In this document: positions 1 to 38,522 of the stretch, piece by piece
How the letters are laid out: each line of letters begins with the position of its first letter
How positions within the stretch are numbered: the first letter of the stretch is position 1
Assembly: GCA_026393695.1 (NCBI GenBank)
Contig: JAPKZR010000290.1
Coordinates: 1 to 38,522, forward strand
DNA from: Actinomycetota bacterium
GTDB taxonomy: Bacteria > Actinomycetota > Acidimicrobiia > Acidimicrobiales > Ilumatobacteraceae
Direction: 5' to 3'
Length of the DNA: 38,522 bases
Translations under genes and position numbers: made by a program
The notes under the pieces: generated by a model
What the model was told of the DNA's origin: nothing
Seen by the model: only the letters and a program-made list of their open reading frames with translations
Database searches by the model: none

Positions 1-302
1 CCTTCACGAACGGGAGCGAAGCCGACGCCACAGTTGCCCATAACAACGGTGGTAACACCGTGATTGGCCGATGGCGCAAGGTGGCTATCCCACGTGGCTT
101 GACCGTCGTAGTGAGTGTGAATGTCGACAAAGCCTGGCGTGACCAATGCTCCGTGGGCATCGATCACTCGCGTGGCATCGCCCTGAACATCGCCAACCTG
201 CACCACAACGCCGTCGCGCACGGCGACATCGGCGATGCGGCCGGGTTCTCCCGTGCCATCGAGCACGAGGCCACCGCGGACAATGAGATCGAACTTGGTC
301 AT
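1..302 (-). CDS. N-acyl-D-amino-acid deacylase-like amidohydrolase, 5' part only
   Basis: Reading the minus strand from an ATG at 302-300 gives about 100 residues that run off the left edge of the window. The N-terminus ([18 protein letters not shown]) is the first beta-sandwich strand of amidohydrolase-superfamily enzymes. It is followed by [15 protein letters not shown], whose HxH pair starts the metal site, and then by [11 protein letters not shown]. This is the signature of the D-aminoacylase/dihydroorotase-like group (amidohydrolase 3), which hydrolyses N-acyl amino acids or related amides in the cytoplasm. It is a paralogue of the gene at 25448-27201, which has the same block order. A G-rich stretch (AGGGGGG) lies just upstream of the ATG. 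The exact substrate cannot be told and the C-terminal half is not visible. It is transcribed divergently from the helicase. Confidence 0.88.
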
Positions 303-568
303 GCGCCCCCCTGACGAAAGTACTTGCGCTCTACAACTTACTGACTCAAGTGCTCTGACGACGCAGCGCAGCGACGCACTCGATCCCCACGCAGCACACG
401 AGACCCGTGTGACCGACGGCCTCAGACCGGTCGAGTGCGATTCGGATTTGACACTGATACATTCGATGTGCTGTTCAACGGAACAGAACACACGTGAGTA
501 GCTGAGCATCCCATAACTGGGCGCAGGCAAGTTGCTGCGAACGTGTGCCGCCCATAAGGAGCTACAAC
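303..568. other. Intergenic region between divergent genes (amidohydrolase / helicase)
   Basis: These 266 bases hold no convincing gene. A TTGACA hexamer is at 448-453, but I see no good -10 box at 16-18 nt from it. The segment probably carries the promoters of both flanking genes and a fairly long helicase 5' leader, since the helicase has a true ribosome binding site. Long leaders are common on cold-responsive DEAD-box helicase genes, but no cold-shock element can be identified here by eye. Confidence 0.4.
556..561 (+). promoter_or_regulatory. Ribosome binding site of the helicase gene
   Basis: AAGGAG sits 7 nt before the GTG at 569. It fixes the start at 569 rather than the in-frame GTG at 545, which lies upstream of this site. 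Confidence 0.8.
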
Positions 569-2905
569 GTGTCCCAATCATTTGCAGATCTTGGCGTCCC
601 CGCGCGCCTCGTCGAAGCACTCGCCGCTGATGGCATCACCGAACCGTTCCCGGTTCAGGCCATCACCCTCCCCGATGCCCTAGCCGGCAAAGACCTGTGT
701 GGCCGTGCGCCAACCGGTTCAGGCAAGACCCTCGGTTTCGGAATCCCCATGATGGTGCGCATCGGCCAAGCCGCGCCGCACCGTCCAACCGGTCTCGTGC
801 TGGTGCCAACCCGTGAGCTCGCCGAGCAAGTCCAAAAGGTGTTCGTCACCCTTGGTCGCGCCCAGTGGCGTTTCGTGCAGGCCATCTACGGCGGCGCCTC
901 GTTCGGCCCGCAGATTCATTCGTTGCGCAAGGGCGCCTCGGTCGTTGTTGCAACGCCCGGCCGCTTGCTCGACATCATCGAAAAGGGTTACTGCGATCTC
1001 AGCGCCGTCGAGGTGTGTGTCATCGACGAAGCCGACCGCATGGCCGACCTTGGCTTCATGCCCGACCTTCGCAAGATTCTCGACATGACCCCGGCCACGC
1101 GCCAGACCATGTTGTGGTCAGCAACGCTCGACGGCGATGTGCAAGAGATCATTCAGGACTACATGAAAGATCCTGTGCGTCACGACCTGATGGACGATGT
1201 CGAGCAGGCACCTGTCGATCACCGTTTCGTGGTCACCCGCCCATCCGAGCGCATCGACGCAGCCGTTGCCCTCATCGAAGAGCACGGCCCAACGGTTGTG
1301 TTCGTGAAGACCCGTTACGGCGTCGATGATGTGAGCGAAGACCTCAACCGCGCTGGCGTGAAGGCCGGCGCATTGCACGGCGCTCGTAGCCAGGCCGTGC
1401 GTCAGCGCACGCTCGACGATTTCAAGCGCGGCAAGATTCAGGCACTCGTGGCCACCGACGTTGCCGCCCGCGGCATTCACGTCGACAACGTGAGCCTCGT
1501 GTTGCACTACGACCTGCCCGACAACGACAAGGACTACACCCACCGTTCAGGCCGCACCGGCCGCGCCGGTAACGCAGGTGTTGTTATTGCGTTCGTGCCA
1601 CCAAGCCGTCAGCGCATTGCCCAGCGCATGAGCGACAACGTAGAAGCCGAAGTCACCTGGGAGCAGGGCGAGAAGCCCATCGAGCGCGTGCCTGCCGGCG
1701 AACGCGAAACAGGTAACCGCGATCGCGGCGAGCGCGAACGCGGCGGCTACCAGGGTCGTGGCGATCGCAATGCCGATCGTGGCGCCTATAGCGACCGCAC
1801 CAGCCGTGGCGGATACGTAGACCGTGCCGCAGCAAGCGATCGCGGCTACGGCGGCGACCGTGACCGCAGCGACCGTGGCGAGCGCACCGAGCGCACCGAG
1901 CGTCCGGCATACGGCGGCGAGCGTCCCGCATACGGCGCAGCACGCACCGAGCGTCCCGCATATGGCGCCGACCGTGACCGCAGTGATCGTGGCGAGCGCA
2001 GCGAACGCAATGATCGTCCTGTGTATGGCGCAGCACGCGCCGAGCGTCCGGCATACGGCGCCGATCGTGGCGAGCGCGGCGGCTACCAAGGTCGCAACGA
2101 CCGCACTGGCGGCAGCGGCGGCGATCGCCCCGCATACGGCGCAGCACGCGGCGGGTATCAGGGTCGTGGCGGCAGCGGCGAACGCGGCGGCTACCAGGGT
2201 CGCAACGACCGAACCGACGCAGCACCACCACCACGCGACCGCAACGACTGGTCGCCACGCCCACGTCGCGACGACTCACCAGCAGCACGCGCCGAGCGTC
2301 CGGCATATGGCGCTTCACGCGGCGGGTATCAGGGTCGCAACGAGCGCACCGATGGCGCACCAGCCTCACGCGATCGCAACGACTTCACGCCGCGCCCACG
2401 TCGCGACGACGACCGTGGCAACGACCGTGGCCGCTTCAACCGCGACGACCGCCCACGGTTCAGCGCCGAGCGCGGCGACAGCCGCCCGGGTGGCTCACGC
2501 CCAACCGGCGATCGTCCCGGCTTTGCACGCGACGGACAGCGTCCTCCATACGGACGCGATGGCAGCGGCGATCGCCCATGGCGCAACCGCGACGACGCAG
2601 CTGGCGCCGACCGCCCTCGTTACTCAAGTGACCGCGGCGATCGTTCGGGCGCACCACAGGGCGATGCCCGTCCAAGCCGTCCCGGCTACGGCGCTGGCAA
2701 GCCAGGCGGTTTCGGCGGCAACTCCGGTGGGGGCTACCGCGGTGCTAGCGGTGCAGGTGGCGCAGGCGGCGGCTACAAGGGTGGCGGCGCTGGCCGTTCA
2801 ACCGGTGGCTTCAAGCCAGGTGGCGCACGCACAGGCGGGTTCAAGCCCGGCGGCTTCAAGCGCGGTCCGGCCACGGCCGACAAGCGCCGCCCACAGGGCG
2901 ACTAA
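569..2905 (+). CDS. DEAD-box ATP-dependent RNA helicase with long RGG/RG-rich tail
   Basis: Cytoplasmic ATP-dependent RNA helicase, 778 aa from the GTG at 569. The two RecA-like domains span about residues 1-375 and carry all classical motifs: Q motif (FADLG...FPVQ), motif I (PTGSGKT, about 48-54), PTREL, TPGR, DEAD (about 153-156), SAT (about 184-186), ATDVAARG and [10 protein letters not shown] (about 325-334). The core resembles RhlE/DeaD/CsdA enzymes that remodel rRNA and mRNA, often in the cold. The last 400 residues are low complexity, with repeats of RPAYGA, GGYQGR and RNDR, ending in [14 protein letters not shown] units. Typical bacterial tails are much shorter. The tail is probably disordered and RNA-binding. 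The AAGGAG at 556-561 supports the GTG start. The gene is convergent with the VWA gene. Confidence 0.95.
1735..2890 (+). repeat. Degenerate tandem repeats encoding the helicase RG-rich tail
   Basis: The 3' half of the helicase gene is an imperfect array of short in-frame units. RPAYGA/RPAYGG recurs about eight times, GGYQGR about six times, and D/N-R-D/G-R repeats fill the spaces, giving way after about 2690 to glycine-rich GGYKGG and GGFKPGG units. Unit spacing is irregular, so this looks like coding low-complexity expansion and not a non-coding satellite. Such DNA is prone to length change by slippage or recombination. Confidence 0.75.
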
Positions 2906-2932
2906 ACGCAAGTAAGCAGCGCCGGGTTGGCG

Positions 2933-2961
2933 GGTCAGGGTCGAGTTACGAGACCCTGACC
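2933..2961. terminator. Candidate bidirectional terminator hairpin
   Basis: A perfect 10-bp inverted repeat (GGTCAGGGTC, 2933-2942, and GACCCTGACC, 2952-2961) with a 9-nt loop lies between the convergent helicase and VWA genes. It overlaps the last codons and stop of the VWA gene. No T-run follows on either side, so it would be an actinobacterial-type hairpin without U-tail, or chance. Confidence 0.5.
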
Positions 2962-4152
2962 GCCGGCCCAGGTGCCGAGGTCGCGGCGATTAATCGCTGC
3001 GCCCAGTAAGTCTGGAAATGCATCGGGTGTGCACGCGAATGCCGGCACACCCAGTTCGGCGAGCGCACTGGCTGCACCCCGATCGAATGACGGAGCGCCC
3101 TCGTCGCTCAGCGCAAGCAGCGCAACACACGTCACTCCGCTACGCGCCATTGCTGCGATGCGAGCTACGAAATCGCCGCCCGGAGTGCCCTCGTACAGAT
3201 CGCTGACCACGATGAGCACCGTGTCGGCGGGTCTGGTGATGATCGATTGGCAATAGGCCATCGCTCGGTTGATATCGGTGCCGCCGCCCAACTGAATGCC
3301 GAACAACAAATCGATCGGATCGTTGAGTTGCTCGGTGAGGTCGACCACTGCCGTGTCGAACGAGACGAGACGGGTCTGCAACGAGCGCACCGACGCCAAC
3401 GCTGCGCCGAACACACTCGCGTAGACCACGCTGTCGCTCATTGAACCGCTCTGGTCAATCGCAATGATGATCTCGCGCTGCACCGCCGACGCCCGACGCG
3501 AATAGCCAATGAGCTTGTCGGGGATCACCGTCTTGAGTGTTGGCTGGTAGTTGGCGAGGTTGGCGCGAATGGTGCGGTTCCAGTCGATGTCGCCAGGCAG
3601 CGGCCGACGTGTGCGCGCCGAGCGAGCCAATGCGCCGCGCACCGCCTGCGCCGTGGGCTGAGCGAGACGATCGTGCAGTTGGGCGACCACTTTGCCGACC
3701 ACCAAACGCGCCGTCGCGCGAGTGGTGTCGGGAAGCAGATGTTGTAACGAGAGCAGCGTTGACACAAGGTGAATGTCGGGCTCGATGGCCTCGAGCAATT
3801 CGGGCTCGAGCAACATGCGTTGCAGATTGAGCCGCTCGATTGCGTCGCGTTGCATCACCTGCACCACGCCGGCAGGAAAGTAGCGGCGAATATCGCCGAG
3901 CCATCGCGCCACGTTGGGGGCCGATGCAGCAAGGCCGCCTGCGCGCTTTGATCCGCGACCGCGCGCACCCGAGCTGGTGGGTGCGTCGTAGAGCGCTCCG
4001 AGCGCGGCATCGATGGCTCGATCGTCGCCATCGAGTGAACCCTCGGCACCGCTGGCCATCTCGGCGGAGTCGGAGTTGTCGGCACCGAGAACCATGCGCC
4101 ATCGTCGCAAGCGCTCGCCTTCGTGCACTCGGTAATCGTCGGCCGTGGTCAT
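2935..4152 (-). CDS. VWA-domain protein of the MoxR/SWIM operon (YehP-like)
   Basis: 405 aa. The C-terminal half is a von Willebrand factor A domain with an intact MIDAS metal site: DQSGSMS (DxSGS), GGGTDIN (the Thr) and VVSDLYEG (the distal Asp). VWA proteins encoded next to MoxR AAA+ ATPases usually act as substrate-binding or metal-dependent partners of the ATPase ring. The N-terminal 200 residues are helical and hold no motif I recognise. There is no signal peptide or membrane segment, so it should be cytoplasmic. It is the last gene of a five-gene operon; its ATG overlaps the stop of the DUF5682 gene by 4 bases, implying translational coupling. Set and order match E. coli yehLMPQ-type loci. 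The cellular role is unknown. Confidence 0.88.
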   Translation of the reverse strand: MTTADDYRVHEGERLRRWRMVLGADNSDSAEMASGAEGSLDGDDRAIDAALGALYDAPTSSGARGRGSKRAGGLAASAPNVARWLGDIRRYFPAGVVQVMQRDAIERLNLQRMLLEPELLEAIEPDIHLVSTLLSLQHLLPDTTRATARLVVGKVVAQLHDRLAQPTAQAVRGALARSARTRRPLPGDIDWNRTIRANLANYQPTLKTVIPDKLIGYSRRASAVQREIIIAIDQSGSMSDSVVYASVFGAALASVRSLQTRLVSFDTAVVDLTEQLNDPIDLLFGIQLGGGTDINRAMAYCQSIITRPADTVLIVVSDLYEGTPGGDFVARIAAMARSGVTCVALLALSDEGAPSFDRGAASALAELGVPAFACTPDAFPDLLGAAINRRDLGTWAGGQGLVTRP

Positions 4153-6416
4153 CGTGGCGCCCCGAGCAGTTGCGCAACGGTGTGGAGGCCTGCCGCTACA
4201 CGCTCGGCCGACAAGCTGAACGTTGCGAGCCCAACGGCGGGCGCGTTGCCGTTGCGAACTCGGTCGCCAATCTGGCGGCGCTCGGCGAGTTCGAAGGTGC
4301 CGAAGGTTCGCCGCAGCAAGGGCAGGGTCTCGACGAAGGCTTCAGAGTCGAGCGTGGCAAGCCAGCGATCAAGCAGGGCGAGCAACTCGGCATCGTGCAT
4401 CAGCACCACACCTGAGCCACCGAGGAAGCCTTCGATAAACGCGGCACCATCGGCGGGCGTCGTGCCGCGTGACAGCGCCCGTGAGACACGGGCTTCTACG
4501 AGAGCCGCCGATATGTGACCGGCATCGGCGAGCAATCGAGTGGCCCGACCCTGAAGCGACCCATGCACGCGATCTCGTTCGACCAAGTCGCCAAGCGCGC
4601 CGTGAAAGGCGCTGAGCAGTTGGCCGCCGCCAAGCAACGACAACGCCGATTGGGTTTCGTTGATCTGCACACCAACCACATTGGCGGCGTCGTCGCTGAG
4701 GTTGACGCACGCCAGCACCAGCCCCGCAGCAATGCGCTGCACCACGCCGTGCAACACCGACTGCAGCGACTGGGCATCGGTGCCGCGCACATCGCCGTAA
4801 CGAATGGTGCGCGACAGCGCCGGTAGCGCAGACATCAGGTGCGACACATCGAGATCGAGCGCCGCGCGATCGGCAATGAGCGCCACAATGCCCGGCAGCG
4901 TGGACGCAAGGTTGGCGAGCAGGCACACCTCGACTGCGTGGGTGAGCTCACCCAACGACGATGCCCCGATTGCATGCTGCGCCATCGCTGCGGCAGCGGC
5001 AACTTCGATGGTGGTGCCCAGCGCCGACGCCTCGATGAGACGCACCTCGAGTTCGGGCTCCCACAGCAGTTGCCATGTCTCGCGGAAGGTGCCGACGCTA
5101 CGACGACCATCGACCTCGCGGCCCCACGGCACGCGAAGCACCGCAAGGCGATGCAACAGTTGCGAACGCGAGAGATCGAGCGGTTTACGCAGATCGAGCT
5201 CAAGCGTTTGCAGCGAGGCATCGGGTTTGAGCCGCAATCGTTTTTGCTCTGCCGCAAGGTTGCGAGCCAGCGGAACCATCGGCGTGTGGGCGGGCACCCG
5301 CCCGATGAGCGCACCCACGATGAGTTCGTTGTTCAGCAGTGTCATCGGCGCATCGGTGCCGTCGCCCAGCACAGCGCGGGCCGCATCGTTGACCTCAACA
5401 AGACCCGCCAATGGTCGACCACGAAGCGCCGCCAGAGAAGTGGCGAGGCGGGTTGCCTCGAGCACGTCGGCAGCCGACGCGCCATAGTCGGCGGCGCGCA
5501 GCACGTGCGCGGCTTGGGCGAACCAGCGCGCAATGGTGTGCTCGCCGGGGTGGGTGAACAGGTGGTGATACCAACCGGGCGACGAAACGCCGGCGCCGTA
5601 ACCGCTAGCCGAGGCAAGGCGGCGATGGGTCCACGGCACCCAGGTGATGGACACTTTGGTTTTGGGCATGCCGCGCAACTGAGCGGCATCGACCCGAGCT
5701 TGCTTGGGATGCTGGGCGCGCTCGAGCGCAGGCACATGCCAAGCACCGCACACCACCGCAATGCGCACATAACCGTCGGAGAGCGCGGTGCGAATGCCGG
5801 TGCGCATCTGCGCCTCGCGGCAACGTTCGATGCGCTCGGCGGGTACAAGATCGGGGTCATAGGCCTGACGAAGCACGCCCATTGCCTCGGCGATGGCCTC
5901 GAAGATAGAGCCGCCCTCACGATGCTCGACGACGTCTTCCCACCACCGCTCGGGATCGTCGTAGCCAGCGGCGAGCGCCAGTTCGTCGAGCGAGCTCTGC
6001 ACCTCGGCTGGCCACGGTGCCAGCACGTTGGCAAGCGCGAGATCGATGAACCGCACCGGCACATCGGCATCGGTGGCCCAGCGCAGCGCCACCCACTCGG
6101 GGCTAAACGATGCGTAGGGGTGAAACAACGCTCGGTCGGGTTGGCCAATGGCGTACCCGAGCATGGTGACCGGCGGATGCATATCGGGGTCGGCAGCCAA
6201 CGCTGCGATGGCGTCGGCTTCGCGTGGACCCTCGATGAGCACCATGTCTGGCGGGTTATCGCGCAGCGCGCGTTTGATGGCCAACGCAGACCCCGGCCCG
6301 TGGTGACGCACGCCGTATAGGCGAACCTCGGGGCCGCGGGCTGGGGTGCTCGGGGCGGGGTCGGCGTTAGCGCCGGGCGAGAGAGTCGAGATACTCACGC
6401 CACACCACCGCGTCAT
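4149..6416 (-). CDS. DUF5682 family protein (YehM-like)
   Basis: 755 aa, matching the DUF5682 family that accompanies MoxR, VWA, SWIM and DUF5691 genes. Near the N-terminus is YGVRHHGPGSAL followed by about 15 residues and VLIEGPREAD. This layout (a His near a small-residue strand, then P-x-x-V-x-x-E-G-P) resembles the TraB/TIKI/erythromycin-esterase type of putative metal-dependent hydrolases; that link is my inference. The remainder is alpha-helical and Ala/Leu-rich with no recognised motif. The ATG at 6416 overlaps the ATPase gene by 50 nt. An in-frame GTG at 6398 is an alternative, and both lie upstream of the first conserved strand. The stop overlaps the VWA start. Cytoplasmic; function unknown. 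Confidence 0.82.
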   Translation of the reverse strand: MTRWCGVSISTLSPGANADPAPSTPARGPEVRLYGVRHHGPGSALAIKRALRDNPPDMVLIEGPREADAIAALAADPDMHPPVTMLGYAIGQPDRALFHPYASFSPEWVALRWATDADVPVRFIDLALANVLAPWPAEVQSSLDELALAAGYDDPERWWEDVVEHREGGSIFEAIAEAMGVLRQAYDPDLVPAERIERCREAQMRTGIRTALSDGYVRIAVVCGAWHVPALERAQHPKQARVDAAQLRGMPKTKVSITWVPWTHRRLASASGYGAGVSSPGWYHHLFTHPGEHTIARWFAQAAHVLRAADYGASAADVLEATRLATSLAALRGRPLAGLVEVNDAARAVLGDGTDAPMTLLNNELIVGALIGRVPAHTPMVPLARNLAAEQKRLRLKPDASLQTLELDLRKPLDLSRSQLLHRLAVLRVPWGREVDGRRSVGTFRETWQLLWEPELEVRLIEASALGTTIEVAAAAAMAQHAIGASSLGELTHAVEVCLLANLASTLPGIVALIADRAALDLDVSHLMSALPALSRTIRYGDVRGTDAQSLQSVLHGVVQRIAAGLVLACVNLSDDAANVVGVQINETQSALSLLGGGQLLSAFHGALGDLVERDRVHGSLQGRATRLLADAGHISAALVEARVSRALSRGTTPADGAAFIEGFLGGSGVVLMHDAELLALLDRWLATLDSEAFVETLPLLRRTFGTFELAERRQIGDRVRNGNAPAVGLATFSLSAERVAAGLHTVAQLLGAPR

Positions 6417-7416
6417 GCACGGGATCTTTCACCACGGTGGATTCGATGCCGCCCAGTAAGGCATCGAAGCTGAGGGTGCCGTCGCCAAGATGCGCTGCCA
6501 TAGCGATGCCCTGCACCATCACCGAGATGGCCTCGGCAGTGCTCATCGTGCCCGACGGTGTCTTGAACTTGATGCGGCCGTCTTCGCTCTGACCCGAGCG
6601 CAGCTCGCGAAACACCGTGACCACTCGCCGGATTTCTTCGGCCGAGGTGGTGACCGCAGGCAACGACAACATGCCCGCCATGGCGGACACGCGCTGGGTA
6701 ACGATGAGCACTTCTTCTTCGACCGTGGCTGGCGATGGCAGCACCACTGTGTTGAAGCGGCGGCGCAGCGCACTGGACAGTTCGTTGACGCCTCGGTCGC
6801 GGTTGTTCGCGGTGGCGATGAGGTTGAACCCTGACAACGCCTGCATCTCGCCACCGAGCTCGGGGATGGGAAGCACTTTTTCGCTGAGCACCGTGATGAG
6901 CGCGTCTTGCACATCGCTGGGCATACGGGTGAGTTCTTCAATGCGCACGATGGAGCCCTGCTCCATGGCTCGATACACCGGCGATGGAACCAGCGCTGCG
7001 GGGCTGGGACCTTCGGCAAGAAGGCGGGCGTAGTTCCATCCGTAGCGAACTGCTTCTTCGGCGGTACCGGCAGTGCCCTGCACCAGCAATGTGGAGTTGC
7101 CGCTAATGGCCGCAGCGAGATGCTCGCTGACCCAGGTCTTGGCAGTGCCGGGCAGGCCCAACAGCAACAGAGCGCGATCGGTGGCAAGCGTTGCAACCGA
7201 TACCTCAATGAGGCGCCGTGGGCCTACGTATTTGGGTGTGATGACCGTGCCATCGGCGAGCGTGCCACCCATGAGATAGGTGACCACCGACCACGGCGAC
7301 AGCAACCAATGTGGAGGTTTAGCACGGGTGTCATTGGCCGCGAGCGCGGCGAGTTCGAGTGCGAATTCGGTCTCGGCGTGCGGCCGAAGAACGGTGGCGG
7401 CGTCGGGCTGAGTCAC
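6367..7416 (-). CDS. MoxR-type AAA+ ATPase (YehL-like)
   Basis: 349 aa. Walker A is GLPGTAKT; the Walker B strand reads IVRIEELTRM, with Glu-Glu in place of the usual Asp-Glu. Sensor 1 is NLIATANNRDRG and an arginine-finger segment is LSSALRRRFN. These are MoxR/RavA/YehL-group features. These ATPases form hexameric rings that remodel or activate targets together with a VWA partner, which is encoded two genes downstream here. The start ATG overlaps the stop of the DUF5691 gene (ATGA). Family knowledge suggests a chaperone-like or metal-insertion role; nothing in the sequence names the client. Confidence 0.92.
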   Translation of the reverse strand: MTQPDAATVLRPHAETEFALELAALAANDTRAKPPHWLLSPWSVVTYLMGGTLADGTVITPKYVGPRRLIEVSVATLATDRALLLLGLPGTAKTWVSEHLAAAISGNSTLLVQGTAGTAEEAVRYGWNYARLLAEGPSPAALVPSPVYRAMEQGSIVRIEELTRMPSDVQDALITVLSEKVLPIPELGGEMQALSGFNLIATANNRDRGVNELSSALRRRFNTVVLPSPATVEEEVLIVTQRVSAMAGMLSLPAVTTSAEEIRRVVTVFRELRSGQSEDGRIKFKTPSGTMSTAEAISVMVQGIAMAAHLGDGTLSFDALLGGIESTVVKDPVHDAVVWREYLDSLARR

Positions 7417-8267
7417 GGCGTCAACCGTACACGCGTTCTAGTGTCGGCCGCCAAGGGATCCTCGGCGGCAGCATCCGCGTTTGCATCAGCTGCGGCGGGT
7501 TGCAACGCGGCCACCATCTCTCGGCGCACTCGTGCCAGCCCCAACAGATCGACTCGGGTGCGTTCGGTGACGGGATTAAATGCGACCCGATTGAGTTCGA
7601 GGATCAGCGCCGCCAACCATTCGGGGTGCAGCGCTGCCACGGCGATGCGCAACTGCGGGGCCGCAGCCCACGTGGCTTGGCGCTCGGCGAAGGCGCCAGA
7701 TATTGCGGTCACCACTGCCCCACTGTCGGGCGGCGGCGCAGGAGGCAAGAACGGCGTTGCCTTGGCAGGCAACGGTTTGGGCGCGGCACCAACACCGAGT
7801 TCGGGCATGGCTTGCGCGAGCCATGCAGCGCGGGGGCCGAGCACCGGGCGCACCGCGTGATCGAACGCTGGGTTGCGGCGGCCGCGCAGCAGCAACTTGG
7901 GTATCAGATGATGCGGCACCCGCAGCCCGGCGTGCAGACACAGCGAGATCCATTCGGGTAACAACGCTTCGTGCTGGCCGCCAAGCATGAGCACGAGCAA
8001 CTCAGCTGCGGCCGCGCTGCACACGGGCCGAGGGTCGAGCGGTGCAGGGGCTGCCAACATGGGCGCCACTTGTGGCTGCACGCCGGCACGGCGCGCCGTG
8101 GCCACTGCCGCTGCACGATTGAGCAGCTCGATGGCTTGGTCGGGGGCAGCGACAACCGACTCCCACCCTGGCGATGCCGGTGCCAGCGGACGACGATCGG
8201 TGCCAAGCAGCGCTGCGTTGAGCAACGTGGCCCACTCGGCAGCGGCTGATTGGGCGAGGTCGTTCAT
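7413..8267 (-). CDS. DUF5691 family protein
   Basis: 284 aa from the ATG at 8267, which overlaps the stop of the SWIM gene (ATGA at 8264-8267). Upstream in-frame codons read through the SWIM gene and are not used. The N-terminal LLNAALLGTDRRP motif is the hallmark by which I recognise DUF5691. The rest is helical, with Pro/Ala-rich stretches, a LLRGRRNPAF segment and a conserved-looking basic Arg/Thr-rich C-terminus. No catalytic motif is visible. It is almost always found in this five-gene set, so it is probably a scaffold or adaptor of the complex. Function unknown. Confidence 0.8.
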   Translation of the reverse strand: MNDLAQSAAAEWATLLNAALLGTDRRPLAPASPGWESVVAAPDQAIELLNRAAAVATARRAGVQPQVAPMLAAPAPLDPRPVCSAAAAELLVLMLGGQHEALLPEWISLCLHAGLRVPHHLIPKLLLRGRRNPAFDHAVRPVLGPRAAWLAQAMPELGVGAAPKPLPAKATPFLPPAPPPDSGAVVTAISGAFAERQATWAAAPQLRIAVAALHPEWLAALILELNRVAFNPVTERTRVDLLGLARVRREMVAALQPAAADANADAAAEDPLAADTRTRVRLTP

Positions 8268-9688
8268 AGTTCGATCACCATGTTGTCGGCCCACATTGTG
8301 AGCGGCAGGAAACCATCGGCGCTCCACTCGCCCATCACGCAGACCGCAAGACCTCCCGAGGAACACACCAATTCGGCGGTGGCCGAAAAGCCCGCAGCGA
8401 TGGGCACCGAACCGGTGGGGTCGACCAGCGCCCAACGCCCGTTGCCCAGCGGGGCAGGAACAGCGTTGATGCACATGGGATAACGCTCGAGCCACGGCTC
8501 ACGAGCCACAGCCCAGCCGCACGCGCTGAGCGCATCGGCGATGCTGCACGCTTGCGGAGCAACGGTGGACGGCGCAGGCTCGACATGCTCGCGGCCCACG
8601 ATGGCGCGCAGCGCGATGGCGCCTGGATACCAGTGCAGGTCTGCCTGGAACACACTGCCCACGTTGTATTCGAGCGTGGCTTCGGCGCCGAACACGCCAA
8701 ACGCCAACAACATCGCCCAAGTAGGGCTGCCGCTGGGGTCGGACGAATCGGACGCGCACAGCCACGTGCGCTGCACCGTGATGCGGTCTTCGCGGGTGCG
8801 GCTGACACCAGCCACAGTCCACCGAGCAGTGGTGGGCACCCCGGCGAGTACATCGTCTTTGGCCGAGGCCAGCCCCGTAGCAACGTGCACCCCATCGGCA
8901 AGGTCTGCAGGCAACGACGACGTGTGTTGCGCACCAACCGCAAGCACATGCATGAGCGCGAGTTCTTCGAGTACGTCTTCGTGCCACTGCGGGTGCTGAC
9001 CCACTTTGGCCGCCACTCGCTTCACCCGTCCGGCTAGCGACCCGCATTGCGCATCGATGAGGCGCGCCGCAAGAAGATCCCAGTTCGAGGTGTCGGCCAG
9101 CTCTGGCGAGGCAAGCCCCGCGCGAATGCGATCGGCCAGCCAACGGTCGAGCTCTTGCAGCCCGGCGCGCATGCGCTCGGCGCGATCGTGCTGGCGCTTG
9201 GAACGAGCGGGATCAGGCAACTGCATACCGGTGAGCGACGGCGACGCACCACGGTCGGCAGCCCCAACCGCCACTGCTGCGGATTCGACATCATCGGCAG
9301 CCGCAACACTGGCGAGCTCGGCTGTGGGCACGTCGGTGGATTGTGAACGGCTGGCCCGGCGCAACATGAACTGCTGAGCAAAGGGCAAACGAGGAGCGTG
9401 GACCACACCGTTATTGGCGTACAACAGCAACAGCCCTAGTGCGTGCTTGCACGGAAGTTTGCGGCTGGGGCACGTGCACCGATAGGCCGGGCCAGCAATG
9501 TCGTCGGAGAGATCGATAGCCACCGCATAGGGCTCGGCTGCAGCAGCGATGTAGTTACCCCACACCGCCTGGTCGTCGCAGCCAGCGAACGACCACGACG
9601 CCGGCACGGCCAGCGCCAGCGCGGCGGCACCAACCGCGCTATCGGGAGCGAGCGACAACACTTGCTCGGGGGTGGGCTGAACCGTCAT
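8264..9688 (-). CDS. SWIM zinc-finger protein (YehQ-like)
   Basis: 474 aa, first gene of the five-gene operon. At about residues 70-81 it carries CTCPSRKLPCKH, an exact CxCx6CxH SWIM zinc-binding motif. SWIM domains bind nucleic acid or protein. After the finger there is a charged Arg-rich helix region (about 160-190) and a mostly beta-type C-terminal half with no motif I know. The start ATG at 9688 is preceded by a TACCGT box 8 nt upstream and has no Shine-Dalgarno, so it may be leaderless. It probably recognises the target for the MoxR/VWA machinery encoded downstream; this is inferred from context only. Confidence 0.85.
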   Translation of the reverse strand: MTVQPTPEQVLSLAPDSAVGAAALALAVPASWSFAGCDDQAVWGNYIAAAAEPYAVAIDLSDDIAGPAYRCTCPSRKLPCKHALGLLLLYANNGVVHAPRLPFAQQFMLRRASRSQSTDVPTAELASVAAADDVESAAVAVGAADRGASPSLTGMQLPDPARSKRQHDRAERMRAGLQELDRWLADRIRAGLASPELADTSNWDLLAARLIDAQCGSLAGRVKRVAAKVGQHPQWHEDVLEELALMHVLAVGAQHTSSLPADLADGVHVATGLASAKDDVLAGVPTTARWTVAGVSRTREDRITVQRTWLCASDSSDPSGSPTWAMLLAFGVFGAEATLEYNVGSVFQADLHWYPGAIALRAIVGREHVEPAPSTVAPQACSIADALSACGWAVAREPWLERYPMCINAVPAPLGNGRWALVDPTGSVPIAAGFSATAELVCSSGGLAVCVMGEWSADGFLPLTMWADNMVIEL

Positions 9689-9696
9689 TGGGTCAC

Positions 9697-9702
9697 ACGG
9701 TA
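9697..9702 (-). promoter_or_regulatory. Candidate -10 box for the SWIM/MoxR/VWA operon
   Basis: TACCGT on the minus strand, 8 nt before the ATG at 9688. This fits the leaderless TANNNT pattern seen at many genes in the window. Confidence 0.5.
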
Positions 9703-9733
9703 CTCAAGGGGCGCGCGACCCTTTCAGCGAAGC

Positions 9734-11011
9734 TCAGACCAGCGCCGCAGCGCGTCGTCCGCTGCGCAGCGCGCCTTCCATAAACCCAGCGCACGCGTCG
9801 GTGTGCTCGCCTGCCAACACCATGCGGCCATATCGGCGCTGCATCAGCGGCCAGGCGCGCATGAACTCGTTGGGGCCGAAGGTGGCATAACAGCCGAGGC
9901 TGTAGCGATCGTTGGTCCAATCGGTTTGCACGCGCTCGCCTGACATCGCTTTGAACCCGGGGAACAGCCGGTCGGTTTCATCAATGACCCGGTTTGTCGT
10001 GTCTGGCAATGCGGCCAGGGCGGCCCCATCATGCGACGTGAGCAGAATCGTGAGCACACCGCTGTCGCCCGGCTGGTCTTCGCTGGTCTCCCACATCTGA
10101 CCCCACGCGCGTTCGGTGATGACCGTGCCATCGCACCCGTGGTCGTTCCAGACGCGACGTGTTGTCTGCACACTCACCTTGCCGCCGATGCCGTAGCTCA
10201 CAGCGGCAAGCTCGTGTGGCATGTCGGCCCACATCCGCCCGAGCACAGGCAACGGCACGGTGACGATGAGATGGTTAGCGCGCACGATGTCGCCGTTCAC
10301 GAAGAACACTTCGCCGGTGTCGGGATCGATGCGATCGACGGGCAACGAGAGGCGAACACGTTCGCCCAGTTTCGCTGCCAGTCCGTGGGCGAGCAGATCG
10401 TTACCGCCCTCAATGCGATACGCCTCGCGACCCTCGCCGGAACGAAGATGCAACGCCGTCATCCACCCAGCCATCAGCTGCGAAATCTCATCGGGCCCGA
10501 GCATGAATTCGCTGCGCACCTCGCGGCCCACGACCACCCGCGCCATTGGGCTCAGCTGCAACTCGTTCACAATGTCGCTCAACCGGAGCGCGTCGAGTTC
10601 GGCCGCGCCTGGACTCAGGTACGGATCATCAGCGTTCACGGCTGCGGCCAATGCCCCAATGGCTTCGTGCCAGCGCTCGAGTTCGCCCAGCAACGAGTGA
10701 TGCAACGCAAACGGAGCAGTACGGCCGCTGACATCCAGCCAACGCGTCTCATCGTTGTGACCGCTGCGCACGTCGGTGAGCCGCAGCCCAAGCTCAGTCA
10801 CAAGATCGAGCACAACGGCGTGGTCTGTGTCGATGAACTCGGCGCCGCGTTCGCACCACTGGCCGTTGTCGAACGCATGGCTCCACACTCGGCCACCAAC
10901 GCGATCGCGCGCTTCGACCACAACAACATCACGGCCTGCATCGACAAGATCGACACCGGCGCGCAGGCCCGCGAGGCCCGCGCCAATTACCAGAACATCA
11001 ACTTCGGTCAC
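9734..11011 (-). CDS. FAD-dependent amine oxidase
   Basis: 425 aa flavoprotein. The N-terminus has the dinucleotide-binding Rossmann motif VIGAGLAGLRAG followed by VVVVEARDRVGGRVW, the standard opening of the monoamine oxidase/protoporphyrinogen oxidase family. The C-terminus (LAGEHTDACAGFMEGALRSG) is the second FAD-binding block. It probably oxidises a primary or secondary amine, producing aldehyde, ammonia and hydrogen peroxide; the substrate is not predictable. It lies 15 nt after rnhB and is likely co-transcribed with selD and rnhB. No signal peptide is seen. Confidence 0.9.
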   Translation of the reverse strand: MTEVDVLVIGAGLAGLRAGVDLVDAGRDVVVVEARDRVGGRVWSHAFDNGQWCERGAEFIDTDHAVVLDLVTELGLRLTDVRSGHNDETRWLDVSGRTAPFALHHSLLGELERWHEAIGALAAAVNADDPYLSPGAAELDALRLSDIVNELQLSPMARVVVGREVRSEFMLGPDEISQLMAGWMTALHLRSGEGREAYRIEGGNDLLAHGLAAKLGERVRLSLPVDRIDPDTGEVFFVNGDIVRANHLIVTVPLPVLGRMWADMPHELAAVSYGIGGKVSVQTTRRVWNDHGCDGTVITERAWGQMWETSEDQPGDSGVLTILLTSHDGAALAALPDTTNRVIDETDRLFPGFKAMSGERVQTDWTNDRYSLGCYATFGPNEFMRAWPLMQRRYGRMVLAGEHTDACAGFMEGALRSGRRAAALV

Positions 11012-11026
11012 TGCACAACTCGATTC

Positions 11027-11704
11027 TTAGAACAGCGTCGGTTGATCCGGCCGAACAACGCGCATGCCAGGCCATGGTACGAAGTTCTCCATGAACACCC
11101 AAGTGCGACGGTGAATTGCCGAGGGCCCATAGCCCTGCAGTGCCGTGCGGTGCAATGGGCACGGGTAGCCCTTGTTGGTATCGAAATGCCACTGCGGATA
11201 GTGCACGGCTTGCTCGCGCATGATTCGGTCGCGGGTGACCTTGGCAAGGATCGATGCGGCCGCTACCGAGAGGCAGATTGCATCGGCTTTCACGCGCATC
11301 TCTACGTGACGCACATGGGGTGCCACGAAGTTCCACTTGCCGTCGACCACTGCGGCATCGGCCGACACGCCAAGCGAATCGAGGGCCCGCTTCGCCGCCA
11401 ACTTTTGCGCGGCCGCCATGCCCAATTCATCGCACTCGACATGGCTCGCCGCACCAACAGCCCACGCATCGCACCAGCCTGCAACCCGATCAAAAATCTG
11501 CTCGCGGCCAGCCTCGGTAAGCATCTTCGAATCACGCACGCCATTCACACGCCGGTCACGTGGTAACACCGCAACACCAACCATGAGCGGACCGGCCCAC
11601 GAGCCACGACCAACTTCGTCGATGCCAACCACAATCTCGTGGCCGGCCTGCCATAACTCGCGCTCGATGTCGCGGGTGGGGGCTTTACTGCGACGAGCGG
11701 CCAT
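11027..11704 (-). CDS. rnhB: Ribonuclease HII
   Basis: 225 aa. RNase HII cleaves RNA in RNA-DNA hybrids and starts ribonucleotide excision repair. The catalytic acidic residues are visible: GIDEVGRGSWAGPL (Asp29-Glu30), an Asp in the VVDGKWN strand, and the ADAICLSVAAASILAK block. RDSKMLT and the C-terminal HYPQW...GYPCPLH...GYGPSAIHRR region are also family features. Length is normal. It begins 6 nt after the selD stop and is followed by the amine oxidase gene, so the three form one transcription unit. Confidence 0.97.
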   Translation of the reverse strand: MAARRSKAPTRDIERELWQAGHEIVVGIDEVGRGSWAGPLMVGVAVLPRDRRVNGVRDSKMLTEAGREQIFDRVAGWCDAWAVGAASHVECDELGMAAAQKLAAKRALDSLGVSADAAVVDGKWNFVAPHVRHVEMRVKADAICLSVAAASILAKVTRDRIMREQAVHYPQWHFDTNKGYPCPLHRTALQGYGPSAIHRRTWVFMENFVPWPGMRVVRPDQPTLF

Positions 11705-11710
11705 CGGGCG

Positions 11711-12724
11711 TTACTGCAGCACGATCTGAGCGTCGCCCGCGATGACGGTGCCGATGGTGACAAACCCGGCAGCAACCAGATCGGCCTCAGCCGAAGCGCT
11801 CACTGCTGCGAGCAGCCCGCCCGACGTTTGTGGGTCGTAGCCAATTGCCACTTGCGCATCGGTGAGATCGGCCGACGCACTCACGTGATGCTGCACATGC
11901 TCACGATTGCGGGGGTCGCCGCCGGTGCGTACGCCACGAGCCAAGGCATCGACCACACCCGAGTACATCGGCAGTCGGTTGTAGTCGTACGCAAACACTG
12001 CGCCAGCGCGCTCGGCCATCTCCCACGAGTGGCCGAACAATCCGAAGCCGGTGACATCGGTAACCGCGTGCACTGCAGCGCCCTCGGCCTGCAATGCCTC
12101 GGATGCCAAACGGTTGAGTCGACGCATGCCCGCAATGGCCTCGGCCTTGTCGGCATCGCTGCCTCCTGCCAATGCAATTGCTGTGCCGAGCGGCTTCGAG
12201 ATCATCAAGATGTCGCCAACCAACGCGCCCTCTTTGCGGAAGATGCGATCGGGGTGAACCAAGCCCTGCACCGCGAGTCCGAAGATGGGCTCAGGGTTGC
12301 GGATGGTGTGCCCGCCGGCAATGGCGCCACCTGCTTCGGCAACCACTGCGGCCGCCGCGTCGAAGATGGCAACGATGGCTTCGCGAGGGAAGTGCTCGGG
12401 GAACGCAGCCACATTGACGGCAACCGTGACGCGACCACCCATCGCGAACACGTCGCTGCACGCGTTGGCCGCAGCGATAGCGCCGAAGTCAGACGGATGG
12501 TCGACAAGCGGAGGAAAGAAGTCGGTGGTGCTGACCATCGCGAGGTCGTCGCTGATCTTGTACACGGCCGCATCGTCGAACGGAGCAAGTCCAACAATGA
12601 GCGCCGGATCTGATGCTGCGGGAAAGTCTTGCACCAGGCTCGAGAGCAACGAGGCTCCCCACTTGGCTGCGCAGCCTCCGCAAGAAGTCCACTCGGTGAG
12701 GCGCATATTGTCGATGTCAGTCAC
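11711..12724 (-). CDS. selD: Selenide, water dikinase (selenophosphate synthetase), Cys type
   Basis: 337 aa from the GTG at 12724. SelD makes selenophosphate from selenide and ATP, the selenium donor for selenocysteyl-tRNA and selenouridine. The N-terminal catalytic loop reads TSCGGCAAK, with Cys18 at the Cys/Sec position and Lys21 as the essential lysine. PurM/AIR-synthase features follow: FDDAAVY, STTDFFPPLVD, AAANACSDVFAMGG, GGHTI, DVTGFGLFGH and DPQTSGGLL. The start is chosen because a TAGGCT box lies exactly 7 nt before the GTG; an ATG at 12706 is the alternative. It leads an operon with rnhB and is divergent from a MOSC gene. It supplies the selenium route needed by the UGA-containing gene at 36903-37442; selA, selB and the Sec tRNA are not in this window. 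Confidence 0.95.
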   Translation of the reverse strand: MTDIDNMRLTEWTSCGGCAAKWGASLLSSLVQDFPAASDPALIVGLAPFDDAAVYKISDDLAMVSTTDFFPPLVDHPSDFGAIAAANACSDVFAMGGRVTVAVNVAAFPEHFPREAIVAIFDAAAAVVAEAGGAIAGGHTIRNPEPIFGLAVQGLVHPDRIFRKEGALVGDILMISKPLGTAIALAGGSDADKAEAIAGMRRLNRLASEALQAEGAAVHAVTDVTGFGLFGHSWEMAERAGAVFAYDYNRLPMYSGVVDALARGVRTGGDPRNREHVQHHVSASADLTDAQVAIGYDPQTSGGLLAAVSASAEADLVAAGFVTIGTVIAGDAQIVLQ

Positions 12725-12731
12725 GCGGCAC

Positions 12732-12741
12732 AGCCTACGGT
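12732..12741. promoter_or_regulatory. Overlapping divergent -10 boxes for selD and the MOSC gene
   Basis: The ten bases AGCCTACGGT hold a minus-strand TAGGCT (12732-12737) 7 nt before the selD GTG and a plus-strand TACGGT (12736-12741) 7 nt before the MOSC ATG. The two boxes share the central TA. The intergenic space is only 24 nt, so both transcripts would be leaderless and polymerases could not load on both sides at once. Confidence 0.6.
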
Positions 12742-12748
12742 GAGAGCC

Positions 12749-13519
12749 ATGATCAGCCTCGGCCCCTACGAGTTCACCCAGACCGACGCCCTCCGAACGC
12801 TTGGCAACCTCGGCGACCTGTGGCTCACGATGATGCAGGGCCGCAGAAGCGCCGCCGCAGACGCTCTTGAGCAGAACCTCATTCACTCAATCACCGAAGC
12901 GATGGGCACCGCGCCAAACGCTTCGCTCAGCGAACTCGGAACCCTTGGCGCGCAAACACTGGGCGACTCCCCCGCACTCGAAGGAATCTTGGCAAGCGTG
13001 TGGTCTACGTTGGCCGCGGCCTCGCAGGCGTTGCGCGCCGACGGGCAGATGCCAGCCACAGCTACCGGCACGGTGACCCAACTCAGCTCGTCGAAAGGCG
13101 GAGTTCCGAAGTTGGCTCTTGAGTCGGTCGACGTTTCGTTTCGCGGCGTCGTCGGCGACATGCAAAAGTCTCGCAATCACCACGGGCGACCGTGGCAAGC
13201 GTTGTGCATCTATAGCGACGAAGTCATCAACCAGTTCCGCACCGACGGCCACCCAATTGAGCGCGGATCATCCGGAGAAAACATCACCACGTCGGGTCTC
13301 GATTGGGTCGACATCCGGCCCGGGGTACGGCTGCGCATCGGCACTGTGCTGGCCGATGTTCAGGCCTACGCAACCCCGTGCAAACACAACGCGCAATGGT
13401 TCAGCGACGGCGACTTCAACCGCATGAATTATCTGCGCGGTGCAGCGAGCCGGGTGTATGCAACCGTCATCGAACCAGGGCGTATTGTCACCGGCGATGC
13501 AGTGATTCTCGAGCCGTGA
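12749..13519 (+). CDS. MOSC-domain protein
   Basis: 256 aa from the ATG at 12749. The C-terminal 145 residues form a MOSC domain (molybdenum cofactor sulfurase C-terminal): a GVVGDMQKSR block, RPWQALCIYSDEVI, SSGENITTSGL, IRPGVRLRIG and YATPCKHN, whose Cys is the conserved putative sulfur carrier. MOSC domains bind Moco or handle persulfide sulfur. The first 100 residues are a helical extension with no homology I recognise (DinB-like helices are possible but unproven). A TACGGT box 7 nt upstream and no Shine-Dalgarno indicate a leaderless start. The divergent pairing with selD may hint at a shared chalcogen theme, but this is speculation. Confidence 0.85.
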   Translation: MISLGPYEFTQTDALRTLGNLGDLWLTMMQGRRSAAADALEQNLIHSITEAMGTAPNASLSELGTLGAQTLGDSPALEGILASVWSTLAAASQALRADGQMPATATGTVTQLSSSKGGVPKLALESVDVSFRGVVGDMQKSRNHHGRPWQALCIYSDEVINQFRTDGHPIERGSSGENITTSGLDWVDIRPGVRLRIGTVLADVQAYATPCKHNAQWFSDGDFNRMNYLRGAASRVYATVIEPGRIVTGDAVILEP

Positions 13520-13529
13520 TGAGCGCCAC

Positions 13530-14393
13530 TCAAAACGTGTAACGCACGTACTCGTTCTCGCATGGAGAACCAAGCAACATCAAGGCGCTGGGTGGCGCAC
13601 CAACCGGCAACTCAGCGATGATCGACGATGTCGTGACCTCGATGCCATCGACATGCATGCACACGCTCCATCCGGGCTCGACACATGAGTCGTGTGAGCG
13701 CAGGTGAGCTTCGATCGCGGTGCGCGTGACGGGCAGCTGGGCGAGCATCGCACGCGATGCGTTGAGGCGAGGATCGATGAGCCGCTCTACGGGTTGCTGA
13801 GGATGACGATGCGCTGCGTCGAACGATGCAATACATGTGCGGTTTGAGATTGCTGCGACATCGGCAACCTGTTCGGCCTGCCATTGGTTGCCGCTGGTCT
13901 CAAGGATCCACGCATCGATTGGATCGGCGATGAGAAAGCTCGACCAGTAGGGCCGGTCTTTGCCGATGAGCGCCACATCGTGGCCCGTGCCGCCCTGCCC
14001 GTAACGCTCGAGCAACGTCGTCATCACCTGCACCGCATCGCGCGCGGTTGCCGCCCGCTCTAGGCCGAGCCGCACAAGGTCCATGCCGATCAGCGCGGTG
14101 GGCGCGCTGCGCGGATCGAGCGTTGTGTAGATGGCTTCATTGCCGATCGCCACACCCGCTTCGTTGACTCCTTGCTCGGCACCCCAACACCAACTCGGCC
14201 GACAGATGACGCTGCGGATGGTGGCTCCGGCCGAGCCTTCGATGGTGATGTGAGTGGCCTGAGTGAAGGCTTCGATACGCGGCATCGACCACTCGATGAC
14301 CTGAGACTCTTGCGGCGGACGATCGCTGTTCTTGGCGAACAAGGTGACGCCGTTGGCCGCAGCCGAGGCAAGGGCGACGAGCGTGTCACACAC
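13530..14393 (-). CDS. Secernin-like peptidase (family C69, Ntn hydrolase)
   Basis: 287 aa from the GTG at 14393. The second codon is Cys (M-CDTLVALASAAANG...LFAKNSDRP), which is the N-terminal nucleophile exposed after Met removal in Ntn hydrolases of the C69 dipeptidase/secernin family. FAKNSDRPP is the family signature, and WGAEQGVNEAGVAIGNEA is the second conserved block. Family members hydrolyse dipeptides or other amides; the substrate here is unknown. The start is fixed by the need for Cys at position 2 and lies 2 nt after the stop of the upstream gene (14396), so translation is coupled. No signal peptide. Confidence 0.85.
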   Translation of the reverse strand: MCDTLVALASAAANGVTLFAKNSDRPPQESQVIEWSMPRIEAFTQATHITIEGSAGATIRSVICRPSWCWGAEQGVNEAGVAIGNEAIYTTLDPRSAPTALIGMDLVRLGLERAATARDAVQVMTTLLERYGQGGTGHDVALIGKDRPYWSSFLIADPIDAWILETSGNQWQAEQVADVAAISNRTCIASFDAAHRHPQQPVERLIDPRLNASRAMLAQLPVTRTAIEAHLRSHDSCVEPGWSVCMHVDGIEVTTSSIIAELPVGAPPSALMLLGSPCENEYVRYTF

Positions 14394-14395
14394 GA

Positions 14396-15637
14396 CTAGT
14401 TGAACGAAATGTCGGCGCCAGGATCGACAACCACGGCACTCGGCACAACGATTGTCTCTGCGCCCGGTGGAGCAGGCCACAACGCTTCGCCAGAGGCTTC
14501 GGTGCTCGACCAGTCGGGCGCTACGGCTGGCGCTATGAGACGAACCGGTGCGCCATCGGTCTGCCACAAGACAGCGGGGCGGTCGCCGTGCCAACGCACT
14601 GCAAACGACACCGTCGTTTCGGGACCAACCGCAAGATCGTGGACTTCGAAGTTGAGGCCGAGCCATGCCTTGGGCATGCCGCCAGCCATCAGCTCGGCCA
14701 CGCCTGCACCAGCGGCGCGGGCAACGCGTTGCTCAAGCCAGCCGAGCATGCGTGAATCGTCGGTGTCGGCCGGCAACGAACCCGGCAAGGCGGCAGCGGC
14801 TGATGACCGCATCCGCGAGACATCGCGCACGGCACGGGTTTCGCCGGCCCGATGCAACACAACCGCTGCGGCGTCGAGCGCTGCGGCAACATCCCACGCG
14901 TGATCGAGGCGAGCCACAACAGCCACCGCGTCGGCGATGTCGGGGACCCACGGATCGGCGCGCTCGCCAAGTCGAACGAGCTGTCCGACGTCGATCAGGA
15001 ACGCAACGGCGTCGTCGCTTGGCTCGGCTGGGCCATTGAGCGCAAGCTCGGTGCGCAGTCGAGCGATCTCGGCCATCACTGATTCTTCGGGCAACTCGAG
15101 ACGGCCAGCGCGATCGAGAATCGAGGTCCATCCACGCGTAACTTGCTCGACCGACGACAACCCATCGGGCAACAACGTGGGGGATGCCGTCGCGCCGCCA
15201 GCGTGCGCTAACGCAACACGAATGGTGGAGTGATGACCCACCGGAAACACGACCGAGCCTTCGGGCAGTTCGATGCCCTCAATTGGCACATTCGTTGGCG
15301 GCCGCACCGACAAGATGTCGTTGCGGCTGAATGCCACTGCGAACGGAAGGGTCGACTCGTTTTCGATCTCGATGACCGTGTAGCCGCCACCATCGGCAAC
15401 GCACCACACGCGCTGCACTGCGTCGCCCGAGGGCACCCGTAAACGCGTTTCAAAAATGGGAGCGTTGTCGATACGACGCTGGCGAACAGCCGCCTCTTGC
15501 GATGGCACATGCCAACGATCGTCGGCAGCGATGAACCAATCGAGTGACGGTTCATCGCCGTTACCCCACGGCTGAATGACGCCAGCAGCGCTGACAGTGG
15601 CGCGCCAATGGCGGCCCAAGACACCAATTGTGTTCAT
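14396..15637 (-). CDS. Unrecognised conserved-looking protein, possible sugar-processing context
   Basis: 413 aa, no family recognised. The first 150 residues look beta-rich (GVLGRHWRATVSAAGVIQPWG, then RVWCVADGGGYTVIEIENES with repeated short strands), like a beta-sandwich. The centre (about 180-310) is helical with many Ala/Leu/Arg residues, and the C-terminal 80 residues are again beta-like. N-terminal beta-sandwich followed by a helical part is seen in some glycoside hydrolases, but no catalytic motif is visible, so no function is assigned. No signal peptide. It begins 6 nt after gpsA and ends 2 nt before the secernin gene; the overlap-like spacing says it is a real member of that operon. 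Confidence 0.75.
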   Translation of the reverse strand: MNTIGVLGRHWRATVSAAGVIQPWGNGDEPSLDWFIAADDRWHVPSQEAAVRQRRIDNAPIFETRLRVPSGDAVQRVWCVADGGGYTVIEIENESTLPFAVAFSRNDILSVRPPTNVPIEGIELPEGSVVFPVGHHSTIRVALAHAGGATASPTLLPDGLSSVEQVTRGWTSILDRAGRLELPEESVMAEIARLRTELALNGPAEPSDDAVAFLIDVGQLVRLGERADPWVPDIADAVAVVARLDHAWDVAAALDAAAVVLHRAGETRAVRDVSRMRSSAAAALPGSLPADTDDSRMLGWLEQRVARAAGAGVAELMAGGMPKAWLGLNFEVHDLAVGPETTVSFAVRWHGDRPAVLWQTDGAPVRLIAPAVAPDWSSTEASGEALWPAPPGAETIVVPSAVVVDPGADISFN

Positions 15638-15643
15638 CTCGAT

Positions 15644-16639
15644 CTAACCGATCTCGCTCTTAATGCTGCGTTGCATGAGCAAAGTCATGGCGTCTTTGGC
15701 TGACCGGCCGTGATGACACACGGCGACGACCTGTTCGGTAATCGGCATCTCCACACCGTATCGGCGAGCAAGCTCCAACACCGAAGACGAACTCTTCACT
15801 CCTTCGGCAACCATGCTCATGCCCGCAAGGATCGAGTCGATGCTGCGCCCTTGGCCGAGCTGCAGGCCAACGGTGTTGTTGCGGCTCTGCTTCGATGAAC
15901 ACGTAGCGACGAGGTCACCGATGCCCGCCAGGCCAGCAAACGTGAGTGCGTTTCCGCCAAGCGCCAATCCGAGGCGGCTCATTTCGGCAAGACCGCGGGT
16001 GATGATGGTGGCACGGCTGTTCTCGCCGAAGCCCATGCCCTCGGCCATGCCGGCGGCAATCGCAATGATGTTCTTGACCACACCACTGACCTCGCATCCC
16101 ACGACGTCGGGGTTGGTGTAGATGAGCAGGCTGGGTCGGGTGAAGATGCGCTGCAGTTCATGCGCGATCGTTTCGTCATCAATGGCCACAACGCTCGCCG
16201 CTGGTTGTCCGGCCAAGATCTCTTTCGCCAAGTTGGGTCCCGCGAGCACCGCTACCGGATGGCCTGGCATCTCCTCGGCGGTCACCTCGCTCATCCGCTT
16301 CAACGAATCGCGCTCGACCCCTTTCACCAAGCTGACCACCGGCACCCACGGCCGCAGGTATGGCGCCGCCTCAGCGGCCACCGCCCGATAGCCGTGCGAC
16401 GGCACCGCCATCACGAGAACGTCGGCGGCACTCACCGCCTCGCGCAAATCGCTCGTGGCACGAAGACTTTCGGGCAGCGAGAATCCTGGCAAGTAGTCGC
16501 AGTTCTCGTGCGTGCTGTTGATTGCGTCGGCGAGGTCGCCACGACGAGACCACAACGTTGTTGATGTGTTCTCGGCCGCAAGCGCGGCCACCGTGGTTCC
16601 CCACGAACCAGCACCGATAACCGCAACGTTGATCCTCAT
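15644..16639 (-). CDS. gpsA: Glycerol-3-phosphate dehydrogenase [NAD(P)+]
   Basis: 331 aa from the ATG at 16639. It reduces dihydroxyacetone phosphate to sn-glycerol 3-phosphate for phospholipid synthesis in the cytoplasm. The Rossmann motif GAGSWGTT is at residues 9-16; further family blocks are MAVPSHGYR, LAGPNLAKEI, SGVVKNIIAIAAGMAEG with the catalytic Lys, and GLAGIGDLVATCSSKQSRNN. Length is standard. A TACGCT box lies 6 nt before the ATG, so the gene may have its own leaderless promoter although it follows the kinase-like gene by 32 nt. Confidence 0.97.
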   Translation of the reverse strand: MRINVAVIGAGSWGTTVAALAAENTSTTLWSRRGDLADAINSTHENCDYLPGFSLPESLRATSDLREAVSAADVLVMAVPSHGYRAVAAEAAPYLRPWVPVVSLVKGVERDSLKRMSEVTAEEMPGHPVAVLAGPNLAKEILAGQPAASVVAIDDETIAHELQRIFTRPSLLIYTNPDVVGCEVSGVVKNIIAIAAGMAEGMGFGENSRATIITRGLAEMSRLGLALGGNALTFAGLAGIGDLVATCSSKQSRNNTVGLQLGQGRSIDSILAGMSMVAEGVKSSSSVLELARRYGVEMPITEQVVAVCHHGRSAKDAMTLLMQRSIKSEIG

Positions 16640-16645
16640 CGCCCT

Positions 16646-16651
16646 AGCGTA
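16646..16651 (-). promoter_or_regulatory. Candidate -10 box for gpsA
   Basis: TACGCT on the minus strand, 6 nt upstream of the gpsA ATG; no Shine-Dalgarno is present. Confidence 0.45.
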
Positions 16652-16671
16652 GGCGCTCGGGGTGCTGCGAG

Positions 16672-17778
16672 TTAGCCCAGAATGTCGAGCAACGGCCGCA
16701 GATCGAGACGCTCGGCAGCGGGTAAGCACAACGTGACAGCCTCTTGCTGCAGTCGCCGCCAGTATTCGGGCTGGAAGAAGTTGTCGCCTTCGCGCACCAC
16801 GTAGTTCAAGATGAAGAACCTGTACACCTCACGCATGAACAGCAGTTCGTTTTCGTTGAGCGGGTAAATGCGGTGGTACGCCGTCAAGAACTTCCTGAAA
16901 CGCGGCTCGAGCAAGGTGTGCGGCGAGTACGAAAACACCGTGCGGTCGCCCGTGGCGCTCGACACCCGCGACAAAAAATAGAAGTCGAGTAGCCGCGGCT
17001 CAATGCGAAACCAGTCGTAGTCCCAGCGGCTGAACAAACGAATCTGCTGTTGATCCATCGACACTGAAAAGTTGCCGAGGTTCCAATCGATGAGCACCGG
17101 AATCTTCGACCAGTCGTCGTAGCCGAAGCGATCGAGTTGCTCGAGAAACTCGTGACACTGCCGGCGCAGGTACTGCTTCTGCTCGGCGTTGTATTGAAAC
17201 TTGAGCGACGAATGTTTGTCGGATAACAGGTCGAGCAGATGAATCGCATCGGACTTGATCGACTTCGAGGTGAGCGGAATGCGCCGGGCGACATCGGCAC
17301 AGTCGCGGTGCAGCAATGCCATCTCTTCGCCGAGCTCGCCGATCTGAGCATCGGACAGCACCCGCGGCAACGACTGATCCACCGCTACGTCTTGATAGAA
17401 CGCCGTCCACAGCTGGCCGTTGTAGTGAGTAAACACGCGAGGGGGTCGAGCGCGCCGCGAAGGGCCACCGGGCAGCTGGTCGCGCTCGACGAAGACGTCG
17501 GCAAGCAGGCCAGCCCAACGAGTGTCCTGCAGCAGTTCACGGGATCGATGAATTCGATCGTGGTCTTCGCGGAACAAGTAGTACGAGCCGTACGAAGACA
17601 CCTTGGCGATGGCACTACCGCCGTCGTCGAGGTGCAGTCGGTACACGTGGTTGGTTGACACCTTGGCGCTGACCTCGACCACCGACGTGATGACCCGGGG
17701 ATCTCCGTAGGCACGCCACGCATCGCGCACCTCGCCGTCGTAGCTGGCTGAGTGATCCTCACGCGCCTGGGTCGTCAT
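16672..17778 (-). CDS. Kinase-fold (APH/phosphotransferase-like) protein, atypical catalytic loop
   Basis: 368 aa. Overall layout matches aminoglycoside phosphotransferase/homoserine-kinase-type kinases: an N-terminal lobe with NHVYRLHLDDGGSAIAKVSS (the Lys strand), a helical C-lobe, and IPVLIDWNLGNFSV aligned with the HGDxxxxN catalytic loop, followed by FSRWDYDWFRIEPRLLDFYFL in the metal-binding (DxD) position. Asp and Asn of the loop are kept, but the usual His two residues before Asp is Leu. No substrate can be assigned; small-molecule kinases of this family act on choline, sugars or antibiotics. A TAGGCT box 6 nt before the ATG suggests a leaderless start. It precedes gpsA. Confidence 0.75.
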   Translation of the reverse strand: MTTQAREDHSASYDGEVRDAWRAYGDPRVITSVVEVSAKVSTNHVYRLHLDDGGSAIAKVSSYGSYYLFREDHDRIHRSRELLQDTRWAGLLADVFVERDQLPGGPSRRARPPRVFTHYNGQLWTAFYQDVAVDQSLPRVLSDAQIGELGEEMALLHRDCADVARRIPLTSKSIKSDAIHLLDLLSDKHSSLKFQYNAEQKQYLRRQCHEFLEQLDRFGYDDWSKIPVLIDWNLGNFSVSMDQQQIRLFSRWDYDWFRIEPRLLDFYFLSRVSSATGDRTVFSYSPHTLLEPRFRKFLTAYHRIYPLNENELLFMREVYRFFILNYVVREGDNFFQPEYWRRLQQEAVTLCLPAAERLDLRPLLDILG

Positions 17779-17784
17779 CGCCGC

Positions 17785-17790
17785 AGCCTA
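17785..17790 (-). promoter_or_regulatory. Candidate -10 box for the kinase-like gene
   Basis: TAGGCT on the minus strand ends 6 nt before the ATG at 17778, matching the pattern at selD. Confidence 0.5.
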
Positions 17791-17834
17791 GAACGCTGCG
17801 TAACCCTGTAACACCCATTGGTCATCATCACTCC

Positions 17835-18068
17835 ATGAGCACGATCGCAAACACGCCAGAACTCGCCAGCACACTGGGCGCTGCCGAACAACTTTCGCTT
17901 CTCAGCACCTCGGCACCGGTGCCCCTGCAGTTTCGCCTCAGCGAGCAGACGCGCGTGTCGGGCCTCGCCCACGTGTCGGCGCTACGAGCACAGCTCGCAG
18001 CGCAGGCCGCAGCCCGCGCAACGAACACCACCCCCGAGCGTCGCTCGTCGCGTCAGATCGCAGCCTGA
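17835..18068 (+). CDS. Small protein of unknown function (77 aa)
   Basis: 77 aa in the gap between the divergent kinase-like gene and the convergent LLM gene, ending 7 nt before the LLM stop. Composition is Ala/Ser/Arg-rich. The middle (PLQFRLSEQTRVSGLAHVSALRAQLA) looks like an extended strand followed by an amphipathic helix, and the tail is basic. This RLSEQTRxxGLxxVxxLR pattern resembles small conserved actinobacterial proteins I have seen, without known function. No clear Shine-Dalgarno or TANNNT box precedes the ATG, so the start is uncertain. It is the only good frame filling this space. Confidence 0.5.
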   Translation: MSTIANTPELASTLGAAEQLSLLSTSAPVPLQFRLSEQTRVSGLAHVSALRAQLAAQAAARATNTTPERRSSRQIAA

Positions 18069-18075
18069 CCCGCGG

Positions 18076-19068
18076 TTACGCGCCGGCGGTGGGTGCCAGA
18101 TCGCGCACTGCCTGCCAGTGCTTCAATTCTGGGTCAAGACCCAGAATTGCCAACGACGTAGTGGTCACGCCGTTGTCGAAATAGGCCTGAATCTTGGCAC
18201 GGCATTCGGCTGGCGAACCATGCACGATGATGTCGTCTACCAACTGATCCGGAATGGCAGCCAAGGCCGCCTTGCGGTCGCCGGCTTTCCATGCGTCCCA
18301 CATTGGTTGCAGCATTTCGCCGCGGCCGAGCCACTCATGGAATGCGGCATACACGGGCACGTTGAGATAAGCCGCAATCGCGAACTTTCCCGCAGCGCGC
18401 ACCACATCAGCGTTCTCGCTGGGGCACACAAAGATGCGACACACAATCTCTTTTTGCTCGCCACCGGCAGCATCGTTCACTACGGCGGCCACCTTGGTCA
18501 CGTCTTGCGCCGACAGCCAGTTAATGATCGCGCCATCGGCCTCGCGCGCCGCAAGTTTCAACATGCCTTCGCGCAGCGCCGCCACCAGAATCTGTGGCTG
18601 CTGCTCTGGGCGCACGCCCAAACGAAACCCATCGACCTTGAACGTGTCGTATTGCTTCGACACCTTTTCGCCGCTGAGCGCATCTTTCAAAAAGCGAACG
18701 ACATCGCGTACCTTCTTGTACGGCTCTACAAACGGCACACCGTTCCATCGCTCGACAATCACATTGCTGCTCGAGCCAATACCAATCGCAAATCGACCAG
18801 GCGCCGCGTCGGCCATGCTGGCCACACTCTGCGCAAAGCACGCCGGCGAACGCGTGTAGGCAGGCACGATTGCGGTGCCCAGACGAAGGCGGGGCTCCCA
18901 CGCTGCGGCCATCGCCAGAGGCGTAAAGGCATCGGCGCCATCGCTCTCGGCCGACCAGATGTCGGTGTACCCCAGATCGGCGAGTTCGCTGAGCTTTTCG
19001 CGGTGGCTATGCAACGGTCCCGGCAACGGCACGGTCATCCCCGGACGCTTTGGAAGTGGTGTGCTCAT
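18076..19068 (-). CDS. LLM-class (F420-dependent type) oxidoreductase
   Basis: 330 aa, luciferase-like TIM-barrel fold. Visible family segments are LADLGYTDIWSAESDGADAFTPLA, RLRLGTAIVPAYTRSP, SMADAAPGRFAIGIGSSS, FLKDALSGE and PQILVAALREGMLKLAAREADGAI. In actinobacteria this group mainly uses the deazaflavin F420, though FMN members exist; the sequence does not decide this firmly. The substrate is unknown. Its ATG overlaps the stop of the thioesterase gene (ATGA at 19065-19068), so the two are co-translated and may act on a common lipid or acyl substrate. Confidence 0.9.
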   Translation of the reverse strand: MSTPLPKRPGMTVPLPGPLHSHREKLSELADLGYTDIWSAESDGADAFTPLAMAAAWEPRLRLGTAIVPAYTRSPACFAQSVASMADAAPGRFAIGIGSSSNVIVERWNGVPFVEPYKKVRDVVRFLKDALSGEKVSKQYDTFKVDGFRLGVRPEQQPQILVAALREGMLKLAAREADGAIINWLSAQDVTKVAAVVNDAAGGEQKEIVCRIFVCPSENADVVRAAGKFAIAAYLNVPVYAAFHEWLGRGEMLQPMWDAWKAGDRKAALAAIPDQLVDDIIVHGSPAECRAKIQAYFDNGVTTTSLAILGLDPELKHWQAVRDLAPTAGA

Positions 19069-19910
19069 TTCGATTCCCCTTGCTGAGACGCTGGGCGAGG
19101 CTCATCGGGCTCGCCTTTCCAGTACCTAACTATGCAGCTTTGGCTGGCAGTGGCCATCAGCGTGCCATCTTCGGCGAACATATGCACAAGTCCATGACCG
19201 AACCCGCGGCCCACGGCATGCACGCGAATGTCGAGCAACACCCACTCCGTAGGCACCAATCGAGCCACCCGCAATGTGTTATCGAGGCTGTTGCCGCCGC
19301 CACGCACACCAAGCGCTTGGCCGACGCCCATCGGCACAAAGTCGCCGAGGATGGCCAGCGTTGTGGCATCGACGCCTTCGATCACATCTGGGATACGCGC
19401 CCACAGCAGCACCTGACCATCGCCATGGGTGCCATCGAGCGACTCGAGATCGCGGCCCTTCACCATGCGCTGCTCAAGGCGTTCGTTGATGGTGCCGTCG
19501 GCCGGCAAGCGGTAATCGCGGGCCTCGCACTGCGAGGGTGGCGGCACATCGGGCATGGTCTCCCATTGGCCCGAGTGCTCAATTTCGCGATGTCCAAGCG
19601 CTGCGTTCACGGTGAGAATCTCGCGGTTACCTACATGGCACACAGCGCGGGCCTGCGAGATCTGGTGCCCTTCGACAGCCATCGTGATGTCGATGTCCAT
19701 CACCTCGCCAGGCTTTGCGTACGACAGGTACTGCCCCGTGGCCCACACACAATTGCGACCCGAGGTTTGCTCGAGCGCCGAGATCGCTGCACCCAGACCA
19801 CATCCGCCAAACAAAAACCCACCCCAAGTGGACAGCCCCGGGGTCACCGGCAGGCTCCAGCGATATGGGTTGTGGCTCGGACGAAGATCGAGAAAGGCGC
19901 GGCTATCCAT
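19065..19910 (-). CDS. Acyl-CoA thioesterase-like double hotdog protein
   Basis: 281 aa. The layout is two hotdog repeats. The first has WGGFLFGGCGLGAAISAL and TGQYLSYAKPGEVMDIDITM; the second has RVARLVPTEWVLLDIRVHAVGRGFGHGLVHMFAEDGTLMATASQSCIVR, the typical C-terminal strand of TesB-like thioesterases. Such enzymes hydrolyse acyl-CoA to free acid and CoA in the cytoplasm. A TAGAGT box lies 10 nt upstream of the ATG. It is coupled to the LLM gene and divergent from the amidase. Confidence 0.85.
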   Translation of the reverse strand: MDSRAFLDLRPSHNPYRWSLPVTPGLSTWGGFLFGGCGLGAAISALEQTSGRNCVWATGQYLSYAKPGEVMDIDITMAVEGHQISQARAVCHVGNREILTVNAALGHREIEHSGQWETMPDVPPPSQCEARDYRLPADGTINERLEQRMVKGRDLESLDGTHGDGQVLLWARIPDVIEGVDATTLAILGDFVPMGVGQALGVRGGGNSLDNTLRVARLVPTEWVLLDIRVHAVGRGFGHGLVHMFAEDGTLMATASQSCIVRYWKGEPDEPRPASQQGESK

Positions 19911-20007
19911 GACGCTGCCGACTCTATGGGCAGCGGACAGCTATCGACAGATCAATCGATTTTGACGAACGCAACCGCAGGAGTACGGCAGGCGAACCAT
20001 CTGCAAC

Positions 20008-20013
20008 TATCGT
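20008..20013 (+). promoter_or_regulatory. Candidate -10 box for the amidase gene
   Basis: TATCGT exactly 7 nt before the ATG at 20021. It argues for the ATG rather than the in-frame GTG at 20012, which lies inside the box. Confidence 0.55.
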
Positions 20014-20020
20014 GCGCCGC

Positions 20021-21424
20021 ATGGCGAACACACCGTGGTTAGGCGATAGCTGCTCATTGGTCGAAGCATTCCGAAGCGGCGAGCGTTCGCCAGCCGAAGA
20101 GTTGCAGGCCACCTACGACGCGATCGATGCAAGCGATCTCAACGCCTTCGCGTACACCCCTCGCGAAGAGGCCATGCGCGCCGCCGAGCAGGCCGACATC
20201 TCGCTGCCCTTTGGTGGCGTGCCCATCGGCGTGAAAGAACTCGACTCGGTTGCCGGCTGGCCCGCCACCGAGGCATGCGTGGTGTTTGCCGATCACGTGG
20301 CCACGCACACATCGGTCATGATCGATCGCATGGTCACCCAAGGCGGCGCCGTGTTAGCTGGCCAGACCACCTCAAGCGAGTTCGGCGGAGTCAACCTCAC
20401 CCGCACCGTGTTGCACGGTGCCACCCTCAACCCATGGAACACGGCGCACACCCCCGGCGGGTCGAGTGGCGGTACAGGCGCGGCAGTTGCCGGCGGTCTT
20501 GTCACCATTGCTTCGGGCGGCGATGGCGGCGGCTCAATCCGCATCCCCGCTGGCTTCACCGGACTCTTCGGCCTCAAGGCAACCTTCGGCCGCATTCCAC
20601 GAGCCCCACGCACCACCATCGGCAACATGACCGTCACCATTGGCTGTCTCAGCCGCTCAGTGCGCGACACCGCCCGTTGGTTCGACGTGTGTAACGGCTA
20701 CGACGCTCGCGACCAGTTCAGCCTGCCCCGCACCAGTGGTTGGGAAAACGAACTCGGTACTCACACCGAGTCATTGCGCGGCATGCGCGTTGCTGTGGTT
20801 CCCGACTGGGGTGGCGCCGTTATCTCGCCCGCCATGTGGGTCGTGCTCGAAAACGTTGCCGACGATCTCATCGCCAACGCTGGCATGCGCCGCATCGACG
20901 GCGTCGACATCAGCCTGCCCAGCATGGGCGCGGCGTGGTCCATCAGCGGCATGATCGAGATTCAATCGCAACTCGCCGCTTATTGGCCCGAGTGCAAAGA
21001 CGTGCTCACCCCCGAAATTCGCAGCGGCATCGAGCACACGATGGGTCGCTATGGCGTCGAGGCACGCGCCAAGATCGAAGACCGTCGCATGGAACTCAAC
21101 GAGCGCATGGCTCAGATCTTCTCCGAGGTCGACTTTGTCATCACGGCCAGCAACCCCGACATCGCCTTCGGCGCCGAGGGTCCGTTGCCACATGAGTTCG
21201 GTGGCATCACTGCTGGAGCCGCCAACAACGGTCGCCTCACGTTCCCCGCAAACCTGCACGGCAACCCAGCGGTCAGCGTTCCGGCTGGCACCATCGATGG
21301 CTTGCCCATTGGTCTGCAGATCGTTGGTCGTCACTACTCCGAGCAGTTGCTGCTCGACGCCTCACTCATGATTGAGCGCACGCAGCCGTGGCCACTCGTG
21401 GCCCCTTCTGTCACCCGGGGCTAA
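20021..21424 (+). CDS. Amidase (amidase-signature family)
   Basis: 467 aa from the ATG at 20021. It belongs to the GatA/fatty-acid-amide-hydrolase family with a Ser-cisSer-Lys triad: the Lys in GVPIGVKELDS, the cis-Ser in TPGGSSGGTGAAVAGG, and the nucleophile Ser in GGDGGGSIRIPAGF. The C-terminal AAYWPE...GLPIGLQIVG is the usual closing segment. The context is not that of gatCAB, so a general amide hydrolase is likelier than a tRNA amidotransferase subunit. The start follows a TATCGT box by 7 nt. The MFS gene follows after 30 nt with its own promoter box. Confidence 0.92.
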   Translation: MANTPWLGDSCSLVEAFRSGERSPAEELQATYDAIDASDLNAFAYTPREEAMRAAEQADISLPFGGVPIGVKELDSVAGWPATEACVVFADHVATHTSVMIDRMVTQGGAVLAGQTTSSEFGGVNLTRTVLHGATLNPWNTAHTPGGSSGGTGAAVAGGLVTIASGGDGGGSIRIPAGFTGLFGLKATFGRIPRAPRTTIGNMTVTIGCLSRSVRDTARWFDVCNGYDARDQFSLPRTSGWENELGTHTESLRGMRVAVVPDWGGAVISPAMWVVLENVADDLIANAGMRRIDGVDISLPSMGAAWSISGMIEIQSQLAAYWPECKDVLTPEIRSGIEHTMGRYGVEARAKIEDRRMELNERMAQIFSEVDFVITASNPDIAFGAEGPLPHEFGGITAGAANNGRLTFPANLHGNPAVSVPAGTIDGLPIGLQIVGRHYSEQLLLDASLMIERTQPWPLVAPSVTRG

Positions 21425-21441
21425 CCACCACGGCTCGTCTC

Positions 21442-21447
21442 TAGACT
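21442..21447 (+). promoter_or_regulatory. Candidate -10 box for the MFS transporter gene
   Basis: TAGACT lies exactly 7 nt before the ATG at 21455, just after the amidase stop; no Shine-Dalgarno is present. Confidence 0.55.
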
Positions 21448-21454
21448 GGCCACG

Positions 21455-22801
21455 ATGACACGCGCCCCCCTCGACGCGAGCCAGCGCGCTCTCGCCGTTG
21501 GACTCGTACTCAGCGTCACGCTTGTTGCATTCGAGACAACTGCCGTCATCACGGCGCTACCCACCATCGCCGACGCTCTGCACGGCGACTCGTTGTATGG
21601 CGCCACCCTTGCGGCCTACATGCTCGCCGACCTCGTGGCATTGGTGTGGGCTGGCGAACAAGCCGATCTCCACGGTGTGCGCCGGCCATTCCTCGCGTGT
21701 ATCGGAATCTTCCTCATCGGACTCGTCGTGGCTGCGTCGGCGCAGTCGATGACGATGGTGCTCATCGGCCGACTGCTGCAGGGGGCCGGAAGCGGCGGCT
21801 TCGCCCCCCTGTCGTATATCGCCGTGCGCCGCGCCTTTCCGGTCGAGCGCCAAGCCTCGATGTACGCATACCTCAGCGCTGGCTGGGTGTTGCCCAGTTT
21901 GCTCGGCCCCGTGGTTGCTGGCGTCGTAGTCGACCGCGCCGGTTGGCGCTGGGTCTTCATCGGCATCGCTCCACTTGCCGCCGCCGTCGCACTGCTCACG
22001 GCTCGAGCGATGACTCACCTCGCGCCATCCGAGGCGATCATCGATCGCCGACCAACGCGCTTACATCGCGCCTTTCAGGCCTCCGCCGGTGTGGGCATTC
22101 TGGCCGCCGGACTCCAGAACAAACATCTGCTGTTGGCTGTTCCGCTTTGCATTGCCGGCATCGCCATCGCTCTTCCCGCGTTGCGGTTCATGCTGCCCGC
22201 CGGAGTGTTTCGGGCTCGCCGCGGCCTACCCGCCATCGTGGCCGTTCGCTTTCTCGCCACCGCCACATTCTTAGGTGTCGACAGTTTCGTGCCTCTTGCC
22301 GCCGACCGACTCCATGGCGCTCGACCAATCGTGCAGGGCTTCGTGATCTCCGGCGCAGCCATCACGTGGACCATCGGCCAGGCGGTGACAGCCCGCCGCG
22401 TCGACCGCATCAACCCGGGTCGAGTGTCGGGCATGGGCTTTGGCTTCTTGCTGATTGGTATCGCCACCGTTGCACCGGTGTTGTCCACATCGTGGCCGTT
22501 GCCGATGGTGTTCGTCACTTGGGCAATCGGCGGCTTCGGTATGGGCATCTTGTTTAACCCCACCACCGTTGCCTCGATGACCTACGCCGACGACGGACGC
22601 GAAGGCGAGATCAGCAGCCAGATCCATCTCGCCGATTCTCTGGGCTTCGGAATGATGGGGGTTATCGGCGGCTCAACCGTTGCGTTCGCTGATCGCACCT
22701 CGGCCACCTTGCAGAGCGCTATCGGCGTGAATTTCGCACTGGCCGCGCTGTGCGCTGTGCTTGGCCTCGCTGCCAGCCGCGGCGTTCGATCTCGCGCCTA
22801 A
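21455..22801 (+). CDS. MFS transporter
   Basis: 448 aa with about 12 hydrophobic segments, so an integral inner-membrane protein. Segment 1 (ALAVGLVLSVTLVAFETTAV) is followed by ITALPTIADAL, and loop 2-3 carries WAGEQADLHGVRRPF, the MFS motif A region (G-x-x-x-D-x-x-G-R-R). LIGRLLQGAGSGGFAPL is motif B in TM4 and LPSLLGPVVAGVVVDRAGWRWVFI is motif C in TM5. This matches the DHA drug-proton antiporter type, but the substrate is not predictable. It is probably co-oriented with, but separately transcribed from, the amidase. Its end lies 3 nt from the convergent acyl-CoA dehydrogenase. Confidence 0.93.
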   Translation: MTRAPLDASQRALAVGLVLSVTLVAFETTAVITALPTIADALHGDSLYGATLAAYMLADLVALVWAGEQADLHGVRRPFLACIGIFLIGLVVAASAQSMTMVLIGRLLQGAGSGGFAPLSYIAVRRAFPVERQASMYAYLSAGWVLPSLLGPVVAGVVVDRAGWRWVFIGIAPLAAAVALLTARAMTHLAPSEAIIDRRPTRLHRAFQASAGVGILAAGLQNKHLLLAVPLCIAGIAIALPALRFMLPAGVFRARRGLPAIVAVRFLATATFLGVDSFVPLAADRLHGARPIVQGFVISGAAITWTIGQAVTARRVDRINPGRVSGMGFGFLLIGIATVAPVLSTSWPLPMVFVTWAIGGFGMGILFNPTTVASMTYADDGREGEISSQIHLADSLGFGMMGVIGGSTVAFADRTSATLQSAIGVNFALAALCAVLGLAASRGVRSRA

Positions 22802-22804
22802 GCG

Positions 22805-23965
22805 CTAGCCACCCACAACGCTGCGGCCGACGATCTCTTTCATGATCTCGCTGGTGCCGCCGTAGATGGTCTGAATGCGGCTGTCCGCCCACGCCCGAGC
22901 GATGGGGTACTCACGCATGTAGCCGTAACCGCCGTGCAATTGCACGCAACGATCGACCACCTTGTTCTGCAGCTCGGTGCACCAGAACTTGGCGGCCGCT
23001 GCCTGCTCGACAGTGAGCGCTTGGTTGAGATGCAACTCGATACACCGGTCGACGTACACCTGCGCAATCTGCACTTCAGTGGCGAGTTCGGCGAGCAAGA
23101 ACTTGCTGTGCTGAAAGTGTGCAATCGATTGCCCAAACGCCTTGCGCTCGGTGGTGTAGTCGACTGTCCAGTTCAGCGCTGCTTGAGCAACCGCCACAGC
23201 GCCAATCGCAATTCCGAGGCGCTCTTGAGCGAGGTTGGTCATCAAGTACATGAAGCCCATGCCTTCGTCACCAAGCATGTTGGTGGCGGGCACCTCGACA
23301 TCGGTGAAGAACAACTCGGCGGTGTCTTGAGCGTGCATGCCCATCTTGTCGAGGTTGCGTCCACGCTCGAAGCCGGGCATGCCCCGCTCGAGCACAAGCA
23401 GGCTCATCCCGCGATGGGCCTTGGATGGATCGGTCTTCACCACGGTGATGACCGCGTCGCTGAGGATGCCGTTCGAGATAAATGTCTTCGCGCCGTTCAC
23501 CACAAATGAGTCGCCGTGACGCACAGCCGTGGTCTTGATGCCGACGAGATCGCTGCCGGTGTTCGGCTCGGTCATCGCAATTGCACCGATGCGTTCGCCG
23601 GTAACCATGCCGGGCAGCCACCGCTGCTGCTGCTCTTCGTTGCACAGGCTGACGAAGTAGGGCAGCACGATGTCGTTGTGCAGGGTCATGCCGTTAGCGC
23701 TGCCGATGACACCGGTCATGCCGATCTCTTCGGCCATGACGGCTGCAAAGCGATAGTCGTCGGTGCCGCCGCCGCCGAATTTCTCGGGAACCGTGAGACC
23801 GAGGAATCCGTGTCGTCCGGCTTCGAGCCAAATCTCGCGCGACACAAGACCATCGCGCTCCCACTGCTCATGGTTCGGAACGACCTCGTTGTCGAGCCAC
23901 GCCCGAAAGGCAGTGCGGAACTGATCGTGATCGTCGTTGAACAGGGTGCGCGGAATCTGTTGCAT
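22805..23965 (-). CDS. Acyl-CoA dehydrogenase
   Basis: 386 aa from the ATG at 23965. It is an FAD enzyme that introduces the alpha-beta double bond into acyl-CoA in beta-oxidation. Signatures are AIAMTEPNTGSDLVGIKTTA (first ACAD signature), ERKAFGQSIAHFQHSKF, QLHGGYGYMREYPIARAWAD with the catalytic Glu region, and IYGGTSEIMKEIVGR at the end. Length is standard and chain length preference is unknown. TAGCAT lies 8 nt before the ATG. The upstream minus-strand membrane protein gene ends 22 nt before this start. Confidence 0.95.
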   Translation of the reverse strand: MQQIPRTLFNDDHDQFRTAFRAWLDNEVVPNHEQWERDGLVSREIWLEAGRHGFLGLTVPEKFGGGGTDDYRFAAVMAEEIGMTGVIGSANGMTLHNDIVLPYFVSLCNEEQQQRWLPGMVTGERIGAIAMTEPNTGSDLVGIKTTAVRHGDSFVVNGAKTFISNGILSDAVITVVKTDPSKAHRGMSLLVLERGMPGFERGRNLDKMGMHAQDTAELFFTDVEVPATNMLGDEGMGFMYLMTNLAQERLGIAIGAVAVAQAALNWTVDYTTERKAFGQSIAHFQHSKFLLAELATEVQIAQVYVDRCIELHLNQALTVEQAAAAKFWCTELQNKVVDRCVQLHGGYGYMREYPIARAWADSRIQTIYGGTSEIMKEIVGRSVVGG

Positions 23966-23987
23966 GACCGCCGATGCTAAAGCCGGA

Positions 23988-24743
23988 CTAGCCAGCAAGC
24001 ACCGCTCGGGCGACCAGGTCGGTGCCGAAAGCGGTGAGAATTGCGAGATACAGCAGTCCGGTGGCGGCCATCACTGCCGAGTAATACCGCTCACGAAGCG
24101 CTCGCTTGGTGACCCAGCACAACACGGCTGTGGTGATCGAACACGCCACCCAGAAGTACCCGAGCGTGCCGTTCCATCCGTCGGAAACGGTGCCGCTGAG
24201 CACGCTGAGCATGCCCGTTGGCAGCAACAACGCAGCCACCTCTACAGGCAACACATACTGCGTGACCTGCACCAATTCGTTCAGCAGGCCGCGTGGCAGA
24301 CCTGGCTGCACCAGATACCAGTGGCCGAGCAACATCGCATCGGTGACCGCTCCGAGGAACGCTGCACCCACCACCGTGCGGATTACCGCGACCAGATCGT
24401 TTCCGCCGGCGCCAATGCCAGCGGCAACAAGACCCACAAGACCAATTGCTGGAGCCACCAGATCGAGCCACGGAGCAAAGCGATCGTCGCGACGGTGCAC
24501 GATGGACATCACCAGAGCGACCAGAGCCGCAAGGCCGACACCGAACGATGCGACCTCGCGCACAACTTCGGAGCCAAAGCGCAGGCCGCACACCAACGCG
24601 CCAAAGGCCATCAGCAAATAGACGCCACGCAGCAGCCAGCCATAGCCAGCGCCAACGAGTCGGCGCCGCGTGGTGAACCACAAGAAAAACAGTCCACCGG
24701 TGGACCACTGCAGCAATACGGTTGCGGCATCGATACGGATCAC
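23988..24743 (-). CDS. Unrecognised polytopic membrane protein
   Basis: About 251 aa with seven to eight hydrophobic segments spread over the whole length, so an inner-membrane protein. The central TDAMLLGHWYLVQPGLPRG is the most distinctive segment, between TM5 and TM6; a charged cytoplasmic loop, MSIVHRRDDRFAPWLD, precedes TM4. I do not recognise the family. The start is set to GTG 24743 because TATCGT (24752-24757) ends 8 nt upstream; the GTG at 24749 would be only 2 nt from that box. It is divergent from the lipoprotein gene and upstream of the acyl-CoA dehydrogenase, with no obvious functional tie. Confidence 0.75.
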   Translation of the reverse strand: MIRIDAATVLLQWSTGGLFFLWFTTRRRLVGAGYGWLLRGVYLLMAFGALVCGLRFGSEVVREVASFGVGLAALVALVMSIVHRRDDRFAPWLDLVAPAIGLVGLVAAGIGAGGNDLVAVIRTVVGAAFLGAVTDAMLLGHWYLVQPGLPRGLLNELVQVTQYVLPVEVAALLLPTGMLSVLSGTVSDGWNGTLGYFWVACSITTAVLCWVTKRALRERYYSAVMAATGLLYLAILTAFGTDLVARAVLAG

Positions 24744-24751
24744 GATCACCG

Positions 24752-24757
24752 ACGATA
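24752..24757 (-). promoter_or_regulatory. Candidate -10 box for the membrane protein gene
   Basis: TATCGT on the minus strand, 8 nt before the GTG at 24743, in a 74-nt divergent gap. Confidence 0.45.
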
Positions 24758-24817
24758 GGCGCGCAAGGGCCGACAGACACCGTTTCGCTCAGTTCATCCC
24801 CTACGATCGCAACTCGT

Positions 24818-25438
24818 ATGCGTCTCTTCCGCTCTTTCGCCGTCGCCATTGTCGCCCCGCTGTTGTTCAGCGGGTGCATCACCGGCGAGCGCCCGTCGTT
24901 CGGATCGCAAGCAGACCCAGCGATCGAGGCAGTGCTCAGCAAGCTCGATACGTCCATCGGCCCGTTCACCGCGAGCTATTCGATCCTCACCCGATTCGGC
25001 AATATCGTCACGCCCGTCACGGTTGCCATCCAGAACGAAAGCGAACGCTCGATCACCTTTGGTGACATTCGCTTCCTGCAATCAGTGGGCGGCTTCCGCA
25101 CCTGCACGTTGTCCACCGGGCAGTGCTCAATCACGGCCGACGATGCCACCATTAGCAATCTCTCGGTCACTCACGAGTTCTATGGCTCCGCTCCAGCAGC
25201 ACGCATTCGCCAAGACGTCACCGCGATGGTTGGCCCAGCGATCGCTTCGGTCGAGCAATTTGTCGACCAGACCGCCACGTGCGTGCAACTCAGCTTCACC
25301 AGTGGCACCAAGAAGTACTGCGTGCTCGAAAACGGCATGCTCGCCTACCAAGACACGCCCGACCTGCAGATCACGATCACCAAACTGACCGACACGATCG
25401 ATGTCAGGATGTTCAACACCTCGCTCGCCGGCCAATAG
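24818..25438 (+). CDS. Secreted lipoprotein of unknown function
   Basis: 206 aa from the ATG at 24818. It has a classic lipoprotein signal: MRLFRSFAVAIVAPLLFSGC, with the lipobox LFSGC and Cys20 as the lipidated residue. The mature part is beta-rich (SYSILTRFGNIVTPVTVAIQ, FGDIRFLQS) with four Cys (GFRTCTLSTGQC, ATCVQLSF, KYCVLENG) that could form two disulfides outside the membrane. No family recognised. TACGAT lies 10 nt before the ATG. The extracytoplasmic cysteines make it a conceivable client of a thioredoxin such as the one at 36903-37442, but that is only a thought. Confidence 0.82.
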   Translation: MRLFRSFAVAIVAPLLFSGCITGERPSFGSQADPAIEAVLSKLDTSIGPFTASYSILTRFGNIVTPVTVAIQNESERSITFGDIRFLQSVGGFRTCTLSTGQCSITADDATISNLSVTHEFYGSAPAARIRQDVTAMVGPAIASVEQFVDQTATCVQLSFTSGTKKYCVLENGMLAYQDTPDLQITITKLTDTIDVRMFNTSLAGQ

Positions 25439-25447
25439 GCCAGCGGG

Positions 25448-27201
25448 TTACTGCACCCGCACGGTGTTCGTGTCTCGACCGCTGCGCAGTAAGGTGCCAG
25501 GGCGCGCATCGAGCATCTCGCCATGCTGCACGCACGGCACGCCATTCACGAGCACATGGCTGATGCCGTTGGCCTCGCCGTAAACACGACCAGCGCCGCC
25601 AGGTAGGTCGAACTTGGTGAACACCTCACCCGGACCAATGCAGGTAGGTCGAACTTGGTGAACACCTCACCCGGACCAATGTTGTGGCGATCGAACACCA
25701 CGATGTCTGCAGCGTTACCCACCGCCAACGTGCCGCGACCCTTCAGGCCGTACAACGCCGCCGGCGCGCCGGTGAGATAGTGCACGGCTTCTTCGAGCGG
25801 AAGTAGCTGGCGATCGACAGTGGTGCGAGCAATCAACGTGGTGGCGTAGCTGAAGCTGTCGATCATGTCGAGGTGTGCCCCGGCGTCGGATGCGCCAACG
25901 ATGGCACGAGGGTCGCGCCACACCTCGACGCGCTTTTCCCAACTGGCGTCGGTCTGGCCGGTATCCATGCTGGCAATGACGGTGTTGAGATCGTCGTCGA
26001 TCGCGATGTCGACCAACGCGTCCCACGGGTCTTTGTTGAGTTCGGTGGCGATGGCCCCGATAGACAGTCCCTCAAAGCGCTTCCAGTTTTCGCTGAAGGT
26101 TTCGAGCAACGTGTACGTACCCCAGTTGGCCAACGAGCGCAGCGGTTCTGGCGCCGATTGCGCAAGGCGATTCATCTCGGCGCGGCCCGCAGGATCGCGC
26201 AGCATCGCCAGCTTGGTCGCAGGATCGAGCGCCATGAGCTTGTCCCAGCCCGGCAAGATGTCGAGCACGAAACCACTGCGCAGGTTCAGGCGCAGACGGA
26301 ACGTGTCGGGCAACGTGAGCGCCAAGACGCGTCCGCCCTTGGCTTCGGCGATGTCTCCGCCCGTGAGCTGATGCTGCACCTGTTCCCAGTTTTGAGCCTG
26401 AACCTGCAACAGGTTCCAGTTGAGCGGACGGTTGGCCGCCACGCTCATTGCGGCCATGAGATCGAACGACTCGTCGGTGAAGCGTCCGACCTGAGGGATG
26501 AACTCAAGCGTGGTGCCGGGGAACTCGCGCACAACACTGCACAGGGCTACGAGCTCTTCGCGGGTGCCATGGCGAGACGGAACTGGCGAGCCAGTGTGGT
26601 CGTTGTGCGAGGTTGACCATGTCGACGAAAAACCCATGCCACCGGCTGCGAGGCCCTCGCGCAACAGGTTCTGCATCTTGATGATCTCTTCGGGAGTGGC
26701 CGCTCGCTCGGTGGCTTGGTCCTTGAGCACGCTGCGGCGAATGGCCGAGTGCCCAACCAAGAAACCAGCATTGGGCATCAAGGTGCCATCGAGGCGGTCG
26801 AGGTATTCGCCGGTGGTGCGCCAGTCCCACGGCACACCTTGCTGCAGCGACTCGAGCGGCATGCCCTCGACTCGGGCCAACATACGCATCAGGTAGTCGC
26901 CGTCTTCGGGGGCAAGCGGCGCAATCGTGAAACCGCAGTTGCCGCCCATCACGGTGGTGACGCCATGCAACGGCGATGGGCTCAGCGTGGTGTCCCAAAA
27001 AGCCTGAGCGTCGTAGTGAGTGTGGATGTCGATGAACCCAGGGGTCACCACCTGATCGGTGGCATCAATACGTTGGTGCGCAGCCTCGGTGACATCGCCG
27101 ATCTCAACGATGATGCCGTCGCGAATTCCGATGTCGGCGGCAACGGCAGCGCGGCCGGTGCCGTCGATGACCTTGCCTCCGGTGATCACTACATCCAACA
27201 T
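25448..27201 (-). pseudogene. D-aminoacylase-like amidohydrolase, frameshifted by a 41-bp tandem duplication
   Basis: The ATG at 27201 follows an AGAGGGG ribosome site. The frame encodes an amidohydrolase 3 protein (N-acyl-D-amino-acid deacylase group): MLDVVITGGKVIDGTG, VTPGFIDIHTHYDAQ with the HxH metal ligands, GGNCGFTIAPL with the Cys of D-aminoacylases, and VGASDAGAHLD with the catalytic Asp. The open frame ends at 25546 after a 31-residue unrelated tail. Removing one copy of the exact 41-bp repeat (25600-25681) restores the frame: FTKFDLP then continues as GGAGRVYGEANGISHVLVNG and 30 more residues to a TAA at 25448-25450, giving exactly 571 codons. The barrel core is intact and only the last beta-sandwich strands are lost, so a 551-aa product may still fold poorly or not at all. 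It is a paralogue of the gene at 1-302. Confidence 0.85.
25600..25681. repeat. Exact 41-bp tandem duplication inside the amidohydrolase gene
   Basis: Copy 1 is 25600-25640 and copy 2 is 25641-25681; they are identical, both starting CAGGTAGGTCG and ending GGACCAATG. Forty-one is not a multiple of three, so the second copy shifts the reading frame of the gene. Identity at all 41 positions means it is very recent, reversible by slippage, or an assembly artefact. Confidence 0.97.
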
Positions 27202-27293
27202 TGCGGCCCCTCTCGGCGAATCTCCACGTGACGTTATTGCACGAGTGGGTGATCGGGCGTGTCCTCCGCTTTGCCTTTTGTCCACCAACTCCC

Positions 27294-27299
27294 TAAGAA
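27294..27299 (+). promoter_or_regulatory. Candidate -10 box for the DUF35 gene
   Basis: TAAGAA ends 7 nt before the GTG at 27307. It favours that GTG over the ATG at 27259, since the box lies between them. Confidence 0.55.
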
Positions 27300-27306
27300 T
27301 GCAACT

Positions 27307-27702
27307 GTGTCCGAACAGATCCCCTTCGTCGAGTATCTCCATCTCGCTCCCACCCCTCACCTCGTTGCCCACCAGTGCACCTCGTGTGGCGCCCGGTTCT
27401 TCGATCGCCGCAACGCCTGCGCGTCGTGCTTTGGCACGTCGTTCGCCGACGCTGACATCGCCACCGAAGGCTTCGTGCGGTCGTTCACCATCGTCTCGTT
27501 CGCAGCGCCGGGTATTCCTGTGCCGTTCGTGTCGGCCATCATCGAGTGCGACGGCACCAGCGTTCGCGGCAACCTCACCAACGTCACTGCCGACCCAGAG
27601 CACGTCTCGCTCGGCATGAAGGTGCGCCTCACCACCTATGTCGTCGGCAGCGACGAAGCCGGCACCGAAGCCGTCAACTTCGCCTTCGAACCTGTCTCCT
27701 GA
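27307..27702 (+). CDS. DUF35 zinc-ribbon/OB-fold protein
   Basis: 131 aa from the GTG at 27307 (MSEQIPFVEYLHL). An N-terminal rubredoxin-like zinc ribbon has two pairs, CTSC and CASC, spaced 12 residues apart, followed by an OB-fold (GFVRSFTIVSF...PVPFVSAIIECDG...GMKVRLTTYVV). DUF35 proteins partner thiolase-like enzymes and help bind acyl-CoA substrates, as with the Ltp2/ChsH2-type pairs of steroid degradation. Here the thiolase gene follows after 81 nt on the same strand, which fits such a complex. An upstream in-frame ATG at 27259 exists, but the promoter box argues against it. Confidence 0.9.
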   Translation: MSEQIPFVEYLHLAPTPHLVAHQCTSCGARFFDRRNACASCFGTSFADADIATEGFVRSFTIVSFAAPGIPVPFVSAIIECDGTSVRGNLTNVTADPEHVSLGMKVRLTTYVVGSDEAGTEAVNFAFEPVS

Positions 27703-27772
27703 TCTGCACGCAGACCAGCACCCTTTCTTCATTTTCTTCATCAACCAATAAGAACTCTTAGAACCCACTTGT

Positions 27773-27778
27773 AAGGAG
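27773..27778 (+). promoter_or_regulatory. Ribosome binding site of the thiolase gene
   Basis: AAGGAG lies 5 nt before the ATG at 27784, a strong site compared with most genes of this window. Confidence 0.8.
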
Positions 27779-27783
27779 CAGCC

Positions 27784-28986
27784 ATGTCTAGCGGCGACGT
27801 TTGGATCCTCGGGATCAACATGACCAAGTTCGGTAAGCACACCGACAAAGACACCGTCGACCTCGCTGCGCAAGCAGCGATGGCCGCGCTTGCCGACGGC
27901 GGCGTCACCATGGCCGACATGGGCGTGTTGGCCGCAGGTTGCCTGATGGGCGGCGGCGGTATTGCCCAGATGATTCAAAAGCAGATCGGCCAGACCGGTA
28001 TCCCGGCGTACAACGTGTCGAACGCCTGCGCCACCGGCGCCACGGCGTTGCGCGTGGTCTACATGTCGATCAAGAGCGGCGAGTGCGACTTCGGTCTCGC
28101 TGTAGGCGTCGAGAAGCTCAGCGGCGTTGGCCTGTTGTCCGGCGGCAACCGCAAAGACGACGGCAAGACCTGGAACCGCTTCGGCCGTTACGGCGCAGTG
28201 GCCTCAACCGATGGCCGCATTGGCACCGACACCATGCCTGGCGTGTTTGCTCAGGTCGGCATGGAATACGCGCACAAGTACGGCGGCGCCGACTTCAAGT
28301 TGTTCGCTCAGATCAGCGAGAAGAACCACGCTCACTCAACGCTCAACCCGTTGGCTGCCTACCAGAAGCGCTTCACCCTCGACGAGATCATGAACGACAT
28401 GATGATCGCGTACCCAAACACCCGCGCCATGTGCTCAGCCAACTGCGACGGCGGCGCCGCAGCAGTGTTGGTCAGCGATGCCAAGCTCAAGACCTTGTCG
28501 CTCGAGCAGCAGCGCCGTGCGGTCAAGATCTCAGCGTCGGTGCTCACCTCTGATCCATACGAAGAGGCCTGCCAGGTGCTCCCCGATGTGAACACGCTCA
28601 CCCGTCGTGCCGCCGCTCAGGCGTACGCCAAGGCTGGCATCGGTCCCGAAGACCTCGACCTCGTTGAGCTGCACGACTGCTTCGCCACAGCCGAGCTCGT
28701 GCACTACGACAACCTCGGTCTGTGCAAGCCAGGCGAAGCTGCCGACTTCTTCAAGAGCGGCGCCACATGGCGCGATGGCTCAACCCCGGTCAACGTGTCG
28801 GGCGGCCTCGAGTCAAAGGGTCACCCCATCGCAGCCACCGGCATTGCCAACGTCTGGGAAGTGTGTCATCACCTGCGCGGCGAGGCTGGCGATCGTCAGA
28901 TCCAAGGCGCCAAGGTTGGCTTGGCCCATGTCATCGGCCTCGGCTCGGCATGTGGCATCCACATCCTCGAGAAGTCAGGCCTCTGA
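27784..28986 (+). CDS. SCP2-type thiolase / acetyl-CoA acetyltransferase-like lipid-transfer protein
   Basis: 400 aa. Thiolase fold with the reactive Cys in YNVSNACATGATAL, the HDCFATAE block (the SCP2-thiolase form of the NEAFA motif), VNVSGGLESKGHPIAATG with the catalytic His, and GLGSACGIHILE with the second Cys. All residues for thiolytic or retro-aldol chemistry on acyl-CoA are present. It pairs with the upstream DUF35 gene, so it may cleave or condense a bulky acyl-CoA (sterol side chain or fatty acid). AAGGAG 5 nt before the ATG sets the start. A hairpin at 29004-29034 follows the stop. Confidence 0.93.
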   Translation: MSSGDVWILGINMTKFGKHTDKDTVDLAAQAAMAALADGGVTMADMGVLAAGCLMGGGGIAQMIQKQIGQTGIPAYNVSNACATGATALRVVYMSIKSGECDFGLAVGVEKLSGVGLLSGGNRKDDGKTWNRFGRYGAVASTDGRIGTDTMPGVFAQVGMEYAHKYGGADFKLFAQISEKNHAHSTLNPLAAYQKRFTLDEIMNDMMIAYPNTRAMCSANCDGGAAAVLVSDAKLKTLSLEQQRRAVKISASVLTSDPYEEACQVLPDVNTLTRRAAAQAYAKAGIGPEDLDLVELHDCFATAELVHYDNLGLCKPGEAADFFKSGATWRDGSTPVNVSGGLESKGHPIAATGIANVWEVCHHLRGEAGDRQIQGAKVGLAHVIGLGSACGIHILEKSGL

Positions 28987-29003
28987 GCCCAACTGTTGTG
29001 AGT

Positions 29004-29034
29004 GAGCCGGCTGGGGGCAACCCCAGCTCGGCTC
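29004..29034. terminator. Terminator hairpin between convergent genes
   Basis: Left arm 29004-29016 (GAGCCGGCTGGGG), loop GCAA, right arm 29021-29034 (CCCCAGCTCGGCTC). It forms 13 base pairs with one bulged base. It lies 18 nt after the thiolase stop and 29 nt past the end of the carotenoid oxygenase gene on the other strand, so it can serve both. There is no U-run. Confidence 0.7.
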
Positions 29035-29062
29035 GATCAACTCGTTCTCAGCGAACGTTGTT

Positions 29063-30430
29063 TCAGTCGGCGATCCAGCTGCCGTGAAAGCCAAACGGCA
29101 CTCGCTGCGGTAGTGGCACAATCGCCAGTGGCTCTGCACTCATGTCATGTGCATCGAGCACCACGAACGATGAACTCTGGGTGGCCTTGTCGTAGAGGTA
29201 TGTAATCACGTAGCCATCATCTTCGGCAGTGCCGTTTGCGGAGGGCACAAACACTGGCTCGCCCGACACGGTGGTTGGGCCGAAGTCGTGCACTTCGCTT
29301 GTTCCCTTGCCAAGGTCGTACTTGAGAAACACGCTCGAGCCGTCCATCTCGCTTGAACCTTGGTCACGCGAGCTCAATGCCCAGCCGACCTTGTTCTGCA
29401 ACCCACAGCGACGATCGTCGATGCGCGGAAAAGCGTGCTCGCGGTCGTCGAGTTGCTCTTCGTGCACAGTGCCCGTGTTGAGATCGAAGCGCCAGCGCCA
29501 CAGGTAGCACGGCTCAAACTTGTCGGCGCCGCCCTGCCACATGCTTGCGTGACGACCAGCGTCGAGCCACACCGTGTGACCGTCGGGACCATCGTCCCAT
29601 GCGTTCATGATGTGGAAGATGTAGCACAGGTCGATGTCGAACCAGCGTGGCTGCTCGCCGCGGCGCGCTGCATCGCGGTTCAACAAACCAATGCGAGCTC
29701 CGTAGCCCTCTTCCCAACCGAACGGCATGCCGCCCGTCATTGCGTCTTCGATGTTGAAGGTGACGGGAAGGTCGAGGAAGATCGCGTAGTTGCGACTGAT
29801 CGCAAAGTCGTGGATCATCGTTGGACCCGGCACGTCGATGGCCTGAGTGTGCACCAACTGTCCGGCGGCGTCGGCCACGTGATACGTGACGAACGGCGGC
29901 ATGAATCCGTACCCGAAGAAATGCATCTCGCCGGTCTCGGCGCACGTGTGCGGGTGCGCTGTCATCGGCGTATCGAGACGGCCCTCAAAGTTGTATGGCC
30001 CAAGCGTGTCGAGTTCGTTCGACAACTCGTTGGGCAAGCTGCCCTCTTCGAGCGCCAAGATGCGGTTCGCGTGGCTCACGATGTGCGTGTTGGCCAAACC
30101 AACGGTGAGGTCCATGCTGCCATTTGTCATGTCGAAACGATCGACGCCGGCGAGCGCCTTGGTGCGCACCAGACGGTTGCGATACCACTCGGCCTTGCCG
30201 TCGCGAATGCGGATGCCATGAATCATTCCGTCGCCCGCAAACCAATGCAGCGTGGGGCCGTTCATCGGGTTGGCCCCATTGCGGAAATAGCGACCGTTGA
30301 GATCGGCTGGCAGCTTGCCAATCACGGGCAGATCGAATGCTTCGACCTCATCCATCACCGGGGCATAGTTGCCACGCATGTGCCAAGGGAGTCGGGTATC
30401 GATACCGGGCTGATCGTCGAGCGCTGTCAT
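29063..30430 (-). CDS. Carotenoid cleavage dioxygenase family protein
   Basis: 455 aa from the ATG at 30430. Non-haem iron oxygenase of the RPE65/CCD family, which splits polyene double bonds of carotenoids or stilbenes. The four iron-binding His are visible: MTAHPHT, MIHDFAIS, FHIMNAW and the C-terminal FGFHGSW. LNGRYFRNGANPM is the family N-terminal block. The substrate cannot be told; retinal-forming, apocarotenoid-cleaving and lignostilbene-cleaving members look alike at this level. TAAGAA ends 7 nt before the ATG, so it appears leaderless and separate from the M24 gene 66 nt upstream. Confidence 0.93.
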   Translation of the reverse strand: MTALDDQPGIDTRLPWHMRGNYAPVMDEVEAFDLPVIGKLPADLNGRYFRNGANPMNGPTLHWFAGDGMIHGIRIRDGKAEWYRNRLVRTKALAGVDRFDMTNGSMDLTVGLANTHIVSHANRILALEEGSLPNELSNELDTLGPYNFEGRLDTPMTAHPHTCAETGEMHFFGYGFMPPFVTYHVADAAGQLVHTQAIDVPGPTMIHDFAISRNYAIFLDLPVTFNIEDAMTGGMPFGWEEGYGARIGLLNRDAARRGEQPRWFDIDLCYIFHIMNAWDDGPDGHTVWLDAGRHASMWQGGADKFEPCYLWRWRFDLNTGTVHEEQLDDREHAFPRIDDRRCGLQNKVGWALSSRDQGSSEMDGSSVFLKYDLGKGTSEVHDFGPTTVSGEPVFVPSANGTAEDDGYVITYLYDKATQSSSFVVLDAHDMSAEPLAIVPLPQRVPFGFHGSWIAD

Positions 30431-30437
30431 GGGCGAA

Positions 30438-30443
30438 TTCTTA
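30438..30443 (-). promoter_or_regulatory. Candidate -10 box for the carotenoid oxygenase gene
   Basis: TAAGAA on the minus strand, exactly 7 nt upstream of the ATG at 30430. Confidence 0.5.
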
Positions 30444-30496
30444 CACCTCGAGCAACCGAAAAACGTGCTCAACGGCATCACATTTCGCGCAGCGGA

Positions 30497-31642
30497 CTAC
30501 ACGTCGAGGCAGACCAGTTCGTGCCGGGCCGAGTTCATCGGCACTGGGCCATCGTGCGAGGCCACCACGATGTCTTCGAGACGCATGCCCCACTTGCCCT
30601 CGACATAGATGCCGGGCTCAACGCTAAAGGCATGTCCGGCCGCAAGCGGCAGCGAGTTGCCCTCGACCATGTATGGATCTTCGTGGGCCTCCATGCCGAT
30701 GCCGTGCCCGGTGCGATGAAAGAAGTACTCGCCATAACCGGCCGCTGTGATGATGCGACGAGCCGCACGGTCGACCTCTTCGCACGGGGCACCGACTACG
30801 CCAGCAGCAACGGCTGCAGCCTGAGCTTCTTGCAGCACCGCGTAGGCCTCGGCCACTTCGGCGGGCGGGGTTCCCAGGTACACGCAGCGGGTGATGTCGC
30901 TGCAGTAGCCATTCATCGTGCCACCGAAATCGCACAGCAAGATCTCGTTCTTGCGGATCACGCGATCACCGGGGCTGTGGTGCGGCGACGCTGCATTTTC
31001 GCCGGCGGCAACAATGGCGAAGTTCACCACCTGATGGCCCTCGGCCAAAATACGCTCGCCCAGATCGGCCGACACGGCTGCCTCGGTTCGTCCAACCAAC
31101 TCGATATTGCCAGCCTGAAGCTCTCCAGCAATTCGATCGACTGCAGCGCCAGCGGCAAACAACGCAGCGATCTCGTCGGCGTCCTTGGCCATGCGCATCG
31201 AGGTGACCACATCGGCTCGCTGATATTGAGCGCCCGGCAGCAATGGCAAGAGCTCAACGAGGAAACGCGCCCACATCTGATCGCCTACAGCCACGTTGTG
31301 CGTGGCGCCAGCTTCGCGTGCAAGACGAGCAACGATCTCAACTGGGTTCTCGGTTTCTCCCCACGGATGGATCTCGAACACACCAGGCTGGGGCGCCACA
31401 CGTGGCGCTTCCATACGCGGAATCACCATGCGCGCTTCGCCTTCGCGGGGCACCACCAACATGGTGAGACGCTCGAGCGGCATCGCGTGATAGCCGGTGA
31501 TGTACGGCAGGTCGAGGCCCAGTGAAAGCAACAGCACATCGATGTTCTTGTCACGCATCTGAGCACGTGCGCGATCGAGACGATCGGCGTATACGGCAGT
31601 AGACAAGGGAGCTGCGGCGCCTGGAGTTTGCATGGGCACCAT
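30497..31642 (-). CDS. M24 family metallopeptidase (Xaa-Pro aminopeptidase-like)
   Basis: 381 aa from the ATG at 31642; an ATG at 31633 is equally possible. The N-terminal creatinase-type domain (about 1-140) is followed by the pita-bread peptidase domain with all five metal ligands: LLCDFGG and CSDITR (two Asp), HRTGHGIGMEAHED (His), SVEPGIY (Glu) and GMRLEDIVV (Glu). It probably removes N-terminal residues before proline, or acts as a related dipeptidase. It begins 21 nt after the LipB-LipA stop and is likely the last gene of that operon. No signal peptide. Confidence 0.92.
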   Translation of the reverse strand: MVPMQTPGAAAPLSTAVYADRLDRARAQMRDKNIDVLLLSLGLDLPYITGYHAMPLERLTMLVVPREGEARMVIPRMEAPRVAPQPGVFEIHPWGETENPVEIVARLAREAGATHNVAVGDQMWARFLVELLPLLPGAQYQRADVVTSMRMAKDADEIAALFAAGAAVDRIAGELQAGNIELVGRTEAAVSADLGERILAEGHQVVNFAIVAAGENAASPHHSPGDRVIRKNEILLCDFGGTMNGYCSDITRCVYLGTPPAEVAEAYAVLQEAQAAAVAAGVVGAPCEEVDRAARRIITAAGYGEYFFHRTGHGIGMEAHEDPYMVEGNSLPLAAGHAFSVEPGIYVEGKWGMRLEDIVVASHDGPVPMNSARHELVCLDV

Positions 31643-31663
31643 TCTGCCCGAAACCAACGCCCG

Positions 31664-33394
31664 TCAGCCGATGCGAACCTCAACGGCCTCAGCGGATTGA
31701 CGAGCGTGATAGCTGCTGCGCGTGAGCGGGCTGGATTCGACATGCCCAATGCCCAACGATTCGCCAAGCACCTTCCAGCGTTCAAACTCGGCTGGCTCAA
31801 TCCACCGTTGCACCGGCAAGTGGTTCGACGTTGGCCGCAGGTACTGCCCGATGGTGACGACATCGACGCCGATAGAGGCGAGGTCGAGCAACACGCCATC
31901 GACCTCGTCGACCGTTTCGCCCATACCCAACACAAAGCCTGACTTCGTGACGAGGCCTGCCGCCTTGGCCCGGGCTAACACGCTCAGGCTGCGCGCATAA
32001 CCAGCCGATGGCCGAACCGCACGCTGCAACCGAGGCACGGTCTCGACATTGTGGTTGAGCACATCGGGCCGAGCGGCAAACAGCAACGACAGTGCAGCGG
32101 GATCGCCCTTGCAATCGGAGATGAGCGTCTCGACTCGCGTGGTGGGACAACGAAGATGAATCGCTTCGACGCACGCTGCGACGTGAGCCATGCCACCGTC
32201 GTCGAGATCGTCGCGGGCCACCATCGTGAGCACTGCATGCGACACGCCCATGCGCTCGATGGCTTCAGCCACGCGTTGGGGTTCGTCGGGCGACGGGGGC
32301 AGCGGCTTGTTGGTGTCGACAAGACAGAACCCGCACGCACGCGTGCAACGTTCGCCTAGCACCATGAATGTCGCTGTGCCATCGGCCCAACACTCGCTCA
32401 GATTTGGGCATCCAGCTTCTTCGCACACGGTGACGAGATTGAGGTCGCGCACGGTTCGTTTCAGCGCCAGCACCTCGGCGCCAAGCTGCACCTTGGGCCG
32501 CAACCACTCGGGCTTGCGGTCGCTGAGCGCAACCGATTCGGTCACGCCGGCTTGCGCCAAACGCGCCCGCATGCGCACCGGCTCTGGTCGAGCGTGGTCA
32601 TCGCGTTGAGGTTGGGCCACACCATGGTCGCTCGCCGAACGCACTGGCGCGCCCGGACCTTCGCCACGCGAAAACGCAGACAGGTCGTCGGGACGCTCAC
32701 GCCACGCCACGTCTTGACGCTCGGCGGCGCCGTGTGCCCAACGCGCTGCAGCGAGACGAGCAACGACATCGACCACATCGGCCATCGACGCATCGATGCC
32801 TTCTTCGAGCAGCGACGTAACGGGTCGATCGGCGATACCGCACGCAACGATGTACTCACGCAAGTAGCGCATATCGGTGCTCACGTTGAGCCCGAATCCG
32901 TGCATGCTTCGACCCCGCGACACGCGAATGCCAATGGCACAAATCTTGCGGGGATTCGGACCGTCTGGGTCGACCCACACACCTGGATACTCGGCGAGGC
33001 GTCCGGCATTGGGCACGCCCAGTTCGCTGAGCGCGTCGATAATGAGCTGCTCGACATTGCGCACATGCGCCACCGTGTCGGCAGGACCAGCAGCGCCACC
33101 GTGCTTAGGGTTCAACGACAACACCGGGTAACCCACCAGCTGACCGGGGCCGTGATACGTGACATCACCGCCGCGGTTCACCGCCAGCAGTTCGGCACCC
33201 ACCGAGGCGGGATCGACCAACACGTTGGCCGATACATCGGCCCGCGAACCGTGGGTAAACACATGGCGATGCTCGAGCAACAACAAGTGGTTGCGTGATC
33301 CGTGTTCGAACAACGCGTTCTGCACCGCCAACGCTTCGCTGTATGGAACGCGGCCGAGCCAACGCACTTGCAGCGGCCCGGCGGAAGAGCTCAT
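31664..33394 (-). CDS. LipB-LipA fusion: octanoyltransferase plus lipoyl synthase in one protein
   Basis: 576 aa. Residues 1-230 are a LipB octanoyl-[ACP]:protein transferase: NRGGDVTYHGPGQLVGYPVL, RKICAIGIRVSRGRSMHG with the catalytic Lys150, and YIVACGI with the catalytic Cys185. After a roughly 45-residue Arg/Pro-rich linker, residues 275-576 are a LipA radical-SAM lipoyl synthase: the auxiliary cluster CEEAGCPNLSEC (Cys 324, 329, 335), the SAM cluster CTRACGFC (Cys 350, 354, 357), and RSSYHA near the end, whose Ser ligates the auxiliary cluster. The frame is continuous with no stop between domains. Normally these are two genes. The ATG overlaps the stop of the E2 gene (ATGA), so the enzyme that lipoylates E2 is made right after E2. 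Confidence 0.96.
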   Translation of the reverse strand: MSSSAGPLQVRWLGRVPYSEALAVQNALFEHGSRNHLLLLEHRHVFTHGSRADVSANVLVDPASVGAELLAVNRGGDVTYHGPGQLVGYPVLSLNPKHGGAAGPADTVAHVRNVEQLIIDALSELGVPNAGRLAEYPGVWVDPDGPNPRKICAIGIRVSRGRSMHGFGLNVSTDMRYLREYIVACGIADRPVTSLLEEGIDASMADVVDVVARLAAARWAHGAAERQDVAWRERPDDLSAFSRGEGPGAPVRSASDHGVAQPQRDDHARPEPVRMRARLAQAGVTESVALSDRKPEWLRPKVQLGAEVLALKRTVRDLNLVTVCEEAGCPNLSECWADGTATFMVLGERCTRACGFCLVDTNKPLPPSPDEPQRVAEAIERMGVSHAVLTMVARDDLDDGGMAHVAACVEAIHLRCPTTRVETLISDCKGDPAALSLLFAARPDVLNHNVETVPRLQRAVRPSAGYARSLSVLARAKAAGLVTKSGFVLGMGETVDEVDGVLLDLASIGVDVVTIGQYLRPTSNHLPVQRWIEPAEFERWKVLGESLGIGHVESSPLTRSSYHARQSAEAVEVRIG

Positions 33395-34842
33395 CAGAGC
33401 TCGGCACCCCAATCGCGGGTCTCGAGCAGTGCCTTCACCTTGACCAAGAAGCCGGCGGCATAGGCGCCGTCGAATGCCCGATGGTCCCAGCTCATCGCGA
33501 GGTTGCCCATCGGATGAATGGCGATGCTCTCGCCACCATCTACCGAGCGCACAACCACGGGCTTACGCACGATTGCATCGGTAGACAAAATCGCCACCTG
33601 AGGCTGGTTGATGATGGCCATCGTGAGCACGCTGCCAGCGGAGCCGTTGTTGCTAATGGTGAACGTGCCGCCAGAGATCTCGTCGGGACCGAGCTTGCGA
33701 CCACGAGCTCGTGTGCCGAGATCATTGATCTCGCGAGCAATCGCGCGCAGGCGCTTGGTCTCGGCGCCACGGATAACCGGCACCAGCAGACCGCTGTAGT
33801 CGAGGTCTACGGCGATGCCGAGATCGACGAAGTTATGCACGATCAAGTTGTCGCCATCGACGGTGGCGTTGAGATGTGGAAACTCGCGCAACGCGTCGAC
33901 AACGGCGCGGGTGATAAAGCTCAGATACGTGATGCCGAAACCTTCGTCGGCTTTCCACGAGTCCTTGATCTTGTTACGTGTGGAATCGACGTTCGAGAAG
34001 TCGACCTCAACAACGCTGAATGCGTGAGGACTGACACCCTTGCTCATCACCATGTGAGCGCCAGTGAGCTTGCGAATCTTGCTGAGCTTCACGACATCGT
34101 CGCGTTCGTCGCTGACCGCCGGGGCCGGTGCTGCGACTGGAGCGGGAGCCACTGGGGCTGGAGCCACCGGAGCGGCAGCGACTGGCGCTGGCGCTGGCGT
34201 AGGAGCCGGAGCGACCGGCGCTGGCGCTGGCGCTGGAGCAGCTACCGGTGCAGGCGCCGCATTGGCTGCCATCGCATCGATGCGATCAAGCACATCTTCG
34301 CGAGTGATTCGTCCGCCAGGACCGGTGCCCACAAGCGACGCCGTATCGATGTTGTGCTCGGCCACGAGACGGCGCACCACTGGCGACAACAAGCGGTTGT
34401 CGTCGACACCGGCGGCCACAGCGGCTGCAGATGCAACTGCTGCAGCAACAGGGCTGACGGGCGCAGCGGCGGGCGCTGGGGCCACCACAGGGGCAACTGG
34501 CGCCACGGGGGCGGGCGCTGGAGGTGGGGGTGGTGGCGCCGGGACCTCAACAACTACGGGTGCAGGAGCAGGTGCTGGCGTGGGCGCCGGGGCTGGGGCA
34601 GCGCCGTCGGCTGCGCCCACCACGGCGATGATTGCTCCGACCGGAACTGTGTCGCCTTCTTGGGCGCGGATCTCAAGCAACACTCCGCTGCTTGGGGCTG
34701 GCACCTCGGTGTCGACCTTGTCGGTAGACACTTCGAACAATGGCTCATCGACTGTGACAGCGTCACCGACCTTTTTGAACCAGCGCGTGATCGTTCCCTC
34801 GGTCACTGTTTCGCCGAGTTGTGGCAACGTGATGTCAGCCAT
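33394..34842 (-). CDS. sucB: E2 dihydrolipoamide acyltransferase (2-oxoglutarate dehydrogenase type)
   Basis: 482 aa. One N-terminal lipoyl domain with the lipoylated Lys42 in STDKVDT, a long Ala/Pro-rich hinge (about 80-130), a peripheral subunit-binding domain (SPVVRRLVAEHNID...GTGPGGRITREDV), a second Ala/Pro hinge (about 200-250), and the catalytic domain ending in MSWDHRAFDGAYAAGF with the HxxxDG active site. It transfers succinyl or another acyl group to CoA in a 2-oxoacid dehydrogenase complex; sucB is the likeliest name, but pyruvate or branched-chain E2 are possible. GGAAGGA 4 nt before the ATG is its ribosome site. It lies 36 nt after lpd and overlaps lipBA by 4 nt. Confidence 0.9.
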   Translation of the reverse strand: MADITLPQLGETVTEGTITRWFKKVGDAVTVDEPLFEVSTDKVDTEVPAPSSGVLLEIRAQEGDTVPVGAIIAVVGAADGAAPAPAPTPAPAPAPVVVEVPAPPPPPPAPAPVAPVAPVVAPAPAAAPVSPVAAAVASAAAVAAGVDDNRLLSPVVRRLVAEHNIDTASLVGTGPGGRITREDVLDRIDAMAANAAPAPVAAPAPAPAPVAPAPTPAPAPVAAAPVAPAPVAPAPVAAPAPAVSDERDDVVKLSKIRKLTGAHMVMSKGVSPHAFSVVEVDFSNVDSTRNKIKDSWKADEGFGITYLSFITRAVVDALREFPHLNATVDGDNLIVHNFVDLGIAVDLDYSGLLVPVIRGAETKRLRAIAREINDLGTRARGRKLGPDEISGGTFTISNNGSAGSVLTMAIINQPQVAILSTDAIVRKPVVVRSVDGGESIAIHPMGNLAMSWDHRAFDGAYAAGFLVKVKALLETRDWGAEL

Positions 34843-34878
34843 GAAATCCTTCCAAATCCTGCATTGCGTACGTGCGAA

Positions 34879-36321
34879 TCAGCTGTTGAGACTACGCCCG
34901 GTGAGAGACAACATCGTCTCACCGAACAGCTCGCTCAGGCTGGGATGCGGCTGAATGAATTCAGCAACTTCGGCGACGGTGGCTTCCCAGTTCACGGCGA
35001 GATACCCGCCGCTGAGCTGCTCGGTCACCCATGGGCCAACCATGTGCACACCGAGCACCTGGCCGGCGCTGCCGTCGGCGTTCTTCTTGGCAACGACCTT
35101 TACTAGGCCATCAATCTCGCCGATGATCTGAGCGCGGCTGTTAGCCCTGAACTGATGCTTGCTGACCACGATCTCGAAGCCAAGGGCAATCGCCGCCTCT
35201 TCTCCGAGACCAGACCACGCAACTTCGGGGTGACAGTAAATGGCCCACGGAACCCGGTCGTAACGAATTGGCATTGGCTTCTCGCCGAGCAGATCTTTGA
35301 CCACCAAGATCGCCTCTGCGTACGCGACGTGCGCGAGTTGCGGCGTGTTGATGAGGTCGCCGATTGCGTAGACGCCGGGCTCGCCGGTGCGGCAGAACTC
35401 GTCGACCTCGACAAAGCCTCGCTCGGTGACATTGACACGGGTGGAGGTCAATCCGAGTTCGTCGGCATAGGGGCGCCGGCCAACCGACACCACAACAGCA
35501 TCGACCTCAAGGCTCTCACCCTCACCAAAGTGAACCGTGGTGCTACCACGTCCGTCGGCTGCGGTTTGCGGCGTATGCCCGTTCACAGAAACGCCGGTGC
35601 GAATGTCGATGTTCTTCTTCTTAAAGCTACGCACCACAACATTGGCAAGGTCTGCATCGAGACCCGGCAAAATCTTTGGTAGCCCCTCAAGGATGGTGAC
35701 CTGCGAACCGAGGTCGGCAAACGTAGATGCGAACTCGCAGCCGATGGCACCGCCACCGATGACAGCCAAACGCGCCGGCACGTAATCGAGCATCAGCACT
35801 TCGTCGCTGGTCATGATTGGACCACCGCGATCGAAGCCTGGGATGGTTCGCGGAACCGAACCGGCAGCCAGCACAACTGCCCGGCCCTGGGCCTGCACAG
35901 TGCCACCCTCGGCCAACGCAACAGTGACCGTGCGGTCGGCGCCAAGCGAGCCAGAGCCAAGGTAGTACGTGACCTTGCGGCTCTTGATGAGCCCGCCGAT
36001 GCCCTTGACCAAACCGTCGACGATCTTTTGCTTGCGAGCCTGAGCCACAGCAAAGTTCACGTGCGGAGCGCTGGCCTCGATGCCGAAGTCGCCGGCGTGC
36101 ACAACGTGACGATTCACCGCGGCCGTTTCGAGAAACGCCTTCGCTGGAATGCAGCCTCTGTTCAGGCAGGTGCCGCCGACAACGTCTTTCTCGACGAGTG
36201 CCACGTTGAGACCAGCCGACGCTGCATACAGCGCGGCTCCGTAGCCTCCGGGGCCTCCCCCAATAATCACGAGATCGAACTGCTCGGCCAGACCAACCAC
36301 CTCCACACGTTGCTCTCGCAC
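34879..36321 (-). CDS. lpdA: Dihydrolipoyl dehydrogenase (E3)
   Basis: 480 aa as drawn from the GTG at 36321. E3 reoxidises dihydrolipoyl groups of 2-oxoacid dehydrogenase complexes with NAD. Motifs: FAD-binding VIIGGGPGGYGAA, redox disulfide GGTCLNRGCIPAK, NAD-binding VIGGGAIGCEFAS, VYAIGDL, and the C-terminal HPSLSE His-Glu pair. The true start is uncertain. In-frame GTGs lie at 36321, 36306 and 36300, and a GGAGG (36300-36304) sits 8 nt before a CTG at 36291, which would give LAEQFDLVIIGGG, the usual N-terminus. A TACGGT box is at 36343-36348. It heads the operon lpd, E2, lipBA, M24. Confidence 0.93.
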   Translation of the reverse strand: MREQRVEVVGLAEQFDLVIIGGGPGGYGAALYAASAGLNVALVEKDVVGGTCLNRGCIPAKAFLETAAVNRHVVHAGDFGIEASAPHVNFAVAQARKQKIVDGLVKGIGGLIKSRKVTYYLGSGSLGADRTVTVALAEGGTVQAQGRAVVLAAGSVPRTIPGFDRGGPIMTSDEVLMLDYVPARLAVIGGGAIGCEFASTFADLGSQVTILEGLPKILPGLDADLANVVVRSFKKKNIDIRTGVSVNGHTPQTAADGRGSTTVHFGEGESLEVDAVVVSVGRRPYADELGLTSTRVNVTERGFVEVDEFCRTGEPGVYAIGDLINTPQLAHVAYAEAILVVKDLLGEKPMPIRYDRVPWAIYCHPEVAWSGLGEEAAIALGFEIVVSKHQFRANSRAQIIGEIDGLVKVVAKKNADGSAGQVLGVHMVGPWVTEQLSGGYLAVNWEATVAEVAEFIQPHPSLSELFGETMLSLTGRSLNS

Positions 36322-36342
36322 AGGGCGAGATCTTCGGCTGTC

Positions 36343-36348
36343 ACCGTA
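36343..36348 (-). promoter_or_regulatory. Candidate -10 box for the lpd-sucB-lipBA operon
   Basis: TACGGT on the minus strand. Transcription starting about 7 nt downstream would leave a 14-nt leader to the GTG at 36321, or 44 nt to the CTG at 36291. Confidence 0.4.
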
Positions 36349-36409
36349 GCTGTTGGGCCCTTGCGTGCCACCACATGAAGGCGTCTCAAGGGGTTGCTAG
36401 CAGTAACCC

Positions 36410-36841
36410 TTACGGCAGATCAATGTCCCAGCGCACGGCCTCTTGCGCTCGCTCGTAACGCAACACGCCTCGCTTGCTCGACGTGACGAACGCCAACACA
36501 CACGACGTTGGCTCAGCCACCTTTGTGGCACCGCACTGCGCGCCGACACTTGACGGCGCTGCCACAGGAGCAAGGTTTGCGTCGGTGCCCGAACCGAGCA
36601 CCCACGTGGTGGCCCCGTTCGGGTCGTCGGCTCCCACCAAGGTGACCGCAACGAGCATGAGATCGAGTTCGCGCTTGGCCGACACAACCGAGACCTTCAT
36701 GTCGCCGATGGTGGCGCTTTGGCCAACCGCCAGATGCGCTGGCGGGGATTTCTCGGTGATCAAAAACAGCTTGACGCTGCCAGCGAGCAAGATCACGAGC
36801 CCACACGTAACCGCAAGCAGGAGCAACGTTCGGGTCTTCAT
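36410..36841 (-). CDS. Membrane-anchored extracytoplasmic protein of unknown function
   Basis: 143 aa from the ATG at 36841. One N-terminal hydrophobic segment (TLLLLAVTCGLVILLAGSVKLFLI) anchors it, and the rest is a small beta-rich outside domain (SATIGDMKVSVVSAKRELDLMLVAVTL) with two Cys (GAQCGA, TSCVLAF) that may form a disulfide. The strand pattern resembles DUF4352-type extracellular immunoglobulin-like domains, but I cannot assign it. TAGTCT ends exactly 7 nt before the ATG. It is divergent from the UGA-containing thioredoxin gene with 61 nt between them; a disulfide client or partner role is possible but unproven. Confidence 0.75.
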   Translation of the reverse strand: MKTRTLLLLAVTCGLVILLAGSVKLFLITEKSPPAHLAVGQSATIGDMKVSVVSAKRELDLMLVAVTLVGADDPNGATTWVLGSGTDANLAPVAAPSSVGAQCGATKVAEPTSCVLAFVTSSKRGVLRYERAQEAVRWDIDLP

Positions 36842-36848
36842 CCCCCAC

Positions 36849-36854
36849 AGACTA
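36849..36854 (-). promoter_or_regulatory. Candidate -10 box for the membrane-anchored protein gene
   Basis: TAGTCT on the minus strand, 7 nt before the ATG at 36841. Confidence 0.55.
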
Positions 36855-36889
36855 CGAACCAGTGCGACCCACACCTACTCGTGCCTCGG

Positions 36890-36895
36890 TAGGGT
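36890..36895 (+). promoter_or_regulatory. Candidate -10 box for the UGA-containing thioredoxin gene
   Basis: TAGGGT ends 7 nt before the ATG at 36903, the same geometry as other leaderless genes here, and supports that ATG over the internal ATG at 36933. Confidence 0.55.
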
Positions 36896-36902
36896 TGCGC
36901 AC

Positions 36903-37442
36903 ATGGCCACCGTTTTTCTTCACCGGCGCGCGATGCGCACGGTTGCTTTGATCGCCGCTGCCGCCGCACTCACGGCGTGCGGCAGCTCCGCGAAGATCAC
37001 TACCGCCGAGCCAACAACTGTGGCCACCTCGCCATCGAGCCTGTTGACCTTCACCTCTGCCACCGTCGGCGGCGGCCAGATCGATGCTGCCTCGTTCATC
37101 GGTAAACCCGTCGCCTTTTGGTTCTGGGCCCCTGGTTGAAGCGCGTGCAACGCAGAAGCCGCCTCGGTCGAGGCGGCCAGCAAGAAGTGGGCCGACAAGA
37201 TCACGGTTGTGGGCGTGGCATGGAACGGCGACGAAGCCTCAATGCAGGCGTTCATCGACCGTCACGGCATCACCTTTGCGAACATGAATGATCAGACCGG
37301 CGAACTCTTCGCCCGTTTCGGCGTACCGGCGCAACCCGCATGGGCCTTTGTGTCGCCAAACGGAAAGGCCACCGCCTATCTTGGCGTTATGGAAGAGACA
37401 GCTCTCGACGCCGCCCTCACGAACACGATTGCAGGCAACTGA
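36903..37442 (+). CDS. Predicted selenoprotein: thioredoxin-like (TlpA/DsbF-type) lipoprotein with UxxC active site
   Basis: 179 aa if the TGA at 37137-37139 is read as selenocysteine (Sec79). The N-terminus is a lipoprotein signal (MRTVALIAAAAALTAC, Cys26 lipidated), so it acts outside the membrane. The mature part is a TlpA/DsbE/Mpt53-like thioredoxin fold: KPVAFWFWAPG, then Sec, then SACNAEAASVEAA. From memory, mycobacterial DsbF reads W-T-P-W-C-P-F-C-N-A-E-A at this place, so the TGA falls exactly on the first active-site Cys; Cys82 is the second. Downstream the fold continues with VVGVAWNGDEASMQAFIDR, NMNDQTGELFARFGVP and AQPAWAFV (cis-Pro). A GGTC-loop hairpin follows the TGA. The final TGA overlaps the next ATG by one base. 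A conventional gene call would end at 37139 or start after it. The alternative is a Cys-to-stop nonsense mutation. Confidence 0.88.
37158..37177 (+). promoter_or_regulatory. Candidate bacterial SECIS element
   Basis: A perfect 8-bp stem (GCCGCCTC, 37158-37165, with GAGGCGGC, 37170-37177) closes a GGTC tetraloop. The stem begins 18 nt and the loop 26 nt after the TGA at 37137-37139. Bacterial SECIS hairpins lie inside the coding region just after the UGA, with a G near the start of the apical loop; E. coli fdhF has GGUCU there. Spacing, stem length and loop all fit. SelB would bind this loop to deliver Sec-tRNA. Confidence 0.8.
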
Positions 37443-37798
37443 TGGGGCTTCGCGATCTCGCCCAGCGGCTCAAGTCGAAGCCCGAGCATCTTGATGCCGA
37501 ACGACTGCAACAGCGCTTCACCGATCTCAAGCTGATGCCTATCTCCGAGCTGCAGTGCCGCGTGCCTTCGCGAGTTGGCGGCGAGGTCAAGCGCATTCGG
37601 GTCGCTCCACGCAAGGGCATTCCAGCGCTCGAGATCGTGGTATCCGATGGCACGGGCGATGCCGTTGCCGTGTTCACCGGCCGACGCGCCATCCGGGGCA
37701 TCGAGCACGGTCGCGCAATGGTCATCGAAGGCGTGGCGCACGACGAGCGCGGCCGCAGAGTAATGCTCAATCCGTCGTACACGCTGATCGCAAGCTAA
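37442..37798 (+). CDS. OB-fold nucleic-acid-binding domain protein
   Basis: 118 aa from the ATG at 37442, whose A is the last base of the previous stop (TGATG), so translation is coupled to the thioredoxin gene. An N-terminal helical part (DAERLQQRFTDL) is followed by an OB-fold like the RecG wedge or aspartyl-tRNA synthetase anticodon domain: CRVPSRVGGEVKRIRVAP, ALEIVVSDGTGDAVAVFTGRR, GRAMVIEGVAHDERGRRVMLNPSY. Mycobacteria carry a similar OB protein (Rv2694c) beside the ceoB/ceoC Trk genes, which matches the TrkA gene next door. Binding to DNA or RNA is likely; the role is unknown. Confidence 0.85.
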   Translation: MGLRDLAQRLKSKPEHLDAERLQQRFTDLKLMPISELQCRVPSRVGGEVKRIRVAPRKGIPALEIVVSDGTGDAVAVFTGRRAIRGIEHGRAMVIEGVAHDERGRRVMLNPSYTLIAS

Positions 37799-37848
37799 GG
37801 CACAACGACCGCTTCTTTGCCGCACCAACTTGAGCGGCGATGCGGCGC

Positions 37849-38520
37849 CTATTCGGCGATGAGAATACGACGAACGTCGGTCTCGCTGTCGCCGGTAACC
37901 AACACGATCACTTCGTCGCCGGCGCGCAGCACGGTGTCGCCGCGCGGATGCACCATGTGGTCGTGACGCAAGATGGCCACCACGGTGGCATCGCGAGGAA
38001 ACCCAAGTGCAGTGATCTCTTTGTCGACGGCTGGCGAGTCGGCCGCCAAGGTGACCTCGGCCAATTTGGCCTTGCCGCCCTCGAACGACAGCAGTCGCAC
38101 GAACGAACCCACAGCAACCGCCTCTTGCACCAAGCCAGTGATGAGGTGCGGCGTCGACACCGAAACGTCGCCACCCCACATCTCATTGAACATCCACGCG
38201 TTGTTGGGGTTGTTCACCCGAGCCACCACTCGGGGCACACCAAACTCTTGCTTCGACAACAACGACACAACCAAGTTGTCTTCGTCGTCGCCGGTAACGG
38301 CTGCGACAACATCGCAGTCAGACAGGCCAACAGCTTTCAGCGCACCGAGGTCGCAACCGTCGCCCTGCACCCACGAAACGCCGGCAAGCTTTTCGGCCTT
38401 CTGATACTGCTTGAACACCCGAGGGTCATTGTCCAAAATCACCACGGTGTGGCCCGAGCTGCCGAGCTGCTCGGCGATGAACCGACCGACGCTTCCGCCG
38501 CCAACGATCACTGCTTTCAT
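37849..38520 (-). CDS. TrkA-type potassium uptake regulator (RCK protein)
   Basis: 223 aa, complete, starting at the ATG 38520 two bases from the window edge. The N-terminal RCK_N Rossmann domain has VIVGGGSVGRFIAEQL, VILDNDPRVF and QGDGCDLGALKAVGLSDCDVVAAVTGDDEDN, which bind NAD(H) or ATP. The RCK_C domain (about 135-223) ends GDTVLRAGDEVIVLVTGDSE. It gates a Trk/Ktr potassium channel from the cytoplasmic side. It equals the CeoC/TrkA type of actinobacteria; a second TrkA is often encoded just upstream, and the TCATGA at the edge is compatible with an overlapping stop of such a gene outside the window. Confidence 0.93.
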   Translation of the reverse strand: MKAVIVGGGSVGRFIAEQLGSSGHTVVILDNDPRVFKQYQKAEKLAGVSWVQGDGCDLGALKAVGLSDCDVVAAVTGDDEDNLVVSLLSKQEFGVPRVVARVNNPNNAWMFNEMWGGDVSVSTPHLITGLVQEAVAVGSFVRLLSFEGGKAKLAEVTLAADSPAVDKEITALGFPRDATVVAILRHDHMVHPRGDTVLRAGDEVIVLVTGDSETDVRRILIAE

Positions 38521-38522
38521 GA

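Follow-up and report, generated by a model that had tools for sequence, protein, structure and literature searches.

A 41-bp tandem doubling that breaks an amidohydrolase gene in an Acidimicrobiia draft genome is probably an assembly artefact

Introduction

Does an exact tandem doubling late in the coding sequence of a metabolic gene record a mutation in the organism, a reversible switch, or an error made when the genome was assembled? The question is raised by a stretch of 38,522 nt (the window), contig 34 of a draft genome of 2.70 Mb that comprises 346 contigs and is 88.9% complete, in which two abutting copies of a 41-bp unit interrupt a gene on the minus strand. An earlier note on this DNA described the repeat and offered three causes, namely a fresh mutation, an on/off switch operating by slippage, and an assembly error. 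Here, we describe a comparison of the locus with its counterparts in related genomes and a scan for similar doublings in the same draft genome and its sisters. We present evidence that the doubling is probably an assembly artefact, arising from an overlap that was left untrimmed, and that the frameshift it causes in an otherwise ordinary gene for a 570-aa amidohydrolase would then be false.

Results

The doubling displaces the C-terminus of a predicted deacylase

The features of the locus are as follows.

25546 to 27201, minus strand: amidohydrolase frame as assembled, 551 aa, the final 31 residues out of frame (translation; Pfam Amidohydro_3 and Amidohydro_1)
25448 to 25599, minus strand: true C-terminal coding segment, displaced, reading GGAGRVYGEANGISHVLVNG...NTVRVQ and stop, kept in sister genomes
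25600 to 25640, no strand assigned: 41-bp unit, copy 1 (100% identity; Tandem Repeats Finder and a second repeat search)
25641 to 25681, no strand assigned: 41-bp unit, copy 2 (identity run of exactly 41, junction without microhomology)

The two directly adjacent copies of the unit, CAGGTAGGTCGAACTTGGTGAACACCTCACCCGGACCAATG, are the sole match in a script scan of the 38,522-nt window for near-exact repeats with periods of 10 to 400, and simple arithmetic shows that chance alone would not be expected to give an exact tandem repeat of 41 bp in 38.5 kb. Translated from the ATG at 27201 with both copies in place, the frame proceeds to ...KFDLP, continues into 31 foreign residues, ALVRVRCSPSSTYLAALVVFTARPTASAMCS, and ends at 25546 after 551 aa; with one copy it encodes 570 aa and a stop, 571 codons in all, and the stop lies at 25448. 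The description given in the earlier note, of an exact duplication, a broken gene with a foreign tail, and a one-copy frame of exactly 571 codons with a normal C-terminus, is thus borne out by the agreement of both repeat searches, by translation, and by related genomes, which show that a single copy is the normal state.

The window protein matches Amidohydro_3 (2.1e-37 in Pfam), and the closest solved structures in a PDB sequence search are D-aminoacylase, with a match of 1.4e-35, and N-acyl-D-glutamate deacylase. By these matches it resembles the D-aminoacylase/N-acyl-D-amino-acid deacylase family (Amidohydro_3; PDB 1m7j and 3gip), and the gene product is predicted to be an amidohydrolase of the N-acyl-D-amino-acid-deacylase type. 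It differs from that family in that the protein, as assembled, is missing the final 50 residues of the 570-aa form.

Related genomes carry a single copy

The GenBank records of its relatives are of metagenome-assembled genomes, placed under Actinomycetota, Acidimicrobiaceae or Ilumatobacteraceae, and lakes are the source of several. Five genomes of the same genus (G008, G002, G007, G001 and G003) each have one copy of the unit and a complete 570-aa protein, which supplies the comparison with close relatives that the earlier note had proposed. A sixth, G004, has one copy and a protein of 558 aa, its gene being cut at the start of the G004 contig; a further homologue on L008 (open match, 84%) was left out of the evidence. 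The shifted frame was also considered as an alternative, real C-terminus, the case that the earlier note had named as refuting its reading, and was ruled out, as it is found in no homologue.

When reduced to one copy, the window sequence aligns with its two closest relatives at 93.9% and 91.3% DNA identity and with zero gaps at the gene, and the two-copy version requires a single clean gap of 41 bases. The alignment with G008, the closest sister, extends over 28 kb and has eight gaps in total, the 41-bp block included. The remaining gaps are multiples of three, except for a single-base gap at 27709, which by its coordinates falls between the start of the amidohydrolase gene (27201) and a thiolase-like gene (27784); no other frame-breaking gap lies inside a gene in this alignment. 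The single copy in relatives and the gap pattern against G008 together indicate that the 41-bp doubling is private to this assembly and is the sole frame-breaking change nearby, and the lack of further frame-breaking gaps in genes across these 28 kb argues that ordinary gene decay is absent.

Elsewhere in the window, low-complexity repeats at 34132-34570 differ in length from those of G008 by 36, 15, 6 and 6 bases. These differences are all multiples of three, and the region, in contrast to the 41-bp doubling, is a repeat that truly varies in length and stays in frame. The window also contains an RPE65/carotenoid-oxygenase-family gene at 29063-30481 (Pfam 5.6e-119), which lies near genes for an acyl-CoA dehydrogenase, a thiolase-like protein and an M24 peptidase.

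Similar doublings recur in the same draft genome

Sixty-six readable stretches of the draft genome, amounting to 621 kb of its 2.7 Mb with the window included, were scanned for exact, two-copy doublings of at least 25 bp. Seven isolated doublings were found, with units of 32-72 bp; the six outside the window are listed here.

L062:773-864: doubling C11, 46 bp; single-copy in sisters, one-copy version aligns gap-free
L071:2281-2362: doubling C20, 41 bp; intergenic
L091:4829-4932: doubling C41, 52 bp; single-copy in sisters, one-copy version aligns gap-free
L102:2872-3015: doubling C70, 72 bp; single-copy in sisters, one-copy version aligns gap-free
L107:7850-7913: doubling C75, 32 bp; single-copy in sisters, one-copy version aligns gap-free
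L139:2353-2474: doubling C93, 61 bp; single-copy in sisters

Sister genomes have a single copy at five of these six sites (C11, C41, C70, C75 and C93); at C93, G002 shows two matching halves that have one 62-base stretch in common, that is, one copy. The copies in all seven pairs are free of mismatches, from which it follows that every doubling is young compared with the 6% divergence from the nearest sister. Unit length is not a multiple of three in six of the seven, and there is thus no sign of reading-frame constraint. Four of the doublings outside the window break conserved frames, those of a P-loop helicase-like protein (672 codons reduced to 387), a zinc-binding dehydrogenase, an NAD-dependent epimerase and an extradiol-dioxygenase-like protein, where the helicase and dioxygenase labels come from motifs read by eye and have no Pfam match at a strict cut-off. 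Another adds 24 aa to UvrA, directly ahead of its P-loop.

Doubling C20 stands apart. It sits where an EPSP-synthase/MurA-family gene stops and leaves the protein unchanged; G008 has one copy at the site, and G002 carries its own tandem repeat, a diverged one, at that intergenic position. C20 may therefore be a real doubling at a naturally variable site, and because of the diverged repeat in G002 we set it aside as evidence for an artefact. A near-perfect 45-bp palindrome, CATGGGCGCGATTTGGGACAGCAGTTGTCCCAAATCGCGCCCATG, is dispersed in the genus, with occurrences at L071:2243-2287, L053:8222, L065:15396, L076:12708 and L157:8509, and its relatives are numerous in G008.

The sister sample comprised about 1.07 Mb (431 kb of G008, 479 kb of G002 and 160 kb of other sisters) and yielded no isolated exact pair; its two matches, both in G002, are longer arrays whose identity runs extend well past one unit. 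The probability that all seven doublings would fall in the one genome is P ~0.0009, or ~0.002 without C20, a comparison of seven with none that should be read with the possibility in mind that the sister assemblies came from better pipelines. The junctions themselves show no microhomology beyond chance: identity runs exceed the unit by 0-1 base per pair, where 0.7 is expected per event, and the seven pairs together have 3 extra bases against 4.9 expected. Additionally, exact overlaps between contig ends that represent unmerged joins occur within the same assembly, of 141 bp (L063/L069) and 42 bp (L090/L096), in a search that took in all but the small contigs reading as N.

Discussion

Among the three causes first proposed for the doubling, assembly error is the best supported, since private exact doublings recur in the same draft genome and are without counterpart in its sisters. 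The exact copies, the units free of codon constraint, the junction microhomology no greater than chance, and the recurrence in one assembly with absence from the sisters (with the qualification that the C20 site varies in G002 too) are what an artefact would be expected to leave, and the lack of mismatches, of microhomology and of frame constraint, taken with the overlapping contig ends, fits joins in which an overlap was retained. Two assembled pieces overlapping by 41 bp would have been set end to end with the overlap retained twice, a joining step that we infer, and the retained overlap would then have created the false frameshift in the deacylase-type gene.

A related error has been documented for scaffolds, in which joins keep duplicate sequence around inserted Ns although the flanks overlap; such unmerged-flank duplicates are known from IDBA-UD and CLC assemblies, and local assembly errors without read support have been described as well (Chen et al. 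2020, Genome Res 30:315, PMC7111523). The likeness lies in overlapping flanks that were not merged, leaving the overlap duplicated. The difference is that Ns separate the copies in those joins, whereas the window copies abut directly, and this counts against an artefact, as does the fact that the units have no one common length matching a k-mer size. An origin in k-mer length, suggested by the two of seven units that are exactly 41 bp, was dropped on account of the other units, which span 32 to 72 bp. A third point against an artefact is the C20 site, which indicates that real short duplications occur in the genus.

The natural tandem repeat that a sister has at the C20 site lends some credence to a true 41-bp duplication that arose very recently in the sampled population, by slippage during replication or by template switching, whether fixed there or polymorphic, and that truncates the enzyme; exact copies private to one genome are just how such a mutation would look. 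We nevertheless regard it as unlikely. Unrelated genes of the assembly hold another five private doublings that look just as fresh, four of which break a frame, and the sampled sister sequence has none; the junction is without microhomology, and the nearby genes carry no other frame-breaking indel.

The excess of doublings in this genome over the sampled sisters could also reflect an unusual mutational process, generating short tandem duplications genome-wide in the lineage. Under such a process, new tandem duplications of 30-70 bp would be appearing in a burst in a freshwater lineage of Acidimicrobiia, with a subpopulation bearing many frame-broken but revertible genes. We consider both the process and the burst highly improbable: many genes would have to be freshly knocked out at once, and UvrA damaged with them, all by doublings with identical copies and no microhomology, and an assembly cause is simpler. 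A literature search on bacterial short tandem duplications with microhomology gave no match when all terms were combined.

Least probable of all, to the point of being scarcely credible, is a switch that turns the gene on and off, or exchanges its C-terminus, as slippage reversibly takes the repeat from one copy to two; it has no positive support: a 41-bp direct repeat could revert to the 570-aa form by slippage or recombination and, as in the tandem-repeat phase variation of contingency loci, copy number alters the reading frame, but the amidohydrolase site has exactly two copies rather than a multi-copy array of short units, no relative examined shows the repeat there or any trace of one, the target is a metabolic enzyme affected at its extreme 3' end, and the phenomenon is not specific to the locus, as uvrA and several unrelated genes carry like doublings. 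Nor was a conserved repeat of varying copy number found at the locus, where the five complete homologues and G004 have one copy each. Assembly error is therefore the strongest of the causes that the earlier note had put forward; the fresh mutation survives as a lesser candidate, and the switch is very improbable.

The doubling is real in the sequence file and most likely reflects the assembly rather than the organism, and the finding is mainly a caution. At the sampled density of about seven in 621 kb, a draft genome of this kind would hold roughly 30 doublings, most of which would appear as false pseudogenes. Short exact two-copy tandem repeats private to one assembly thus offer a cheap error test for databases of metagenome-assembled genomes.
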